Positions 1 to 62,807 of a DNA stretch of 62,807 nt are shown one piece after another. This DNA is from Candidatus Eiseniibacteriota bacterium. GTDB lineage: Bacteria; Eisenbacteria; RBG-16-71-46. The stretch covers positions 1 through 62,807 of the forward strand of contig JANYBS010000232.1 of assembly GCA_025360715.1 (NCBI GenBank), given 5' to 3'. Below the pieces are notes generated by a model. The model worked only from the letters and a program-made list of their open reading frames with translations, did not search any database and was not told where the DNA came from. Numbering within the stretch: the first letter of the stretch is position 1; the number at the start of each line of letters is the position of its first letter. The position numbers were made by a program, and so were the translations under genes.

Positions 1-2
1 TC

Positions 3-503
3 ATGCCGCTGCGCGAGGGCCGCCGTCTTCTCAGCGCCGTGGGCTGGGCGGCCATCCTGCCGCAGATGCTCGCGTCGCTCGGCGCGGTCTTCCTGGCTGC
101 CGGGGTCGGCGCACAGGTCGGCCAGCTGTTCTCGGCGCACCTGCCGCTCGACACGCACTTCGCCGCCGTATCCGCCTATTGCATCGGCATGGCGCTCTTC
201 ACCGCGCTCATGGGCAACGCGTTCGCCGCCTTCCCGGTCATGACCGCAGCGGTGGGACTGCCCGTGATCGTGCATCGCATGGGCGCAGACCCGGCGGTGG
301 TCTGCGCCATCGGCATGCTGTCGGGTTTCTGCGGGACGCTGCTCACGCCCATGGCGGCCAATTTCAACGTGGTGCCCGCGAACCTGTTGGAGCTGCCCGA
401 CCGCAACGCGCCCTTTAATGGCGTGATCCGCGCGCAGTTGCCCACGGCATTGGCGCTGCTGGCGGTCAACATGGCCCTCATGCTGCTGCTGGCCTGGCAC
501 TAG
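3..503 (+). CDS. DUF979 family membrane protein, 5' end cut by window
   Basis: This is the C-terminal part of a polytopic membrane protein; the reading frame is open to the left window edge, so the first ATG seen is probably internal. Four or more hydrophobic segments are visible. The stretch reading MAANFNVVPANLLEL near residue 120 is characteristic of DUF979. DUF979 and its partner DUF969 are associated with 5-oxoproline uptake in some bacteria. The family is normally about 310 residues, so roughly half is missing. The partner gene would lie upstream, outside the window. Family assignment is from motif memory; the substrate is inference. Confidence 0.75.
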   Translation: MPLREGRRLLSAVGWAAILPQMLASLGAVFLAAGVGAQVGQLFSAHLPLDTHFAAVSAYCIGMALFTALMGNAFAAFPVMTAAVGLPVIVHRMGADPAVVCAIGMLSGFCGTLLTPMAANFNVVPANLLELPDRNAPFNGVIRAQLPTALALLAVNMALMLLLAWH

Positions 504-629
504 CCGCTCGGGCGTGCAGATGGGCTGTTAGGACTCCCGGAGCGGCGCGAAGTCCCGGATACCGCTCGCTCTCCGGCGTGCGGCTCCGCCGTTCCCTGCC
601 GCGTTGTTTGCACGCCTTGGAGGCCGCTC

Positions 630-3600
630 ATGCGTTCCTGGAGATCGCTGCTGTTGCTTGGATCCGCGTTCCTGCTCTTGGCCTCACCGGCACACGCCGC
701 GGCCAAGCGGCCCGCACCTCGTGGCCATGCCGCAGCGCAGAGCTCGGCGGTCGTCTCGGCGTTCGACAACGCCGCGCTGGGCGCCGCGACGTTGAGCCCG
801 CTGGTCGATCCGGCAGGCGTGTCATCGGGCGTTGAAGTCGACAACATCGGCAGCAGCGGCAACGACGGCGTGAGCGTGAGCCTGCTAGGACTCTCGGGTT
901 GCATGTTCCACCTGAGCAAGCGCCCCGAGATCCTGTCCCCGGCTTTTGACGCCGGCGCCGCGATCAGCCTCCAGCTACGAGCGCTCCGCGCAGGAGGCAC
1001 CGTGTCCGAAGCGCTGCTCGTGCTCGACTACCACGTGGGCGCGCTCGAGAGTTCGCTCTCGTGCGTGTGCCCGGCTCGCTTCAGCACGCAACAGTACGTG
1101 ACCGTCTGGCGGCTGGGCCGCCCAGCAGTGACTTCGGTGCTCACCTCCGGCCAGTCGGTGCGACTCTCGAGCGCGGGGTCGGCGTCGCCGACCTTCGTGC
1201 CCGATGTGCTGGGAGGAAGCTACACAGTCCGCCGCAAGGGCTGGGACGGCACGATCCATGGCCGCGTCTGCGCGACGGCTCTCCTGCAGGGCGATCGCAC
1301 GGTCACCGTGGGTGGGCAGACGGTGATCGGCGACGAAGTGAGCTTCGAGATGGAAGAACCGCTTGACGCCGCGGTCTCCAATCCTCTTTACGAGCAGGGC
1401 GGCACGGCCGCGAATCCGCTGTACGGAGAGCTCCGGGTGCTGAGCCCGCCCAGCAGCAGCTACAGCTCGATCACGATCGGCAGCGAAGGCTGCGACCTGC
1501 ATGACCAGTGGATCACCGGCGAGGGCGCGTCGCGCCTTGTGTGCACCGACGGCACCTGCATCATGCAGGGCACCGATGCTTCGCGGCCGCCGTCGGTCGT
1601 CGTGCTCAGCCACCACGGCCGGCTGCTGGATGCCACCGACTGCCCGATCGCGATCGGCGATCCTGGGGTGAACGGGGTCGAGATGCAGTTCCCGCCCTAT
1701 GGCCTGGCGCTCGATCCGGACAACGATGAAGGCGCATCGCTGCGCACCGAACTGCATGGCACCGGTGGCTGTGCCGGCTCGGACTTGCTGGCCTCGCTCA
1801 CCTGCACCATGCACGCCGGCCAGCTCGAGCTGGTGCCCGACTTCTCAGGCGTGTGCTCGCCCGCGGATTCCTTCGTGGTGCTCGAGCAGGGCCAGGTGAA
1901 GGGCACCGTGAAGTGGTTCAACGATCCCAAGGGCTTTGGCCGTGTGCTGGTGCAGCCCGCGCAGGGCACGCCGCCCGCGATGATGCTGAGCGCGGCCGGG
2001 GGCGGTCGAGGTGGCTGGGACCTTAAGACGAATACGAAAGCCCCGCAGCAGTCGCCGCCAACGCGCGGACGGCCCGACGTGCTTCCGGCCACCGCCGCGT
2101 CGCTCACCGATGGCGTGCTCATCTTGCGCTATGCGTTCCCGTGCTCGCGGCTGATCCTGTTCGGCGGCCAGGCGATCCAGGGCGACGAGATCGTCTTCCG
2201 CTCCTCGAGCTCGACCACCGCCGGGGCCGTCGCGGGTATCGTGGTGGCCCGTCAGAGCACCACCTTCCAGCCGGGTTCCTCGTCGAGTTCACACAGAAGT
2301 CTCTCCTTCACGCGCCCCGCGACCTCGGGCGGCGACCAGGTCTTCGCCTCCACCCCCGCCGCGCATGCGATCACGGCTTCCAGCTGCGGCAGCAACGTGC
2401 CGGTCCTGCTGCGCCGCAGCAGCAGCTCGGGCAGCACGACGAGCGTGGGTGGTTTCAGCGTGACGGTGCGGCTCAGCTCGAACCTCGTGCTCAGCTCCTC
2501 GGTGGTCGAAGGCGACTTCCTCGACCAGGGCGGCGCGCGCGGCACGCAGATGTTCGTGACCGACAATGGCGGGGGCTCGTACACGGTCGATTGCGCTCGT
2601 CTCGATCCCACGTGCGACACGAAGGGCGACGGCACGTTGTTCGAGCTGCCGCTGTGCGCGGCGCCCGGTGCCACGAGCGGCTTCGGCACGGTGAGCATCG
2701 ATGGCGTGACGTTCCGTGATTGCTCGAACCATCCGATCTTCACGCAGCCCGGTTGCGACGCCATCGTGCCGATCCAGCTCAGCTCGCCGCCGCCTCCCAG
2801 TTCGCTCACTGCCTCGCAGGTGAAGAGCGGGAACGCGCAGGGCGCAACGACCGCGATCGACCTGCACTGGAGCGGCGTCTCCTCCACGACGGGGCTCGAT
2901 GTCTATGTGGCGCCTTTCGGCGGCTATCCGCTCTACGACAAGGCGCCCGTTCCCGGCCATGTGCCCGCCGCTCCCACGACCACTCCGCCGCCGGCGCCGT
3001 GGACCGCCGCTCGCGAATCCAGTGCGCCTTCGGTGAGCGAGATCGTCGTCACGAAGGCCTCTGACCACGCGCGCGTCTTCGCGCCAAGCCGCGATGATCT
3101 CTACTTCGTGATCACCGCGCGCGACGCGTATGGCAACCGCTCGGCGCCCTCCCCGATGAGCGCGGGCACGCTCACTTATCACCTGGGCGACGTGAGCGAT
3201 GGCTTCATCAGTTGCTCGGGCGACAACCATGTCGACCTTGCGGACGTGAGCTTGCTGGGTTCGCACTACGGCACGCGCGTGCTCGCGGGCAGCACCTACG
3301 CATGCGTGGACGTGGGGCCCACGACCGACTTCTCGGTCGATGCGCGCCCGACGGTCGACGGCAAAATCACGTTCGAAGACCTGATGGTGTTCTCGATGAA
3401 CTTCACCGTCGTCTCGGCGCCACAGACCATCGTGCGACGCACACCGGCCGCCCCCGCGGCGCTCGACGCCGTTCGACTGGGCGCCCTCACGTTGCCGGCG
3501 GTCGGTCAGACGTTCGAGTTGCCCGTTCTGTGTGACGCGGCGGGCGACCTGCAGGCGCTCAGCGTGAGGCTCGACTTCGACCACTCCGTGCTCGAACAAG

Positions 3601-4133
3601 TAGGCGTCTCGGGCGGCGAACTGCTCGACCGCCAGGACCGCACGGCGCTCGCGCTCAGCGCCGAGCCCGGCGATGTGGACGCAGCCCTGCTGGGCGATGG
3701 CAACGGCCTTGCGGGCAGCGGCGAACTGGCGCGCATCACGTTCCGCGTCAAGGCCCCGGGCGATGCGCGGCTCGCGGTCGCCAGCGTGGACGCGCGCGAT
3801 CGCTCGAACCACCCCGTGCCCGTCACGCTGGGCGCCGCGGCCGATGCACTGCCCGCGCGCACGGCGCTCAGCTTGGCGTATCCCAATCCGTTCGCCGGCG
3901 AGACGCGCGTGCGTCTCAGCCTGCATACGGCCGGTGCGGTCGCGCTGGGTGTGTACGACATCGCGGGCCGCCACGTGCGCACGCTGCTGCGTGGCACGCA
4001 GGCCGCTGGCACGCTCAGCATCGGCTGGGATGGCCGTGACGACAACGGAATGCGTCAGGCCGCTGGCGTCTACCTGGTGCGCATGGAAGCCGCGGGAACG
4101 CGCGAATCACGACTGGTTCGCCTGATCCCCTAG
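630..4133 (+). CDS. large secreted multidomain protein with dockerin-, cohesin- and FlgD-like domains
   Basis: An exported protein of 1167 residues. It begins with a signal peptide (about residues 1-24, ending AHAA), and GGAGG sits 7 bases before the ATG. The N-terminal two thirds contain loosely repeated Cys-containing beta modules, each ending in a phrase like GGQTVIGDEVSF or GGQAIQGDEIVF. A fibronectin-III-like domain lies at about 730-850, then a dockerin-like pair of calcium-loop segments at 853-932, a cohesin-like beta domain at 945-1075, and an FlgD-like C-terminal domain at 1080-1167 ending in AAGVYLVRMEA. Odd feature: residues 424-437 read [14 protein letters not shown], the signature of cold-shock proteins, inside an exported protein. 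No catalytic motif was recognised; a structural or binding role at the cell surface is inferred. Confidence 0.85.
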   Translation: MRSWRSLLLLGSAFLLLASPAHAAAKRPAPRGHAAAQSSAVVSAFDNAALGAATLSPLVDPAGVSSGVEVDNIGSSGNDGVSVSLLGLSGCMFHLSKRPEILSPAFDAGAAISLQLRALRAGGTVSEALLVLDYHVGALESSLSCVCPARFSTQQYVTVWRLGRPAVTSVLTSGQSVRLSSAGSASPTFVPDVLGGSYTVRRKGWDGTIHGRVCATALLQGDRTVTVGGQTVIGDEVSFEMEEPLDAAVSNPLYEQGGTAANPLYGELRVLSPPSSSYSSITIGSEGCDLHDQWITGEGASRLVCTDGTCIMQGTDASRPPSVVVLSHHGRLLDATDCPIAIGDPGVNGVEMQFPPYGLALDPDNDEGASLRTELHGTGGCAGSDLLASLTCTMHAGQLELVPDFSGVCSPADSFVVLEQGQVKGTVKWFNDPKGFGRVLVQPAQGTPPAMMLSAAGGGRGGWDLKTNTKAPQQSPPTRGRPDVLPATAASLTDGVLILRYAFPCSRLILFGGQAIQGDEIVFRSSSSTTAGAVAGIVVARQSTTFQPGSSSSSHRSLSFTRPATSGGDQVFASTPAAHAITASSCGSNVPVLLRRSSSSGSTTSVGGFSVTVRLSSNLVLSSSVVEGDFLDQGGARGTQMFVTDNGGGSYTVDCARLDPTCDTKGDGTLFELPLCAAPGATSGFGTVSIDGVTFRDCSNHPIFTQPGCDAIVPIQLSSPPPPSSLTASQVKSGNAQGATTAIDLHWSGVSSTTGLDVYVAPFGGYPLYDKAPVPGHVPAAPTTTPPPAPWTAARESSAPSVSEIVVTKASDHARVFAPSRDDLYFVITARDAYGNRSAPSPMSAGTLTYHLGDVSDGFISCSGDNHVDLADVSLLGSHYGTRVLAGSTYACVDVGPTTDFSVDARPTVDGKITFEDLMVFSMNFTVVSAPQTIVRRTPAAPAALDAVRLGALTLPAVGQTFELPVLCDAAGDLQALSVRLDFDHSVLEQVGVSGGELLDRQDRTALALSAEPGDVDAALLGDGNGLAGSGELARITFRVKAPGDARLAVASVDARDRSNHPVPVTLGAAADALPARTALSLAYPNPFAGETRVRLSLHTAGAVALGVYDIAGRHVRTLLRGTQAAGTLSIGWDGRDDNGMRQAAGVYLVRMEAAGTRESRLVRLIP

Positions 4134-4160
4134 GGCTTGCCGCTCGACAGAAGGTCCGTT

Positions 4161-4192
4161 GCCGGCCCGCGCCCCCCACGGCGCGGGCCGGC
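4161..4192 (+). terminator. GC-rich hairpin after the 630-4133 gene
   Basis: A perfect 13-bp stem (GCCGGCCCGCGCC and its complement) closes a 6-base loop 27 bases after the stop codon. It is followed by GCGTTTCC, so the T-tract is only three bases. It is probably a transcription terminator, but the weak T-run makes the mechanism uncertain. Confidence 0.6.
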
Positions 4193-4212
4193 GCGTTTCC
4201 CGCTCGGGCGTG

Positions 4213-4242
4213 TTGTCGCCCGGGGCCGGATGCGATTAGAGT
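4213..4242 (+). promoter_or_regulatory. candidate promoter for the coiled-coil gene at 4339
   Basis: TTGTCG at 4213-4218 and TAGAGT at 4237-4242 are separated by 18 bases, resembling a housekeeping promoter. They lie just after a terminator-like hairpin and about 97 bases before the start codon. Assigned by eye only. Confidence 0.35.
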
Positions 4243-4338
4243 CGCACCGTCCGGACGCAATACTCGGTCATTCGCCAGGACGGTGGATGCGGGCCCCTCC
4301 CGCGGCGCCGCCCGGCTTACCAAAGGAGTCAGGGAGCC

Positions 4339-5211
4339 ATGCGCAAGCCAGTCCTCATCGCGCTCATCGCCGCGATCGTGATCTTCGCCGCGGCGGCGAT
4401 CGTTCTCTTCCAGAAGTACACGAAGACCAACGCCGACCTCATGGAGGCGCGTTCGGGCGAACTCTCGGCGCAGAGCCGGTACACCGATGCGATCGGTGCG
4501 ATCGCCGAGATCCAGGACAGCCTCAACGCGATCGCGGTCAGCGGCAACGCCGTGAACCTCACGCAAGGCAATCTGAAAGGCGAGCAGAAGCTGAACGGTC
4601 CCAGCAGCCGCGAGGCGCTCGACCGTATCCACCTGCTCGCGGCGAGCATCCAGCGCACCAAGGAGAAGATCCACAACCTGGAAGACAAGCTCAAGAAGAG
4701 CGGCATCAAGCTCGCCGGCCTCGAGAAGATGATCACCAATCTCAAGTCGTCGCTCGCCGAACGCGAGATGACGATCGCCAAGCTCACCGGCAAGGTCGAT
4801 TCGCTCAGCACCAAGGTGAATGGCCTTGAGACCAGCGTCGCGCAGGCGAACCAGACGATCGCCGCGAAGGATGAGACGATCGAACAGAAGCGCCGCGAGG
4901 TCAGCACGGTCTACTACATCATCGGGACCAAGAAGCACCTCATGGATCTTGGCATCGTCAAGGCGAGCGGCGGCCTGCTGGGGTTGGGCGCCACGGTGCT
5001 GCCCTCGGGCAAGTACGACGAGTCCGGCTGGACGGGGCTGGACACCGACAAAGAGACCACGATCAAGATCGGTGGCATCCGCGCCGACGTGGTCTCGCCG
5101 CAAGCCAAGGGCAGCTACGAGCTGGTCAAGGTGAGCGAGCAAGTCGAGCTGCACATCTTGAACGCTGCCGAGTTCCGCAAGATCAAGCAGGTCGTCATCA
5201 TGACGCCGTAG
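4339..5211 (+). CDS. membrane-anchored coiled-coil protein, copy 1
   Basis: A 290-residue protein with one N-terminal hydrophobic helix (about residues 4-23) that would anchor it or export it. A long heptad-rich coiled coil follows (about 30-185), then a compact C-terminal domain beginning STVYYIIGTKKHLMDLGI. The coiled coil followed by a YYxxGTKxxL domain resembles exported coiled-coil proteins common in Bacteroidetes-type bacteria. The next gene is a same-length paralogue in tandem, sharing the N-terminal AEIQDSL phrase and the C-terminal ending EFRKI/VKQVVIMT. A good ribosome site (AAAGGAG, GGGAG) precedes the ATG. No enzymatic motif is visible; an envelope structural role is inferred. Confidence 0.8.
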   Translation: MRKPVLIALIAAIVIFAAAAIVLFQKYTKTNADLMEARSGELSAQSRYTDAIGAIAEIQDSLNAIAVSGNAVNLTQGNLKGEQKLNGPSSREALDRIHLLAASIQRTKEKIHNLEDKLKKSGIKLAGLEKMITNLKSSLAEREMTIAKLTGKVDSLSTKVNGLETSVAQANQTIAAKDETIEQKRREVSTVYYIIGTKKHLMDLGIVKASGGLLGLGATVLPSGKYDESGWTGLDTDKETTIKIGGIRADVVSPQAKGSYELVKVSEQVELHILNAAEFRKIKQVVIMTP

Positions 5212-5231
5212 TCCAGTCTCTGTGTGGTGAA

Positions 5232-5273
5232 CGCGAGCGGCCGATGAGTCTGCACACTCACTGGCCGCTCGCG
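5232..5273 (+). terminator. hairpin between the two coiled-coil paralogues
   Basis: An 11-bp stem, CGCGAGCGGCC with its complement, encloses a 20-base loop. It begins 20 bases after the first paralogue's stop and is followed by CGTTTGTG. It suggests the two paralogues are at least partly separate transcription units. Confidence 0.55.
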
Positions 5274-5398
5274 CGTTTGTGAACTCCTATCCCTCGTGCA
5301 GTCCGCTCGGGAACCCAGCGCATCGCAAGCGGGTAGGATGTGGTCCACGCTCGTCGCGCGCTCTCCCGTCGCTCGAGCATCGCCGAGGAGGCGGAATC

Positions 5399-6271
5399 AT
5401 GCGTACACCCCTCACTGTCGCACTGGTCCTCACCGTCGCAGCACTCATCGCCGTGACGCTCTTCACCGTCCGCAGCCAGCAGCGCTCGCGCGCCGAGATC
5501 GCCGAGATGGAGGCCAGTCTCGCCACCTCGCACGAACAGTACGCGGCCGCATTCCGCGACGTCGCCGAGATCCAAGACAGCCTCGCCGCGCTTCCACTGG
5601 GCAACGGCCCGGCGACCCTCATCGCGAGCGGTGCACATTCGGAGCAGGGCCTGACGAATCCCGACCGCCAGCAGGCGCTCGACCGGATCGCCCAGGTCAA
5701 TGCCACGATCGCCCGCGCGAAGGTACGCATCCACGAGTTGGAGACGCGTCTGCACAGGAGCGGCGTCCAGGCGTCCGGGCTGCAGAAGCTGGTCGCGAAC
5801 CTCAAGACAGACGTGGCCACCAAGGAACAACTGGTCGCCCAGCTGACCGAACAGGTCAACACGCTGCAGACGCGCGTCGCCGGCCTGGAGACCACCGTGC
5901 AACAGAAGCAGGATTCGCTCTCCACCACGAGCGACGTGCTCGCGGCGAGCCAGCATGAACTGGGCACGGTCTACTACCTGATCGGTTCCAAGCAGCAGCT
6001 CACCCAGTCGGGCGTCATCGTGGCGCGCGGTGGCGTGCTGGGGCTGGGCAAGACGGTGCAGCTCTCGGGCAACTTCAACGAGAGCGCGGCGAAACCGCTG
6101 GATACGGATCAGGAGACGGTGATCGCCGCCCCGGCCGCGCACGTGCGCGTGCTGAGCGCACAGCCCGCGTCCAGCTACCAGCTGATCCCCGCCGGCGACC
6201 ATGCCGAACTGCGCATCCTGGATGCGCGCGAGTTCCGTAAGGTCCGGCACGTCGTCATCATGACCAGCTAG
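5399..6271 (+). CDS. membrane-anchored coiled-coil protein, copy 2
   Basis: This is the tandem paralogue of the gene at 4339-5211 and has exactly the same length, 290 residues, when started at the ATG preceded by GAGGAGGCGG. An upstream in-frame ATG (5279) would add 40 residues with no signal character and is rejected. Layout: a hydrophobic helix at residues 5-21, a coiled coil to about 185, then the same C-terminal domain (TVYYLIGSKQQL, LGLGKTVQLSG, EFRKVRHVVIMT). Sequence divergence between the copies is considerable, so the duplication is old. Function is unknown; export and oligomerisation are inferred. Confidence 0.8.
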   Translation: MRTPLTVALVLTVAALIAVTLFTVRSQQRSRAEIAEMEASLATSHEQYAAAFRDVAEIQDSLAALPLGNGPATLIASGAHSEQGLTNPDRQQALDRIAQVNATIARAKVRIHELETRLHRSGVQASGLQKLVANLKTDVATKEQLVAQLTEQVNTLQTRVAGLETTVQQKQDSLSTTSDVLAASQHELGTVYYLIGSKQQLTQSGVIVARGGVLGLGKTVQLSGNFNESAAKPLDTDQETVIAAPAAHVRVLSAQPASSYQLIPAGDHAELRILDAREFRKVRHVVIMTS

Positions 6272-6288
6272 CGCGACGCGCAGTCATA

Positions 6289-6325
6289 CGAAGGCCCGCG
6301 AGCGCAACCCGCTCGCGGGCCTTCG
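6289..6325. terminator. bidirectional terminator between convergent genes
   Basis: A perfect 16-bp stem (CGAAGGCCCGCGAGCG and complement) closes a 5-base loop in the 72-bp gap between the plus-strand coiled-coil gene and the minus-strand gene ending at 6344. Its position suits a shared terminator, although neither side has a long T-run. Confidence 0.65.
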
Positions 6326-6343
6326 CGCGTCTGGCGGCGCAAG

Positions 6344-7939
6344 TCAGGGGACCAGAACGATGCGCGCGGTAAGTGCGGCATCCCCCGCGCGCAAGCGCAC
6401 CAGGTACACACCGGCCACCACGCGTCGGCCACCTTTGTCGCGGCGATCCCACTCGCACGCATGTTCGCCCGCCTGTAAGTCCCCCGCGAGCAGCGTGCGA
6501 ACCAGCCTGCCGCTCACGTCGTACACGCGCAACTCGGCAAGGCCGGCGCGCGCCAACGCGAACGCGATGCGCGTGGATCCGGGCGGCGGAGTGCTCAGCG
6601 TGAGCACACGCGCGGCGACCGGCGCTGTGGGTGGCCGCACGCCGTCGCAGTAGTTCGCGTGTTGCAGGCCCGTCCGCCAGATGCGCTCGCCCCGCGGCAG
6701 CCGGTCCGCCATCTGCCGCAGCGGCACAGCGACGCGACGCGCACTCACGACCGGCTCTGTGGAGTCGACCGGGTCCTCACTGCCCTCGTCGGCGTGCCAC
6801 AACGAGTCCTCGTGCGCGGTCTCCGCGTGGCCGCTCAAGATGGTCGCCATCGACCAGAAGATGATGCTCATGTTGGCGACCGAGGTATCGGCGGTCGACC
6901 ACGGATACTGCGGATCGCCCGGCGGCTCGATGAAGTCCCACTTGTCCTTGAAGGTGCCCACATCCTCGAGCGCGAGCAGCCGGTGGATGGCCGCCTCGAA
7001 CCTGGGGCTCCCGGCATGATCGAAGAGCAACGTCATGTAGCCAGGCTCCACGGTGATGCCGCGCGTGTCGTAGTCGAACGAACAACCGCTGCGGCGGCTG
7101 TCGTAGTACACCATGCACCCGTCGTAGTCCGGGCACGCTTCCTCGTAATGCGAGAGCCCTTGCGCGTCCATGCGGTCGGCCTCGAAGGCCGCGGTCCCGG
7201 TGAGCATCTGGGCGATGGCGGGATCGTGCAGCTCGCGGCCCAACAGGATCAGTTCCTGCGACATCCAGCCGGTGTAATGGATGTCCTTGGAGCACGAACA
7301 CCAGTGCGGGAAGCTGCCGTCGATGCGCTGGTAGGGGATCACCTGGGCGATGATGTCGTGGCCCTTCTGCAGCGCGTCAGCGTCGCCGGTGACCTTGGCC
7401 CATTCGACCATGGCCATTGCGACCATGAGTCCGCCGTTCAGGATGCATTCCGAAGTGGGGATCGCCTTGAGCTCGTCGATGATCACCTGCGCCGCCGCAA
7501 GATGAGTGGAGTCGCGAGAGAACTCGAAACCCAGAACCAGGCTGTAGCCGAGCATGCCATCGAACGGCGTGCCGGAGTTCACCTGCAGCAGGTGCGCGGT
7601 CAGGTAGTCGGCGTGGCGCGCGATCTCGTGCACGAGGCGCTTCGAGGGGTGCGCCTTGCAGAGTTCCGCGTAGCCCAGGAGTTGGCAGACGACGCCCTGG
7701 CGGATGGCTTCAGAGGGGTTGATCGCGAAGCGCGAGTCGAGCGTGACGTCATCGACCTTGTTCGCGCGAAAGTAGGCGTCGATCCGCCGCACGAGCGGGA
7801 TCACCTCATCGTGCGCATCGGCCGCGAGCGCGCGGCTCGCATGAGCGGCAGCGGGGAACATGAGCACTGCCGCGGCGGACGTCACCGCAAACATCGCCGC
7901 GAACATCGGCAGTAGACGCGGGCGGCATCGCACTGGCAT
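6344..7939 (-). CDS. secreted helical-repeat protein with FlgD-like C-terminal domain
   Basis: A 531-residue exported protein. The start is set at the ATG preceded by GGAG; it gives a clear signal peptide ending AAAHAS, whereas the longer frame adds 19 residues before it. The middle (about 40-400) is rich in amphipathic helices with repeated aromatic and Gly turns, resembling alpha/alpha-barrel glycoside hydrolase or lyase folds, but I do not see a diagnostic catalytic motif. Cys-rich phrases (WCSCSKD, YDGCMVYYDSRRSGC) may form disulphides. The last 90 residues form an FlgD-like domain (VYDVSGRLVRTLLAGDL, then GVYLVRLRAG). The function of the core is unknown; carbohydrate processing is only a guess. 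Confidence 0.8.
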   Translation of the reverse strand: MPVRCRPRLLPMFAAMFAVTSAAAVLMFPAAAHASRALAADAHDEVIPLVRRIDAYFRANKVDDVTLDSRFAINPSEAIRQGVVCQLLGYAELCKAHPSKRLVHEIARHADYLTAHLLQVNSGTPFDGMLGYSLVLGFEFSRDSTHLAAAQVIIDELKAIPTSECILNGGLMVAMAMVEWAKVTGDADALQKGHDIIAQVIPYQRIDGSFPHWCSCSKDIHYTGWMSQELILLGRELHDPAIAQMLTGTAAFEADRMDAQGLSHYEEACPDYDGCMVYYDSRRSGCSFDYDTRGITVEPGYMTLLFDHAGSPRFEAAIHRLLALEDVGTFKDKWDFIEPPGDPQYPWSTADTSVANMSIIFWSMATILSGHAETAHEDSLWHADEGSEDPVDSTEPVVSARRVAVPLRQMADRLPRGERIWRTGLQHANYCDGVRPPTAPVAARVLTLSTPPPGSTRIAFALARAGLAELRVYDVSGRLVRTLLAGDLQAGEHACEWDRRDKGGRRVVAGVYLVRLRAGDAALTARIVLVP

Positions 7940-8164
7940 GGCAGCTCCTACGCTGGGGATCCGTGGGGCGGCCGCCAGCATAACTCCCATGGGCACATCG
8001 CGCCTTACCCATGGCCCGCCTGCAGGGCGCTTGTCGGCCCGGCCGGGGCCCTCGTCATGCGGCCGCGCGCAACCCGACCAGCCCTGCTAGCATCGCCCGG
8101 CTCACGCCCTCCCGCCGCTCGGCGGGCGGCCGCCTCCCAAGCACCGACTCTCTCGAGGTCACGG

Positions 8165-10060
8165 ATGTCCCTGCGATATCGTCGTCTGATCCGCCTGCTC
8201 GTCGCGACTATCCTTACGATGACCGCTCTTCCGGCGCCCTCGCGCGCGACTGAGCGCAGCGAGGTGCCCGTCGCGCTCACGTGGGACCTGACCTCGCTCT
8301 TTGCGAGCGACGACGCGTGGACTGCGGCGCGCAAAGATCTGGAGGCGCGCGTGCCCACCTTGGCGCGCTTCAAGGGTCATCTTGGCGACTCGCCCGACAC
8401 CCTGTATGCGGCGCTCATCCTGCAGTCGAACCTGCGCCGCTCGCTCGAGCGGCTGAGCACCTACGCGAGCCAGCTCGCGGATCAGGACCAGCGTGTGGCG
8501 CGGCACATCGAGATGCGCCAGGCCTCGCAGCAGTTGCAGGTGCAGATGGGCACCGTAGCATCGTACATCCAGCCCGAGTTGCTTGCGCTGGGCGAGGCGA
8601 AGCTGCGGGCGCTGATTGTCAACCAGAAGCGTTTTGATCCGTACCGCCCCGGTCTGGACGACGTGCTGCGCTATGCGCCGCATACGAACAGCGCGGCCGA
8701 GGAGCGCATCGCCGCGCAGGCCGGCCGCATGGCGGGTGCGGGCTTCACCGTGCGCGGGCTGCTCAACAACGCCGAGATGCAGTGGCCCACCGTCACGCTG
8801 CCGAGCGGCAAGAGCGTCACGCTCGATGACGCCGCCTATACCTCGTTCCGCCAGTCCGCCGATCGCGCCGACCGCGACAGCGTCTTCCATGCTTTCTTCC
8901 GCCAGCACCAGCGCTTCCAGGGCACGTATGGCGCGGCGCTTGATGCGGCCGTGCAGGCGCACATCTTCGACCGTGACGTTCACTCGTTCAAGACGTGCCT
9001 CGAACAAGCCATGTACGGCGACAACATCCCGACGACCGTCTACACGCATCTGCTGCAGGACGTGCACGAGAACCTGCCCACGTTGCACCGCTATCTCAAG
9101 CTTCGCCAGCGCATGATGGGCCTCTCCGACCTGCGCTACGAGGACCTCTACGCCCCCATCGTGAGCAAGGTCGACCTGCGCTTCACGCCCGAACAGGCCA
9201 TGGAGATCGTACTCGACACCGTGAAGCCGCTGGGTCAGTCCTATGTCGACACGCTCAAGCACGGCTTCGCTTCGCGCTGGATCGACTGGCTGCCATCGAC
9301 CGGCAAGGCCTCGGGCGCCTACAGCACGGGCGCGTATGGGGTGCATCCGTACCAGTTGCAGAACTTCACGGGCCGCTACGATGAGGTGAGCACGCTGGCG
9401 CACGAGTCGGGCCACTCGATGCACACCTACCTGAGCGATTCGCATCAGCCCTACCCCACGCACGGCTACGCGACGTTCGTGGCCGAGGTGGCGTCCACTT
9501 TGAATGAGAACCTGCTCTTTCACCGCATGCTCGATAAAACGACCGACAAGCAGACGCGGCTCTATCTGCTGGGCAGCTATCTCGACAACCTGCGCACCAC
9601 ATTGTTCCGCCAGACGCTCTTCGCGGAGTTCGAGCTCAAGATTCACGACATGGCCGAACATGGTGAGTCGCTGAGCGGCGAGGCGCTGTCGCGCGAGTAC
9701 CTCAAGCTGGTGCGGCAGTACTACGGCCACGATGCCGGCGTGTGCAAGGTGGATGATCTCTACGGCGTGGAGTGGTCGTATATCCCGCACTTCTACTACG
9801 ATTTCTACGTGTACCAATACGCCACGAGCATCATCGCCTCCACCGCGCTGGCCAAGGGCGTGCGCGAGGATGCCTCAAGTGGTGGCAAGAGCACCGCGCA
9901 CCGCGACGCATACCTGAACATGCTCCAGTCGGGCTCGTCGAAGTACCCGGTCGACCTGCTCAAGGGCGCGGGTGTCGACATGACGACCTCGGCACCGTTC
10001 CTGGCGGCGATGAAGGAGATGAATTCGGTCATGGACGAGATGGAGAAGCTGCTCCGCTGA
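8165..10060 (+). CDS. pepF: oligoendopeptidase F-like M3 metallopeptidase, exported
   Basis: A zinc endopeptidase of the M3 (thimet/PepF) family that cleaves short peptides. The 631-residue protein has the zinc motif HESGH at residues 413-417, with E441 (in EVASTLNENLL) in the place of the third ligand, and the expected family length. The N-terminal 27 residues look like a signal peptide (MSLRYRRLIRLLVAT, ending PAPSRA), so this copy probably acts in the periplasm, unlike cytoplasmic PepF. The start at 8165 is preceded by GAGG; an earlier in-frame ATG (8057) is rejected because it would bury the signal. A TAGCAT hexamer at 8088-8093 could be the -10 box. Confidence 0.9.
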   Translation: MSLRYRRLIRLLVATILTMTALPAPSRATERSEVPVALTWDLTSLFASDDAWTAARKDLEARVPTLARFKGHLGDSPDTLYAALILQSNLRRSLERLSTYASQLADQDQRVARHIEMRQASQQLQVQMGTVASYIQPELLALGEAKLRALIVNQKRFDPYRPGLDDVLRYAPHTNSAAEERIAAQAGRMAGAGFTVRGLLNNAEMQWPTVTLPSGKSVTLDDAAYTSFRQSADRADRDSVFHAFFRQHQRFQGTYGAALDAAVQAHIFDRDVHSFKTCLEQAMYGDNIPTTVYTHLLQDVHENLPTLHRYLKLRQRMMGLSDLRYEDLYAPIVSKVDLRFTPEQAMEIVLDTVKPLGQSYVDTLKHGFASRWIDWLPSTGKASGAYSTGAYGVHPYQLQNFTGRYDEVSTLAHESGHSMHTYLSDSHQPYPTHGYATFVAEVASTLNENLLFHRMLDKTTDKQTRLYLLGSYLDNLRTTLFRQTLFAEFELKIHDMAEHGESLSGEALSREYLKLVRQYYGHDAGVCKVDDLYGVEWSYIPHFYYDFYVYQYATSIIASTALAKGVREDASSGGKSTAHRDAYLNMLQSGSSKYPVDLLKGAGVDMTTSAPFLAAMKEMNSVMDEMEKLLR

Positions 10061-10073
10061 TTCCTTGATCCTG

Positions 10074-10121
10074 CGTATGCGAGGGGCCCGCGGTGTTGAC
10101 GCCGCGGGCCCTTCGCATGCG
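10074..10121 (+). terminator. terminator after the M3 peptidase
   Basis: A 20-bp stem with only two wobble-type mismatches (CGTATGCGAGGGG... pairing with ...CCTTCGCATGCG) starts 13 bases after the stop codon and has an 8-base loop. No T-tract follows. The rest of the gap up to 10286 shows nothing recognisable. Confidence 0.6.
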
Positions 10122-10286
10122 ATGTCCAGCGTTCTAAGCGTCTACACTGCTGCCCGCGTGCCGCGCGTTCAGCCACACGTGACAGCGGGTGCAGGTCGCG
10201 GTCATTCCGTTCTCACCCGCAATCACATCGCCGCGAGAGTCTCGTACCCCCCTCGAGAGATACTCACATTCATCGGGGAGGTCGGT

Positions 10287-11117
10287 ATGATCGACGTCTA
10301 TACGCGCCGCGCTCTTTTCGCCGGTGGCATCGGCCTGGTGGCCATGGCGGCCTTGATGCTGGGCAGCAATCCCACGAATCCCGCCCACCGGCTCCAGGCG
10401 TCTGACCGCATGACCATGTCGGACGCTGCCATGGCGCGTTGGAGCCACGACTTCTACGCTACGCACCCGATACGCGGCGCCGTGCCGGCTTCGGCGAACG
10501 CGGTCATCGCCGACACGTTCCTGGTGAACAGCTTCTACTTCGACACCGATGGCAACACGGGCACGCAGATCGATACCGCGAAGATCCAGGTCGGGCAGCG
10601 CATCCTGTTCAAATTCGTCGGCGGCTTCCACACCGCCACGAGCGGCACGCCCAACGACCTCACTGCGGGCTCGCACTTCGATGTGCCGATCGATCCCGCC
10701 GACCTGGAAGCGCAGGTGCAGTTCGACACCGTGGGCACCTATCCGTTCTTCTGCCGCCCGCACGGAGCGTTCTTCAACATGCGCGGGGTGATCGTGGTCA
10801 AGCCCAGCACTTCCGGGGTCCCGACGGCCGCGAACCACGCAGGCGTGGGCTTCACCGCGGCGCCTTGGCCCAACCCCTCGTCGCACGGGGCCGCCTTCCG
10901 CTTCGCGATGCCCAAGACCGGCCGGGCGCGCATCGACGCGTACGACGCGAGCGGCCGCCGGATCGTGACGGTGCTCGATGAAGCACTCACCGCGGGCGAG
11001 CATGCCGGCACCTGGGATGGCCGCGCGAACGGCCGCGCCACGGCGGCGGGCGTGTACTACCTGCGGCTCTCGGCGCCCGGCGTGCAGTCCTCGGCGCGGA
11101 TGGTCATCGGCCACTGA
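10287..11117 (+). CDS. exported cupredoxin with FlgD-like C-terminal domain
   Basis: A predicted blue-copper protein of 276 residues. After an N-terminal signal or anchor (residues 8-25) there is a plastocyanin-like domain, about 75-172. Its likely type-1 copper ligands are H115 (GGFHTA), C156 and H159 (FFCRPH) and M165 (NMRG). It would carry electrons or bind copper outside the cytoplasm. Residues 195-276 form an FlgD-like domain (YDASGRRIVTVL, ending GVYYLRLSA), shared with three other exported proteins in this window. GGGGAGG precedes the chosen ATG; the longer frame from 10065 adds 74 residues without export features. Partner proteins are not visible nearby. Confidence 0.85.
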   Translation: MIDVYTRRALFAGGIGLVAMAALMLGSNPTNPAHRLQASDRMTMSDAAMARWSHDFYATHPIRGAVPASANAVIADTFLVNSFYFDTDGNTGTQIDTAKIQVGQRILFKFVGGFHTATSGTPNDLTAGSHFDVPIDPADLEAQVQFDTVGTYPFFCRPHGAFFNMRGVIVVKPSTSGVPTAANHAGVGFTAAPWPNPSSHGAAFRFAMPKTGRARIDAYDASGRRIVTVLDEALTAGEHAGTWDGRANGRATAAGVYYLRLSAPGVQSSARMVIGH

Positions 11118-11172
11118 CGCGAGCTTCCTGCAGGCCGCATCTTGCACCGCAACCGCCTCTCCCGGCGCTTCC

Positions 11173-11562
11173 ATGCGCCGTCTCGGACTACTGCTCACCA
11201 CTCTGTGCGCGCTGTTGCTCGGCACGCCTGCTGCCGTGCGCGCCGCGGAATCCAAGTGCCCGCTGCCGCTGACCGAGTGCATGCTCCAGTACGCGGAGCT
11301 GCGCGACCGCGGCTGGCTCGGCATCGAGGTCGAACGCGACACCACCACGAACGTCGCGACCATCGTGCGCGTGGTCCCGGGCGGCCCCGCGGACCAGGCG
11401 GGCTGGAAGGACGCGAAGCCGGTCCAGGTCGCCGTGCTTCGGGCGGGAGCCAGCGTGACGGTGCCCGTGCAGTGCGGCGTGATCCCCGAGGACTATCTGG
11501 CGCACATGATCGGCGTGCATGTGCTCGAGGGACATCTCGCGTATATGGATAAGGCGGAGTGA
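11173..11562 (+). CDS. small exported PDZ-like protein lacking the central PDZ segment
   Basis: A 129-residue protein with a signal peptide (MRRLGLLLTTLCALLLG, ending RAAES) and the start of a PDZ domain: RGWLGIEVE, then TIVRVVPGGPADQAGW. In ordinary PDZ domains this is followed by a GDVIxxVNG loop, a helix and a second strand. Here it jumps directly to KPVQVAVLRAG, so roughly 25-30 residues are missing in frame. The C-terminal tail (VIPEDYLAHMIGVHVLEGH) resembles that of other small exported PDZ proteins. The start is placed at the signal peptide rather than at the upstream in-frame ATG at 10978, which overlaps the preceding gene. Function is unknown; ligand binding is probably weakened. Confidence 0.7.
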   Translation: MRRLGLLLTTLCALLLGTPAAVRAAESKCPLPLTECMLQYAELRDRGWLGIEVERDTTTNVATIVRVVPGGPADQAGWKDAKPVQVAVLRAGASVTVPVQCGVIPEDYLAHMIGVHVLEGHLAYMDKAE

Positions 11563-11602
11563 AGCGAGGGGCATTGAACGCGCCCCTCTACGCGATCATC
11601 GT

Positions 11603-11642
11603 AGCGGCCCTACATCGAACGATGCGGGGCCGCTGCGGTTTT
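11603..11642 (+). terminator. intrinsic terminator after the PDZ gene
   Basis: AGCGGCCC pairs with GGGCCGCT, and an inner CATCG/CGATG stem pairs within it. The structure is followed by GCGG and TTTT. It is the most classical intrinsic terminator in the window. A second hairpin, GAGGGGC/GCCCCTC, lies just before it at 11566-11588. Confidence 0.7.
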
Positions 11643-11654
11643 GAGAACGAGAGA

Positions 11655-11684
11655 TTGCCCCGCCCCGCCGAAACCGCTTAAACT
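11655..11684 (+). promoter_or_regulatory. candidate promoter giving a nearly leaderless transcript
   Basis: TTGCCC (11655-11660) and TAAACT (11679-11684) are spaced by 18 bases. Transcription would begin only a few bases before the ATG at 11694, which has no Shine-Dalgarno sequence. This suggests a leaderless mRNA for the regulatory operon that follows. Confidence 0.4.
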
Positions 11685-11693
11685 GACCCGCTC

Positions 11694-12098
11694 ATGGTAC
11701 GCACGTTCCCTCGTCAGATGGCCTCCATCGCCTCGCTGGTCGCTTATGTGCGGGAGTTCCTCGAGCAAGAGGGCCTCCCGAGCGACAGAGCGTTCGATCT
11801 GGACCTTGTGATCGAGGAACTCTTCACCAACCTCGTCCGGCACGCGACCGGCTCGCGCGGCGACGTGGATGTGAGCCTCGAATCCACCCCCCGCGGGGTG
11901 GTCCTGACGCTCCGGGAATACGATGCGGACCGGTACGACCCGACCGCAGCGCCCGAGGTGGATATCCACCGGCCCATCGCGGACCGCCGCCCGGGAGGCC
12001 TCGGCATCCACCTCGTCCGGCAGCTCTCGACGGATTTCCGCTATGAATGGCAGGACCGCACCGGCCTCATCACCGTGACCATGAAGGAACCCTTCTGA
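11694..12098 (+). CDS. RsbW/SpoIIAB-like anti-sigma serine kinase ATPase
   Basis: A 134-residue GHKL-type ATPase of the partner-switching family. The N-box is in DLVIEELFTNLVRHA and the ATP-lid glycines in RRPGGLGIHLVRQL. Such proteins bind a sigma factor or other target and phosphorylate a STAS antagonist. The very next gene encodes a STAS protein and overlaps it by one base (TGATG), so the pair is almost certainly co-translated. The start has no ribosome site, and a promoter-like element ends about 10 bases upstream, so leaderless initiation is plausible. The target could be the ECF sigma factor two genes downstream, but this class usually controls other sigma factors. Confidence 0.88.
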   Translation: MVRTFPRQMASIASLVAYVREFLEQEGLPSDRAFDLDLVIEELFTNLVRHATGSRGDVDVSLESTPRGVVLTLREYDADRYDPTAAPEVDIHRPIADRRPGGLGIHLVRQLSTDFRYEWQDRTGLITVTMKEPF

Positions 12099-12379
12099 TG
12101 TTCGAGATCCGGATCGAAGGCGAGACGGTCTACCTCGCCGGCCGCCTGGACGCCGCTGAAAGCGACCTGGCCAACGCCCAGATCGCCCCATTGCCGGGCC
12201 CCATCACGCTGGACTGCTCGCGGCTGGAATACATCTCCAGCGCCGGGATCAGCGTCCTGATGGTGGCCTACAAGCGTATGATCGCTGGTGGGAAGGGCTT
12301 TCGCATGGTGAACCTGATGCCACGGGTGAAGAACGTGTTCGTGTACGCCGGGCTCGACAAGCTTCTCGGGATCGAGTGA
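12098..12379 (+). CDS. STAS-domain anti-sigma factor antagonist
   Basis: A 93-residue single-domain STAS protein, the usual SpoIIAA/RsbV-like partner of the upstream kinase. The phosphorylatable serine is expected at S48 in YISSAGISVL, matching the SpoIIAA position. Starting at the ATG that overlaps the previous stop gives the normal STAS length; the longer frame from 12047 is rejected. In the unphosphorylated state it would bind the kinase and release its target. Only 43 bases separate it from the downstream ECF sigma gene, so joint transcription is likely. Confidence 0.9.
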   Translation: MFEIRIEGETVYLAGRLDAAESDLANAQIAPLPGPITLDCSRLEYISSAGISVLMVAYKRMIAGGKGFRMVNLMPRVKNVFVYAGLDKLLGIE

Positions 12380-12422
12380 GCCGGAAAGCCGTCACCAACT
12401 TTTCCCCCCGAGGCGTGTACGT

Positions 12423-12956
12423 ATGGATGAAGACGCGCTGATCCAGCGTTGTCTCGGCGGCGAGAAAGATGCATTCGCCGGGCTGGTGGCCCGCTACGAG
12501 AAGCCACTGTTCAATGTCGCACTACGCATGCTGCGCGACCGCGAAGAGGCCCGGGACGTGACCCAGACGGCGTTCGTCCGGGCGTGGCAGCATCTGGATG
12601 GCTTCGACCGCCGGCACAAGTTCTTCAGCTGGATCTACCGCATCCTCTACAACGAGGCCATCAACCGCATCCGCCGCAGACGCACCGAGCCGCTCGAACA
12701 GACGCTCGAGTCCGCTGCGCCAGGACCGGCCGAGATGGCGGAGGAGCATCAGGTCTCGTCGCGGCTGGATGCCGCCATCGCGCAGTTGAGCGAGGAATAC
12801 CGTCAGGTGATCATCCTGCGGCATTGGCTGGACCACTCCTACCTGGAGATCGCCGACATCCTCGGCGTTCCCGAAAAAACAGTTCGATCGCGGCTGTTCT
12901 CGGCCCGGCGCAAGCTCGGTGAGATCCTGACGCAAGCAGGCATGAGGGGCATGTGA
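12423..12956 (+). CDS. rpoE: ECF-family RNA polymerase sigma factor
   Basis: A 177-residue sigma-70 family protein containing only regions 2 and 4. Region 2 runs over about residues 10-90 (FNVALRMLRDREEARDVTQ, FFSWIYRILYNEAINRIRRR). Region 4 is at about 115-170 (LSEEYRQVIILRHWLDHSY, helix-turn-helix EIADILGVPEKTVRSRLF). It directs RNA polymerase to a specific promoter set. The next gene starts inside its stop codon (GTGA overlap) and looks like its membrane anti-sigma factor. A 10-base string, TCACCAACTT, occurs upstream at 12392-12401 and again upstream of 13807, hinting at a shared control site. The gene name indicates family only. Confidence 0.92.
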   Translation: MDEDALIQRCLGGEKDAFAGLVARYEKPLFNVALRMLRDREEARDVTQTAFVRAWQHLDGFDRRHKFFSWIYRILYNEAINRIRRRRTEPLEQTLESAAPGPAEMAEEHQVSSRLDAAIAQLSEEYRQVIILRHWLDHSYLEIADILGVPEKTVRSRLFSARRKLGEILTQAGMRGM

Positions 12957-13708
12957 ACGACACTTCGCTCGACGACCTGATCCAGGCCCGGTTCGACGGC
13001 ACCGCCTCGCCGCAGGAGCTGCAGCGGCTTGAAGCAGCGCTGCTGAGCGACTCGCGCCTTCGCGAGCGGCATGACGAACTCGCTGCTGTCTTCGCGGCGT
13101 TGACCGACCGAACGCTCGAGGCGCCGCCCGCAACGCTGACAAGCGATATCCTGCGGGCCGTGCGCCAGACGCCCAAAACCGAACGCCGCGCCCCGCGCGC
13201 CACAGCCAGAGCGGGCTTCTCGTGGTTCCGGCTCGCCCTGCCCGCCGCGGCCGCCTGCGCCGCGTTGGTGATGGTCTGGGTATCTTTTCATAGTCCCGCC
13301 CACATGCCCGAGGACCTGCCCGCGCTCAGCGGCACCATCGCGTCGCTCGAGAGCCACCCCCAGCACATTCGCATCCGCCACGACGCCAGCTCGCTGGAAC
13401 TGGTCGCACATCCCTCTGGCGCCGGGCTGACCACGCTCGAACTGCGCAATGGCGGCACACCGGCGCAGGCCGCGCTGCTCGCGGCCCGGGACGCCGTCGA
13501 GTTGACCTCGCTATCCACTTCGGATGCCGGCACTCGCATCAGCGACCCCGATGGCGCGGGCCTGCGCTTTGAACTCGCACCTGGCGCGCGCATCTCGGTG
13601 ACGAGCCGGACTCAGACCGCCGGGCAGACGCTGCGCGTGATCCTGACCAGCCCCGATGGCACGCAGACCCCGGCCAGTCTCGAGTTGGGGCCCGCCGGGA
13701 AGCACTGA
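12953..13708 (+). CDS. membrane anti-sigma factor
   Basis: A 251-residue protein starting at GTG that overlaps the sigma-factor stop, the usual arrangement for an ECF sigma/anti-sigma pair. The N-terminal cytoplasmic part (residues 1-85: LDDLIQARFDGTASPQELQ, ERHDELAAVFAAL) resembles anti-sigma domains but lacks the zinc-binding HxxxCxxC motif. A transmembrane helix lies at about 88-108, followed by an exported beta-rich domain of about 140 residues. It would hold the sigma factor at the membrane until an envelope signal releases it. The signal is unknown. The next gene, an exported repeat protein, is a candidate target or sensor. Confidence 0.8.
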   Translation: MNDTSLDDLIQARFDGTASPQELQRLEAALLSDSRLRERHDELAAVFAALTDRTLEAPPATLTSDILRAVRQTPKTERRAPRATARAGFSWFRLALPAAAACAALVMVWVSFHSPAHMPEDLPALSGTIASLESHPQHIRIRHDASSLELVAHPSGAGLTTLELRNGGTPAQAALLAARDAVELTSLSTSDAGTRISDPDGAGLRFELAPGARISVTSRTQTAGQTLRVILTSPDGTQTPASLELGPAGKH

Positions 13709-13806
13709 GAGTTCTTCACCAACTTCAGGACACCACGCTCGTCATGATACAGGCGGGTGCATCCCGCACCCTTTCACCCGCAGCAATCGAATGAGGAGGA
13801 CCGGAG

Positions 13807-14652
13807 ATGGCCAACAACCGCAATCTGATCGTGGGCGGCATCGTCGTCGTCGCCGCAGCACTGGGGATCGCGACCCTCACGGGCAAGTTCCCTGTTCAGT
13901 CCAACGGCCCCAGCGAAGGCACCATCGGCGCCGCCAAGCGCGCCACCTCGAATCAGATCTCGCCGAGCGACGTGACGGTCGGCGACGCCGAAGTGCAGGC
14001 ATTCCTGCAGAGCGATTCGTTCCACAAGATCCAGACGGATGCCGACTTCCGTAAGCTGGTCACCGAAGGTCTGGGCAAGGCCATCAACGATGGCGGCCTG
14101 AGCCGCTATGGCTCCGCAGAGGGCTTTGGCAAGATGTTGACCGATGCAGGCGTGCAGAAGAGCATCGCGAGTGGCGAACTGGGCCGCATCGTCAACGATG
14201 CCGGCTTCCAGAAGCTGGTCGCGGGCCTGAACCGCGCGTCGCTCGATGCCAAGGCTCTGGATGCGAAGGCGCTTGCGGCCAGGTCGCTCGACGCCAAGGC
14301 CCTTGATGCGAAGGCGCTTGCGGCCAGGTCGCTCGACGCGAAGGCGCTCGATGCCAAGGCTCTGGATGCGAGGGCGCTGGAGTCGGGCATGAACAAGGCG
14401 AACATCGATGCGCTCGATCGCATGATGACCACCGGCTTCGGCAAGTTCCTGGCCGATCCCAGCGTCCAGAAGGCGATCATGGATCCGGGCTTCGGCAAGC
14501 TCGTCATGGACCCGGCGCTCTCCAAGCTCGCGCTCGACCCGGCATTCGGCAAGATGATCATCAGCCCCGAGTTCGGCAAGATGCTCGTCGACCCCGCACT
14601 CGGCAAGGCGATCGCGAACGGCTCGCTGGATCGCGCCGTCACCGAGCGCTGA
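13807..14652 (+). CDS. exported protein with nonapeptide and pentapeptide tandem repeats
   Basis: A 281-residue protein with an N-terminal membrane or signal helix (residues 7-24). Residues 69-139 hold about eight tandem repeats of nine residues (pattern DxxFxKLVx, one copy a residue short). Residues 145-194 hold ten perfect five-residue repeats (A/S-L-D/A-A-K/R). Residues 208-279 hold eight more nine-residue repeats (for example DPGFGKLVM, DPAFGKMII, DPALGKAIA). I recognise no named family. Regular repeats of this kind suggest an elongated solenoid or amphipathic rod. GAGGAGG precedes the ATG. It lies 98 bases after the anti-sigma gene and may belong to that sigma factor's regulon. Confidence 0.75.
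   Translation: MANNRNLIVGGIVVVAAALGIATLTGKFPVQSNGPSEGTIGAAKRATSNQISPSDVTVGDAEVQAFLQSDSFHKIQTDADFRKLVTEGLGKAINDGGLSRYGSAEGFGKMLTDAGVQKSIASGELGRIVNDAGFQKLVAGLNRASLDAKALDAKALAARSLDAKALDAKALAARSLDAKALDAKALDARALESGMNKANIDALDRMMTTGFGKFLADPSVQKAIMDPGFGKLVMDPALSKLALDPAFGKMIISPEFGKMLVDPALGKAIANGSLDRAVTER
14239..14388 (+). repeat. ten tandem 15-bp coding repeats
   Basis: The stretch encodes ten consecutive five-residue units (SLDAK, ALDAK, ALAAR in recurring order, with a degenerate last unit ALESG). A 45-bp super-period of SLDAK-ALDAK-ALAAR is visible. Synonymous differences between units show it is not a very recent slippage product. Confidence 0.85.
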
Positions 14653-14693
14653 GCAGACGGGGCGGATTGGCCCCCTCTCATGTAGAATGTCAC

Positions 14694-14725
14694 GAGAGCG
14701 CCGCGGCCTCCTCCGCGGCGCTCTC
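14694..14725. terminator. perfect 13-bp hairpin between 14652 and 14751
   Basis: GAGAGCGCCGCGG and its complement enclose the loop CCTCCT. There is no T-run after it. A TAGAAT hexamer (14683-14688) lies immediately upstream, so the hairpin could also sit in the 5' leader of the next gene rather than end the previous one. Confidence 0.5.
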
Positions 14726-14750
14726 GCTTGCATACACGGAGGCCTCCCCG

Positions 14751-17747
14751 ATGCCGTTATCGCTCCGCCGGCCCGCCGTCGCGCGCGCGCTCTGCGTTCT
14801 GGCGCTGGCCGTCGTCGCTGCCCTGCGCGCCGCTCCGGCTCGCGCGCAGTATCGCCGCATCGAAGCCGACGGCCTGAGCATGACGTATTCACATCCGTGG
14901 CTCGATTACATCGCGCCTTACACCGCGCGGTGCTTCGAGAACAGCCTGCGGTTCCACCGCAAGCTCTGGGGCTTCGGGCCGAGCGACCCGGTGAATGTGA
15001 TGCTCGACGACTTCTCGGATTACGGGAACGCCGGCGTCTGGGCGGCGCCGCGGCTCAGCCTGAACGTGCATATCGCACCTACCAATTTCGTGTATGAGAC
15101 CGGCCCGGGCAACGAACGCATCAACTTCACGATGAACCACGAGTTGGTGCACGTGCTGGCGCTCGATGGCCAGAGTGGAGCGGACCGCACCTTTCGCGGT
15201 CTCTTCCATGGCCGCGTCCGCGAGGACGACGAACACCCCGAGACGATCCTGTACGGCAATCTCACGTTGCCGCGGCGCGCCAGCCCGCGCTGGTACCACG
15301 AGGGCATCGCCGTGTTCCTCGAGACCTGGATGGCCGGCGGACTCGGCCGCGCCCAGGGCCCCTACGACGAGATGGTGTTCCGCTCCATGGTCCGCGACGG
15401 CGCGCACTTCTATGACCCGCTGGGTCTGGAAGCCGAAGGCACCAAGGTCGACTTCCAGGTCGGCACCAATTCGTATCTTTACGGCACGCGCTTCATGTCG
15501 TATCTCGCGTGGCGGTATTCGCCCGAGAAGGTCATGGACTGGGTCGCGCGCCGCCCGGGCAGCAAGCGCTACTTCGCGAACCAGTTCCAACACGTGTTCG
15601 GCAAGAGCCTGAGTCAGGGCTGGAGCGACTGGATCGCGTTCGAGCACGACTTCGAGCGCGCGAACCTCGATTCACTGCGTCTGCACCCCACGACGCGTTA
15701 CCGCGACCTGTCGACGATCGCACTAGGCAGCGTCTCGCGCGCCTTCGTCGACAGCGCCAGCCATGCATTGATTGCCGCGGTATTCCGCCCTGGCGTCGTC
15801 GCGCATCTCGCGTCAATCCCCCTCGATGGCGGCGCGCCACGAGTGCTGCAGGAGATCCAGGGCCCCACGCTCTACTGCGTCTCCTCCGTCGCGTACGACC
15901 CCGAGACACGGCGCGTCTTCTATACCGCCGACAACAACGAGTGGCGTGACCTGTGCGTGTACGACCTCGCGAGCGGCCGGGCGCACAAGCTCATCAAGGA
16001 CGCCCGACTGGGTGACCTCGCGTGGGACCGTATACATCAGGAACTGTGGGGTGTGCGCCACTTCAATGGCTACTCGAGCATCGTGCACATGCGCGCGCCA
16101 TTCACCGACTGGAAGCTCGCGGTCACGCTGCCCTATGGCCTCGACGCTTACGATCTGGATGTCTCGCCGGACGGCCGCACGATCGCGGCCTCGTTCGCCG
16201 AGATCAACGGCCACCAGAGCCTGCGCCTGCTCGAGACCGCCAAGCTCGCGGCGGCCGACACCACGTCGCGCGCGCTCTGGGAATTCGGCAGCGCGATCCC
16301 CGAGGGCTTCGTGTTCTCTCCCGATGGCCGCGCCCTCTATGGCAGCTCGTACTACACGGGCGTGTCGAACATCTTCCGCTACGACCTGGCGCGCGATTCC
16401 ATGGACGTGCTCAGCAATGCCGAGACCGGCTTCTTCCGCCCCGTGCCCACGGCCGGGGATTCGCTCATCGTGTTTCGATACAGCGGCCATGGCTTCACGC
16501 CCGCGCGCATCGCGCAGACGCCTCTCACCGATGTGAGCGCGATCACGTTCCTGGGCGCTCAGCTCTACGAGAGGTATCCGGTGCTCAAGAGCTGGAAGGT
16601 GCCGCCGCCCTCGCGGGTGGTGCTGGACTCGGTGCGTTCGGCGCCGCAGGACTACCACGCCATGCAGGCCGTGCGGCTCACCACGATCGTTCCGGTCGTG
16701 GAGTCCTACCGCCAGCACACATCCGTGGGCTGGGACGCCGAGCTGTCCGATCCGCTCGGCATGAACCGCTTCAGCGTCTCGGCCACGGTGAGTCCTGAGA
16801 AGGATATGCCCGGGCGCGAACGCGTGCACCTGACGGCGCGCTACCACCGCTACGACTTGGGCCTGGCCTTGCGCTGGAATCCCGCCTCGTTCTACGACCT
16901 GGCGGGTCCCACCTTCGTGAGCCGCAAAGGGGTGAGCAGCGCGATCGACTACCATCGCTCGTTGCTGCGCGACGTGCCGCGCACGTTGGAACTGACTTTG
17001 CGGGCGGATCACTGGGGCGGACTCGATCACTTGCCGGATCAGCAGAACGTGAGCACCTCGCCGGACTTCGACCAGCTATTCTCCACGAGCACCGAGCTGC
17101 GCTACAAGAACACGCGCGGCTCGCTGGGCTCGGTGGATCCCGAGGTCGGGCATACGTGGTTCCTCTCGTTGTCGCAGAACGACGTGCGCTTTCGCAGCGC
17201 GGGTGCCTCGGTATGGAAGGCCTATCCGTTCGCCCAAGCCGGGCTCGACGCGGGCCACCCGGTGCCGGGCCTGGCGCACTCGTCGGTCTGGCTTCGCAGC
17301 AGCGTCGGTCTAGCGTCACACGACCCCGCGCAGCCGTTCGCGAATTTTTATTTCGGCGCGTTCGGCAACAACTTGCTCGATCATCTCGAGCCCAAGCGTT
17401 ATCGCTCCCCGGAGAGCTTTCCGGGCCTGCCGATCGACGCCGTGGCCGGCACGAACTACGCGCGGACGATGCTGGACTGGAACCTGCCGGCCCTGCGGTT
17501 CCGCCGCGCGGGCACGCTCGCGCTCTATGCGAGCTGGGCGCGCGTGTCGTTTTTTGGCAGCGTGCTCGCTACGGAGCTGGGTGATACCGCACTGCGCCGC
17601 AAGGTCGGCGACGCCGGCGCTCAGGTGGACTTCCGCCTGCAGTTGCTCACTCAGAGCCCGCTCACGCTGTCGTTCGGGTATGCGCGCGCGTTCGAGAAGA
17701 ACATCGCGCCGCACTCCGAATGGATGGCGTCGTTGAAGGTGCTTTGA
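14751..17747 (+). CDS. exported metallopeptidase / beta-propeller / outer-membrane barrel protein
   Basis: A 998-residue protein whose signal peptide ends APARAQ; GGAGG precedes the ATG. The gluzincin-type zinc motif HELVH is at residues 130-134, with a likely third ligand E184 in WYHEG (peptidase MA-like arrangement). The middle (about 320-620) carries TolB/WD40-like propeller repeats such as DVSPDGRTIA and FSPDGRALYG. The last 330 residues alternate polar and aromatic residues (RVHLTARYHRYDLGLALRW and similar) and end in a C-terminal strand like that of outer-membrane beta barrels. I infer a cell-surface or outer-membrane-anchored protease. The downstream gene, two bases after its stop, encodes another membrane protease. 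Confidence 0.8.
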   Translation: MPLSLRRPAVARALCVLALAVVAALRAAPARAQYRRIEADGLSMTYSHPWLDYIAPYTARCFENSLRFHRKLWGFGPSDPVNVMLDDFSDYGNAGVWAAPRLSLNVHIAPTNFVYETGPGNERINFTMNHELVHVLALDGQSGADRTFRGLFHGRVREDDEHPETILYGNLTLPRRASPRWYHEGIAVFLETWMAGGLGRAQGPYDEMVFRSMVRDGAHFYDPLGLEAEGTKVDFQVGTNSYLYGTRFMSYLAWRYSPEKVMDWVARRPGSKRYFANQFQHVFGKSLSQGWSDWIAFEHDFERANLDSLRLHPTTRYRDLSTIALGSVSRAFVDSASHALIAAVFRPGVVAHLASIPLDGGAPRVLQEIQGPTLYCVSSVAYDPETRRVFYTADNNEWRDLCVYDLASGRAHKLIKDARLGDLAWDRIHQELWGVRHFNGYSSIVHMRAPFTDWKLAVTLPYGLDAYDLDVSPDGRTIAASFAEINGHQSLRLLETAKLAAADTTSRALWEFGSAIPEGFVFSPDGRALYGSSYYTGVSNIFRYDLARDSMDVLSNAETGFFRPVPTAGDSLIVFRYSGHGFTPARIAQTPLTDVSAITFLGAQLYERYPVLKSWKVPPPSRVVLDSVRSAPQDYHAMQAVRLTTIVPVVESYRQHTSVGWDAELSDPLGMNRFSVSATVSPEKDMPGRERVHLTARYHRYDLGLALRWNPASFYDLAGPTFVSRKGVSSAIDYHRSLLRDVPRTLELTLRADHWGGLDHLPDQQNVSTSPDFDQLFSTSTELRYKNTRGSLGSVDPEVGHTWFLSLSQNDVRFRSAGASVWKAYPFAQAGLDAGHPVPGLAHSSVWLRSSVGLASHDPAQPFANFYFGAFGNNLLDHLEPKRYRSPESFPGLPIDAVAGTNYARTMLDWNLPALRFRRAGTLALYASWARVSFFGSVLATELGDTALRRKVGDAGAQVDFRLQLLTQSPLTLSFGYARAFEKNIAPHSEWMASLKVL

Positions 17748-17748
17748 G

Positions 17749-18765
17749 ATGCAGTGGAACCTGCTCGCGGGCTTCCTGCCGGTGCTGATGTTCCTCGTCG
17801 CCCTCAAGCTGATCGACAGCTACAAGCTCATCCATCGCGAGACGCTGGCCACATCGCTGTGCGCCGGCGCGGCCGCGGCACTGATCGCATGGCTCGTGCA
17901 GTCGCAGCTCGTCGCGCGCGGAGCGGTCGACCCCACGGTGCTGCGCCACTATCTCGCACCACTGCTCGAGGAAGTGCTCAAGGCGGTATTCGTCGCGTGG
18001 CTCATCCGTACGGACCGCGTGGGCTTCATGGTTGACGCGGCGATCGCAGGCTTCGCCGTGGGCGCGGGCTTCGCGCTGGTGGAGAATCTCTACTACGCAC
18101 AGGCGCTTTCTGATAGCTCGATCGGTCTGTGGTTGGTACGCGGCCTGGGCACCGCAGTCATGCACGGATCGACCACAGCGGTGTTCGCGATCCTGAGCAA
18201 GGACCTGGGCGAGCGACATGAATACTCGGGCCCGCTGCTGCTGCTGCCGGGCCTCGCGGTAGCGGTCACGGTGCACGCGGCATTCAATCACCTCACGCTC
18301 AACCCGATGCTCACGACGGCGGCGCTGCTGGTGACGATGCCATTGCTGCTGCTCGCGGTGTTCGATCGCAGCGAAAAGGCGACGCGCGACTGGCTGGGCT
18401 CGGGACTCGACAGCGAAGTCGACATGCTGGAGCAGATCCTCGACGGCGAAGTCGCAGGCACGCCCGTGGGCCGCTATCTCGAGACGCTCAAGGCGCACTT
18501 CCCGGGCATGATCGTGGCGGACATGCTGTCGCTCTTGCGCATCCATCTGGAACTGAGCCTGCGCTCAAAGGGCCTCCTCATCGCCCGCGCCGCGGGCATC
18601 GAGGTTCCACTGGGCCCGGATGTGAAGGCGAACCTCGAAGAACTCCGCTACCTGGAACGCAGCATCGGCCCGACGGGCCAACTGGCCCTGCTCCCCTTAC
18701 GCCGCACGAGCAGCCGCGATCTCTGGCAGATCATGCTCCTGGCCCGGGAAGCGAACCGCACCTAG
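17749..18765 (+). CDS. prsW: PrsW-family intramembrane metalloprotease
   Basis: A 338-residue polytopic membrane protein. It has the PrsW/CAAX-like motifs EEVLK at residues 74-78, an FALVEN segment ending near E112, and later histidines in VMHGSTTAVF and AAFNHLTLNP. PrsW in Bacillus cleaves an anti-sigma factor within the membrane. About seven hydrophobic helices occupy residues 5-240, and a soluble helical tail of about 100 residues follows. It starts one base after the stop of the metallopeptidase gene, so they share a transcript. Its TAG stop is part of the CTAG that flanks a short inverted-repeat element. A substrate such as the nearby anti-sigma factor is possible but not shown. Confidence 0.85.
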   Translation: MQWNLLAGFLPVLMFLVALKLIDSYKLIHRETLATSLCAGAAAALIAWLVQSQLVARGAVDPTVLRHYLAPLLEEVLKAVFVAWLIRTDRVGFMVDAAIAGFAVGAGFALVENLYYAQALSDSSIGLWLVRGLGTAVMHGSTTAVFAILSKDLGERHEYSGPLLLLPGLAVAVTVHAAFNHLTLNPMLTTAALLVTMPLLLLAVFDRSEKATRDWLGSGLDSEVDMLEQILDGEVAGTPVGRYLETLKAHFPGMIVADMLSLLRIHLELSLRSKGLLIARAAGIEVPLGPDVKANLEELRYLERSIGPTGQLALLPLRRTSSRDLWQIMLLAREANRT

Positions 18766-18940
18766 CCCGGACTATTCATGAACGATGAGCCGAGGATGCG
18801 AGCGGTGGGCGGCTGCAAGGCGCACGACCGGGCGGCACCGCAAGCGTGTCGAGAAACACGCTCAGGAGCGCCCCGGTCGTGCAACGCAGCAGACACCCAC
18901 CGCTTGCGTCCGCAGGCCACGGGCTCATGAATAGTCCAGG
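18766..18940. mobile_element. 175-bp MITE-like inverted-repeat element
   Basis: The ends are inverted repeats of 16 bases with one mismatch: CC(C/T)GGACTATTCATGA. The interior continues as an almost complete hairpin (CACGACCGGG with CCCCGGTCGTG, GCGGTGGG with CCCACCGC) around a central stem GCGTGT/ACACGC. CTAG lies directly outside both ends (18762-18765 and 18941-18944), consistent with a 4-bp target duplication. It carries no gene. The terminal sequence is reminiscent of IS1380-type ends, but that link is from memory. Confidence 0.75.
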
Positions 18941-18944
18941 CTAG

Positions 18945-19101
18945 CCTTTCCCCACACTCCTCGGAGCGCTGGTCCATTTTCTGATTCCGGCACGGGCACC
19001 GCAGCCGCTTATGGATCCCGCGGCGGCGGCGGGCTGTCGGTCAGGCCTTGGCGGCGGCTCTTCATGGATCAGCGGGAAACGTGATGTGCGAGAGCCTCGC
19101 G
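18945..19101. other. intergenic remainder between the MITE and the M28 peptidase gene
   Basis: Together with the element at 18766-18940 this forms the only gap above 300 bases. Beyond GC-rich simple sequence (GGCGGCGGCGGGC near 19022) I see no gene, no terminator for the minus-strand gene and no RNA motif. Confidence 0.5.
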
Positions 19102-20535
19102 TTACTTGGCCTTCTCGGCGCGTGGGGCGCGACCCAGGTTGTCGTCGAGGTCGGCAACCATGTAGGCCAGCGCCGAGTAGCACGCCACGTTGTGACGCAA
19201 CTGCGCCGGGTCGATCTTGTCGAAAGTGTCGTTCGGCGTGTGGTGCAGGTCGAAATAGCGTGTCGCATCGGTGAGCAGGTCGAAGACCGGCACCCCCAGC
19301 GCGTAGAGCTGGCCGACGTCCGCGTCGCCCGACGCCTCGTTGCCCATGTACTCCACGCCCAAAGGCTGGATCACGTTCCAGAGCGCGCGGATGACCGGCA
19401 GCTTTGCCGTCGAGACGCGCGACGAGAGTCCATAGACCCACCAGGGCCCCAGATCGCTCTCCATGCCCAGCACGATGCGCGATGCTTCGGCCGCGTGATC
19501 GCGCGCGTAAGTGCGAGCGCCCGAGAGACCGAACTCCTCGTTCGCGAAGAGCACGACACGGATCGTGCGCTTGGGCGGCGTCTTGAGTTCGCCGATCAGG
19601 TGCGCCGCGCCCGTCATGATCGCCACGCCCGCGCCGTCGTCCTCGGCACCCGTGCCCAGATCCCACGAGTCCAGATGCGCGCCGAGCACGACCACTTCCC
19701 CATTCTTGTCGCGGCCCGGGATCTCGCCCACCACATTGGCGGAGCGCGTGCTGTCGGCCCACTGCGAGTCATCGCGCAACCTGATGCGCACGCGCTGGCC
19801 GGAAGCGAGTTCCTCGTCAAGCAGGTCGGCGTCCGGCGTCGAGAGCGCCATCGCCGGGATGCGCTTCTCGTTCGCCTCGAAATGCATCTCGCCGGTGTGC
19901 GGCACGCGGTCGTGGTCGGTGCCGATCGAGCGGATCACCACGGCGAGCGCGCCCAGCTTCGCCGCTTCCGCGGCGCCGCGGCCACGCACCGCCACTGCGG
20001 GGCCGTACCCCGAACCCTCGCGGTTCTTGGCCATGTGGCCACCAAAGAACACGATCTTGCCCTCGACCTGTTCGGGCTTGGCGAGCTTGAGTTCGTAGAG
20101 GGAGTTCACGCGCACGACCTCGGCTTCGATGCCTTCGGCGGGAGTGGCGATGCTGCCCCCGAGCGTCGCCACCACCATGCGCTGCGGCCACGGCGCCATG
20201 ATCTCGGCGCGCGCATCGCCGCGGATCCAGTGCGGCACCGTCACCGACTCGGCGTGCACATTCTGGAAGCCGAGCGCCTTGAGCTTGGCCAGCGCCCACG
20301 TGACCGCGCGCAGGTCGCCGGGGCTGCCGGCAGAGCGGGCGCCCACTTCCGTCGTGAGCGAGCGCAGGACCTCGTAGCCCGTGTCATCCGTGAGCGCCTT
20401 GTCCCGCAGGCCGCGGGCCGTCGCCAGCGATGCGGCGGTCGGCAAAGCGGCAGTGGGCGTGGGATCCGCAGCGCGGGCTGGGGAAACGGTCATGAATGAC
20501 AAAGCGGTGACCACAAGAACGAGGCGGCGATCCAT
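19102..20535 (-). CDS. exported M28-family zinc aminopeptidase/carboxypeptidase
   Basis: A 477-residue exported peptidase with a signal peptide at residues 1-22 (ending SPARA) and GGAGGG before the ATG. A PA-type insert is visible around residues 120-240. The dinuclear zinc M28 core includes GAHLDSWDLG (His and Asp ligands), GAEDDGAGV (bridging Asp), FANEEFGLSGA (catalytic Glu-Glu), MESDLGPW and a late HHTPNDTFDKID (His ligand). This is the pattern of carboxypeptidase Q/PSMA-like M28 enzymes that trim peptides. It is divergently oriented from the large surface protein at 20796. Exact specificity cannot be read from sequence. Confidence 0.9.
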   Translation of the reverse strand: MDRRLVLVVTALSFMTVSPARAADPTPTAALPTAASLATARGLRDKALTDDTGYEVLRSLTTEVGARSAGSPGDLRAVTWALAKLKALGFQNVHAESVTVPHWIRGDARAEIMAPWPQRMVVATLGGSIATPAEGIEAEVVRVNSLYELKLAKPEQVEGKIVFFGGHMAKNREGSGYGPAVAVRGRGAAEAAKLGALAVVIRSIGTDHDRVPHTGEMHFEANEKRIPAMALSTPDADLLDEELASGQRVRIRLRDDSQWADSTRSANVVGEIPGRDKNGEVVVLGAHLDSWDLGTGAEDDGAGVAIMTGAAHLIGELKTPPKRTIRVVLFANEEFGLSGARTYARDHAAEASRIVLGMESDLGPWWVYGLSSRVSTAKLPVIRALWNVIQPLGVEYMGNEASGDADVGQLYALGVPVFDLLTDATRYFDLHHTPNDTFDKIDPAQLRHNVACYSALAYMVADLDDNLGRAPRAEKAK

Positions 20536-20621
20536 CGGGTTCCCTCCATGACGGGCCAAGACGCGAAGCGGACACACTACGCCGCGCTGCCGTTGGGTGC
20601 GAGTCCCCAGAATCGCCTGCC

Positions 20622-20651
20622 CCTATATTTTGTTCAGCCCTGCTGCACGAA
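20622..20651 (-). promoter_or_regulatory. candidate promoter of the M28 peptidase
   Basis: Read on the minus strand, TTCGTG and TATAGG are separated by 18 bases, inside the only AT-rich island (CTATATTTTG) of the 260-bp divergent gap. It lies about 87 bases before the peptidase start. Confidence 0.35.
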
Positions 20652-20795
20652 CGATTTGACGCGCCGGGCATGGCATCGCTCGCGGCCGCGGGTTACCATT
20701 GCGTGTCTTCTACACCCTGCCATCGCGCATCACCACGGCGACCGATCATGCGTCCCCTAGCCTGCCGCGCTTCAGCGCCGAAAGGTCCTCCCCCG

Positions 20796-23700
20796 ATGTC
20801 GTCACGCATCTTCGCATCCCTGCTCGCCCTTCTGCTTCTGGCGGCTCCTGCCTTCGCTGCCAAGAAGGCGCTTTTCGACAACACGCACGCGCAGACGGCT
20901 GGCAATGCGGATTGGATCATCGATACGGACCAACCGCTGCCGGTGCCCGACCAGAGCACGGTCACGCAGGCGACCCCCGAAACCTATTGGACGGGTGCCA
21001 ACTCGTCGTGGGGCATCGCGATGGTCAAGCGCGGCTACCAGGTGGCCACGCTCACGAGTTCGTTCGGGATCACCTACCAGAATCCCGCGAATCCGTATGA
21101 CCTGTCGAACTACGACGTGTTCATCGTCAATGAGCCGAACACGAAGTTCACCTCCGCGGAATCCACCGCCGTCTGGAATTACGTGCGGGATGGTGGCGGT
21201 CTGTTCGTGATCTCGGACCACAATGCCTCGGATCGCAACAACGACGGCTTCGACTCGCCGCACATCTGGAACCTGATGGACGCTCAGCAGCTCTGGGGTG
21301 TGCACTTCGGCGTCGCGGGTGACGCGAACAACTCGATCTCGCAGACCAGCACGAACAAGAACACCTCGCCGACCGACCCCATCATCAATGGCTCTGCGGG
21401 CATCGCCACGGGCATCGCGTTCCACGCGGGCACCACGATGACGCTCAACACCGCGGCCAACGCCAGCGTGACGGGCGACGTGTGGATGAACACGGCAACG
21501 AACGGCGGCACCACGGGCGCCATGGTCGCGCACTCCACATATGGCACTGGCCGCATCGTCTTCGTCTCGGACAGCTCGCCGGCCGATGACGGCACGGGCT
21601 CGAGCGGCACGGTATTCAATGGCTGGGCCGAGGTCGCCGACAGCCTGATCTTCCTGAACGGCACGCTGTGGGCCACGCGCACCGGCGGCGCCGCAGATGT
21701 GACCCCGCCCAGCGTGACGCTCACCTCGCCAGTGGGCGGCGAGAGCTGGGGCGTCGCGTCCGTTCACAACGCGACTTGGACCGCGACCGACAACGTGGGC
21801 GTGACCACGGTCGACCTCGCGTACTCGACCGATGGCGGCGCGACCTATCCGAACGCGATCGCGACCGGCCTCACCAACACCGGCACGTATGCATGGACGA
21901 TCCCCGCGCTGCTCTCGAACACCGTACGTGTGCGCGTGACCGCGCGTGACGCCGCGGCGAACTCCGCCGCCAGCAGCAGCGGCGCGAACCTCGCGTTTAC
22001 CGGCTGGGCGATCACCGCCACGCAGAGCGCGAACGGCGCCATCACCCCGGCGGGCACAGCGGTCGTGGCCGACGGCGCGACGCCCACCTACACGATCACG
22101 GCGGATCCCAACTTCCACGTGGCCGACGTGAAGGTGAACAATGTCTCGGTCGGTGTACTCACGAGCTATCCGTTCCCGCCCGTGCACTCGAACCAGACGA
22201 TCACGGCGACCTTCGCGGCCAACAGCTCCGACACGCAGGCACCGATCGCCACGATCACCTCGCCCACCGGCGGCGAGAACTGGAACGTCGGCTCGCTGCA
22301 CGCGATCACCTGGACGGCGACCGACAACACCGGCGTCACGAGCATCGACCTCGCGTACTCGGTGGACGCGGGCGCCTCGTTCAGCGCGATCGCAAGCGGG
22401 CTCGCCAACTCCAGCACCTACAACTGGACCGTCCCTGCGGTGCTCAGCAGCCAGGCGCGAGTGCGCGTGACCGCGCACGATGGCGCGGGCAACCTCGGCG
22501 CGGACTCCTCGGCCGCGAACTTCACGATCGGTGGCTGGACGATCACCGCTTCGGCCAGCGCCAATGGCGCGATCGCGCCGAGCGGCGGCGTGGTCGTCGG
22601 CGACGGCGCGACGCCTGCGTTCACGATCACGCCCACGGCCGGCTTCCAGGTCGCCGACGTCCTCGTGAATGGGCTCTCGGTGGGCGCAGTCACGAACTAC
22701 ACTTTCCTGCCGGTGCACTCGAACCAGACGATCGCGGCGAGCTTCTCGCCTTCGAGCTTCACGGTGAACGTGACCGTGGCAGGCAGCGGCTCGGTGGCGA
22801 AGTCGCCCGACCAGCCCAGCTATCTGGGCGGCAGCAGCCTGCAGCTCACGGCCACGCCCACGCCGGGCTGGAACTTCGCGGGCTGGAGCGGCAGCGTGAC
22901 GGGCTCGGCGAACCCGCTCAACCTCACCGTCACGTCGAACCTGAACATCACCGCCACGTTCTCGCAGCACGTCTACACCTGGAACCAGGCCGGTTCCGCC
23001 GCTTGGACGACCGCCGCGAACTGGACACCCGCGCGCACCACGCCGGCCACCGATGACGTACTCGTGTTCAACGGCGGCGGCGCGGTCACCGCGACGGCCG
23101 TGCCCACGCAGTCGATCGGTCAGCTGCAGGTCGCGAGCGGCACGAATGTCACGCTCACGCCCTCTGGCGCGGCAGCGCTCACGCTCAATGGCTCGAGCGG
23201 CAACGGCCTCGACATCGGCGCAGGCTCGACGCTCACGGTGACCGGCGCCACGGCGATGGGCTTCCAGCTCACCGCCGGTGTCATCGGCACGATCAAGGGC
23301 ACGGTCAACTTCAGCGGCGGCGCGCACCGCCTGCAGGCGACCAGCGCGAGCTCGCTGCTCTTCCAGTCCGGCTCGGTGATGACACTGGCCACCGGCTTCA
23401 CGGGCAATGCCTTCGGCACCACGGCGCTCAGCTCGGTCATCTTCCAGGGCGGCTCGTTGTACGTGCAGGGCTCCGGCGCGAATCCCTTCGGCGCCACGCA
23501 GCCGAACTCGGTCGTGATCTGGCAGCCGGGCAGCCGCTTCCGCATGGACGGAAACCTCACGCCCTCGCTCGCCGGCCGCAACTACGCCGATGTCGAGTTC
23601 AACAATGCCGCACTGGTCGCAGCGCCCGCGGGAACGGCGGCGTGGTCGATGGACAGCCTCATCGTCACGCAGGGCTCGATCAACTTCTCGAACATCGCCG

Positions 23701-25166
23701 GCGGCGGCACCCTGCGCGGCAGCATGGTCGTCCAGAGCGGCGGCACGGTCGTCTTCACGCCGGCCACCACGATCGCGCTCACGTTCGGCGGCACGACGCC
23801 TAACCGCGTCCATCTCGCGGGCACCTTCACGCACAACGCGACGCTCGCCATCTCGCTCAACAACCCGGCGGGCCTCACGCTGACCTCGCCCGTCACGCTG
23901 GGCGCGCCGTTCACCTTCGTACACGGATTGGTGCGCACCGGCGGCAACGTCTTCGCGATCGGCGCCGCGGGCAACCTGGTCGGCGCCGCGCAGAACTCGG
24001 GCTGGGTGTACGGCAACTTGCGCCGCAATGTCAGCGCGGGCAACTCCTCGCGCCTGTTCGACATCGGCGATGCGACCGCTTGGACGCCGGTCGTCGTGGC
24101 CATGACCGGTGCCGCATCGGCGCTCGATGTGACGGCCTCCACCACGCTCGGCGATCACCCGCAGATCGGCAGCTCGGACCTGGACGTGAACCGCTCCGTG
24201 AACCGCTACTGGAACCTCGCCCCCGTGGGCACCCCGAGCTTCACGAGCTACGACGTGACGTTGAATTACACGGCCGGCGACGTGGATGCCGGCGCGCAGA
24301 CCAACAACTTCTTGGTGCGCCGTTACAGCGCAGGTTGGACAAGCACGAACTTCGGCTCGCGCACGGCAACATCCACGCAAGCGACCGGAGTCACCGGCTG
24401 GGGCGATTTCGCCGTCGCGCAGGTTCTGCGCTACACGCTCGCGGTGAACGTGCTCGGCAGTGGCAGCGTGCAGAAGACGCCGGACCAGCCGGACTACGCG
24501 CCAGGCACGGTCGTGCAGCTTCTGGCCACTGCGAACTCCGGCTTCGCGTTCACGGGCTATTCGGGCGCGGTGAACACCGCGGCGAACCCCACACCTGTGA
24601 CCATGAACAGCAACCAATCGGTCACCGCGACTTTCACCGGCATCACGTACACGATCGATGCCAGCGCCGATGTGAACGGCACCATCACGCCGAGCGGGCC
24701 CGTCATCGTGAACGCAGGCGCGAACCAGTCGTTCGGCAGCACGCCCAACAGCGGTTTCCAGATCCTGGACGTGCTCGTGGACGGCGTATCGGTGGGCCCG
24801 GTGACCTTGTACGGCTTCACGAACGTCACAGCAAACCACACGATCGCCGTTTCGTTCGTGGCGGTGAACACCGGCGTCCTCGATGGCCCACTGACGCTTG
24901 CGCTGGCGCGGCCGATGCCGAACCCGAGCATCCACACGACGCTGCTCGCGTTCTCGCTGCCCCATGCAGCATTCGCGCGCATCGAGATCCTGGATGCCGG
25001 CGGCCGCCGTGTGGCAGTGCATGAGGGCGACTTCGCCGCCGGCCGGTACCAGTGGCGCTGGGACGGCACCGATGCGAGCGGCGCGCGCGTGGGCTCGGGC
25101 CTGTACTTCGCCCGCATGACGACGCCGCTGGGCACTCGCCAACAGCGGATCGCACTGCTGCGCTGA
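20796..25166 (+). CDS. 1456-residue secreted multidomain protein with FlgD-like C-terminal domain
   Basis: Signal peptide at residues 1-22 (MSSRIFASLLALLLLAAPAFA). The N-terminal 300 residues form a glutamine-amidotransferase-like or DUF4350-like domain (DLSNYDVFIVNEPNTKF, RDGGGLFVISDHNASDRN). Two Ig-like domains (about 302-405 and 482-580) begin with PVGGESWGV and PTGGENWNV. Five beta modules of the Gly-rich 'bacterial repeat' type occur near 406-478, 583-650, 654-727, 1212-1282 and 1283-1355. Between about 728 and 1200 is a passenger-like region rich in Thr, Gly and Asn. Residues 1365-1456 form the FlgD-like C-terminal domain. It is probably a cell-surface or secreted protein. The start is set at the signal peptide; upstream in-frame ATGs are rejected. 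Catalytic activity is unproven. Confidence 0.82.
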   Translation: MSSRIFASLLALLLLAAPAFAAKKALFDNTHAQTAGNADWIIDTDQPLPVPDQSTVTQATPETYWTGANSSWGIAMVKRGYQVATLTSSFGITYQNPANPYDLSNYDVFIVNEPNTKFTSAESTAVWNYVRDGGGLFVISDHNASDRNNDGFDSPHIWNLMDAQQLWGVHFGVAGDANNSISQTSTNKNTSPTDPIINGSAGIATGIAFHAGTTMTLNTAANASVTGDVWMNTATNGGTTGAMVAHSTYGTGRIVFVSDSSPADDGTGSSGTVFNGWAEVADSLIFLNGTLWATRTGGAADVTPPSVTLTSPVGGESWGVASVHNATWTATDNVGVTTVDLAYSTDGGATYPNAIATGLTNTGTYAWTIPALLSNTVRVRVTARDAAANSAASSSGANLAFTGWAITATQSANGAITPAGTAVVADGATPTYTITADPNFHVADVKVNNVSVGVLTSYPFPPVHSNQTITATFAANSSDTQAPIATITSPTGGENWNVGSLHAITWTATDNTGVTSIDLAYSVDAGASFSAIASGLANSSTYNWTVPAVLSSQARVRVTAHDGAGNLGADSSAANFTIGGWTITASASANGAIAPSGGVVVGDGATPAFTITPTAGFQVADVLVNGLSVGAVTNYTFLPVHSNQTIAASFSPSSFTVNVTVAGSGSVAKSPDQPSYLGGSSLQLTATPTPGWNFAGWSGSVTGSANPLNLTVTSNLNITATFSQHVYTWNQAGSAAWTTAANWTPARTTPATDDVLVFNGGGAVTATAVPTQSIGQLQVASGTNVTLTPSGAAALTLNGSSGNGLDIGAGSTLTVTGATAMGFQLTAGVIGTIKGTVNFSGGAHRLQATSASSLLFQSGSVMTLATGFTGNAFGTTALSSVIFQGGSLYVQGSGANPFGATQPNSVVIWQPGSRFRMDGNLTPSLAGRNYADVEFNNAALVAAPAGTAAWSMDSLIVTQGSINFSNIAGGGTLRGSMVVQSGGTVVFTPATTIALTFGGTTPNRVHLAGTFTHNATLAISLNNPAGLTLTSPVTLGAPFTFVHGLVRTGGNVFAIGAAGNLVGAAQNSGWVYGNLRRNVSAGNSSRLFDIGDATAWTPVVVAMTGAASALDVTASTTLGDHPQIGSSDLDVNRSVNRYWNLAPVGTPSFTSYDVTLNYTAGDVDAGAQTNNFLVRRYSAGWTSTNFGSRTATSTQATGVTGWGDFAVAQVLRYTLAVNVLGSGSVQKTPDQPDYAPGTVVQLLATANSGFAFTGYSGAVNTAANPTPVTMNSNQSVTATFTGITYTIDASADVNGTITPSGPVIVNAGANQSFGSTPNSGFQILDVLVDGVSVGPVTLYGFTNVTANHTIAVSFVAVNTGVLDGPLTLALARPMPNPSIHTTLLAFSLPHAAFARIEILDAGGRRVAVHEGDFAAGRYQWRWDGTDASGARVGSGLYFARMTTPLGTRQQRIALLR

Positions 25167-25193
25167 CCTTCGCGAGCGCAGTGGTCACGGCGA

Positions 25194-25218
25194 CGGCCCG
25201 CGCTACACGCGCGGGCCG
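25194..25218. terminator. hairpin between convergent genes
   Basis: CGGCCCGCG pairs with CGCGGGCCG across a 7-base loop in the 71-bp gap between the surface-protein gene and the minus-strand phosphoesterase. Position and stem strength suit a shared terminator; T-runs are absent. Confidence 0.55.
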
Positions 25219-25237
25219 CTCGCTTGTAGGCCAGGCG

Positions 25238-27706
25238 TCAGTCGTCGTCTCCCTTGCGGCTATCCGCGGGTGACGGCGGACCCGTGACGCGCAGCACATG
25301 CGCGCTACGCACGGGCGCCGGCGGCGCCGCGCTGCCGTGTACCGAGTGCCATAACACCTTATTGAGCACATCGTTCGGCACCGCGTCGGCGGTCTTGAAG
25401 TCCATGGCGTCGCTCTCGCGCTGGCCGAATGCGCCCGCCACGTTGAGTTCGTCCAGATCGATGCGCGCTTCGCGGTGCTGGAATGGCCGCAGGTCGGGCG
25501 TCATGCGGAGCACGCCTTCCAAGCCATTGGCGCGCGCATCGAAACTCGACATGGTCGGCAGGCCGAAGACGTTTTCGATGCAGCGCAACACGCTGCAGTT
25601 CGTGTACAAGCTGTGGTCCACGACCCCGCGCTTCACGTACGGCCCGGCCGCCAACGCCACCGTGCGATGGCCATCGACATGGTCGGCGCCGTTGGCGGCG
25701 TCGTCTTCGATCACCAAAATGAGCGCGTGCTTCCAGTAGCGGCTACGGCTGATGCGCTCGACGATGCGCCCGAGCGCCAAGTCGTTCTCAGCCACGTGCG
25801 CGCGCGGCGTCGGGCGGCTCGTGCACGTGCCTTCGGTATGGTCGTTGGCAAGGCGGATGATGCTCAGCTGAGGCAGCCCGCCGTCCCGGTCGTAGTGATC
25901 GAACTCCGCTTGCCATTCGGCGACACGGTCCAGGTCGGAGTAGCTAAGGTCGTATCCCAGATAGCGCGGCGCCACGTGCCCTTCCAAGCCGGGGATGCCC
26001 GCGCGCACGGTGTCGGCGTGCGTCGCGCCATTGAAGACGAACTCGCCGTAGCTGCGATACGAGATGCCGTGCCGCGCACACAGATCCCACAGGTAGCCAC
26101 CCTGAGGGTACGCCAGCGGATTGCCGCCCTCGAAATCATAGATGCGATTGTTGGGCTCGCCCTTGATGACGTAGTCGGTGGCGTACGCGCCCATGCCCCA
26201 ATTGTGGCCGTCGGCGCTTCCGTCGGAATCGCAGAATGTGCGATCGAGTGTGACGAACTCGCGCGCGAGTGCGTGCTGATTGGGCGTGACGTTCTCGCCG
26301 AACATGCATAGGCTCGAGTCCCCATCGGCTTCGCGGATGTCACCGAACAGCTGATCGTATGAGCGGTTCTCCTTGATGATGTAGAAGACGTTCTGGATCG
26401 GTGGGCGCTGCGCTGGACGTGGCCGAACGGGCGGCGTGTTCGCTGCCACCTCGGCCGTCGCGCGCGCGAGCGCCGCGTCATCGGGCTCCTGCACGATCGA
26501 CAGCGTCCCGCGCGCCGACGGGCTGTACGACATGTAGTGACACCACGCGCTGGTGTCGGTGTCCCCGCCCTTGCTCGGGCTCGAGCCGGCGCCCTTGGCG
26601 TTGGCCACCACGAGTCGGTGCTGCCCGGGCACGAGGCGCACGGCGCTGGGATACCAGCCAACCGGGATCATCCCGGCCGCGCGCGCATGACCGGCGCGCC
26701 GCACATCGAAGACGGCCAGATGGTCACCGCCTGCATCGGCCACGTATAGCCGTTCCCCGCGAGCGTCGAGCGCCACGCCGTTAGGCGTATCCCCCATGGG
26801 CACTCGCGCGTCGTTCGACGTGCGCAGCCATTCGCTCACACGACCAACACGCAGGTCGATCACGGCGACCGTATTCGCATTGGCATTCGCCACGAACAGC
26901 CGTGCGCCGTCAGGAGACTCCGCCATGTCAGTGGGATGCTCGCCCGTACCGATCTCCTGCATCACGCGTAGCGTGGCGACATCGATCACCGCCACGGCCG
27001 CACGGCTCCACAGCGAGGCATAGAGGCGCGCGCCGTCACGCGACAGCAGGCACGTCCACGGCACGGCGCCGAGCTTTAGCGTGCCCGTGGCGCGCGCGGC
27101 CGACAGGTCCACCACGTGCAGCGAGGAATCCAAGCGCGAGACCACGTACAGACGCTGGCGCAAGTCGTCGGCGCAGAGGCCCGTGGTCCAGATCGCGCCG
27201 GGGCCGTAGTCGAGCACATTGCCCTGTGGGTACGCGCCGCCCATGGCCATGGGCGGGCCCACGGCGATGGAGTCCGCGAGCCGCGCGTGGCCGCCGGCCA
27301 TGTCGAAGAGCAGGATCCGGTTGCGATGCCCCTCGCTCACGGCGAGCCTTGCACCGTTCGCGATGAAACTCACGCCCACGAACGTCTCCGGCAGCGGCAC
27401 GTGCTGGATGCTCTGCGCGCGGGTGAGGTCCACGAGGTCGAGCCCCTTGCCATGCCATCCGCTGTGCGTGGAGACCGCCCAGCGGCCGTCGGGACTCACC
27501 GCGAGCCCCAGCGGGAAATCGCCGACCGCGACCTGGCGCCCGGCCGGCGAGAGCGCCCAGCCGTTGGGCAGGCGCACGCGCCCGCCAGCTGCGGGGCCCG
27601 GCGCGAACATGTGAGACGTGACGGCGCGCGCCGGGCGCACGGCGCCGGACGACACGGAAGCAGTCAAGACCACGGCGGCGAGTGCTGCGAAGAACCACGG
27701 GCGCAT
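25238..27706 (-). CDS. exported beta-propeller plus phosphoesterase (phospholipase C/acid phosphatase family)
   Basis: An 822-residue exported protein with a signal peptide of about 28 residues (ending RPARA) and GGAGG before the ATG. Residues about 40-400 are YVTN-type propeller repeats (VAVIDVATLRVMQEI, FVANANANTVAVIDL, LYVADAGGDHLAVFD). Residues about 435-770 are a phosphoesterase domain of the PLC/acid phosphatase type. It starts with NVFYIIKENRSYDQLFGDI and includes the conserved Glu-Asn-Arg-Ser and later EDDAANGADHVDGHR. The enzyme would hydrolyse phosphate esters outside the cytoplasm; the substrate is unknown. It is divergent from the flavin oxidoreductase at 27891. Confidence 0.88.
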   Translation of the reverse strand: MRPWFFAALAAVVLTASVSSGAVRPARAVTSHMFAPGPAAGGRVRLPNGWALSPAGRQVAVGDFPLGLAVSPDGRWAVSTHSGWHGKGLDLVDLTRAQSIQHVPLPETFVGVSFIANGARLAVSEGHRNRILLFDMAGGHARLADSIAVGPPMAMGGAYPQGNVLDYGPGAIWTTGLCADDLRQRLYVVSRLDSSLHVVDLSAARATGTLKLGAVPWTCLLSRDGARLYASLWSRAAVAVIDVATLRVMQEIGTGEHPTDMAESPDGARLFVANANANTVAVIDLRVGRVSEWLRTSNDARVPMGDTPNGVALDARGERLYVADAGGDHLAVFDVRRAGHARAAGMIPVGWYPSAVRLVPGQHRLVVANAKGAGSSPSKGGDTDTSAWCHYMSYSPSARGTLSIVQEPDDAALARATAEVAANTPPVRPRPAQRPPIQNVFYIIKENRSYDQLFGDIREADGDSSLCMFGENVTPNQHALAREFVTLDRTFCDSDGSADGHNWGMGAYATDYVIKGEPNNRIYDFEGGNPLAYPQGGYLWDLCARHGISYRSYGEFVFNGATHADTVRAGIPGLEGHVAPRYLGYDLSYSDLDRVAEWQAEFDHYDRDGGLPQLSIIRLANDHTEGTCTSRPTPRAHVAENDLALGRIVERISRSRYWKHALILVIEDDAANGADHVDGHRTVALAAGPYVKRGVVDHSLYTNCSVLRCIENVFGLPTMSSFDARANGLEGVLRMTPDLRPFQHREARIDLDELNVAGAFGQRESDAMDFKTADAVPNDVLNKVLWHSVHGSAAPPAPVRSAHVLRVTGPPSPADSRKGDDD

Positions 27707-27760
27707 CGGGGCATCCTCCGGGTGGGGCTACATGGCGGACGCTGCCACGCGCCGCGCCGG

Positions 27761-27788
27761 CGACGCAAACGGAGCGACGCAAACGGAG
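27761..27788. repeat. tandem pair of a 14-bp sequence
   Basis: CGACGCAAACGGAG occurs twice back to back in the 184-bp gap between the phosphoesterase and the flavin oxidoreductase. It could be a paired binding site or simple slippage. Confidence 0.6.
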
Positions 27789-27890
27789 TTGCCACCTGCA
27801 GCGCACCTCGGCCATGCTCGCGGTGTCGTTCCGCTCAGCCGTCCCGCGACGGCCGCCAGCGCATGTCTCCTCTCCTGCGGAGTTCCGCCC

Positions 27891-28967
27891 GTGTCCGACT
27901 CACCTTCGCTCTTCTGTGCGCTCACACAGCGTAGCCTCACATTGCGCAATCGCATCGCCGTCTCGCCGATGTGCATGTACTCGGCGCAGGACGGCTTCGC
28001 GAACGACTGGCATCTCGTGCATCTGGGCAGCCGCGCGGTCGGTGGCGCGGGCGTGGTGATGGTCGAGGCTACCGGCGTGACGCCCGAAGCGCGCATCACG
28101 CCGGCGTGTCTGGGCCTGTGGAGCGACGCGCATGTGCCGATGCTCGCGCGTATCGCCAGCTTCATGAGTGAACACGGCGCGGCGCCGGCGATCCAACTCG
28201 CGCATGCGGGACGCAAGGCCAGTCATGCCGCGCCGCCGAACGCCAGCAGGCCGCTCGCGCCCGATGAAGCCGGCGGCTGGCAGAGCGTCGGGCCGACCGC
28301 GCAACCCTTCCAGGAAGGCGCGCCGCAGCCAGTGGCTTTGGACGACACCGGTATCCACAACGTGATCGCCGCGTTCCGCGCGGCCGCCGTGCGCGCGCGC
28401 GACGCCGGCTTCCAGATCGCCGAGGTCCACGCGGCGCATGGCTACCTGTTGCACCAGTTCTACTCGCCGCTCATCAACACGCGCACCGACGCGTGGGGCG
28501 GCAGCTTCGAGAACCGCATCCGCCTCACGCTCGAGGTGACGCGCGCCGTGCGCGAGGTGTGGCCCACGCAGTTGCCCGTGTGGGTGCGCATCTCGGCCAC
28601 GGACTGGGCGGAAGGTGGCTGGGACCTGGCGCAGTCCATCGAGCTCGCCAGGCAGCTTCGCGCGCTTGGTGTGGACCTGATCGACTGCTCGAGCGGCGGC
28701 GGAGTGGCGCACCAGCGGATCGCCGTAGCGCCCGGCTATCAGGTGCCCTTTGCCGCCGCTGTGCGACGCGACGCCGGCATCGCGACCGGCGCGGTGGGCC
28801 TGATCACCGAGGCCGCGCAGGCCGACGCGATCATCCGTGGCGGCGAGGCCGATGTCGTGCTGCTCGCGCGCGAGGAACTGCGCGATCCCTACTGGCCGCT
28901 GCACGCGGCGAAGACCTTGGGCGTCGACGTCGCTTGGCCGACTCAGTACCTGCGAGCGAAGCGGTGA
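27891..28967 (+). CDS. namA: NADH:flavin oxidoreductase, old yellow enzyme family
   Basis: A 358-residue FMN-dependent ene-reductase of the YqjM/NamA branch, which reduces activated C=C bonds using NAD(P)H. The fold markers are present: RIAVSPMCMYSAQDG at the N-terminus, QLAHAGRKAS, EVHAAHGYLLHQFYSP with NTRTDAWGGSFENR, and the C-terminal phosphate-binding GLITEAAQADAII and ADVVLLAREELRDPYWP. The start is taken as GTG preceded by GCGGAG, because there is no suitable ATG and the result matches family length. It ends 10 bases before the convergent acs gene. The name reflects the closest branch, not a proven substrate. Confidence 0.85.
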   Translation: MSDSPSLFCALTQRSLTLRNRIAVSPMCMYSAQDGFANDWHLVHLGSRAVGGAGVVMVEATGVTPEARITPACLGLWSDAHVPMLARIASFMSEHGAAPAIQLAHAGRKASHAAPPNASRPLAPDEAGGWQSVGPTAQPFQEGAPQPVALDDTGIHNVIAAFRAAAVRARDAGFQIAEVHAAHGYLLHQFYSPLINTRTDAWGGSFENRIRLTLEVTRAVREVWPTQLPVWVRISATDWAEGGWDLAQSIELARQLRALGVDLIDCSSGGGVAHQRIAVAPGYQVPFAAAVRRDAGIATGAVGLITEAAQADAIIRGGEADVVLLAREELRDPYWPLHAAKTLGVDVAWPTQYLRAKR

Positions 28968-28977
28968 TCACGACCGC

Positions 28978-30978
28978 TCAGTCCGCCAGCGTGGAAAGAT
29001 CGCCCGGGTCCTCGCCCAACTCGACGGCTTTCAAGTAGCGCCGCACGATCTTGCCCGAGCGCGTCTTGGGCAACGCCGTGCGGATCTCGATCTCGGCGGG
29101 CTGTGCGATCGGTCCAAGGTCCTGACGGACGTGGTCTTTGAGACTTGCGACAAGCCCCGGCCCCGTGCTCGCGCCGGGCTTGAGCACGACGAAGGCCTTG
29201 ATGCGCTCCCCCTTGAGGGCATCCGGCAGGCCAACCACGGCGCTCTCGGCGACCGATGGATGGCGCAGCAGCGAGCCCTCCACATCGGCGGTGCCGATGC
29301 GATGGCCCGCCACGTTGAGCACATCGTCCGAGCGGCCGAGCACGGCGAACCAGCCATCCTTGTCGCGCACGGCGATGTCGCCGGCCGCGTAGCAGCCGGG
29401 AATCTGCGTCCAGTAGGCTTCGTACCGTGCGTGATCGTTCCAGACCGTGCGCATCATGTACGGCAGCGGCCGACGCAACACGAGCAGCCCGCCTGCACCA
29501 TCGGGCAGCGGCTCGCCGTGCGCGTTCACGATGTCGGCGATCACGCCTGGCAGCGGCTTGCCCACCTTGCCGGGGCGCGCCTCGAAGGTGGGCAGTGTGC
29601 CCAGCACGGGCGCGGCGATCTCGGTCTGCCACCAGTTGTCCACCACGAAGCCACCGCTCTGGCCGACCAGATGCTTCTGGCTCCACAGGTGTGCCTCGGG
29701 ATTGAGCGGCTCGCCCGCGCACGCGATCAACCGCAGGCGCGAGAGATCGTAACGCAGCGGCACCTCGGGCCCGTGGCTCATCCACATGCGCATGGCCGTG
29801 GGCGCGGTGAAAAGGATGTTCACGCCGAAACGCTCACAGAGCTCCCAAGTCACGTCGGGCGTCGGATGATCGGGAACGCCTTCGCGGCAGAACACCGTGG
29901 CGCCGATCGACAGCGGGCCATACACGATGAACGAATGTCCGACGATCCAGCCGATGTCGGACGTGCTCCAGTAGATGTCACGCTCGCCGATCTGGTAGAA
30001 CGCGCGCGCCAGGTAGGTGACGCCCACCAGGTACCCGCCGGTCGAGTGCACGATGCCTTTGGGCTTCCCCGTCGTCCCCGACGTGTACAGGATGAACAGC
30101 GGGTCCTCGCTGTCCATGGCCTCGGGCTCGCAGTGGATCTCGCGCGCATGCTGGATGTCGTAGAAGTCCCGCTCGCGCTCGCTGTCGAACTGGAATGGCG
30201 CATCGCCCACGCGCGAACCGCGGCGGTGCACGATCACGTGCTCCACGGCGGTGAGATCGCGCACGGCTTCATCGACTGTGGGCTTGAGCGGCATCTTCTT
30301 GCCGCGCCGGAACGTGAAGTCCGAACAGACGATCACCTTGGCCGCGGCGTCCACCAGCCGGGAACGCAGCGCCTCGGTGCCCATGCCGGCGTAGACCACG
30401 CAATGGATCGCGCCCAGGCGCGCGCACGCAAGCATCGTGATGATGCCCTCGGGCACCATGGGCATGTACACGACCACGCGATCGCCCTTGCGTACCCCGA
30501 GGCGGCGCATCGCATTGGCGAAGCGGTTCACCTCACGGTAGAGGCGGTTGTAGGTGTAGGCCTGCTCCTCGCCATCTTCGCCCACCCATAGAATCGCGGC
30601 CTTGTTGCGGCGGTCGCTGTAAACGTGCCGGTCCACGCAGTTCGCGCAGGCGTTGAGCTTGCCACCCAGGAACCACTCGTGCTCGGGCGGGTCGAAGCGC
30701 ACCACCTGGTTCCACGGCTCGATCCAGTCCACGGCCTGCGACTTGGCGGCCCAGAATCCTTCGGGATCCGACTGCGCGTGCATGCGTTCCACCGCGTCGT
30801 TGCGCAAGACCGCCTCACGCGCGAGTTGCAGCGGCGGCGGGATGACCACGTCGTCGTGCGCGAGACGGGCGATGGCCGCCTGCTGGACGTGCGAGAGTTC
30901 GAGCATCGACGGCTCCGTCGCGGCGGTGGATCCCTTGCGGTGGGCCGACGCGGGCGCGTCGTCGGAAGTCGGGGCCAT
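28978..30978 (-). CDS. acs: acetyl-CoA synthetase (AMP-forming)
   Basis: A 666-residue adenylate-forming enzyme that makes acyl-CoA from acetate (or a similar short acid), ATP and CoA. It has the AMP-binding motif YTSGTTGKPKGI, the ACS-specific N-terminal linker (FFLGGKLNACANCVDRH-like), the WWQTE motif and the C-terminal PKTRSGKIVRRYLK with the catalytic, regulatable lysine. The chosen ATG has CGAGG five bases upstream; an ATG 9 codons earlier (31005) lacks a ribosome site. It is the last gene of the por cluster, and a hairpin separates it from porB. This placement suggests a role in the acetyl-CoA/acetate node fed by the ferredoxin-linked oxidoreductase. Confidence 0.92.
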   Translation of the reverse strand: MAPTSDDAPASAHRKGSTAATEPSMLELSHVQQAAIARLAHDDVVIPPPLQLAREAVLRNDAVERMHAQSDPEGFWAAKSQAVDWIEPWNQVVRFDPPEHEWFLGGKLNACANCVDRHVYSDRRNKAAILWVGEDGEEQAYTYNRLYREVNRFANAMRRLGVRKGDRVVVYMPMVPEGIITMLACARLGAIHCVVYAGMGTEALRSRLVDAAAKVIVCSDFTFRRGKKMPLKPTVDEAVRDLTAVEHVIVHRRGSRVGDAPFQFDSERERDFYDIQHAREIHCEPEAMDSEDPLFILYTSGTTGKPKGIVHSTGGYLVGVTYLARAFYQIGERDIYWSTSDIGWIVGHSFIVYGPLSIGATVFCREGVPDHPTPDVTWELCERFGVNILFTAPTAMRMWMSHGPEVPLRYDLSRLRLIACAGEPLNPEAHLWSQKHLVGQSGGFVVDNWWQTEIAAPVLGTLPTFEARPGKVGKPLPGVIADIVNAHGEPLPDGAGGLLVLRRPLPYMMRTVWNDHARYEAYWTQIPGCYAAGDIAVRDKDGWFAVLGRSDDVLNVAGHRIGTADVEGSLLRHPSVAESAVVGLPDALKGERIKAFVVLKPGASTGPGLVASLKDHVRQDLGPIAQPAEIEIRTALPKTRSGKIVRRYLKAVELGEDPGDLSTLAD

Positions 30979-31013
30979 GGTGTCCTCGGGATGGAAGGAA
31001 GACATCGGCGGAC

Positions 31014-31054
31014 GCCGGCCGGGCGACGCGTCGGCTTGACGCGTCCCCGCCGGC
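31014..31054 (-). terminator. hairpin between porB and acs
   Basis: GACGCGTC pairs with GACGCGTC across a 5-base loop, extended outside by GCCGG/CCGGC pairing. It lies 3' of porB and 5' of acs on the minus strand, so it may attenuate read-through into acs. Confidence 0.45.
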
Positions 31055-31069
31055 TCCGTTCCTGCAGTG

Positions 31070-32083
31070 CTACTGCTTCATCTCGGCGAGCCGGTACATG
31101 CGCTCGACGTTCTCCTGCACCCACGAGCGCAGCCTCTCGAGATCCTCCTCGCGGCCCGGCCGTGCGGAGATCCTGCCCGTCTCACGATCCTTCGCCACAA
31201 GATGCGCGAAGCGCCGCTGTGAGCCCAGGAACTCCTCGATGCTCGGACGTTGGTCCGCGGCAAGCGGGCAGTCCTTCACGGTGCCACCTTTGCCGCGTTC
31301 CCACGTGAACGCTGGGAACACGCCGGTACGGGCACCCATCTGCGCGATCTCGACCGTCTGGCCATCCTCGAACTTCCAGCCGCTGATGCACGGCGCCGGC
31401 ACGAAGATCACGGCCGTACCTTCGACCTCGAGAGAGCGTTCGATCGCCTTCACGAACATCTTGCCGTGTGCCGGCGACAGTTGGGCGACCATGCCCGCGC
31501 CCGCCGCCATGGCGAGGTGGATGTAGTCGAGCGGCGGGTTCAGGTTGCCGGGCGTGCCGTCTGCGGGCGTGGTGCTGGTGTCCGCGTACGGCATGGTCGC
31601 CGGGGAATACTGGAAGCCCGTGTTCGCGAAGATCTCGTTGACGAGCACGACGATCGTCACGCGCGCGCGGCGGTGGATCGTGTGCAGCAGCGTGCGCAGG
31701 CCGATCGAGAACGCGCCGCCATCCCCGCTCGCGCTGATGATCTGCACCGGACGCTGCAGTGCGCCCAGATGCGTGAGTTGGTCGGCCACGTCCCGCGTGG
31801 CCTCGGCCAGCGTGGGCGCCGACTCGAACACGTTATGGATGATCGCGAAGCTCTTTCCATAGTCGTCGGACGGCACGTCGCCGCGTCCCCAGGCGACCAC
31901 ATTCGGGAATGCCAGTGTCGAGACCTCGGCGCACGACGTGCCGATGCTGAAGATGGTCTTGATACCGTTGTCCGTGACGCGGCCGATGTTCTGGAACGCG
32001 ACCGACTCCATGCATCCCGGGCACAGCGTGGAGCCGGGCCGGAAGCAACTCTCCTTGAGCGCGGTCTCCTTGTAGCCGCTCAT
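31070..32083 (-). CDS. porB: 2-oxoacid:ferredoxin oxidoreductase beta subunit
   Basis: The thiamine-diphosphate subunit (337 residues) of a pyruvate-type ferredoxin oxidoreductase. It has the ThDP motif GDGGAFSIGLRTL followed by VNEIFANTGFQYS. Four cysteines are suited to the proximal [4Fe-4S] cluster: CPGC (residues about 21-24), the Cys of GTSCAEV, and the Cys of APCISGW. The enzyme oxidatively decarboxylates a 2-oxoacid to acyl-CoA and reduces ferredoxin. The ATG overlaps the porA stop by four bases. The longer frame from 32170 is rejected because it runs into porA. Proximity to acs favours pyruvate as substrate, but this is inference. Confidence 0.9.
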   Translation of the reverse strand: MSGYKETALKESCFRPGSTLCPGCMESVAFQNIGRVTDNGIKTIFSIGTSCAEVSTLAFPNVVAWGRGDVPSDDYGKSFAIIHNVFESAPTLAEATRDVADQLTHLGALQRPVQIISASGDGGAFSIGLRTLLHTIHRRARVTIVVLVNEIFANTGFQYSPATMPYADTSTTPADGTPGNLNPPLDYIHLAMAAGAGMVAQLSPAHGKMFVKAIERSLEVEGTAVIFVPAPCISGWKFEDGQTVEIAQMGARTGVFPAFTWERGKGGTVKDCPLAADQRPSIEEFLGSQRRFAHLVAKDRETGRISARPGREEDLERLRSWVQENVERMYRLAEMKQ

Positions 32084-33411
32084 AGCCGCGCTCCTTCGTG
32101 GAAGATCATGTAGGGCTGGGGCGCCGGGCCGCTGATGGCATCGCGGGCCTCCTCGAGCATCGCTTCCCACGTGGCTTCCGAGACGTCGGCGCCGCCCATG
32201 CCCGCGAACGCGGCCACGACACGCGGCCGGCGTTCGAGGCCCGCGAACGCGTCCTCGATGTCGAGCGTGAGATGTCCGCGCCCGGAATGGTGTGCCTGGT
32301 TGACGACGAGCACGACCTTGGCTCCCTTCAGACGTTCGCGCACGGCCTCGCGCGGGAACGGATTGAGCAGACGGATCGCCATGCCGGCGACCTTGATGCC
32401 GTGCTTCTCGGCGAACGACTCACGCAGCGACTCGAACGTGCCGAAGTCCGGCCCCATGCCGACGACGGCGAGGTCGACCGCGCCGTCGCCGGGCCAGCCG
32501 ATCTCATCGAAGAACGCCAGACCCAGGCGGCCGAACTGCTTCTCGAAGTCCGCGCCGATCCGCGGCAGCCATTCGAGCACGCTCTCGAGCCGGCGCTTCT
32601 GGGCGATCTTGAAGCCTTGAAAGTGCCGCGACGTGACGCAGTTGCCGAACGCCGTGTCGCCGTTGATGGTGCCGGGCAGCGGGCAGTCCGCGATCCAGCG
32701 GTCCTGGAAGCGGTGCACTTCCTTGTCGGCCTCAACGGTGAAGCGCGCGTTGCGGTGACTGTCCTTGATGCCGTAGTAGCCCGGCATCGTCGGCGTCATG
32801 ATCTCGGGATGCATGCCCAGACACGGCGCCTGGATCACGGTGTCGTAGATCTGCTGCTTGCCGCGGCTGCAGATCTGGATGAACCCGTCGTCACGGTGCG
32901 CGAACGCGTCACTGGGATCGCCTTCGATGCACAGCGGGAAGTTCGCGGTGGCGCGATACACATTGATGATCATCACGTTGCCGAGTCCGCTCGCGCCCAA
33001 CGAGCGCGTGGTCTCGGTCATGTGATCCAGACCCACCGAACTCGTGGCGGTCGAGACGATCAGGTCGCGGCAGGCGGCGGCGGCGCCGACCATGTAGTCC
33101 GCCACGGCATGTTCGGCCTCGAGCAACTTCACCCGCTTGGCCGTGCCCTTCTGGGCGCCCACCTTGGCGGCGACCGTCTCGATCCACTTGGTCGACGGCG
33201 TGATGGGGAAACCGGGATACAGGATCGCCCGCCACATCTGCAACGTGGCGATCGCGGCGGCCGTGTTGCCGTCGGCCGTGAGCGGCTCGCGCGAAAGGTA
33301 GAACGGCACGTGTGCCGCCTTCACGCGTTCGAGGTCGATCACCTCGGTGTAGCGCTCGCCCGACGGCGTGGTCACGTGCGGCGAGGACGGAATGACCGTC
33401 TCGGTGGTCAT
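32080..33411 (-). CDS. porA: 2-oxoacid:ferredoxin oxidoreductase alpha subunit
   Basis: The pyrimidine-binding subunit (443 residues) of the same complex as porB. Family features include GFPITPSTKWIE at the N-terminal substrate pocket, EAEHAVADYMVGAA, STATSSVGLDHMTE and a C-terminal transketolase-like domain (VVGMGPDFGTFESLRE, VLVVNQAHHSGRGHL). The start overlaps the stop of the porGD gene by four bases; the ORF can be read further upstream but only through the overlapping gene. Gene order on the minus strand is ferredoxin, porGD, porA, porB. Confidence 0.9.
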   Translation of the reverse strand: MTTETVIPSSPHVTTPSGERYTEVIDLERVKAAHVPFYLSREPLTADGNTAAAIATLQMWRAILYPGFPITPSTKWIETVAAKVGAQKGTAKRVKLLEAEHAVADYMVGAAAACRDLIVSTATSSVGLDHMTETTRSLGASGLGNVMIINVYRATANFPLCIEGDPSDAFAHRDDGFIQICSRGKQQIYDTVIQAPCLGMHPEIMTPTMPGYYGIKDSHRNARFTVEADKEVHRFQDRWIADCPLPGTINGDTAFGNCVTSRHFQGFKIAQKRRLESVLEWLPRIGADFEKQFGRLGLAFFDEIGWPGDGAVDLAVVGMGPDFGTFESLRESFAEKHGIKVAGMAIRLLNPFPREAVRERLKGAKVVLVVNQAHHSGRGHLTLDIEDAFAGLERRPRVVAAFAGMGGADVSEATWEAMLEEARDAISGPAPQPYMIFHEGARL

Positions 33412-34391
33412 GAGCGGACCTCCTCTGCGTGAGTGTCGTCCCACACCTCTTCGTAGCGGCCTTCGGAGAACAGGTTCTCCGGGCAGACCGCGATGCACTC
33501 GCCGCAGAGCTTGCAGAAGGAACTCACGTCGGCGCCGGTCACGCGCACACCGCGAGCCGTGTCGGGCTCGAAGCGAATGATGCCTTCGGGGCAATTCACG
33601 ATGCAATGCGAACAGCCTGTGCACGCGTTCAGCGGATCGGCGAACAGCAGCCGGAAGCCGCTGCGCGCGAAGGTGGCCGTCTTATTGTTCTGCGAGAGAC
33701 GCAAGCGCGTCTGCGCGCCGAGCGGCAGGTCGCCGTAACCTTCGAACCGCGTGCTGGCGTGGTCGCCGGGGCGCGCGAAGTCGAACACGCCCTCCACGAT
33801 CGCTTCGCGCGTCGCGTGGAGCGCGTCGCGGTTGCGGTCGAGCAGCTGCTGAGGGATACGACGCTTCTTCAGCTGCGCGAGGAACGTCTCGACCACGTCG
33901 TCGAACTCCAGCCCGCCCACCGCCTCGGTGAGAGCCACATACGCCGAGATGTTGCCGATCGCGTGTTTCAGGTGCTGGGTGCCGATGTCATCGCCGGGAA
34001 CGGCGAGCACGCGGCCGGAGAGATGGAAGTGTTGGGCGCACTCCTCTGGCGTGCGGCGCGTATTGATCACGAACGTGCCGCCGTGCGGCACGCCCTCGGC
34101 AAAGTCCGCCGAACGCGCTGCCGCCTCGTCCATGAGCAGGGTCAGGAGCGGCCGGGTCACCTCGCAGGCGGCCTCGACCGGACGGCGGCTCACGCGCAGG
34201 AACGAGCGGATGTTCGCGCCGCGCCGCGCCGAGCTGAAGAACGGCCACTCCTGGACATGCCATTCGGGCCGCGCGGCGAACAGTGCGGCGAGGCTCTGGA
34301 AGGCCAGCACGAGCCCGCCTCCCGCCTTGCCGTCGCCGCGCATCTCGAGGACGCCACTTTCGAGTCTCTGGCGTGGATCGATGACTCGCAT
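33408..34391 (-). CDS. porG: fused gamma-delta subunit of 2-oxoacid:ferredoxin oxidoreductase
   Basis: A 327-residue protein that joins two normally separate subunits. Residues 10-200 are the gamma (catalytic-domain III) unit (GKAGGGLVLAFQSL, SRRPVEAACEVTR, AYVALTEAVGGLEFDDV). Residues 250-310 are a two-cluster ferredoxin of the delta type, with Cys at 257, 260, 263, 267 and at 293, 296, 299, 303. It would wire electrons from the PorB cluster to free ferredoxin. It starts 4 bases after the small ferredoxin gene and ends with a 4-bp overlap into porA, so all are co-translated. Confidence 0.85.
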   Translation of the reverse strand: MRVIDPRQRLESGVLEMRGDGKAGGGLVLAFQSLAALFAARPEWHVQEWPFFSSARRGANIRSFLRVSRRPVEAACEVTRPLLTLLMDEAAARSADFAEGVPHGGTFVINTRRTPEECAQHFHLSGRVLAVPGDDIGTQHLKHAIGNISAYVALTEAVGGLEFDDVVETFLAQLKKRRIPQQLLDRNRDALHATREAIVEGVFDFARPGDHASTRFEGYGDLPLGAQTRLRLSQNNKTATFARSGFRLLFADPLNACTGCSHCIVNCPEGIIRFEPDTARGVRVTGADVSSFCKLCGECIAVCPENLFSEGRYEEVWDDTHAEEVRS

Positions 34392-34395
34392 ACGG

Positions 34396-34605
34396 TCAAG
34401 CCTTCTTCCAGAGAATGGCCTTGCCCGGACAATCGGTCATGATTTGCTGAACTTTTGGCATGAAGGTCTCTTCGAGGTCAGCATTGAAAACCTCGGCTAC
34501 TTCTTCTCCATCGGTCTTGCGGAACGCCTGTGGGATGGCCTTGATGCAGTCCCCACATTCGGTGCAAAGGTCTTGATCCACAAAGAACTCCGGGGTACGT
34601 CCCAT
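34396..34605 (-). CDS. single-cluster ferredoxin
   Basis: A 69-residue ferredoxin. The cluster ligands are CTECGDC plus a distal Cys in TDCPGKAI, the arrangement of single [4Fe-4S] ferredoxins. It starts at the ATG preceded by GGGAGG; the longer frame adds 13 residues upstream of that site. As first gene of the por operon it is the likely electron acceptor of the oxidoreductase and could donate to the Rnf complex encoded divergently. The gap to apbE (34606-34769) should hold divergent promoters, but I could not assign boxes with confidence. Confidence 0.88.
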   Translation of the reverse strand: MGRTPEFFVDQDLCTECGDCIKAIPQAFRKTDGEEVAEVFNADLEETFMPKVQQIMTDCPGKAILWKKA

Positions 34606-34769
34606 CTGTTCCTCCCATCGAGAGAACGGCCGATCCGGCGGCACTTCGCTGTGCCGCGCGCGTCACGCCCATTCCTCCTCGCATGAACTATGCAAGGAGA
34701 CGAGACCATCTGCGGATCGAAGGAGGTCCGCTCGCGGGTGGTGGTGTGTCGCATGGGGGGCATGTGACG

Positions 34770-35819
34770 ATGGCGGGCAAGGCACAGCAGGACTCCAGCA
34801 AGACGAAAACGGGCGCGCTCGCCGCTCGTGAAGCTCGAAGCGAGCCCGCCGCGTGGTCCCGGCGGCGATTCCTCGTCGGCCTGGGAGTGGCCGCAGCCGC
34901 CGGCGCGCTCGGGCGCGCCCTGCTGCTGCCACAGTCCAGCCGCCGCGTGCGACTCGAAGCCTCACGGCCCATGCTCGGCACCTGGGTGCGACTGGTGGCG
35001 GTCCACGAGGCGTCGCGTGGCGCCGAAGCGGCCATCGCCAAGGGCTTCGGAGCGATCGCGGCCGTCGACGCACAGATGAGCATCCATCGCACTGACAGCG
35101 AACTTTCGCGGGTGAACGCGGCGGCCGGTGACCGCGCCGTGCGCGTGAGCCCTGCGGTGCTCGAGGTGGTCGCGCGGGCGAAACGCGCCGCACTGGCCTC
35201 TCGTCGGGTGTACGACCCCACCGTCCTGCCGCTCATGCGGCTCTACGGCTTCTATGATTCCGGACGCACGCATCTGCCGAGCGATCGCGAGATCACCGCG
35301 ACGCTGGACGTCATGGGCCCGCAGCACATCGTCATGGACCCTGCCGCCGGCACGCTCGGACTTGACCGTCGCGGCGCCGCCCTGGACCTTGGCTCGATCG
35401 GCAAGGGCTGGGCGGTGGACCGCGCGGTCGAGGCGATGCGTGCGGCAGGCGTGATCGCCGGGCTGGTTGATGTGGGTCGCAATGTCTACGGCATCGGCGC
35501 CCCCGACGACGAGCCGCGCGGGTGGGCCGTGGGCGTGGTCGACCCGCGCGACCAGAGCATCGACCGCGTGTTCCATCTGCGGGACAATGCGATCGGCACC
35601 AGCGGCAACAGTGAGCAGTGGCGCGAACTTGACGGCATCCGCGTCGGACACCTGATGGACGCGCATCGAGGTCGCCCGGCCCGCTCGCACGTGAGCGCCA
35701 CTTGTCACGCGCGCACCGGCGTCGCGTCCGACGAAGGCTCCACGCTCGCCTACCTGCTCGGCCCGGGAGGACTCGCGCCACTGGGCGGGGATCTGCTCGC
35801 GTCGCATTTCATCGGGTGA
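34770..35819 (+). CDS. apbE: FAD:protein FMN transferase (ApbE)
   Basis: ApbE attaches FMN covalently to a threonine of flavoproteins such as RnfD and RnfG, outside the cytoplasmic membrane. The 349-residue protein has a twin-arginine-like export signal (SRRRFLVGLGVAAAAGALG). Family motifs follow: RPMLGTWV, AVDAQMSIHRTDSELSRVN, YDPTVLPLMRLYGF, ALDLGSIGKGWAVDRA, and the metal-binding ATCHARTGVASDEGSTLAY. The start is uncertain: 34770 is preceded by GGGGGG, while an ATG at 34683 would add 29 residues. The stop overlaps the rnfC start by one base, so it belongs to the Rnf operon and its targets are encoded directly after it. Confidence 0.88.
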   Translation: MAGKAQQDSSKTKTGALAAREARSEPAAWSRRRFLVGLGVAAAAGALGRALLLPQSSRRVRLEASRPMLGTWVRLVAVHEASRGAEAAIAKGFGAIAAVDAQMSIHRTDSELSRVNAAAGDRAVRVSPAVLEVVARAKRAALASRRVYDPTVLPLMRLYGFYDSGRTHLPSDREITATLDVMGPQHIVMDPAAGTLGLDRRGAALDLGSIGKGWAVDRAVEAMRAAGVIAGLVDVGRNVYGIGAPDDEPRGWAVGVVDPRDQSIDRVFHLRDNAIGTSGNSEQWRELDGIRVGHLMDAHRGRPARSHVSATCHARTGVASDEGSTLAYLLGPGGLAPLGGDLLASHFIG

Positions 35820-37180
35820 TGCCCATGGCGCATCCCGGCGGGTCGACCCATACGTTCGGTCGCGGGGGCATCCATCCGGACCCGCACAAGGAAGCCACAT
35901 CTGCGCGCGGCATCGACGATCTTCCTGCACCCGCCGAGGTGATCCTGCCGCTCGTCCAGCATCTGGGCGAGCCGAGCGAACCGTGCGTGAAGAAGGGCGA
36001 GGTCGTGCGGCGGGGCCAGAAGATCGCCGAGGGCGGCGCGACCGGCGTGCCGCTGCACGCCACCATCAGTGGCCGCGTACGGCCGGTGGACAAACGGCCG
36101 CATCCGACACAGGCGATGGCGATGGCCTTCTCCATCGCCGCCATACCCGAGGCGGAGCCCGAGCTGGAGTTCCCCGAAGACCCCACCTGGCGAGCGCGCA
36201 CGAGCGACGAGATGCTGGTGCGCATCCGCGAGGCCGGCATCGTCGGCCTGGGCGGCGCGGCGTTCCCCACGTGGCGCAAGTTGGCGTTCGCACACGAGGC
36301 CAAAGTCGACATGCTCGTCATGAACGGCGCGGAGTGCGAACCGTACCTGACCAGCGATCACCGGCTGATGCTCGCCGACCCGCGCGCGATCGTCGAAGGT
36401 TCGCTGCTGATCGCGCGCTGCGCCGGCGCCCGCGAAGTGCGCATCGGCGTCGAGTCCGACAAGCCCGACGCGCAGGCCGCGCTCCAGAAGGCCATCGCGC
36501 AGACGCCGGTGGGCGATATGAAAGTGACCGTGGTGCCCTGCCTGGCGCGCTATCCGCAGGGCGCCGAGAAGCAACTCGTCGCGGCGGTCACAGGCCGCAA
36601 CGTCCCCGCTCGCGCGTTGCCCACGTCGGTCGGCGTGCTCGTGCAGAACGTCGCGACGGCGCTCGCCGTGCACGACGCGGTGCGCTACCGCAGGCCACTG
36701 CTCGACCGCGTGCTCACGGTCACGGGCCCGGGGGTGCGCGAGCCTCGTAACGTGCGCGCACCACTGGGCACGCCACTCAGCGAGATCGTGGATTTCTGCG
36801 GCGGCCTCACGGCCGACGCCACGCGCATGATCGCCGGCGGCCCCATGATGGGCCGCGCGCTGCCGCGGCTCGACGTGCCCCTGATCAAAGGCATGAACGG
36901 GCTCGTCGTCCTCACGGGCAAAGGCCCGCTCGAGGACGGCTTCGGGCCGTGCATCCGCTGTGGCCGCTGCCTGGATGCATGCCCGCTGGGACTGGAGCCC
37001 GACCAGGTCTCGGTGCGTGTCGAGGCCGGTCGTACGCTCGACACCGAGCGCTACGGCGCGCTGGATTGCTATGAGTGCGGATGCTGCAGTTACGTATGCC
37101 CGTCCAGCCGTCCACTCGTGCAGTTCATGCAGGTGGCCAAAGGCGCGCTGCGCCGCTCGGCCGACGTGAGGGCGCGATGA
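35819..37180 (+). CDS. rnfC: Rnf complex subunit C
   Basis: The NADH-side soluble subunit of the Rnf complex (453 residues). It has the N-terminal Rnf_N domain, the nucleotide/FMN region (VGLGGAAFPTWRKLAF, MNGAECEPYLTSD), a SLBB-like stretch, and two [4Fe-4S] motifs: CIRCGRCLDACP starting at residue 378 and CYECGCCSYVCP starting at 417. Rnf couples ferredoxin:NAD oxidoreduction to ion pumping. The start overlaps the apbE stop (TGATG). The end overlaps rnfD by four bases. The order C-D-G-E-A-B is the one common in anaerobes and Bacteroidetes-type genomes. Confidence 0.93.
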   Translation: MPMAHPGGSTHTFGRGGIHPDPHKEATSARGIDDLPAPAEVILPLVQHLGEPSEPCVKKGEVVRRGQKIAEGGATGVPLHATISGRVRPVDKRPHPTQAMAMAFSIAAIPEAEPELEFPEDPTWRARTSDEMLVRIREAGIVGLGGAAFPTWRKLAFAHEAKVDMLVMNGAECEPYLTSDHRLMLADPRAIVEGSLLIARCAGAREVRIGVESDKPDAQAALQKAIAQTPVGDMKVTVVPCLARYPQGAEKQLVAAVTGRNVPARALPTSVGVLVQNVATALAVHDAVRYRRPLLDRVLTVTGPGVREPRNVRAPLGTPLSEIVDFCGGLTADATRMIAGGPMMGRALPRLDVPLIKGMNGLVVLTGKGPLEDGFGPCIRCGRCLDACPLGLEPDQVSVRVEAGRTLDTERYGALDCYECGCCSYVCPSSRPLVQFMQVAKGALRRSADVRAR

Positions 37181-38178
37181 GCGAGATGTCCGCCGGCCCT
37201 GCGGCCCCGCACGCGTTCGTCCTCTCGCCCGGGCCGCACCTGCATGTGGAAGAGAGCACGCGCCGGATCATGTGGTGGGTCAACGGCGCGCTCGCGCCCG
37301 CGGCGATCTGGGGCGTCTATGTGTTCGGCTGGAACGCACTCGCGGGAATCGCGGCCAGCATCGCGGGCGCGCTCGGCGCGGAATGGCTGGGTGCGCGCAT
37401 GACGGGCCGCCGCACGACGCTCGCCGATGGCAGCGCGTTCTGCACCGGCCTCCTCCTCGCGCTCACCTTGCCGCCGCGGCTGCCGGCGTATGAAGCCTTC
37501 CTGGGCGGCGTCTTCGCCATCGCGCTGGGCAAGATGATCTTCGGCGGTCTGGGCTTCAATCTCTTCAATCCCGCGCTGCTTGGCCGGGCGTTCCTCATGG
37601 CCAGCTTCCCGCTCGCGATGACGAGTGGTTGGGCCACGCCACGGAACTGGTTCGGTGCCTCGCTCGATGCCGTGACGAGCGCGACACCCTTGGCGGTGAT
37701 CAAGGAACACGGGTTCGCGGCCGGGCTCGCGGTCATCACCAGCCCCGCCGGTTTCTGGAACGCGCTCGCGCTGGGCTTCCGCCCCGGATCGATCGGCGAG
37801 ACGTCGGTCGTGCTGCTGGCCTTGGGCGCCGGGGCATTGCTCGCGCGCCGCATCCTCACGCTCACGATCCCGCTCAGTGTCTTCGCCGGCGTCGCGATCG
37901 CCACGTGGCACACAGGCGTGATGCCAATCCATCTCATGAGCGGCGGCCTGTGGCTGGGCGCGTTCTTCATGGCCACCGACTACGTGACCTCACCCAGCAC
38001 GGTCAACGGCCAGGTCGCATTCGGGCTACTGGTGGGCCTGCTCACCGGCATCATCCGTGTCTACGGGGGTTACCCCGAAGGCATCTGCTACGCCATCCTC
38101 ATCGCCAACGCCATGGCGCCTGCGTTCGACCTGTGGTTCCGGCCAAGACGCACAGCTCCGGCGGGGACGCCGTCATGA
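37177..38178 (+). CDS. rnfD: Rnf complex subunit D
   Basis: A membrane subunit (333 residues, about ten hydrophobic segments) that carries a covalent FMN. The flavinylation site is DAVTSATPL, with T170 the expected FMN-linked threonine; the position often occupied by Gly (SGAT) is Ser168 here. Other markers are FGGLGFNLFNPALLGRAF and the C-terminal YGGYPEGICYAILIANA. The start overlaps the rnfC stop and the end overlaps rnfG (ATGA in both cases), indicating translational coupling. ApbE for its modification is encoded two genes upstream. Confidence 0.92.
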   Translation: MSEMSAGPAAPHAFVLSPGPHLHVEESTRRIMWWVNGALAPAAIWGVYVFGWNALAGIAASIAGALGAEWLGARMTGRRTTLADGSAFCTGLLLALTLPPRLPAYEAFLGGVFAIALGKMIFGGLGFNLFNPALLGRAFLMASFPLAMTSGWATPRNWFGASLDAVTSATPLAVIKEHGFAAGLAVITSPAGFWNALALGFRPGSIGETSVVLLALGAGALLARRILTLTIPLSVFAGVAIATWHTGVMPIHLMSGGLWLGAFFMATDYVTSPSTVNGQVAFGLLVGLLTGIIRVYGGYPEGICYAILIANAMAPAFDLWFRPRRTAPAGTPS

Positions 38179-39044
38179 GTGAGCAACTCGTCCACATCGA
38201 GGGCGCCCCCCGCCCACGGACGAGCATCGCCGAGATCGTGCGCATCGCGCTGAATCTCGCCGCGGTGTGTGCGCTGGGCGGCGTCGTCCTCGGAGGGGTC
38301 TACATGGGCACGACGCGGTATCAGGCCGCGGCGCGCCTCGACACGGAGAAGCGCGCGGTGACGAGCATGCTGGACCTGGGCGCCACCGCGAGGGTGACGG
38401 AGGTGCGCCAGTTCCTGGACACCGCGCACGGGCTCGTCCTCTATCGCGCACGCTCGTACGGCGACGACGCGGCACCGGCGCGCGAGCTCACGTTCGCTCT
38501 CGACGGCGCGGCGCGCGGGGCGCGGACCGCCTCGGGCGAGCCCGCCAAGAGCCTGACGCCGCTCGGCCGCCTGTTCGTGGCGCGCCAGGGCGGCGCGCTT
38601 GCGGGCTTCGTCCTGGAAGGCGAGTCGCGCGGTTACAAGAACCGCATCCGCTTCTTCGTGGCGTTGGATTCCAGCTTCATGATCGTCGGCGTCCGCGTAC
38701 TCGAACACGAAGAGGATCCGGGATTGGGCGCTGAAGTCGCCACGACCTGGTTCACCGGGCAGTTCCTGGGGCGTCGGCCGGGCGATGTCGCGAAGCTCTC
38801 GGTCACGCGCGATCCCCTGCCCGAGGATTGGCGCGCCGCGTTGGGCGAACTCGCGCACACGTCGGCGCCGGCATGGCGCGGCTTGCATGCCGGAATGATG
38901 GAACGTGAGCGCATGCAGAGCGTTCACGCCGTGACCGGCGCCACCATCTCGAGCCGCGCGCTCACGAACGGCGTGCGCGGCACCATCGAACACTTTCGCC
39001 GCCGCTGGGCGCTGCTCGCACCGGCGTTGGGAGAAGCGTCATGA
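38175..39044 (+). CDS. rnfG: Rnf complex subunit G
   Basis: A single-span subunit (289 residues; membrane helix at about 24-46) with an exported FMN-binding domain. The flavinylation motif reads HAVTGATISS at residues 251-260, with T257 as the expected modified residue. Position 251 is His, whereas ApbE target motifs usually have Asp there. The FMN-binding fold is otherwise typical (KNRIRFFVALDSSFMIVGV, EEDPGLGAEV). The start overlaps the rnfD stop by four bases; the longer frame from 37629 is antiphase to rnfD and rejected. Confidence 0.9.
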   Translation: MSEQLVHIEGAPRPRTSIAEIVRIALNLAAVCALGGVVLGGVYMGTTRYQAAARLDTEKRAVTSMLDLGATARVTEVRQFLDTAHGLVLYRARSYGDDAAPARELTFALDGAARGARTASGEPAKSLTPLGRLFVARQGGALAGFVLEGESRGYKNRIRFFVALDSSFMIVGVRVLEHEEDPGLGAEVATTWFTGQFLGRRPGDVAKLSVTRDPLPEDWRAALGELAHTSAPAWRGLHAGMMERERMQSVHAVTGATISSRALTNGVRGTIEHFRRRWALLAPALGEAS

Positions 39045-39703
39045 GCGCGCATGGAACCACACCGGCCGTGAGTGGCCCGCCGCCATCCCCATGGCAGCTG
39101 CTCGTGAACGGCATCCTCACCGAGAATCCCGTGTTCCGCTTGGCGCTCAGCCTGTGCCCCGCCGTTGCCGTGACCACGACCGTGCTCAACGGCCTGATCC
39201 TGGGCGTGGCGGTGCTCGCAGTCCAAGTGCTCTCGAGCATGACCGTGGCGATCTTCCGCGGAGTGATCCACCCGCGCGTGCGCATCCCGGTGTACACGAT
39301 CATCATCGCCGTGTGGGTGAGCGCGATCGACATGACGCTCGCCGCCTTCGCCCCCGCGGTCTACGCCCAGGTCGGGCTCTACGTGAAGCTCATCGTGGCG
39401 TTCGCGATCATCATCTCGCGGCTCGAGGTGTTCGCCTCGCGCCAGCCGCTGGTGCCCAGTTTCTTCGATGGCCTGGGGATGGGGCTGGGCTTCCTGCTCG
39501 CGCTCGTGACGATCGGCGCGTTCCGGGAACTGCTCGGCAACGGCTCGGTGCTGGGGTACCACGTGCTGCCCTCGCAGCCGCTGCTCTTCTTCGCACTGCC
39601 CGCCGGTGGGTTCTTCTCGATCGCGTTGCTCATGGCCTTTTTCAACTGGCTGGAACGCGCGCGCGGCGGCAAACCCGCCGCCTCGGGAGGATCCCATGGT
39701 TGA
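39041..39703 (+). CDS. rnfE: Rnf complex subunit E, with one cluster cysteine replaced
   Basis: A 220-residue membrane subunit. Together with RnfA it normally holds a [2Fe-2S] cluster inside the membrane through two cysteines from each protein. The first cysteine is present (C39 in LSLCPAVAV). The second, usually in a TNC/VNC motif before RAEAFA, is replaced: this protein reads LIVAFAIIISRLEVFAS with Ala122 at that place. Otherwise it has the family pattern (VLNGLILGVA, DGLGMGLGFLLAL, GAFRELLGNG). The start overlaps rnfG and the end overlaps rnfA. The complex may be altered in its internal electron path, or another ligand may substitute. Confidence 0.9.
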   Translation: MSAHGTTPAVSGPPPSPWQLLVNGILTENPVFRLALSLCPAVAVTTTVLNGLILGVAVLAVQVLSSMTVAIFRGVIHPRVRIPVYTIIIAVWVSAIDMTLAAFAPAVYAQVGLYVKLIVAFAIIISRLEVFASRQPLVPSFFDGLGMGLGFLLALVTIGAFRELLGNGSVLGYHVLPSQPLLFFALPAGGFFSIALLMAFFNWLERARGGKPAASGGSHG

Positions 39704-40637
39704 TCGTGGCCGAAGAACCGCCCGGGAGTTCTTCCTGTTGGCGCTGTTCGCCGCAGCGCTCCTGCTGATCTCGGCTCACGCCAACGCGGCCACACTCGTG
39801 CGCGTGAGCGTCAAGGCGCCGGACCACGTGCGCATCTGGACGGCGCCGCCGCTCACCGCCGCGCAGCAACGGCCGGCGAACTTCCATTTCTCCGAGGCTG
39901 CCGCGCCCGATGCGCCCATGAGCGTGACTGCCGTGACACCGCAGAGCGACGGCAGCGTGCTGCTCACGGTCGACACGACCGTGCGCGCCTCCGAGCGCTA
40001 TCGGCTCGTGATCGACGATCCGCCGCTCGCGCGCGATGTCGCGCCGTCGCGGCTCGCGCTGCTGCTGGCCGTGTTCCTCTCTTCTGCGCTGATCCAGAAC
40101 TTCGTGTTCACGCGCTATCTGGGGCTGTGCATCTTCTTCGGCGTGTCCAAGAAGACCGACACCGCCGTGGGCATGGGCGTCACGTTCACGGCCGTGATGG
40201 TGTTCACCGCCATGTTCTCGTGGGCGGTCGACAGCTTCGTGTTGCGTCCGCTTCATCTGGAGTTCCTGCAGGTGCTCGTGTTCATCGGCGCCGTCGCGTG
40301 CGTGGTGCAGTTCCTCGACACCATGCTCAAGAAGACGCACCCGGTGCTGCATCGCGGCTTCGGTGTCTATCTCATGCTCATCACGACCAACTGCATCATC
40401 CTCGCGGTGCCGCTGCTCAACGCGCAGGCGCACGCGACTTTCGGTGAGGCGCTCGCGCTCGCGCTCGGCTCGGGACTCGGTTTCGCGCTGGCGCTGTTCC
40501 TCATGTCCTGCGCGCGGGAGCGATTGGAACTCGCGCGCGTCCCCAAGGCCTTCACGGGGTTGCCCATCGCGTTCGCGCTCGCAGGACTCTTCGCGCTCGC
40601 GTTCATGGGCTTCTCCGGGCTCGACTTTTTTCGATAA
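39696..40637 (+). CDS. rnfA: Rnf complex subunit A with extra exported N-terminal domain
   Basis: The membrane subunit pairing with RnfE. The core from about residue 119 (LALLLAVFLSSALIQNFVF) is a normal RnfA with both cluster cysteines (C145 in YLGLCIFFGV, C233 in TTNCIILAV) and about six helices. It is preceded by 118 residues absent from ordinary RnfA: a signal-like helix (FFLLALFAAALLLISAHA) and a beta-rich segment (residues 32-115) that would sit outside the membrane. GGGAGG lies 5 bases before the ATG at 39696, supporting the long form. An in-frame start nearer the core is not obvious. Total length is 313 residues against about 190 usually. Confidence 0.88.
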   Translation: MVDRGRRTAREFFLLALFAAALLLISAHANAATLVRVSVKAPDHVRIWTAPPLTAAQQRPANFHFSEAAAPDAPMSVTAVTPQSDGSVLLTVDTTVRASERYRLVIDDPPLARDVAPSRLALLLAVFLSSALIQNFVFTRYLGLCIFFGVSKKTDTAVGMGVTFTAVMVFTAMFSWAVDSFVLRPLHLEFLQVLVFIGAVACVVQFLDTMLKKTHPVLHRGFGVYLMLITTNCIILAVPLLNAQAHATFGEALALALGSGLGFALALFLMSCARERLELARVPKAFTGLPIAFALAGLFALAFMGFSGLDFFR

Positions 40638-40643
40638 CCCCGC

Positions 40644-41519
40644 ATGCATACCTCGCTCGTAGTGATCGCACTCTGGGGCCTGGCGGTCTTCACCGTGATC
40701 GGCCTTGGCTTCGGCATCGTGCTGGGCGTGGCGGCCGAGCGCTTCCAGGTGAAGACGAACCCGCTCGTCGATCGCGTGCGCGAGTGCCTGCCGTCTGCCA
40801 ATTGCGGCGCCTGCGGATTCGCCGGCTGCACGGCATACGCCGAGGCGGTGGCGCTGCGCGCCGACGTGCCGCCCGACCTATGCATCCCGGGCCGTGCGAG
40901 CGTCGCCGCTGCGGTCGCGGAGCTCACCGGCAAGGCCGCCGGTGACGTGGCCGACCGCGTCGTCGTCATGACGTGTCACGGCACCAGCGCCTACGCGCGC
41001 AACGAGGCCGAGTACGCCGGCATCCCCACCTGCGCCGCTGCGGCACTGGTCTTCGGCGGCCCGCGCGCCTGCAAGAACGGCTGCCTGGGGCTGGGCGATT
41101 GCGTGCGCCAGTGCCCGTTCGACGCGCTGCATCTGAACGTAGGCGGCATCGCGCAGGTCACGCCGGAACGCTGCACCGGCTGCGGCATCTGCGTGGCGAT
41201 CTGCCCGAAGTCCCTCTTCACACTGTACCCGCGCAACCGCCGCATCGAGCTCGCGTGCAAGGCCGTCGACAAGGGCGCCGTCGTGCGCTCGACCTGCATG
41301 GTGGGCTGCATCCAGTGCCGCAAGTGCGTGGCCAAGTGCCCCGCGGGCGCCATGGCGTGGGACGGCCGCACCATCTTGATCGATCACGAGACCTGCATCG
41401 CCTACGGGCCCTCCTGCAACGAGGTCTGCACCGAGGTCTGCCCGAGCAGCATCCTGCACCGCGTCGGCCAGTCGCCACATCCGCCACTGGTCGAGATCAC
41501 CGAACCCAAGGGGGCCTGA
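40644..41519 (+). CDS. rnfB: Rnf complex subunit B
   Basis: The ferredoxin-accepting subunit (291 residues) with an N-terminal membrane helix (residues 5-30). A cluster motif follows: C48, C54, C57, C62 and C80 (ECLPSANCGACGFAGC). Further ferredoxin motifs are CLGLGDCVRQCP, CTGCGICVAICP and CIQCRKCVAKCP, and there is a last Cys-rich stretch ending CTEVCPSSIL. It is longer than the enterobacterial RnfB and resembles the multi-cluster type of anaerobes. It lies 6 bases after rnfA and 2 bases before the kor genes, so oxidoreductase and pump are one operon. Confidence 0.93.
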   Translation: MHTSLVVIALWGLAVFTVIGLGFGIVLGVAAERFQVKTNPLVDRVRECLPSANCGACGFAGCTAYAEAVALRADVPPDLCIPGRASVAAAVAELTGKAAGDVADRVVVMTCHGTSAYARNEAEYAGIPTCAAAALVFGGPRACKNGCLGLGDCVRQCPFDALHLNVGGIAQVTPERCTGCGICVAICPKSLFTLYPRNRRIELACKAVDKGAVVRSTCMVGCIQCRKCVAKCPAGAMAWDGRTILIDHETCIAYGPSCNEVCTEVCPSSILHRVGQSPHPPLVEITEPKGA

Positions 41520-41521
41520 CG

Positions 41522-43324
41522 ATGTCCACCACCGCACCGGGTGTCACGACACATACGCCGCAGACCGCCGCCACGGGCCGTTCGCTCGTCATCGCGGTGG
41601 CCGGTAGCGGCGGGGACGGCGTCGCGCTCCTTGGCGACCTTCTGCTCTCCATCGCTGCGCATCAGGGCCTGTATGGCATGCTGGTGCAGTCGTACGGGCC
41701 CCAGATCCGCGGCGGCGAGTCGGCCGTCGTGCTGCGCCTGTCCGAGACCGAAGTGGCATACGAGGGCGACCAGACCGACCTGCTGGTGTGCTTCCGCACA
41801 TCAGACCTGAAGCGCTTCCGCGGCTCCATGCACCTGCACGAGCAGAGCGTGCTGGTGCTTGACTCAGGCGACGAAGGCGAGCTGCCCGAATGGCTGGGCA
41901 CGACGTCGCGCGAGATCATGCGCTATCCCTTCGCCACGCGCGCCGCCGGCGTCGAGGTGGCCGGCGAGCCCAAGAACATGATGGCGCTCGCGCTCATCGC
42001 CAAGGCGCTCGGCTGGGCGCCCGAGTTGGCGGAACGCGCGCTCGAAGAACGTTTCGCGCACCGCCCGCATCTCCTATCGGCCGACGTGAAAGCGTACCGC
42101 GCGGCGTGGGTCCAGCTTCAAGTACCCGCGATGACGCGGCTCACGGGTCATGGCTTGCCGCTCGAAGTGGAGACCGGCAATGAGGCCGTCGCGCACGGCG
42201 CACTCGCCGCTGGACTCCGGTTCTTCGCTGGCTACCCCATCACTCCTTCGAGCGAGGTGATGGAGACACTGCTTGATGAACTCCCTGCGGCTGGGGGCAC
42301 CGTGGTGCAGGCGGAAGACGAGATCGCCGCACTGGGCATGGTCGTGGGCGCGAGCTTCGGCGGTGTGCCGTCGATGACCGCCACGAGCGGCCCGGGACTG
42401 AGCCTGATGACCGAGATGATGGGCCTGGCCAGCATGGCCGAGATCCCTGCGGTGATCGTGGACTGCCAGCGCGCCGGCCCCGCGACCGGTATGCCGTCCC
42501 GCACCGAGCAGAGCGACCTGTTCCATGCGGTCTACGGCGGCCACGGCGACTTCCCGCGCGCGGTGCTCGGCGTCTTCGACGTGGTGCACGCGCACACGCT
42601 CATGTACAAGGCGTTCGCGCTCGCCGAGGATTACCAGTTGCCGGTGCTCGTGCTGTCCGATGCGTACGTGGCGCAGCGCCGGCAGATTCGCGGCGCCACG
42701 CCCGCGCGCTCCACGGTCCCGCGGCGCTGGCGCTGGACCAGTGACGACTCACCCGCGCGCTTCAAGCTCAAGGGCGACCAGGTCGTGACGCCGTTCCGCG
42801 TACCAGGCACACCGGGCGGCACCTATCTGGCCGCAGGCATCGAGCACACCGAAGACGGCACACCCACGTCGGACACGAACATGCATCAGCGCATGAACGA
42901 GCGGCGCTTCCGCAAGCTGCCGGCGATCGCGCTCGACACGGCCGACTGGGTGCGCACCTTTGGCGCCGCCGACGCGCCGCGCGGCATCATCGCGTGGGGC
43001 AGCATGTACGGCCTGCTGCGCGAGTGGGTGCTCGCGCATCCGGAGTATCGCGTGTTCCTGCCCGAGATCCTGCTGCCCTTTCCACTGGATGCGCTTGCCG
43101 CATGGCGCAAGGGCCTGAGCGAGACCGTGACCTTGGAGCTGAGCCATCAAGGGCAGTTCCACCGCTATCTCTCGAGCCTCACCGACATGAGCGGCGTGCG
43201 CAGCATCGCGCGCAGCGGCGGCCTGCCGATGAGCGCTCCCGAACTCGCGACCCTGCTGTCCGCCACGCTGTCATCCGCACTCTCACCCACATCGGCGGCT
43301 GCGGCCGAGAAGGAGGCCTCATGA
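41522..43324 (+). CDS. korA: 2-oxoacid:acceptor oxidoreductase alpha subunit (gamma-alpha fusion)
   Basis: A 600-residue fused subunit. Residues 20-195 are the gamma domain (GSGGDGVALLGDLLL, VQSYGPQIRGGESAVVLRL). Residues about 215-560 are the alpha pyrimidine-binding domain (FFAGYPITPSSEVMETLL, QAEDEIAALGMVVGASFGG, TATSGPGLSLMTEMMGLA, PSRTEQSDLF). This is the KorA/VorB-type architecture used for 2-oxoglutarate or branched-chain 2-oxoacids. The start follows rnfB by 2 bases. The end overlaps korB by 4 bases. The longer frame from 40973 overlaps rnfB and is rejected. Substrate is inferred from family shape only. Confidence 0.9.
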   Translation: MSTTAPGVTTHTPQTAATGRSLVIAVAGSGGDGVALLGDLLLSIAAHQGLYGMLVQSYGPQIRGGESAVVLRLSETEVAYEGDQTDLLVCFRTSDLKRFRGSMHLHEQSVLVLDSGDEGELPEWLGTTSREIMRYPFATRAAGVEVAGEPKNMMALALIAKALGWAPELAERALEERFAHRPHLLSADVKAYRAAWVQLQVPAMTRLTGHGLPLEVETGNEAVAHGALAAGLRFFAGYPITPSSEVMETLLDELPAAGGTVVQAEDEIAALGMVVGASFGGVPSMTATSGPGLSLMTEMMGLASMAEIPAVIVDCQRAGPATGMPSRTEQSDLFHAVYGGHGDFPRAVLGVFDVVHAHTLMYKAFALAEDYQLPVLVLSDAYVAQRRQIRGATPARSTVPRRWRWTSDDSPARFKLKGDQVVTPFRVPGTPGGTYLAAGIEHTEDGTPTSDTNMHQRMNERRFRKLPAIALDTADWVRTFGAADAPRGIIAWGSMYGLLREWVLAHPEYRVFLPEILLPFPLDALAAWRKGLSETVTLELSHQGQFHRYLSSLTDMSGVRSIARSGGLPMSAPELATLLSATLSSALSPTSAAAAEKEAS

Positions 43325-44070
43325 GGCCCGCGGACCTGCGAACCGAACTCGAGCCCGTGTGGTGCTCGGGCTGTGGCGATTTCGGCGTGCTCAAGGGCCT
43401 GACCCAGGCGCTCACCGATCTGGAAGTGGCGCCCGAGAAGCTGGCGGTCATCTCCGGCATCGGTTGCTCGAGCCGCCTGGCCGGGTACGTGAAGGCTTAC
43501 GCGTTCAACTCGATCCACGGCCGCGCGCTGCCGATCGCGACCGGCCTCAAGCTGTCGCGCCCCGAGATGACCACCGTGGTCGTGGGCGGCGACGGCGACG
43601 GCTTCAGCATCGGCCTTGGCCACATCCCGCATGCGGTGCGTCGCGACACCGACCTCACCTATGCGGTGCTCGACAACGGCATCTACGGCCTCACCAAGGG
43701 CCAGGCCTCGCCCACCACCGAGCGCGATACCAAACGTGGCCGAGGCATGGCAGGCGCCGAAGATGCGCCGCTCGATCCGGTGCTGCTCGTGCTCAGTTCG
43801 GGCTGCGGGTTCGTGGCGCGCTCGCATGCCGGTCACCTGCCGCACCTGCGACAGATGCTGCGCGAGGCGATCCAATATCCCGGCTTCGCATTCGTGCACG
43901 TGCTGGCCGGCTGCGTGACGTACCAGCCCAAGGGCTACGCCGACGGCCTGCTCGAGCACAGCTTCCCAGTGCCCGAGACGCACGATCCCACGAACCTCGA
44001 CCAGGCCATGAACCTGGCGCGCGACCCGCGCTTCGCGCTGGGGCTGATCTACAAGCGCCCGCGCGACTAG
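43321..44070 (+). CDS. korB: 2-oxoacid:ferredoxin oxidoreductase beta subunit
   Basis: The ThDP-binding partner of korA (249 residues). It has PVWCSGCGDFGVLKGL and SGIGCSSR with a later Cys in LAGCVTYQP for the [4Fe-4S] cluster, GGDGDGFSIGLGHI for ThDP/Mg, and LDNGIYGLTKGQASPT. It lacks a delta ferredoxin subunit, like other Kor enzymes. The short spacing and 4-bp overlap with korA show they form one complex. Placed directly downstream of rnfB, it would supply reduced ferredoxin to Rnf, or use it in reverse for reductive carboxylation. Confidence 0.92.
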   Translation: MRPADLRTELEPVWCSGCGDFGVLKGLTQALTDLEVAPEKLAVISGIGCSSRLAGYVKAYAFNSIHGRALPIATGLKLSRPEMTTVVVGGDGDGFSIGLGHIPHAVRRDTDLTYAVLDNGIYGLTKGQASPTTERDTKRGRGMAGAEDAPLDPVLLVLSSGCGFVARSHAGHLPHLRQMLREAIQYPGFAFVHVLAGCVTYQPKGYADGLLEHSFPVPETHDPTNLDQAMNLARDPRFALGLIYKRPRD

Positions 44071-44153
44071 AGCCATCCCGCGGCACGATCCCGGCACACT
44101 CGCGCGACAGGGGACTCGCGCATTAGGATGCGGGCAGCCCCCACCTTGGCTCT

Positions 44154-47138
44154 GTGGCTCTGGAGTGCGCATCCTTGTCTTCGACCGAGCAGCGCGTTGG
44201 CCCGTACCTCATCGTGCGCCGCATCGGCGCGGGCGGCATGGGCGAGGTCTTTCAAGGCCGTGACCCGCGACTCGAGCGTGATGTCGCTCTTAAGCTGCTG
44301 CCCGCGGAATTCGCGCGCGACCAGGACCGCTTGGTGCGCTTTCGCCGCGAGGCGCTCACGCTCGCATCGCTTCAGCATCCCAACATCGCGACGATCTTCG
44401 GCATCGAGCAGGTCGACGGCGGCGGCTTGGTGCTGGTGCTCGAGTACGTGGAAGGCGGCACGCTCGAAGACCGCCTGCGAACCGGCGCGGTCTCGATCCC
44501 CGAGTCGCTTGCGATCGCCGCGCAGGTGACCGAGGCGCTCGAGGTCGCGCACGAGCGCGGCGTCGTGCACCGCGACTTGAAGCCCGCGAACATCATGTTC
44601 GGCGGACGCGGCCTCGTGAAGGTGCTCGACTTCGGCCTGGCACGCCGCGCGCAGGCCGCCGGTGAAGCCGCGGACGACGTCGCGCCCGACGAGGTCGCGG
44701 GCACGCCCGGCTACATGAGTCCGGAGCAGGCCATGGGCACCGAGCAGGACGCGCGCACCGATGTCTTCGCGTTCGGCTGCGTGCTCTACGAGTGCCTGAC
44801 GGGCAAGCGTGCATTCCCCGCGGACTCGCCGCAACAGGCCGTGGCCGCGGCCATGTTCGCCATGGCCGACATGGACGCACTGCCGGCCGCGACGCCGCCG
44901 CGAGTGCGCGCGCTGATCGAACGCTGCCTCGAGAAGGATCCCGAGACGCGCCTGCGCGAGATCCGCGAAGCGCGCGTCGAGTTGGAGGAGTCGCTCGGCA
45001 CGCGCCGCGCGTCGGCGCTGCGCCGCGGCGAGGCGGCCGAGGCCGCCGCGGCACCGGCGCTGCCCAAGCCCGGCGCGCGCTTCATCGGCCGTGAGCACGA
45101 GCTGGCGCTGCTCGCCGAGCGGATCACGCAGACGCGACTGCTGACGCTGGCCGGCATGGGCGGCTGTGGCAAGACGCGGCTCGCGCTGCAACTGGCCGAG
45201 TCGGCCGCGGCGCTGCATCCCGGCGGAACGTGGTTCGTGGACCTGGCGCCGGTCAGCGGCGGCGAACGTGTGGCCGAGGTGCTCGCGCAGGCACTGGGGC
45301 TATCGCTCGAGCCCGGCAAGCGTTCGCTCGATCAGGCCGTACAGTTCCTGCAGCCAAGGACCGCGCTGGTGCTGCTCGACAATTGCGAGCATGTGCTCGA
45401 GCAGGCCGGGGCGCTGGTCTCGAGCCTGCTGGCCGCCTGCCCGCAGCTGCGCGTGCTCGCGACCAGCCGCGAAGGACTGGCGATCGCCGAGGAGACGCTC
45501 TATCCGGTACAGGCGCTGAGCGTACCGCCGCGCGGGCGCTCGCTGAGCGCCGAAGCCGCCGCGCGCTATGACGCCGTGCAGTTGTTCGTGGATCGTGCGC
45601 GCGCGGCAGTCGCGGACTTCGCGCTCGACGATGCGAACGCCGGCGTGATCGGCGAACTCTGCCGCCGCCTGGATGGCATCCCACTCGCGCTCGAGCTGGC
45701 GGCGGCGCGAGTGCGTGTGCTTTCGCCCGCGCAGATCCGCGACCGGCTCGACGACCGCTTCAAGCTGCTCACGGGCGGCCAGAAGAAGGCGCTGCCGCGC
45801 CATCAGACGCTGCTGGCCACGCTGCAGTGGAGCTACGAGCTGCTCTCGTCCGATGAGCAGGCGCTGCTGCGCACTCTGGGTGTGTTCGCGAACGGCTGGA
45901 CCTTGGAGCAGACGACGGCTGTTCACCAGGGCGATGAGTTCGAGGTGCTCGATCTGCTCACCGTGCTCACGCAGAAGTCGCTGGTGGTGGTCGTGCGCGA
46001 TCCGCATGGCGACACCCACTACCGCTTGCTCGAGAGCGTGCGACAGTTCGCCGGCGATATGCTCCAGGGCGCCGGCGAGGCCGACGCGCGGCGGCTGGCG
46101 CACCTGCACGTGTTCCGCGATATCGCGCTGGCGGCCGAAGCGCAGCTCGATGGCTCACAGGGCGAGGTGGCGGCGCGCATCCGGCTCGAGCGCGACCTCG
46201 ACAACCTGCTCGCCGCGCTCGGCTACTGCGCGCAAGTGCAAGGCGGCGGTGCGCTCGCGGTGCCCTTCGCCGCGGCGCTGCACCGCTTCTGGCTGATCGG
46301 CGGCCACGTGCAGGTGGGCCGCCGTGCGCTCGAAGGCGCGCTCGCGCTGCCGGGCGCGGACTCCGATCGCGGCGCGTGGGCCCACGCGCTGGTACGCGCG
46401 GGCGGCCTGGAGCTGCTCTGCTCGGAGTATGCGCGCGCGCGGCCGCTGATCGAGAGCAGCCTCGAGGTCTCGCGACTACTCGGCGACCAGAAGGCCATCG
46501 CGCGGGCGCTCAGCGCGCTGGCAACGGTGGCGCTATACCAAGCCGACGTGCCCGCGGCGCGCCGCATCTTCACCGAGAGCTTGGAACTCTACCGGGGCCT
46601 GGGGAACTCGCGCGGTGCGGCACTGGCGCTGGCCAACCTCGCCTTCGTGGAGTGGTGCGCAGGCGAGTTCGCGGCCGCGATCCCCCACTACGAGGCTGCG
46701 CTGGCGATCTTCGCTTCGCTCAAGGACCAGCGCCGCATGGCGCACGTGCTCGCCGGGCTCGCCGAGTCCCAGGGCCGCACCGGTGCTACCTCCGCGGCGC
46801 AGATGCACGCGGCGGCCGCCGTGGGCTTCGCCGTGGAGCTCGAGACGCCCTATGAGGGCATCCTGGCGCTCGAGGCCGCCGCGAGCATCACACTGGCCAG
46901 CGGCGCCGCCCACGAGGCGGCGGTCCTCGCCGGGGCCGCGGCTGCCCAGCGGCAGGAGCACAGCATCGGGCTCTCGCCGCTCGAAGTGGAACGGCGCCGC
47001 GAACTCGAGGACCGCCTGCCCGGCTTGCTGGGCGCCCCGCAGGCCGCTGCCGCGCGCGCCGAGGGCAGCGCGCTGGCGCCGGCTGACGCTCTGCGGCGGG
47101 CGCTGCGGGCACTTGATGGTGACGGCCCCACAACCTGA
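44154..47138 (+). CDS. serine/threonine kinase fused to a STAND-type ATPase and TPR repeats
   Basis: A 994-residue cytoplasmic signalling protein. Residues 17-285 are a Hanks-type kinase with all key residues (GAGGMG loop, K47, HRD 139-141, DFG 159-161). From about 315 a NB-ARC/STAND-like ATPase follows, with P-loop GMGGCGKT near 335 and VLLDNCEHVLEQ as Walker B, resembling the predicted ATPases of LuxR-type regulators. Residues about 640-960 are TPR-like helices. No transmembrane helix or DNA-binding domain is seen. The start is ambiguous: GTG at 44154, or TTG at 44175 behind GGAG. TAGGAT at 44124-44129 may be the -10 box. Targets are unknown. Confidence 0.87.
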   Translation: MALECASLSSTEQRVGPYLIVRRIGAGGMGEVFQGRDPRLERDVALKLLPAEFARDQDRLVRFRREALTLASLQHPNIATIFGIEQVDGGGLVLVLEYVEGGTLEDRLRTGAVSIPESLAIAAQVTEALEVAHERGVVHRDLKPANIMFGGRGLVKVLDFGLARRAQAAGEAADDVAPDEVAGTPGYMSPEQAMGTEQDARTDVFAFGCVLYECLTGKRAFPADSPQQAVAAAMFAMADMDALPAATPPRVRALIERCLEKDPETRLREIREARVELEESLGTRRASALRRGEAAEAAAAPALPKPGARFIGREHELALLAERITQTRLLTLAGMGGCGKTRLALQLAESAAALHPGGTWFVDLAPVSGGERVAEVLAQALGLSLEPGKRSLDQAVQFLQPRTALVLLDNCEHVLEQAGALVSSLLAACPQLRVLATSREGLAIAEETLYPVQALSVPPRGRSLSAEAAARYDAVQLFVDRARAAVADFALDDANAGVIGELCRRLDGIPLALELAAARVRVLSPAQIRDRLDDRFKLLTGGQKKALPRHQTLLATLQWSYELLSSDEQALLRTLGVFANGWTLEQTTAVHQGDEFEVLDLLTVLTQKSLVVVVRDPHGDTHYRLLESVRQFAGDMLQGAGEADARRLAHLHVFRDIALAAEAQLDGSQGEVAARIRLERDLDNLLAALGYCAQVQGGGALAVPFAAALHRFWLIGGHVQVGRRALEGALALPGADSDRGAWAHALVRAGGLELLCSEYARARPLIESSLEVSRLLGDQKAIARALSALATVALYQADVPAARRIFTESLELYRGLGNSRGAALALANLAFVEWCAGEFAAAIPHYEAALAIFASLKDQRRMAHVLAGLAESQGRTGATSAAQMHAAAAVGFAVELETPYEGILALEAAASITLASGAAHEAAVLAGAAAAQRQEHSIGLSPLEVERRRELEDRLPGLLGAPQAAAARAEGSALAPADALRRALRALDGDGPTT

Positions 47139-47178
47139 GCCGGCAACACTTGGCGCCCCCAACCTCATTAGAAACAGG

Positions 47179-47208
47179 TTGTTATGGGCAGGCGCGAATG
47201 TGTATTCT
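47179..47208 (+). promoter_or_regulatory. candidate promoter of the tandem WGR-motif secreted proteins
   Basis: TTGTTA (47179-47184) and TATTCT (47203-47208) are spaced by 18 bases within an unusually AT-rich patch, about 95 bases before the start at 47304. Confidence 0.4.
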
Positions 47209-47303
47209 CAAGGCTGACCAGCCCTGCTTGTGGGCGTGGCGTGACTTCCATCCTTGTTCAAGATCGACCGGCGCATCACGCGCGTACACCCCCGAGGTGA
47301 TCC

Positions 47304-47987
47304 ATGAAGCTGAGGCTACCACTGCTTCTCACGCTGCTCACGGGCCTGCTGGTGATGGCCCCTGCGGCGGCGCACGCCCAGTCCCTGCTGTTCGACTGGG
47401 TGGGCTATGACTACGAAAGCCCGAACCCGAACCCGTCGATCTTCGGTGAGGCCGGCTCCGGCTACACCGCCGTCGGATTCGTCAACGGCCTGTTCGCGCC
47501 GCTGGCTGCCGACACCGTGCACGACCAGTACACGTTCGTGCTGTCGGGTCTCACGCCGGTCAATCGCCAGATCTCGGGCTCGTATGTGATCGTCGACTAT
47601 TCGGTCGGCACCATGAACGTCTACGAGGACAACAAGCTCGGCGGCACGCTCGCCGACTATGGCGTCGCCCCGCCGAATGCCACGTCACCTTCATCGTTCA
47701 ACGACGGCACCGTCTTCCTGCAGGGTCAGGTCGTGAGCTTCCAGTACATCCTCAACACCGCCACGGGCAGCGGCTCATTCAGCGCGTACTACACCGTCAC
47801 CGGCGGCACCCAGTACAACAACTTCCTGGCGTCGCAGCGCACCGGCTGGACGTTCGCGGGCACGACGGGTAATGCCGTGAACATCCCCGCAGGTTATCAG
47901 CATCAGGTGGTCGGGCAGAACCTCATCGAGCAGGTCGTCTCGACTCATTCCTCCAGCTGGGGCCGCCTCAAGGCCTCTTACCGTTAG
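47304..47987 (+). CDS. secreted beta-rich protein with C-terminal WGRxKxxYR motif, copy 1
   Basis: A 227-residue protein with a clear signal peptide (MKLRLPLLLTLLTGLLV, ending AHAQ). The mature part is rich in Thr, Ser, Gly and Tyr and has no recognised domain. It is a paralogue of the next gene. Shared elements are an early FDW/IDW, a YTFxxxG strand, G-T-M/I-x-V/I-YED, an F-x-D-G-T-V/L strand, and the very C-terminus SSWGRLKASYR against STWGRIKQLYR. The basic-aromatic tail may be a sorting or processing signal. The next gene begins 12 bases downstream. Function is unknown. Confidence 0.78.
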   Translation: MKLRLPLLLTLLTGLLVMAPAAAHAQSLLFDWVGYDYESPNPNPSIFGEAGSGYTAVGFVNGLFAPLAADTVHDQYTFVLSGLTPVNRQISGSYVIVDYSVGTMNVYEDNKLGGTLADYGVAPPNATSPSSFNDGTVFLQGQVVSFQYILNTATGSGSFSAYYTVTGGTQYNNFLASQRTGWTFAGTTGNAVNIPAGYQHQVVGQNLIEQVVSTHSSSWGRLKASYR

Positions 47988-47999
47988 GAGACGACGACC

Positions 48000-48725
48000 A
48001 TGCGCGCACTTCATATGCTTCTCTCGCGGCCCGTGCTCACGGCCGCTGCTGTCGCTGTCCTGATCGGTGGCGCGGGTGTCGCTCGCGCGGCCGGCCCCAT
48101 GATCGACTGGGACCCGGCGTACGTGTGGCAGACCGGCGGCTCGCCGAGCAACCTGCCTGTCGGCGGCGAGCTCAAGGTGGTCGGCATCATCAGCCACTTC
48201 GACAACCCGCTCGGTGACCTCAATGCCAACGACCCGACGAAGGAGTACACCTTCTACGTCCACGGCATGATCTCGCAGGGCACCGTCGCTGGTGGCCCAC
48301 CGGCGCTGACCACGTACGAGACGCACTACACGGGCGGCACGATCGAGATCTACGAAGACACCACGCCGGAGCCGGCCGCGTTCGACCCGAACCCGCCCAG
48401 CGCCACGGTGCCCGCGTACTTCACCGACGGCACGCTGATCCTCGCCGGCACGATCTCGAACATGACCGTGCAGACGAACAACTTCACGCCGCTCAAGACG
48501 GGCAACATGGAAGGCGATATCACCTGGACGGGTGGCTCGCTCCTCACCCGCACGTACGGCGCCGGCACGACCAAGTGCCCGGGCCTGTTCACGGGCGGCA
48601 TCACGTGGAGCTCCACGATCGTCCCGAGTGGGTATCTCTTCCGGCATGCTGGCAAGATCGACCTGCAGTGCGCGGTGCCGACCAAGGGCAGCACGTGGGG
48701 TAGGATCAAGCAGCTGTACCGGTAG
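48000..48725 (+). CDS. secreted beta-rich protein with C-terminal WGRxKxxYR motif, copy 2
   Basis: A 241-residue paralogue of the preceding gene, exported by an N-terminal signal (LTAAAVAVLIGGAGVARAA) and preceded by GGAGACGACGACC. It shares the scattered motifs MIDW, EYTFYVHG, GTIEIYEDT, FTDGTLILAG and the terminal STWGRIKQLYR. Two cysteines (in TTKCPGLF and DLQCAVP) could form a disulphide not present in copy 1. No enzymatic signature is visible. Tandem arrangement and a conserved tail suggest a pair of surface or matrix proteins; this is inference. Confidence 0.78.
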   Translation: MRALHMLLSRPVLTAAAVAVLIGGAGVARAAGPMIDWDPAYVWQTGGSPSNLPVGGELKVVGIISHFDNPLGDLNANDPTKEYTFYVHGMISQGTVAGGPPALTTYETHYTGGTIEIYEDTTPEPAAFDPNPPSATVPAYFTDGTLILAGTISNMTVQTNNFTPLKTGNMEGDITWTGGSLLTRTYGAGTTKCPGLFTGGITWSSTIVPSGYLFRHAGKIDLQCAVPTKGSTWGRIKQLYR

Positions 48726-48893
48726 CCTCTCTCGATTCCGCAGTCGCATCGGGCCACTTCGGCATCCGCCGGGGTGGCTCGATGCATTCCCGTCAGATTG
48801 CCTGAAACGCGACGCCCATTTCGTGCATCGAATGCCGGGAATGCCACGGTAGAATGGTCGTTCACCCCTGCTGCCACTCCATTCGGAGGTACC

Positions 48894-49736
48894 ATGCTGC
48901 GCCTGAGTGCACTGTCGCTGATCGCCGTCATGACCCTTGCTTCGCTCACGGGTTGCTCGAAGTCTGCCACGGACTCGCTCTCGCCAGCCGGCGGCCGCGC
49001 CAGCGGCATCGAGGCACTGCGCCCGGCGAACACGCCGAACGGTTTCTGGAATCGCACGCGGCTGGGCATCTCCGGCGTGCTTTTCGTGCACGCCTCACCC
49101 GATGCCCCGAACGTCGACATCAACCTGGGTTGGCTGCCGGCCGCGCGCAACCTCGCCTTCGGCCAGAACACCCCTTACCGCTTCGCGTTCTCGGGCCCGC
49201 GTCGCATCCAGGTGAATGTCGCCGGTACGCGCACCACCGTGATCGATGCCACGCCCACGCTGGCGCCGCGTACGTTCTATACGGTCTTCGCCATCGACAA
49301 GGTCGCGAACCTCGCGCCGCTCGTGCTGGTCGATGACCTCACGCCTCCAGCGGCCGGTAAGGCGCACGTGCGCTTCGTGCACCTCTCGCCGGATGCGCCC
49401 GCCGTCGATGTCGCGGTCGCGAACGGTGGCCCGGTCGTCTTCGGCAACAAGTCGTTCAAGGATGCTACCGCCTTCACGCCGCTGCCGGCGGGCAAGTACG
49501 ACCTGGAAGTGCGCCTCGCGGGCACGAACACGGTCGTCTTGCCGCTCCCGGGCATCTCGCTGGACGCGGGCCGGATCTACACCGTGTACGCGAAGGGTCT
49601 CGTGGCCGGCACCGGCGCCCAGGCGCTGGGCGCAGGCATCATCGTGAACTCGCCCTTCTACGGCTTCCGCAGCGATGACGATGCGGTGAAGCAGGCGCAG
49701 GGCGACGCTGCGGTCTCGGCGCCCTCGCAGAACTAA
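48894..49736 (+). CDS. DUF4397-type lipoprotein
   Basis: A 280-residue predicted lipoprotein. The signal ends in a lipobox (LASLTGC, Cys at residue 21) and GGAGG precedes the ATG. Two tandem DUF4397-like beta domains follow, each starting with VHASPDAPNVDINL or VHLSPDAPAVDVAVA and containing FYTVFAID or IYTVYAKGL strands. These domains occur on bacterial surface proteins of unknown role. TAGAAT at 48850-48855 is a possible -10 element. The longer frame from 48774 is rejected because it hides the lipobox. Confidence 0.88.
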   Translation: MLRLSALSLIAVMTLASLTGCSKSATDSLSPAGGRASGIEALRPANTPNGFWNRTRLGISGVLFVHASPDAPNVDINLGWLPAARNLAFGQNTPYRFAFSGPRRIQVNVAGTRTTVIDATPTLAPRTFYTVFAIDKVANLAPLVLVDDLTPPAAGKAHVRFVHLSPDAPAVDVAVANGGPVVFGNKSFKDATAFTPLPAGKYDLEVRLAGTNTVVLPLPGISLDAGRIYTVYAKGLVAGTGAQALGAGIIVNSPFYGFRSDDDAVKQAQGDAAVSAPSQN

Positions 49737-49757
49737 TCCCCCGAAGCGACTGACCGG

Positions 49758-49789
49758 CGGCCGCTTCGCGCGCGCGCGCGGGGCGGCCG
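49758..49789. terminator. hairpin between convergent lipoprotein and glycosyltransferase genes
   Basis: CGGCCGC pairs with GCGGCCG around a loop containing an alternating CG run of about 14 bases. It lies in the 60-bp convergent gap and would serve both genes. Confidence 0.5.
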
Positions 49790-49796
49790 TTCGCAT

Positions 49797-51308
49797 TCAG
49801 CGTGCGGCCACGCGTGCGAGCAAACGCAAGTCGTCGCTGCTCCACGCTTCGCGAAGCTCGCCACGCTCGAGCAGCGTGTCGACGTGGGCCATGAAATCGG
49901 CCGGGTGATTCGCGCTGTCGAACGCGCCGGAGTCGGCCTCGGTGGGGATCAGCAACCAGTCAATTCGCTCGGCGGCCATCGCTTGGGCGAGCGCATGGGC
50001 ATCGGCGGCTCGAAAGAGCCGGACCGGATGGCCCTCCTGTCCCCAGGGAATAGGCCACGTCGCCTGCCGGCCCGTGTGATATGCGGTGTCGTAGGTCCAC
50101 AGGCTCAGGATGCGCGCGTTGTCCGGCGTGAGGCGGCGTACGGCCGCAAGCGCCGGTCCCAACTCCACCGGCGGCTCCTGGTCGGCGCGATGGCCGTCGC
50201 ACTGGATGAGCGCGGCAAGCCCGGATGCCAAAGCGAGCGCGAGCAGCAGGGCGCCCCACGCGCGGGCCGAGGCCTTGAAGGCGCCCCGATCGAGCGCACC
50301 TTCGATGAGCGGCATCGCTGCCACGAGCATCACCGCCACGAACGCATGCAGGTGCCGCAGCGCCGCGTACGGGCCGAACACCGACGCAACGAGCGCGACC
50401 AGGGCGGCCACGAACAACGTGACGCGCCCTGATGGCACCTCGCCAGGGCTCGCCAGTGACACCGCTGCCACCAGCGCGGCCGTGAACGGCGCCCACGCCT
50501 CGCGCACACACGCCCACAGCAGCGCCAGCGGCGGGTCGCTGTAGCGGCGCGTATTGAGCGTCTGCAACGCGCGGTCCACATCGGGCGCCCCCGCGGGATA
50601 GAACGCGCTGCCGAAGAGCTGCTGGTTGCGCCACCACCACGGCAGCACGATCGCGAGCGCCAGCGCCAGCGCGACGCCCAAGCCTTGTGCGCGCGTGCGC
50701 TGGCCGCGCACGAGGGCCGCCACAAGCGCCACCGCGAAGAGCAACAGCCAGAGCAACGCGGTGAACTTGGCCAGGAGTGCCACGCCCGCAAGCGCGCCCA
50801 GCGTGAGCGCGCGGCCGCGTTTGGGCGATCCCGTGAACGCACACCACGCGGTGGCCGCGCCTACGAAGAGCAGCACGACGAAACCATCGGCATACAGGCG
50901 CACGGCGAAGTCGCCATAGGACGCCACGGAGATCAGCGCCAGTGCCGCCCACGCGCCGCTGCGCCGCGAGCCGGTCGCGGCGCCCGAGAGCAGCAGCGCC
51001 GTCGTGACGGCGGTCACGGCCACGGGCAACACGTGCAGGCCGGTCTCGCCGAAGCACGCGAGCCAGAGCGCGCCGAGCACGTGAAAAGCGGGTTGGTAGA
51101 AGTAGAAGAAGCCCGAGTAGAACTGCGGTAACACGCGCGGCAGGCCATGGCCCAAGAGCAGCGCATGCATCGCCGCAGCGTGGAAGCACTCATCCGAGCT
51201 GAATGTGCCCCGCACGGCCTGCGGAACGAGCCTGCCCAGCCACAGCGCCACGATGAGCGCGGCCACAAGGCTCAGTGCAGCCGGGCGGTCCGGTTGCCCC
51301 GCACGCAT
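49797..51308 (-). CDS. polytopic glycosyltransferase, PMT/ArnT-like (GT39 superfamily)
   Basis: A 503-residue integral membrane protein with roughly ten hydrophobic segments. The first periplasmic loop has the acidic motif TFSSDECFHAAAMHALL, typical of lipid-linked sugar transferases of the GT39/GT83 type, and PWWWRNQQLFGSAFYP follows later. It would move a sugar from a polyprenyl-phosphate donor to lipid or protein outside the membrane; acceptor unknown. The start is set at the ATG five bases after the upstream oxidoreductase gene; a longer frame overlaps that gene and is rejected. A weak ribosome site suggests translational coupling. Confidence 0.78.
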   Translation of the reverse strand: MRAGQPDRPAALSLVAALIVALWLGRLVPQAVRGTFSSDECFHAAAMHALLLGHGLPRVLPQFYSGFFYFYQPAFHVLGALWLACFGETGLHVLPVAVTAVTTALLLSGAATGSRRSGAWAALALISVASYGDFAVRLYADGFVVLLFVGAATAWCAFTGSPKRGRALTLGALAGVALLAKFTALLWLLLFAVALVAALVRGQRTRAQGLGVALALALAIVLPWWWRNQQLFGSAFYPAGAPDVDRALQTLNTRRYSDPPLALLWACVREAWAPFTAALVAAVSLASPGEVPSGRVTLFVAALVALVASVFGPYAALRHLHAFVAVMLVAAMPLIEGALDRGAFKASARAWGALLLALALASGLAALIQCDGHRADQEPPVELGPALAAVRRLTPDNARILSLWTYDTAYHTGRQATWPIPWGQEGHPVRLFRAADAHALAQAMAAERIDWLLIPTEADSGAFDSANHPADFMAHVDTLLERGELREAWSSDDLRLLARVAAR

Positions 51309-51313
51309 GTGGC

Positions 51314-52504
51314 TCAGATCACATCGAGTTCGCGATGAGCGAACTCGCGGTCGGGACGGAACGCATTGGCGGCCGAGGCGGTGCGGCCGGTGAGCACATC
51401 GACGAGCAATCGTGAGCCGCCGGCGCTGCACATGATGCCGTGGCCCGAATAGCCGGTGTTCACGAGCAACCCGGGAACCGCGGTGGCGCCGATCAGCGGA
51501 CGGTGGTCGGGCGAATAGTCGTACTGCCCGGCGCGCACGGTCCATTGCGACGACTGCCGGTCCCACACGTCGCGCCAGAACGGCGAGAGCACGGCGACCG
51601 AGTTCGGACTGCGCGGATCCATCACCGAGAAGACGAAGTGGTCACTGCACGGCACATCGTCGAGCGGCGGACCTGCCGGCACGTGCGGCTGCGTCCACAT
51701 GCAGTGCGCGCCGCCCAGCCACGGCCGCCAGTGCGCACCGGTCTCTTCATCGATGGTCATGGGCGCCCACGACGGCGCCTCGGGCACCTCGGGCAGCAGG
51801 ATGCGCATGCGGCGCACGCACGAGATGCCCAGCGTGACGCCGGCCAGGCGTGCAAGCTCATCGGAAAACGGTCCGGCGGCGATCACCACGGCGCCGGCGT
51901 GGATCGTACCGCGCGTGGTGCGCACACCCATCACGCGGCCATTCGCGCGCTCCAACCCGGTGACGCCGGTCTCGACGACGAAGCGCGCGCCGCTCGCCAG
52001 CGCATAGCCGGCGGTGAGGCGCTTGGGATCGAGCCAGCCGTCGCCGGCACGCCAGCGCGCCTGCACCACATCGCGGCTGATGTAAGGGAATCGCGCGCGT
52101 GTCTCGTCGCCCGAGAGCACCTCGACGTCGGTGAGGCCCCATGCGTGCTGGCGCGCCACGATCTCGCGCTGCCGGGCGGCCGTGGCTTCCGCGCGTGCGC
52201 ACCACAGATAACCCTGTGCGCGCAGGCCCAGGTCGTAGCCGGGCAGGTCGGTCTCGTCGGCGAAGCGGTGGTAGAACGCGATCCCTTCGCGCACGAGCGC
52301 CATCTCATCGGGATTGTCGAACTGCGCGCGGAACGCGCCGGTGGCCGCCGACGTGCTGAGCGTGCCCAGGGCCGGGCGGCGCTCGATCACCACCGCACGC
52401 AGGCCCGCGCGAGACGCGAAGAACGCGGTGGCCGCGCCGATGATGCCGCCGCCGACGATCACGAGGTCGGCGGTGGCGGGCAGTTCGTAGGAGCGCTCGA
52501 TCAT
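51314..52504 (-). CDS. FAD-dependent oxidoreductase, DAO/sarcosine-oxidase-like
   Basis: A 396-residue flavoenzyme of the D-amino-acid-oxidase family. The N-terminal Rossmann motif is LVIVGGGIIGAATAFFASR with the acidic end VVIERR. Later features are GYLWCARAEA, VVIAAGPFSDELA and a C-terminal FAD-contacting PDHRPLIGATAVPGLLVNTGYSGHGIM. Such enzymes oxidise secondary or N-methyl amino acids, including glycine, sarcosine or proline-type substrates. The ATG overlaps the stop of the S9 peptidase gene by four bases. Coupling to a prolyl-oligopeptidase-like enzyme makes an imino-acid substrate conceivable, but that is speculation. Confidence 0.87.
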   Translation of the reverse strand: MIERSYELPATADLVIVGGGIIGAATAFFASRAGLRAVVIERRPALGTLSTSAATGAFRAQFDNPDEMALVREGIAFYHRFADETDLPGYDLGLRAQGYLWCARAEATAARQREIVARQHAWGLTDVEVLSGDETRARFPYISRDVVQARWRAGDGWLDPKRLTAGYALASGARFVVETGVTGLERANGRVMGVRTTRGTIHAGAVVIAAGPFSDELARLAGVTLGISCVRRMRILLPEVPEAPSWAPMTIDEETGAHWRPWLGGAHCMWTQPHVPAGPPLDDVPCSDHFVFSVMDPRSPNSVAVLSPFWRDVWDRQSSQWTVRAGQYDYSPDHRPLIGATAVPGLLVNTGYSGHGIMCSAGGSRLLVDVLTGRTASAANAFRPDREFAHRELDVI

Positions 52505-54576
52505 GCGCCCGGGCTGGGCACGCCATACTCCGGCGCCGGCTTGTCCATGAGCCAATGGTCGAACCAGCGGCGGATGTGCTGCTGGTTCTGCACGCGCCGC
52601 GCCGGCATGCCGCTGCGCGAGAGTTCGTGGCTCTCGCCCGGGAAGCGCACCATCACGGTGGGGATGCCGCGCTTCTTGAGGCCGCGGAACATGATCTCGC
52701 CCTGGCCGATCGGCGTGCGCCAGTCCTCTTCGGAGTGCAGGACCATGAGCGGCGTCTGGATCTGGTCGATGAACGTGGCCGGAGAGCGCGCCGCGAAATC
52801 CTGCGGGACTTCGAACGGCGCGCCGCGGAACCACGTGGGGCGCACCATCGCGAAGTCGCACGAATACCACATGGTCGCCCACTCGCTCACACAACGCTGC
52901 GTGATGGCGGTCTTGAAGCGGTGCGTCTTCGTGATGATCCAGTTCGTGAGCAGGCCGCCGCCGCTGCCTCCAGTCACGCCCATGCGCGACTCATCCACGC
53001 AGCCGCGGGCGATCACACGGTCCACGCCGGCCATGAGGTCGTGGTAGTCGTCGCCCGGGTACTTGAATTGGATGATGTTTGCGAATTCCTGACCATACGA
53101 CGTACTGCCGCGCGGGTTCGTGTAGAGCACCAGATAGCCGGCCTCGGCAAGTACCTGGAACTCGTGATACATGCCAAAGCCGTACGCCGCGTGCGGGCCA
53201 CCGTGGATCTGCAGGATGAGCGGATACTTCCGGGCGGGATCGAAACCGGGCGGCTTCACGAGCCATCCTTGGATCTGCCGACCGTCAAACGAGGGATACC
53301 AGAACATCTCCACGTCGCAGGGCTTCGATCGCGCGAAACACTCCTCGTTAGGACCGTAGAGCCGCGTGAGCGTGCGCGCGCCAAGGTCATACACATACAG
53401 GTCGCCGGGTGAGCCGGGAGTGCCGATCACCAGCGCCACACGGTCCGCCGCGGCGGTGCCGCACACCACGTCGAGGCCTGCCGGCGTCAGGTCCAGGGTG
53501 TCGCCGCTCGCCGGGTCCGCGATCGCGAGATGCCCGGTGCCATGCTTGGTGTGGGAGAAGAACACTCGGCCGTCGCTCGCGAATGCCAGCGGCTGCGCGC
53601 CACCGCCGCGCGGCGGATGCATGTCGCCGCCGACGCCCTCGCCCACCGCGAGATCGGCGCCCGTGGTCAGTGCCATGGGCTGCCGCATGGGCCACGCGCC
53701 CTCGAGCAACAAGAGATCGTTCTGCGTGTAGGAGTTCTCCACCGCAGGCCGCACGCCGCCCACGGCAGCGATTCGGCCGCCGGGCCCCAGCACGAACGGC
53801 GCGAGTGGTCCCGCGATATCAGCGACGAGCAAACTGCCTTCGCCATCGACCGGCGCAGCAAGGTCGGCAGGCACAGCGCGCACGTCGTTGTCCTCGAGCG
53901 GCGTGCCGAACCATGGCTCCGCGCGACGGTCGGTCGCGTACACGACATGGCTGCCGTCTGCGGTCCACTGTGGCGCACCTTCTTTGAAGGACGTGCCCGT
54001 CGTGAGCTGGCGAGGCTCACCGCCGGCGGCGGGAATCACCCAGATGTGATCCAGATGGTCCCAGTCCGTGAAACCTTCAGCGTTCCAGCGGAACTCGACC
54101 TTGGTGACGACGCGGCCGGGCTCATGCTTGGGCTTCTTGTAGTCGGGTGTGTCGAGCGCCGGGTTGTGGCCCGAGAGGAACGCGATGCGCGTGCCATCGG
54201 GCGACCATGCGGGCGATGACGCGCCGCCTTGCAGGCTCGTGAGCGCGTGGGCTTCGCCGCCGGCGAGCGGCAGAACGTGAATCTGCGCGCCGGGTTTAGG
54301 CGCATCGGAGCCACTGCCGCTCTCCGGCTTGCGCACGAACGCGAGCGCCGCGCCGTCGGGAGACCAGCGCGGCTGGGCGTCGCGACCACTGAATGTGAGC
54401 TGCTGCGGAGCTGCCGGCGAGACTCCCGGAGCGGGCACGCGCTGCAGCCACAGGTTCGTGCGGTACTCATCGGCCTCGGCATCGACGGTGACACATGTGA
54501 ATGCGATGCGGGTGCCATCGGGGGAGATCTGCGGATCGGCGATCCACTGCATCCGCAGGATGTCGTCTTCGCGCAT
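52501..54576 (-). CDS. S9-family serine peptidase (acylaminoacyl/dipeptidyl peptidase-like)
   Basis: A 691-residue cytoplasmic peptidase without a signal peptide. Residues about 10-410 form a propeller of WD40/TolB-like repeats (WSPDGAALAF, WSPDGTRIAFLS). The C-terminal alpha/beta-hydrolase domain has the catalytic triad at S538 (GVTGGSGGG), D618 (HSEEDWRTP) and H650 (GESHELSR). It trims short peptides or N-acylated peptides. The start is chosen where AAGGA lies 8 bases before ATG. It is the first gene of a three-gene unit on the minus strand (peptidase, FAD oxidase, glycosyltransferase). Confidence 0.92.
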   Translation of the reverse strand: MREDDILRMQWIADPQISPDGTRIAFTCVTVDAEADEYRTNLWLQRVPAPGVSPAAPQQLTFSGRDAQPRWSPDGAALAFVRKPESGSGSDAPKPGAQIHVLPLAGGEAHALTSLQGGASSPAWSPDGTRIAFLSGHNPALDTPDYKKPKHEPGRVVTKVEFRWNAEGFTDWDHLDHIWVIPAAGGEPRQLTTGTSFKEGAPQWTADGSHVVYATDRRAEPWFGTPLEDNDVRAVPADLAAPVDGEGSLLVADIAGPLAPFVLGPGGRIAAVGGVRPAVENSYTQNDLLLLEGAWPMRQPMALTTGADLAVGEGVGGDMHPPRGGGAQPLAFASDGRVFFSHTKHGTGHLAIADPASGDTLDLTPAGLDVVCGTAAADRVALVIGTPGSPGDLYVYDLGARTLTRLYGPNEECFARSKPCDVEMFWYPSFDGRQIQGWLVKPPGFDPARKYPLILQIHGGPHAAYGFGMYHEFQVLAEAGYLVLYTNPRGSTSYGQEFANIIQFKYPGDDYHDLMAGVDRVIARGCVDESRMGVTGGSGGGLLTNWIITKTHRFKTAITQRCVSEWATMWYSCDFAMVRPTWFRGAPFEVPQDFAARSPATFIDQIQTPLMVLHSEEDWRTPIGQGEIMFRGLKKRGIPTVMVRFPGESHELSRSGMPARRVQNQQHIRRWFDHWLMDKPAPEYGVPSPGA

Positions 54577-54666
54577 GAAGGCGGTCCTTGGTCGGTGTAT
54601 GGAAAAGCGACTGGAGCACGTCAGGCTACCCCAGCGCACGCGCGGCGTGCCAGCGCTCAGGCCGGC

Positions 54667-55164
54667 TCAGGCCGGCTGGGCCTCCGCCAGCAGCGCCTGC
54701 ACGTCGAGCGGCTCGGTGACCATGCGCAGCGAACCGTCGGCTTCGTACTGCCACTGGTCGCGCGGGATGTCGATCGTGAGCTCGATGCCATTGCCATCGG
54801 GATCGGACAAGTAGATGGAATGGCTCACCGCGTGGTCCGCCACGCCCTGGATCGGTACGCCGGCCTCGATCAGGCGCTTGAGCGCGCTGGCGAGTGCCTT
54901 GCGGTCCGGGTAGCGGATCGCGAAGTGGAAAAGTCCGGTCGCGCGGCGCGGCGGCGGAGAACCGCCTTCACTCTCCCACGTATTGAGCCCCAGATGATGG
55001 TGATAGCCGCCGGCCGAAAGGAACACCGCCTGCTTTCCATAGCGCGCGGTGATCTCGAAGCCCATCACATCGCGGTAGAACGTGATCGAGCGCTCGAGGT
55101 CGGACACCTTGAGATGGACATGGCCGATGTCGGCCTGGGTGGGAAGCGTGTAGGGCTGGGACAT
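54667..55164 (-). CDS. VOC-superfamily protein (glyoxalase/extradiol dioxygenase-like)
   Basis: A 165-residue vicinal-oxygen-chelate protein. Two beta-alpha-beta-beta-beta modules are visible: HVHLKVSDLERSITFYRDV...GFE and LFHFAIRYPDRKALASAL. Metal-ligand candidates are H15 or H17 in GHVHLK, the HHH stretch in GGYHHHLGLNTW, a His in HFAIR and Glu in DGNGIELTID. Close relatives are annotated as catechol-2,3-dioxygenase-like. It stands alone, divergent from the DMT transporter. The frame starting at 55359 would add 65 residues and is rejected. Confidence 0.85.
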   Translation of the reverse strand: MSQPYTLPTQADIGHVHLKVSDLERSITFYRDVMGFEITARYGKQAVFLSAGGYHHHLGLNTWESEGGSPPPRRATGLFHFAIRYPDRKALASALKRLIEAGVPIQGVADHAVSHSIYLSDPDGNGIELTIDIPRDQWQYEADGSLRMVTEPLDVQALLAEAQPA

Positions 55165-55376
55165 GGCGGGCCTTCCGATGAGGCGGCCAAGGCCGCCGGA
55201 GACAGTGGATGAGCGCGAGCGGACCTTACCCCAGCCGTCGAGCGCGGGCGTATCGGCGACTCGCGCCGGCTCTGTCAGGATTGATACACTCACGCGATGC
55301 GCCTTCTGCCCCCATCGCCGCAGTTGCCGGAGCCCGCCGCCCGCTTCGCGAGTGCGCAACGCCTCGTGCTCATCCC

Positions 55377-56294
55377 GTGACCGGCGCTGCCTCGAGTTCG
55401 CGATCTCGCACTGCAGCGCTCTCGTGGGTCGCGTTCGCGGTCTGCTGCGCGATCTGGAGCAGCACCTTCCTCTTCATTCGCATCGGCAACGACGCCACGC
55501 CACCGGTCTGGGCGGCGGGCCTGCGCCTGAGCATGGCGACTTTGGTCCTGAGCGCGATCGCGATCGCGAGGCGTGATGCGTGGCCTCGCGGCAGCGCGCT
55601 GAAGGCGGCACTCTGGTTCGGCGTCGTCGACTTCGGCGTGAGCCTGCCGCTGCTTTATTGGGGTGAGACGCGAGTCCCCTCGGGCGTCGCCGCGGTACTC
55701 TTCGCGACGATCCCGCTCATCACCGCGCTCACGGCTCGCGTGCTGGGCATGGAGCAACTCGTCCGGCGCACCCTGATCGCCGCGCTGCTCGGCATCGTGG
55801 GCGTCGGCGTGCTCACGTCGGCGCAGTTCGCGGGCGCCATCCCGATGCCCGCGCTCATCGCGGTCACGCTTGCCGCCGCGACGGCCGCCGTGGCCGGCGT
55901 GCTGCTCAAGCGCGCACCGGCGGGCTCGAGCCCGGTCGCCATGAATGCGGTGGCCCACGGCGCCGGCGCCCTGATCGTGCTCCCGGTGAGCCGGCTTCTG
56001 CACGAACCCCAGCACCTGCCGATTAGCGCGGCGGGCTGGATTCCGCTGATCTACCTGACGTTGATCGGCTCGATCGTGGCATTCGTCGCGTTCATGTACC
56101 TGATCCAGCACTGGTCCGCCACGCGCGCGAGCTTCATCTCGGTGGTGATCCCCGTCCTGGCGTTGGTCCTGGGCTTGACCGTGCGCGGCGAGCGCCTGGA
56201 CGCGGCGAGCCTGCTGGGCTCGCTCATCGTCGTGGCGGCCGTCCTCACTGGCCTCGTGCCGGGCCGTCGACCAGACGCGCGCGCAGACGCTTGA
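55377..56294 (+). CDS. EamA/DMT-family drug or metabolite exporter
   Basis: A 305-residue membrane protein with ten hydrophobic helices in two EamA repeats. The first opens at WVAFAVCCAIWSSTFLFIRIG and contains PLLYWGETRVPSGVAAVLFATIPLITAL; the second contains MYLIQHWSATRASFISVVIPVLALVLG. It probably exports small metabolites. The start is uncertain: GTG at 55377 begins just before the first helix, while ATG at 55209 would add 56 polar residues. TGATAC at 55282-55287 could be a -10 box. The 3' end overlaps the convergent PPK2 gene by 50 bases. Confidence 0.82.
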   Translation: MTGAASSSRSRTAALSWVAFAVCCAIWSSTFLFIRIGNDATPPVWAAGLRLSMATLVLSAIAIARRDAWPRGSALKAALWFGVVDFGVSLPLLYWGETRVPSGVAAVLFATIPLITALTARVLGMEQLVRRTLIAALLGIVGVGVLTSAQFAGAIPMPALIAVTLAAATAAVAGVLLKRAPAGSSPVAMNAVAHGAGALIVLPVSRLLHEPQHLPISAAGWIPLIYLTLIGSIVAFVAFMYLIQHWSATRASFISVVIPVLALVLGLTVRGERLDAASLLGSLIVVAAVLTGLVPGRRPDARADA

Positions 56295-57081
56295 CGTCGA
56301 GTTCGGGCTCCGGGATCTCGGGGTCGAGCCGGGCGAACGTCTCCACGAGGATGCGAGAGATCGCGTGATCTCGATACCACTTGTGGTCCGCGGGGATCAC
56401 GAACCACGGCGACTCCTCGGTGGAACAACGCGTCAACACGTCCTCGTATGCCGTCCGGTATTCCTTCCACAGTTCGCGCTCATCGATGTCACGCGCGTTG
56501 AACTTCCAGCGCTTGATCGGATCATCGAGCCGCTCGATCAGCCGGCGCTTCTGTTCGGCGCGGCCGATGTGCAGGTAGAACTTGAGCACAGTCGTGCCGC
56601 CAGCTGCCAAGAGGGATTCGAACGCGTTGATGTGCTCGTAGCGCTTTGACCATTCCTTCTTGGGAACCAGATCGTGCACGCGCACGACCAGGACGTCTTC
56701 GTAGTGCGATCGATTGAACACGCCCACATCGCCGCGCGCAGGGATCGCGCGGTGGATGCGCCACAGGAAGTCGTGCGCGAGTTCTTCCACGGTCGGCGCC
56801 TTGAACGCCGTCACGTTGCAACCCAGTGGATCGAAGCCACTCATGACGTGCCGCACGACGCCATCCTTGCCGGAAGCGTCCATGCCTTGAAGGACGATCA
56901 ATACGCTCCGGCGCCCTTCGGCGTGCAGTTTGTATTGGTACTTTTCGAGCTCGCGCACATACTCAAGCGTCGCCTTCTCCGCCGCGGCCTCGTCCTTGGC
57001 ACCGGGGGTGGAGTCGGTCTTCCAGTTCGACAGATCGCATTTCTTGCCCGGCTTCACACGCAGCTTCTCGACGAAACTCAT
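56245..57081 (-). CDS. ppk2: polyphosphate kinase 2 family protein
   Basis: A 278-residue enzyme that transfers phosphate between polyphosphate and nucleotides. Walker A is GMDASGKDG at residues 66-74. Other family motifs are GCNVTAFKAPT, FLWRIHRAIPARGDVGVFNRSHYEDVLVVRV and the lid region around RLDDPIKRWKF. The length fits single-domain class I/III PPK2. AGGAGG precedes the ATG, which overlaps the stop of the upstream helical-repeat gene by four bases. Its last 50 bases are antisense to the end of the DMT gene. Confidence 0.92.
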   Translation of the reverse strand: MSFVEKLRVKPGKKCDLSNWKTDSTPGAKDEAAAEKATLEYVRELEKYQYKLHAEGRRSVLIVLQGMDASGKDGVVRHVMSGFDPLGCNVTAFKAPTVEELAHDFLWRIHRAIPARGDVGVFNRSHYEDVLVVRVHDLVPKKEWSKRYEHINAFESLLAAGGTTVLKFYLHIGRAEQKRRLIERLDDPIKRWKFNARDIDERELWKEYRTAYEDVLTRCSTEESPWFVIPADHKWYRDHAISRILVETFARLDPEIPEPELDVKRLRARLVDGPARGQ

Positions 57082-57968
57082 GACGCATCGCCTCCTTTGG
57101 GTGCAGCGGGTGCAACCGGTGCAACGGGTACCGCCGTCACCCCCCACGCCGCAAGCACGGCGGGCATGTGGCGAGGTGATTCTTCGCGCTGGGCGAGCGA
57201 ACGCAGCCGCGTCTCCAGCCGGCCAGCGAACTCGGCCGCCGGCCACTCTCCCGTGACTTCGATCTCGGGCCGATCGTCGCGCGCGTTCTCCGGGAACTTG
57301 CGCATCACCTCGAGCACACGGCCCCGGCCCAGCGCCGGCAGCCGCGCGAGCAGCGCCGCGATGCCGCTTCGCGAGTCCTCGTCGGCATCCTCGAGCCACG
57401 CGACCAGCCACTCGACCAACCCGGCGTAGGCGAAGGGCGTATCGAGCTGCGTGATCAGCACGCGCGCCTCGGGCTCGAGCTTGTGCCACGCGCCAAGCAG
57501 GTGCGCGAGGACGCGGCGGTCGCCCAGTTGCAACAGGCCGGTCACGAGGCCGGCCTGGACGGCTGGGGAATCGGCATGTTCGAGCATGCTCACCAGCGTG
57601 CGCGGCCCGGTCATCTCGTCGCCGTTCGTGAGAGGCATGAGCGTGGCGAACGACTGCGCCGCGCGGCTCAGGATCGCCACCGAGGTCTCGTGCTGCAGGA
57701 ATGGCAGCAGTGCCAGGATGTTGGTAGCGCCGCCACTCACCGCTTCGGTCACGCGGTCGAGCAGCTCGTTGCGCTCTTCCTCGGGCACGCGCTCGAGTAA
57801 CGTGCGATACAGGGTGCCGATCGCCTCGGCCACATCACCATCTCGCGTGGCGCCGAAGAACAGGCACTGTTGGTACGCGATCAGCATGAGCTCGTCTTCC
57901 GACAAGCGCTCCCACGCCTCGGGGTCGCGCCCGCGCGCCGCCAGGTCGCGCAGCCAAGCGTCGTTCAT
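57078..57968 (-). CDS. helical-repeat (HEAT-like) protein coupled to ppk2
   Basis: A 296-residue protein without export signal. It consists of repeated amphipathic helix pairs (AILSRAAQSFATLMPL, SPAVQAGLVTGLLQLGDRRVLAHLLGA, YAGLVEWLVAWLEDA), the look of HEAT/ARM repeats, and ends in an Ala-Pro-Val linker. I do not recognise a named family. The stop overlaps the ppk2 start, so the two are co-translated, and a role binding or regulating the kinase is possible. The start is chosen at 57968; an ORF extension to 58124 adds 52 basic, low-complexity residues and seems less likely. Confidence 0.65.
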   Translation of the reverse strand: MNDAWLRDLAARGRDPEAWERLSEDELMLIAYQQCLFFGATRDGDVAEAIGTLYRTLLERVPEEERNELLDRVTEAVSGGATNILALLPFLQHETSVAILSRAAQSFATLMPLTNGDEMTGPRTLVSMLEHADSPAVQAGLVTGLLQLGDRRVLAHLLGAWHKLEPEARVLITQLDTPFAYAGLVEWLVAWLEDADEDSRSGIAALLARLPALGRGRVLEVMRKFPENARDDRPEIEVTGEWPAAEFAGRLETRLRSLAQREESPRHMPAVLAAWGVTAVPVAPVAPAAPKGGDAS

Positions 57969-58146
57969 CTCCGGCGCGGCCTCGGCTCTGCGCGCGCCAC
58001 CGCCGCGTGGCTTGCCGCCGCGGCCATGAGGGGCGCGCGTCACGCCGGGGCCCGCGTGAACGTTCGCGGGATGAGAACAGGATCGGTCCTCTGCGACGTC
58101 ATGAATGGCTGCACTCCTTCGCACGCAACGGCGGGATCGACCGCAA

Positions 58147-58190
58147 AAGCATCACGCGGACATCCCGGTCGGGATCGTCCGCGCGTGCTT
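58147..58190 (-). terminator. terminator after the cold-shock gene
   Basis: Read on the minus strand, CGCGGAC and ATCCCG pair with CGGGAT and GTCCGCG in an imperfect long hairpin followed by GCTTTTGCGG. Its position 20 bases after the csp stop and its short T-run support a terminator. Confidence 0.6.
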
Positions 58191-58209
58191 GGACTTCGGT
58201 GTCGAGAGA

Positions 58210-58410
58210 TCAGGCCTTGCGGACGTTCGCCGCCTGCAGACCCTTCGGGCCCTTCGTCACCTCGAACTCCACGCGCTCGCCCTCGGCCAGCGTCTTGAAG
58301 CCCTCACCCTGGATAGCGGAGAAGTGGACGAACACGTCCTCGCCGCCCTCCTGGGAGATGAAACCGAAGCCCTTCGCATCGTTGAACCACTTCACGGTAC
58401 CGTTCGCCAC
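58210..58410 (-). CDS. cspA: cold-shock domain protein
   Basis: A 66-residue nucleic-acid-binding protein of the CspA family. It reads [19 protein letters not shown] with the RNP-1 motif KGFGFI and RNP-2 DVFVHF. It binds single-stranded RNA/DNA and acts as an RNA chaperone. The start is a GTG with the strong site AAAGGAG seven bases upstream; the longer frame from 58548 has no such support. A perfect hairpin of G6/C6 lies just 5' of the ribosome site, which could influence translation. Confidence 0.95.
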
Positions 58411-58427
58411 TGCTTGCTCCTTTGCAT

Positions 58428-58443
58428 GGGGGGCGCACCCCCC
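58428..58443 (-). promoter_or_regulatory. G6/C6 hairpin in the cold-shock mRNA leader
   Basis: GGGGGG, a 4-base loop CGCA and CCCCCC form a hairpin whose 3' edge is about 5 bases from the ribosome-binding AAAGGAG of the csp gene. The remaining leader up to 58672 has only a repeated TTCGCCTGTG (58651-58660, 58662-58671). Confidence 0.35.
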
Positions 58444-58672
58444 AGGGGTTCCGGCGCCCAGGGACGGCTTCCGGGCGTCGTGTGAACAAGCTGGTTTCCG
58501 GGTGAAGCACCGACAGAAAAGAAAACAGCCACGGATCGGAAGTGGCATCCGCAGCTGCGTCGCATCTGATCTGGTGATGGCGATCGGCTCAGGACCCGGC
58601 TCCAGCGGCTCGCAGTCTGCGCCGCGCCGGAGGCCGGGTCAAGCCGGGTTTTCGCCTGTGTTTCGCCTGTGT

Positions 58673-61375
58673 CTACAGCCCAGAGGCGCGCGTTCCGGGC
58701 ATGGCCTTGACCTCGAACGAGCGCTCCTGGGGCTTCGTTTTGCCTGCCGTGAGCTTGGACTTATAGACGCCCGGCGCCACGAACTGCGGCTGGCCTGCGA
58801 ACTCCTCGCGGATGATGCGCGTCTTGGGATCGCCGGCGACAAGGTCCCATGCCACGCGATGGAATCCTGCCTCTCCGGGACCTTCCAAGGTGCGCACGTC
58901 GTGGCCGGCGGAATCGGTGACGGCGAAACTGACGCCGCCCTCGAGCTCCTTGGGCAGGAAGTAATCGAACCACGCGCCCGGAGGCGGGTTCTTGGCCAGG
59001 AAGTCGGCCTGTCCCCACTTGCCGCCGAGCGGCTGCGCATAGAACTCCCATGCGGTTCGCGTGGGGGCGAACGAGACCGTGTCGCGCATGGTCGCGCTCG
59101 TGAATGCCTCGAGCGACTGGATGCCGTCCATGATCCAGATGCTGCGGCCGTGCGTGGCGACGATCAGGTCGCGCTCGCGGGCGTGGATCAGGATGTCGTC
59201 CACGGCCACGGTGGGCAGGCCATTCTTGAGCGGCATCCACTTCTTGCCGCCATCGAACGTGAAGAACAGACCGAACTCCGTGCCCGCGAAGAGCAGATCG
59301 GCGTTCGCCAGGTCCTGGCGGATCACCTTGACCGTGAAGTCCTTGGGGAGGTCGCCCGCGATGCTCGTCCACGTGCGGCCCAGGTCGTGAGTGACGAATA
59401 CGAAAGGTGCGAAGACGTCGGAACGATGGCCGTCGAATGAGACGAACGCGGTGTTGGGGTCGATGTGCGAGGCCTCGACGCGGCTCACGTAGAGGTTCGC
59501 GGGGACGCCCTTGATGTTCCCGGTGAGATCACTCCAGACCTTGCCACCGTCTTGCGTCATCCACACCTTGCCATCGTCGGTGCCCGCCCACAGCTGACCG
59601 GCACGAAGCGCGGACTCGGTGAGCGAGACGACCGTGCAATGCATCTCGGCGCCCGAGCCGCCGGCGTAGGCCTTCTTGAGATCCAGCGTCGTGAGATCGG
59701 GGCTCACCTTCTGCCAGCGATCGCCGTGCTCGGTGAGCTTGAACACATACTGACCGCCCATGTAGAGCACGCTGGGGTCGTGCGGCGAGATCAGGAACGG
59801 CGTGTTCCAGTTGAAGCGAAACTGCGTCTCGCCTTCGTTCTCGGCGGGCTTGAGGGAGCGATCGCGGCCGCTGCGCAGGTCATGACGCAGGATCTCGCCG
59901 CCCTGCGATTCGTAGTAGACCAGGTCGGGGTTCGTGGGATCGACCGCCACGTGGAAACCATCGCCGCCGCCCAGGACGGCCCACTGATCCACCGCCTGAC
60001 CGGCGCCTTGGCTGCCGTCGAAGCTCTCGGCATCGAGCAGCGTGCGCGACGGGCCGCCCCAACTCTGGTTGTCCTGCAGCCCGCCATACACGTGGTAGAA
60101 CGGCTCGCGGAAGTCGGCAGCCAGGTTATAGAACTCGCCGATCGCGAGATTGTTGAGGAACCGCCATGTGGCGATCCGGTCGAAGCTCATGTACACGCCG
60201 CCGTCGTTGCCCACGATCACATGATTGCCGTCACTGGGATCGATCCACAGCGCGTGGCAGTCCGGATGGATGTTCTTCGCGCCGCCGGACTTGAACGTGA
60301 CGCCGCCATCGTCGGAGAAATACAGGTCCGTGCCGCACAGGTACACGCGCGTGCTGTCGTCGGGTTGCACGCGGATCTGGCTGAAGTAAAAAGCGCGCGG
60401 CGCGAACGGGCTCAGGCGCTTCCAGGACGCGCCCGCGTCATCGGAGCGGAACACGCCACCTTCACGGCTGGCTTCCTCGAACGCGCTCAGCCGGCCGCCG
60501 GCATCGGACTCCACCACCGCGTACACGATCTTGGGGTTCTTGCGATAGATGTTCAGCCCGATACGTCCGGTGCGCGCCGGCAGGCCATTCGTGAGCTTGG
60601 CCCACGTCTCGCCGCCATCGGTACTCTTGAAGATGCCGCCGGTCTCCCCGCCGGCCGAGTACGAGAACGCGGAGCGGCGCCGGGCGTACATCGCGGCGTA
60701 TAGGATTCGCGGATCGCCGGGATCCATGACCAGATCCACCGCGCCCGTGTGCGCGTCGACCTTGAGCACGTGCGTCCACGTCTTGCCGCCGTCCTTGGTG
60801 CGGAACACGCCGCGCTCGGCGTTCTCGCCCCACAGCCGGCCAAGCGCGGCCACATACACCGTGTTGCTGTCGCCGGGATCGGTGACGACACGCGCGATCG
60901 CACTCGTGGCTTCGAGTCCCATGCACTTCCAGTTCGCGCCACCATCCTGGGAGCGGTACACACCCTTGCCCCACGACGATGAGTTGCGACTGTTGGCCTC
61001 ACCGGTGCCGACCCACACGACATCGGGGTTCTTCTGCCATAGCGCGACAGCGCCGATCGAAGCGACCGCTTCTTTGTCGAAGACGGGTGTCCAGGTGGTG
61101 CCCATGTTGGTGGTCTTGAAAAGACCGCCCGTGCCGGTCGCCGCATAGAAGGTCGCAGGCTTCTTTTCCACAACGGCCAGATCCGAGATGCGGCCGCCCA
61201 TGTTCGCGGGCCCGATCGAGCGGAACGTGAGCGCCTTGATGAGCTTGGGGTCGAACTCCGGCGCCTTCTCGGCGGCGGGTCTGTCGGCAGCGCGCGTGAC
61301 CGCGGCCGTGACGGCGATGGCGAGCATGGCCGCAAGGGCGAGAACCGAAAGACGAAGCGTGAGGCGAGACGGCAT
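58673..61375 (-). CDS. exported BNR-repeat beta-propeller protein (sortilin/VPS10-like)
   Basis: A 900-residue exported protein with a signal peptide (LSVLALAAMLAIAVTAAV, ending TRAAD) and GGAGGG before the ATG. At least eight BNR/Asp-box motifs are spaced along the chain (VYRSQDGGANWKCMG, VFRTKDGGKTWTHVL, IFKSTDGGETWAKL, VFRSDDAGASWKRL, WMTQDGGKVWSDL, VTHDLGRTWTSIA and others), giving one or two large beta propellers of the sortilin/photosynthesis-assembly-like type. The last 150 residues form a separate beta domain (FYAQPLGGKWGQADF, then YKSKLTAGKT). Family members are annotated as glycosyl hydrolase BNR repeat proteins, but no catalytic residues are evident. Probably an extracellular binding protein. 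Confidence 0.85.
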   Translation of the reverse strand: MPSRLTLRLSVLALAAMLAIAVTAAVTRAADRPAAEKAPEFDPKLIKALTFRSIGPANMGGRISDLAVVEKKPATFYAATGTGGLFKTTNMGTTWTPVFDKEAVASIGAVALWQKNPDVVWVGTGEANSRNSSSWGKGVYRSQDGGANWKCMGLEATSAIARVVTDPGDSNTVYVAALGRLWGENAERGVFRTKDGGKTWTHVLKVDAHTGAVDLVMDPGDPRILYAAMYARRRSAFSYSAGGETGGIFKSTDGGETWAKLTNGLPARTGRIGLNIYRKNPKIVYAVVESDAGGRLSAFEEASREGGVFRSDDAGASWKRLSPFAPRAFYFSQIRVQPDDSTRVYLCGTDLYFSDDGGVTFKSGGAKNIHPDCHALWIDPSDGNHVIVGNDGGVYMSFDRIATWRFLNNLAIGEFYNLAADFREPFYHVYGGLQDNQSWGGPSRTLLDAESFDGSQGAGQAVDQWAVLGGGDGFHVAVDPTNPDLVYYESQGGEILRHDLRSGRDRSLKPAENEGETQFRFNWNTPFLISPHDPSVLYMGGQYVFKLTEHGDRWQKVSPDLTTLDLKKAYAGGSGAEMHCTVVSLTESALRAGQLWAGTDDGKVWMTQDGGKVWSDLTGNIKGVPANLYVSRVEASHIDPNTAFVSFDGHRSDVFAPFVFVTHDLGRTWTSIAGDLPKDFTVKVIRQDLANADLLFAGTEFGLFFTFDGGKKWMPLKNGLPTVAVDDILIHARERDLIVATHGRSIWIMDGIQSLEAFTSATMRDTVSFAPTRTAWEFYAQPLGGKWGQADFLAKNPPPGAWFDYFLPKELEGGVSFAVTDSAGHDVRTLEGPGEAGFHRVAWDLVAGDPKTRIIREEFAGQPQFVAPGVYKSKLTAGKTKPQERSFEVKAMPGTRASGL

Positions 61376-61552
61376 GTGATCCCTCCGGCGCCGCGGATGA
61401 CCGCGACGCGAGCGTTCCGAACGTGACGACGATCCCAAGGCGGCGGACGCTAGCACGAGGGTGCCTCCCGCTGTGAGGCTCTCCCGGCCTTCCCCGACGA
61501 ACGCCGCAGCCTTCTGGGCCAACGCCGCGCGGCAGCTCGCGACGCGCCCGCT

Positions 61553-62569
61553 TCAGGCGCCAGGGCTGCTTCGCAGCTGCGCCACCTGGGCGAGGAAGCG
61601 CCGCGACCAATTCGCGCGCATGGCCATCTGCCAGGCGATCCTCTCCGCGATTCCCGGGGCGCAGGCGAGCGCCGGAACGAACAGCACGAACACCAGTCCG
61701 CGATCAGGATGCACGCACCATGCGCCCAGCTGGTCGACTCCCGACCACTCACGCGACTCGCCTTCGTTCAGCAATGCCGCCGTGGCCGCCGCACGTTCGC
61801 GCACCGGCTCGGCATCGGCCGGCGGCTCCAGGACCGCCAGCAGCCCGGCGCCCAAGCGCGGGTGCGGCTGACCCGCGATCAAGCGCAGCAACGCGACGCC
61901 AGCACCGGGCGCACTGCCCGGCTGCGGTCCCTGCTCGAGCGCTGCCGGAAGCTCGGCGTGCAGTCCGGCGGCGTCCACGCGCACGCGCAGCCACGGCGGC
62001 GGCTGCATGGCAGCAGCTGCTTGCAACGCGCCCGCGCCATCCCACGCACCGGGCTTGAGGCCCGCGTCGGCATACGCACGCCACGCCTCGAGCAGCGCGG
62101 CATCGGGATGCCGCGCCAAGGTGAGCGGCGCTTGCGTGCCGCCGAGTTCGGCCGCGAGCGACGCCTGCGCGGCGGCAGCGGCACCCAGTTGCAGCAGCGC
62201 CGCATGCGCGAGGCTCGCCGCGGCCGCCGGCACTTCGGCATCATGCGCAAGCACGGCGCAACGCAGTGACACCACCCCCGTCTCGGCATTCCAGCGCAGG
62301 CTCGAGAGCCCGGCCTCGCGCGCGTTCCAGCGCGCGATCGCGCCCAACTGCACGCCCACGCCCTGCACGCCGTGCACCAGTTCGCACTCGGCGCTCACGC
62401 GCGCGATGTCCAGGCCCGTCGCGCGCCGCACCGGCTCGGCGCTCACGCACTGCTCGATGCCGCCGATGCGCCAGGTGAAGCCGCGCGGCGCAGCTTGGAG
62501 CGCCTGCGGCGGCGGCTCGAAGAGCGCGCGCAGGTGTTCGACCAGTGCGAGACCGGCATCCTGCGACAT
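61553..62569 (-). CDS. uncharacterised alanine-rich protein
   Basis: A 338-residue protein, about one quarter alanine, with no signal peptide or transmembrane helix. It seems to contain two similar alpha/beta units (residues 1-150 and 190-330), each with a strand pattern such as TWRIGGIEQCVSAEP or LRVRVDAAGLHAELP followed by helices. The C-terminal half includes VHPDRGLVFVLFVPALACAPG. I do not recognise the family. The start is the ATG downstream of AAAGG; the upstream frame from 62647 would add 26 residues. It lies between the BNR protein and an FKBP gene in the same direction. Chaperone-like roles are possible but unsupported. Confidence 0.6.
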   Translation of the reverse strand: MSQDAGLALVEHLRALFEPPPQALQAAPRGFTWRIGGIEQCVSAEPVRRATGLDIARVSAECELVHGVQGVGVQLGAIARWNAREAGLSSLRWNAETGVVSLRCAVLAHDAEVPAAAASLAHAALLQLGAAAAAQASLAAELGGTQAPLTLARHPDAALLEAWRAYADAGLKPGAWDGAGALQAAAAMQPPPWLRVRVDAAGLHAELPAALEQGPQPGSAPGAGVALLRLIAGQPHPRLGAGLLAVLEPPADAEPVRERAAATAALLNEGESREWSGVDQLGAWCVHPDRGLVFVLFVPALACAPGIAERIAWQMAMRANWSRRFLAQVAQLRSSPGA

Positions 62570-62668
62570 GGCGTTCGACCTTTCCCAGAGCCGCGACTGC
62601 GGCAGGAACGAATCGGCGGCGCCGGGCGGAAGCGCCCGCGCCGCCATTCGGGGATGCCAGCGCCGGAG

Positions 62669-62807
62669 TCAGCGCACGTCGAGCAGCTCGACCTCGAACT
62701 TGAGCGTGGCGTTCGGCGGGATCACGCCGCCGGCACCCGCAGCGCCGTAGCCCATATCCGGCGGGATGATCAGCGTGCGCTTGCCACCGATGCGCATGCC
62801 CTTCACG
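62669..62807 (-). CDS. FKBP-type peptidyl-prolyl isomerase, 5' end outside window
   Basis: Only the last 45 codons are present, running off the right window edge. They read [19 protein letters not shown] and then [19 protein letters not shown], which is the C-terminal half of the FKBP fold, with the usual substrate-pocket IPP and FEVELL strands. Such proteins catalyse cis-trans isomerisation of prolyl bonds. Whether it is exported cannot be seen because the N-terminus is missing. Confidence 0.92.

Follow-up and report, generated by a model that had tools for sequence, protein, structure and literature searches.

A hypervariable repeat protein in a conserved ECF sigma factor locus, probably the outward-facing part of an envelope-signalling device

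Gene content of the locus

The window, the whole 62.8-kb stretch of Candidatus Eiseniibacteriota DNA analysed here, carries in this order genes for an RsbW/RsbA-like HATPase_c_2 protein, a STAS protein, an ECF sigma factor, an anti-sigma factor, a repeat protein (REP), an exported protein with a peptidase-like domain and a propeller (PD40), and a PrsW-family protease (Table 1). The ECF sigma protein reaches 122.7 bits with TIGR02937 (cut-off 42.9) and matches the SigW model at 2.2e-36, below the equivalog cut-off. The anti-sigma gene overlaps the ECF stop, and its product matches NF052375 at 7.1e-13 (49.1 bits, against a cut-off of 100). Upstream of the locus, positions 10245-11117 encode a cupredoxin-like protein with a C-terminal FlgD-like domain, which is not conserved with the locus apart from a weak match in L020. 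A preliminary description of this DNA had dealt with REP and the neighbouring sigma/anti-sigma pair; it overlooked the hypervariability of the repeats, the N-terminal anchor that defines the family, and the downstream extension of the locus to PD40 and PrsW.

Table 1. Features of the REP locus in the window
Feature	Position	Strand	Basis
RsbW/RsbA-like serine-kinase/anti-sigma ATPase gene	11694..12098	+	Pfam HATPase_c_2 1.7e-20; NCBIfam RsbA_anti_sig 5e-11, below cut-off
STAS-domain (anti-sigma antagonist) gene	12098..12379	+	Pfam STAS_2 3.2e-12, STAS 1.2e-9
Sigma-type promoter of ECF gene, CCAACTT-N14-TGTA	12395..12419	+	
ECF sigma factor gene, SigW-like	12423..12956	+	Pfam r2 5.5e-18, r4_2 1.1e-18
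Anti-sigma factor gene; own transmembrane helix (residues 94-112) and periplasmic domain	12953..13708	+	NCBIfam NF052375, hydropathy
Sigma-type promoter of REP, CCAACTT-N14-CGTC	13719..13743	+	
Ribosome-binding site AGGAGG	13794..13799	+	7 bases 5' of REP ATG, read directly
REP, repeat protein, 281 aa	13807..14652	+	ORF and homologues
REP membrane helix, residues 7-25	13825..13881	+	hydropathy
REP conserved anchor, residues 37-76 (EGTIGAAKR...QISPSDVTV...FLQSDSFHKI)	13915..14034	+	family alignment
REP nonapeptide arm 1, about residues 60-139	13984..14223	+	self-similarity and nonapeptide matrix
REP central pentads, residues 145-193	14239..14385	+	reading, DNA repeat, self-similarity
REP nonapeptide arm 2, residues 208-279	14428..14643	+	self-similarity and nonapeptide matrix
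PD40: exported HExxH peptidase-like domain, TolB-type propeller, beta-rich C-terminus	14751..17747	+	
PrsW-family intramembrane protease gene	17749..18765	+	Pfam PF13367 8.2e-19, 68.3 bits, cut-off 23.5; EExxK

The REP protein

REP begins with six residues ahead of its membrane helix, which hydropathy marks as the only hydrophobic segment of the protein. A linker follows, then a first arm of 8 or 9 nonapeptides, a centre of pentads and a second arm of 8 nonapeptides. The centre reads SLDAK-ALDAK-ALAAR twice and then SLDAK-ALDAK-ALDAR-ALES, giving nine full pentads and one partial, and its DNA is a 45-bp repeat with 91% matches. The self-similarity z-score of the protein is 9.6 for a lag of 18, 7.6 for 9 and 4.7 for 5; in 1000 shuffles no lag exceeded 4.7. 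The pentad, plain in the DNA, is therefore borderline in this test when taken alone, because its score equals the highest shuffle value. A nonapeptide matrix derived from the family, to which this REP itself contributed, detects 11 units in it compared with a mean of 0.15 in shuffles. The reading of the preliminary description—two nonapeptide blocks around pentads, behind one N-terminal membrane helix—is thus borne out by the open reading frame, the periodicity and the hydropathy. It also knew of no named family with this architecture, and REP indeed reaches the cut-off of no Pfam or NCBIfam family and matches none in NCBIfam at E <= 1e-3. The Pfam profile of the pentapeptide repeat, A(D/N)LXX (PF00805), gives no match at E <= 1, in agreement with the earlier observation that the pentads depart from the standard pattern. 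A phmmer comparison of arm 2 with PDB sequences returned coagulation factor V at 1.6e-8, with no single stretch significant alone; this was taken as convergence of two nine-residue arrays.

Anchor, distribution and conservation of the locus

Proteins matching the window REP occur in 15 of the 59 genomes searched. Their alignment defines a family anchor, consisting of the membrane helix and the motif EGTIGAAKRYQxxQIxxxDVxLxDPQxQAFLQSDLFHK, in which I40, G41, A43, D55, V56, Q68, D70 and F72 are invariant (15/15). With the anchor as query, exactly one REP copy was found in each of the 16 genomes, among 47 of the phylum, that have REP. A contig scan with a single REP protein as query found nothing, and one with the anchor profile found nine loci, labelled Ca. 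Eisenbacteria, Ca. Latescibacterota, Ca. Rokuibacteriota, Gemmatimonadetes, Acidobacteria and Bifidobacterium breve. Draws from four of those phyla, at a threshold of E <= 1e-6, contained anchor matches in 1 of 7, 1 of 95, at least 14 of 297 and at least 19 of 396 genomes, the draws of 297 and 396 overlapping. The anchor matches no NCBIfam family, no PDB sequence and, apart from single weak members, no Pfam family; L088 as query against PDB sequences was equally unproductive. The genome behind the Bifidobacterium breve label (L051) falls in the same phylum group as the Acidobacteria-labelled one and is probably a mislabelled MAG.

The counts below refer to 39 non-duplicate loci and 40 REP open reading frames, in which the partial locus L057 is included and from which L049, L052, L053, L054 and L056 are excluded as duplicates of L021, L030, L029, L032 and L028, respectively. 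An ECF gene is present in 32 of these loci and PD40 in 33, and the RsbW-like kinase gene is retained upstream of ECF in relatives. Four of the loci that lack ECF (L023, L033, L057, L098) are limited by contig ends; the other three (L088, L095, L102) are not. PD40 is missing from L032, L085, L086 and L092 at contig ends, and from L051 and L102 away from them. The preliminary description held that homologues located away from any sigma factor would speak against its proposal, and such cases form a minority: L102, together with L088 and L095, which have PD40 and PrsW and no ECF gene within the stretch read. Most loci keep the sigma factor. L102 (6485-7192) is a second, short REP in genome G503 with no recognised neighbour, possibly an orphan or decayed copy. 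Gene order also varies: L089 and L091 are rearranged to HATPase-STAS-REP-PD40-PrsW-ECF-antisigma, and L087 (6865-14937) has two REP genes with related but different centres, in the order ECF-REP-antisigma-REP-PD40-PrsW.

Within the phylum, PD40 occurs in 17 of 47 genomes, 14 of them shared with REP. The three genomes with PD40 only have a REP C-terminus, made of nonapeptide or 12-mer repeats, just 5' of PD40, where the contig is broken inside the repeats. One of the two genomes with REP only has a PD40 fragment at a contig edge, and the contig of the other stops 390 bases past REP. Allowing for contig ends, the data fit a strict pairing of REP and PD40 in all 19 genomes of the phylum that have either gene (19 of 19). 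Draft contigs break inside the REP repeats in L059, L060, L061 and L085, so that REP will often be missing or truncated in metagenome assemblies.

Turnover of the repeats

Conservation of the family is concentrated in the anchor. Among 20 of the 40 REP frames, the anchors match one another at E <= 1e-3 in 188 of 190 pairs, compared with 65 of 190 for the remaining protein. The usual architecture places a different centre, such as PDADGGRQVTL, VDIDAQKRxNTA or ALDAK, between two stretches of nonapeptides; nine-residue units are the commonest, and the centre is swapped for units of 5, 10, 11, 12 or 13/26 residues. A period of 9 (or 18, 27) is clear in nine of 20 relatives examined closely, the window included, while other members have periods of 10 (L026), 11 (L029-L032), 12 (L025, L058) or 13/26 (L024), and periodicity is weaker in L027, L028 and the partial L057. 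The matrix built on 343 units gives the nonapeptide consensus [NDS][PAD][DEAN]F[QAR][AKR][LA][LVM]A. At least three such units are present in 37 of the 40 frames, with a maximum of 84 in L094 and shuffle means of up to 1.7. L058, L096 and L097 carry 0, 0 and 1, respectively, so no repeat type is required.

This turnover is also seen at short evolutionary range. L024 belongs to the same genus as the window and is 67% identical in PD40 and 64% in the ECF protein; its REP centre consists of helical 13/26-mers in place of the ALDAK pentads. Within one genus, the copy number of an 11-residue unit is about 4 in L031 and 10 or more in L029, L030 and L032. The shortest REP frame has 197 aa and the longest 1039 aa, a spread that argues against a strict ruler.

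Some of these arrays attract curated family names. L058 (4882-7305) and L061 encode REP proteins in which a 12-residue ERATLQEKAxLM-like unit is present more than 50 times, and REPs of this type match Pfam LED_rpt at 2e-29, above its cut-off, along with several unrelated families. In a Pfam survey of 24 of the 40 REP frames, such names mostly matched one or two members, the widest being TPR_END_plus (6/24) and STI1-HOP_DP (8/24). LED_rpt, LbH_EIF2B, MgtE_N, LpxD, TPR_END_plus, Med31 and others on long repetitive relatives were treated as compositional. STI1-HOP_DP (PF17830) was singled out because its short helices capped by D/N-P fit the nonapeptide unit. It matches eight of the 24 at E <= 1e-3, with a best value of 1.9e-21; L088 (74.2 bits) and L103 (73.7 bits) exceed the cut-off of 29.1 bits, with partial profile coverage and a score summed over units, and the window REP falls below it at 13.3 bits. 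Membership of the RTX repeats was rejected. Their consensus is GGxGxDxUx, a pattern absent from the consensus of the 343 nonapeptide units.

Structure prediction provides a limited view of the arms. An AF2 model of REP built from nine sequences has a mean pLDDT of 50.6; in this weak model the nonapeptides mostly form a helix of about 7 residues followed by a two-residue break at D/N-P, and the centre forms long helices. Foldseek with this model gave no match at E <= 0.001, and VIA-align gave only helical bundles with Z <= 7.0. The ABC-transporter helices that made up most of the output of both searches are meaningless because the model is weak.

A sigma-type promoter before ECF and REP

The motif CCAACYT-N14-YGTM (CCAAC[CT]T, 14 bases, [CT]GT[AC]) is common to the regions upstream of REP. 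The window contains exactly two matches, before ECF and before REP, where 0.12 are expected, and two or more arise in 2 of 100 window shuffles. The number found in the window is not independent, because the pattern was chosen after the regions had been viewed. Across the whole genome there are 8 strict matches, and the six outside the ECF and REP promoters all lie inside long open frames. The reversed pattern gives 11. In this search for a wider regulon, the strict motif thus does not rise above background over the genome as a whole or outside the locus, and what is informative is where it stands.

The 39 loci (523,562 bases) contain 26 strict matches. Ten Markov resamples gave no more than 1 each, and the reversed sequence gave 5. 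Fourteen lie before ECF, 11 before REP and one between REP and the anti-sigma gene (L087), with placement assigned by hand in L022, L090, L096, L097 and L100, where the longest open reading frame overran the site. Judged from sequence, this conserved placement across phyla is a stronger point than the count in the window. The suggestion of the preliminary description that REP is a target of the sigma factor is thereby supported: the only two motifs of the window precede ECF and REP, and they recur there in relatives. In the window, the -10 element TGTA (12416-12419) ends 3 bases ahead of the ECF ATG (12423), and a distance of 25-28 bases from CCAAC to the ECF start is found also in L021, L031, L050, L089, L091 and L099. 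Because the -10 element adjoins the start codon and this spacing recurs in relatives, the ECF mRNA may be leaderless.

Fusion of REP to the anti-sigma domain

Where the gap between ECF and REP is near zero, the REP frame carries an N-terminal extension. A model of 13 separate anti-sigma N-termini matches the REP N-terminus in seven of 40 frames (L086, L103, L094, L099, L028, L090 and L051), at 2.7e-24 to 7.8e-4, with zero matches in reversed sequences. No other non-overlapping frame at the fused loci matches this model below 1e-3. NF052375 also gives matches to five fused REPs, all below its 100-bit cut-off as for the separate anti-sigma factor of the window, at 1e-9 (L086), 2.5e-7 (L103), 1.3e-6 (L099), 1.1e-5 (L094) and 5.9e-3 (L090); the window REP contains no NF052375 anti-sigma domain. 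In several fused frames the old REP start still has a Met preceded by a Shine-Dalgarno-like run, and L090 also contains an internal sigma motif, so such frames may in addition yield a separate REP product. The alternative role proposed in the preliminary description, that of a signal partner, gains support from this arrangement, as REP keeps its place beside the sigma gene in different phyla and is in frame with an anti-sigma domain in 7 of 40 cases.

PD40 and PrsW

PD40 of the window has a signal-peptide-like start, H130, E131 and H134 of an HExxH motif, and E184. Among its homologues, HExxH and WxxEG are each present in 32 of 32; HExxH with a distal Glu is taken here to be a gluzincin / peptidase-MA-like motif. 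The N-terminal part matches no curated peptidase family, with no Pfam hit at E <= 10. The propeller is recognised by Pfam PD40 and by Foldseek as TolB, with a poor superposition. AF2 gives PD40 a mean pLDDT of 40 and places several strands of 10-16 residues in 728-997, mostly with pLDDT below 50. Strand-like alternation in the C-terminus is 0.186 compared with 0.105 in shuffles, but it is no higher than in the peptidase part (0.184), so the score is not discriminating. The beta-rich last third of PD40 may form an outer-membrane barrel, which is only suggested because the AF2 model is poor. The EExxK motif of PrsW proteases is present in 28 of 29 PrsW proteins of the loci, the remaining one being a gap; the window protein scores 31.5 bits with the NCBIfam PrsW equivalog, which requires 225.

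Proposed role of REP

A so far undescribed envelope-signalling device probably has REP as its outward-facing part. Its fusions, fixed place in the locus, single copy and promoter argue that REP is a dedicated component of such a device. A more specific proposal, favoured here with roughly even confidence, gives REP the role of periplasmic arm in an ECF sigma/anti-sigma device that is autoregulated and gated by PD40 and PrsW. At the level of sequence, its support is established in the locus, the promoter motif, the fusions, the active-site motifs and the hypervariability. The combination of a SigW-like sigma factor with PrsW points to regulated proteolysis, as in SigW-RsiW-PrsW.

According to this proposal, REP would be held in the inner membrane by its one helix, with a short positively charged N-terminus in the cytoplasm and the repeats in the periplasm, a predicted topology that the fused relatives require, since their anti-sigma domain is N-terminal and cytoplasmic. 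In the resting state the sigma factor would be bound by the anti-sigma factor, and REP would join this complex through the invariant anchor just outside the membrane. REP would not be needed as the membrane part of the anti-sigma factor in the window, because that protein has its own membrane helix and periplasmic domain, a point against the proposal. Also against it are the REPs with no sigma gene nearby (L102, L088, L095), the absence of PD40 from L051 despite room downstream, and the chance that fused frames make REP on its own as well. The repeat arm would extend toward exported PD40, probably at the outer membrane, and would report the state of the envelope or of PD40. Envelope damage would alter the contact between REP and PD40, or allow PD40 to cleave the arm; the anti-sigma factor would then be cut by PrsW and subsequently by a general site-2 protease, releasing the sigma factor. 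Complex formation, the order of these cleavages, the outer-membrane location of PD40 and the signal are what we infer from the arrangement. The freed sigma factor would fire two promoters, that of its own gene and that of REP-PD40-PrsW, so that the device would renew its sensor and proteases. Sequence constraint would be strong only on the anchor, and the rest would need only to be a long, mostly helical, periodic rod, which would allow repeat types and copy numbers to drift.

The same neighbourhood could reflect shared regulation only, with REP as an output: a stress-induced periplasmic scaffold or filler that PD40 and PrsW process. The promoter stands before REP at the head of the REP-PD40-PrsW unit, the window has a complete anti-sigma factor with its own membrane helix, and the tolerance of any repeat type suits a bulk or structural protein. 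However, in the seven fused cases the N-terminus of REP holds the sole anti-sigma domain that the locus has, and a single copy per genome tied to one locus is unusual for bulk output, which makes this reading possible but doubtful. It is improbable that the repeats arose by neutral slippage in a tail of no importance, with only the membrane helix and anchor functional. The conserved anchor with its replaced remainder (188 vs 65 of 190 pairs) and the copy number of the 11-residue unit, about 4 in L031 and 10 or more in its congeners L029, L030 and L032, are what such slippage would produce, but the frame stays open across 100 to 950 aa of repeats, and at least three nonapeptides recur in 37 of 40 members. 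Least credible, and very improbable in our judgement, is a centre that serves as precursor, from which PD40 would cut identical short peptides acting as a species-specific signal. Units are near-identical within a protein and unrelated between genera (PDADGGRQVTL, VPTENGKTIL, VDIDAQKRQNTA, ALDAK), and an exported HExxH protein with an intact motif adjoins REP; yet the units share no cleavage-site pattern, many centres are merely further nonapeptides, and the locus has no conserved exporter or receptor.

A special form of the periplasmic-arm explanation, itself rather unlikely, treats the nonapeptide arms as an STI1-like groove for exposed hydrophobic segments of unfolded outer-membrane or membrane proteins, where client binding would free the anti-sigma factor for PrsW. 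In a study of ubiquilin (PMC13083928), the STI1 domain comprises six helices with turns of about 90 degrees and conserved prolines at some turns, and the groove formed by these short turned helices binds a transmembrane segment. The REP unit [NDS][PAD]xFx[AK][LA][LVM]x, the short helices broken at D/N-P in the AF2 model, and the eight STI1-HOP_DP matches, with L088 and L103 far over the cut-off, are in line with this idea. Against it, the window REP stays below the cut-off, each match spans about half of the profile while its score sums many units, implausible other families match long repeats too, Foldseek finds nothing at E <= 0.001, and long nonapeptide arrays are missing from many members. 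STI1-like client binding is therefore a lead only and not a membership. Spelled out as a receptor, with a slim chance of being right, it would be a periplasmic arm joined to or associated with the anti-sigma factor that, once occupied by a client, opens the anti-sigma factor to PrsW and the exported HExxH protease.

Relation to known systems and significance

As periplasmic arm of the proposed device, REP can be set beside several described systems. The SigW-RsiW-PrsW system of Bacillus subtilis likewise has a SigW-like ECF sigma factor, a membrane anti-sigma factor and a PrsW-family protease with EExxK. Site-1 cleavage of RsiW is attributed to PrsW (PMC4183432). Here, in contrast, PrsW is encoded in the sigma locus beside REP, an RsbW/STAS pair and an exported HExxH/propeller protein, none of which is known to belong to the RsiW pathway. 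In the SigE-RseA-RseB-DegS system of Escherichia coli, a membrane anti-sigma factor is cleaved under the control of a periplasmic partner (PMC4183432), an idea shared with the proposal for REP. REP differs in being membrane-anchored, repetitive and unrelated in sequence, and no DegS-like protease showed up in the conserved gene set.

Likeness to the repeats of other families is partial. REP resembles the STI1/HOP DP domain (PF17830) and ubiquilin STI1 in its predicted short D/N-P capped helices and in the profile matches of eight of 24 members; in contrast, REP arrays reach 84 detected nine-residue units, are bacterial and are predicted to be periplasmic. RTX proteins also have a nine-residue tandem unit, which binds calcium and forms a beta-roll (PMC6891781), whereas the REP unit is of a different consensus and is predicted to be helical. 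The RsgI-type anti-sigma factors of Clostridium thermocellum combine one anti-sigma architecture with a changing extracytoplasmic part that senses substrates (PMC12203970); in REP the changing part is a tandem-repeat arm and mostly sits on a separate protein. The openly available literature that was searched contained no paper recognised as describing the REP locus or family, and the accessible portions of a review of non-canonical ECF sigma factors (PMC8999054) and of the Solibacter genome paper (PMC3174227) do not mention the locus. The REP system would represent RIP-type ECF signalling with an unusual, hypervariable repeat component.

The finding adds a self-contained envelope-signalling locus common to phyla known mostly from metagenomes, namely Eisenbacteria and members labelled Acidobacteria, Rokubacteria and Gemmatimonadetes. 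This locus unites an ECF sigma factor, a partner-switching pair, PrsW, an exported HExxH protein and an arm that keeps its anchor and replaces its repeats. The promoter motif and the genomic signature provide a means of finding the system, and the natural anti-sigma fusions indicate how the parts of the locus belong together. If the arm were indeed an STI1-like receptor, the system would sense unfolded proteins independently of any relationship to DegS/RseB, and its arm would evolve through the exchange of entire repeat types. More broadly, REP makes it possible to ask which part of a trans-envelope sensor must stay conserved, and whether a change of repeat type alters the signal or only the length.
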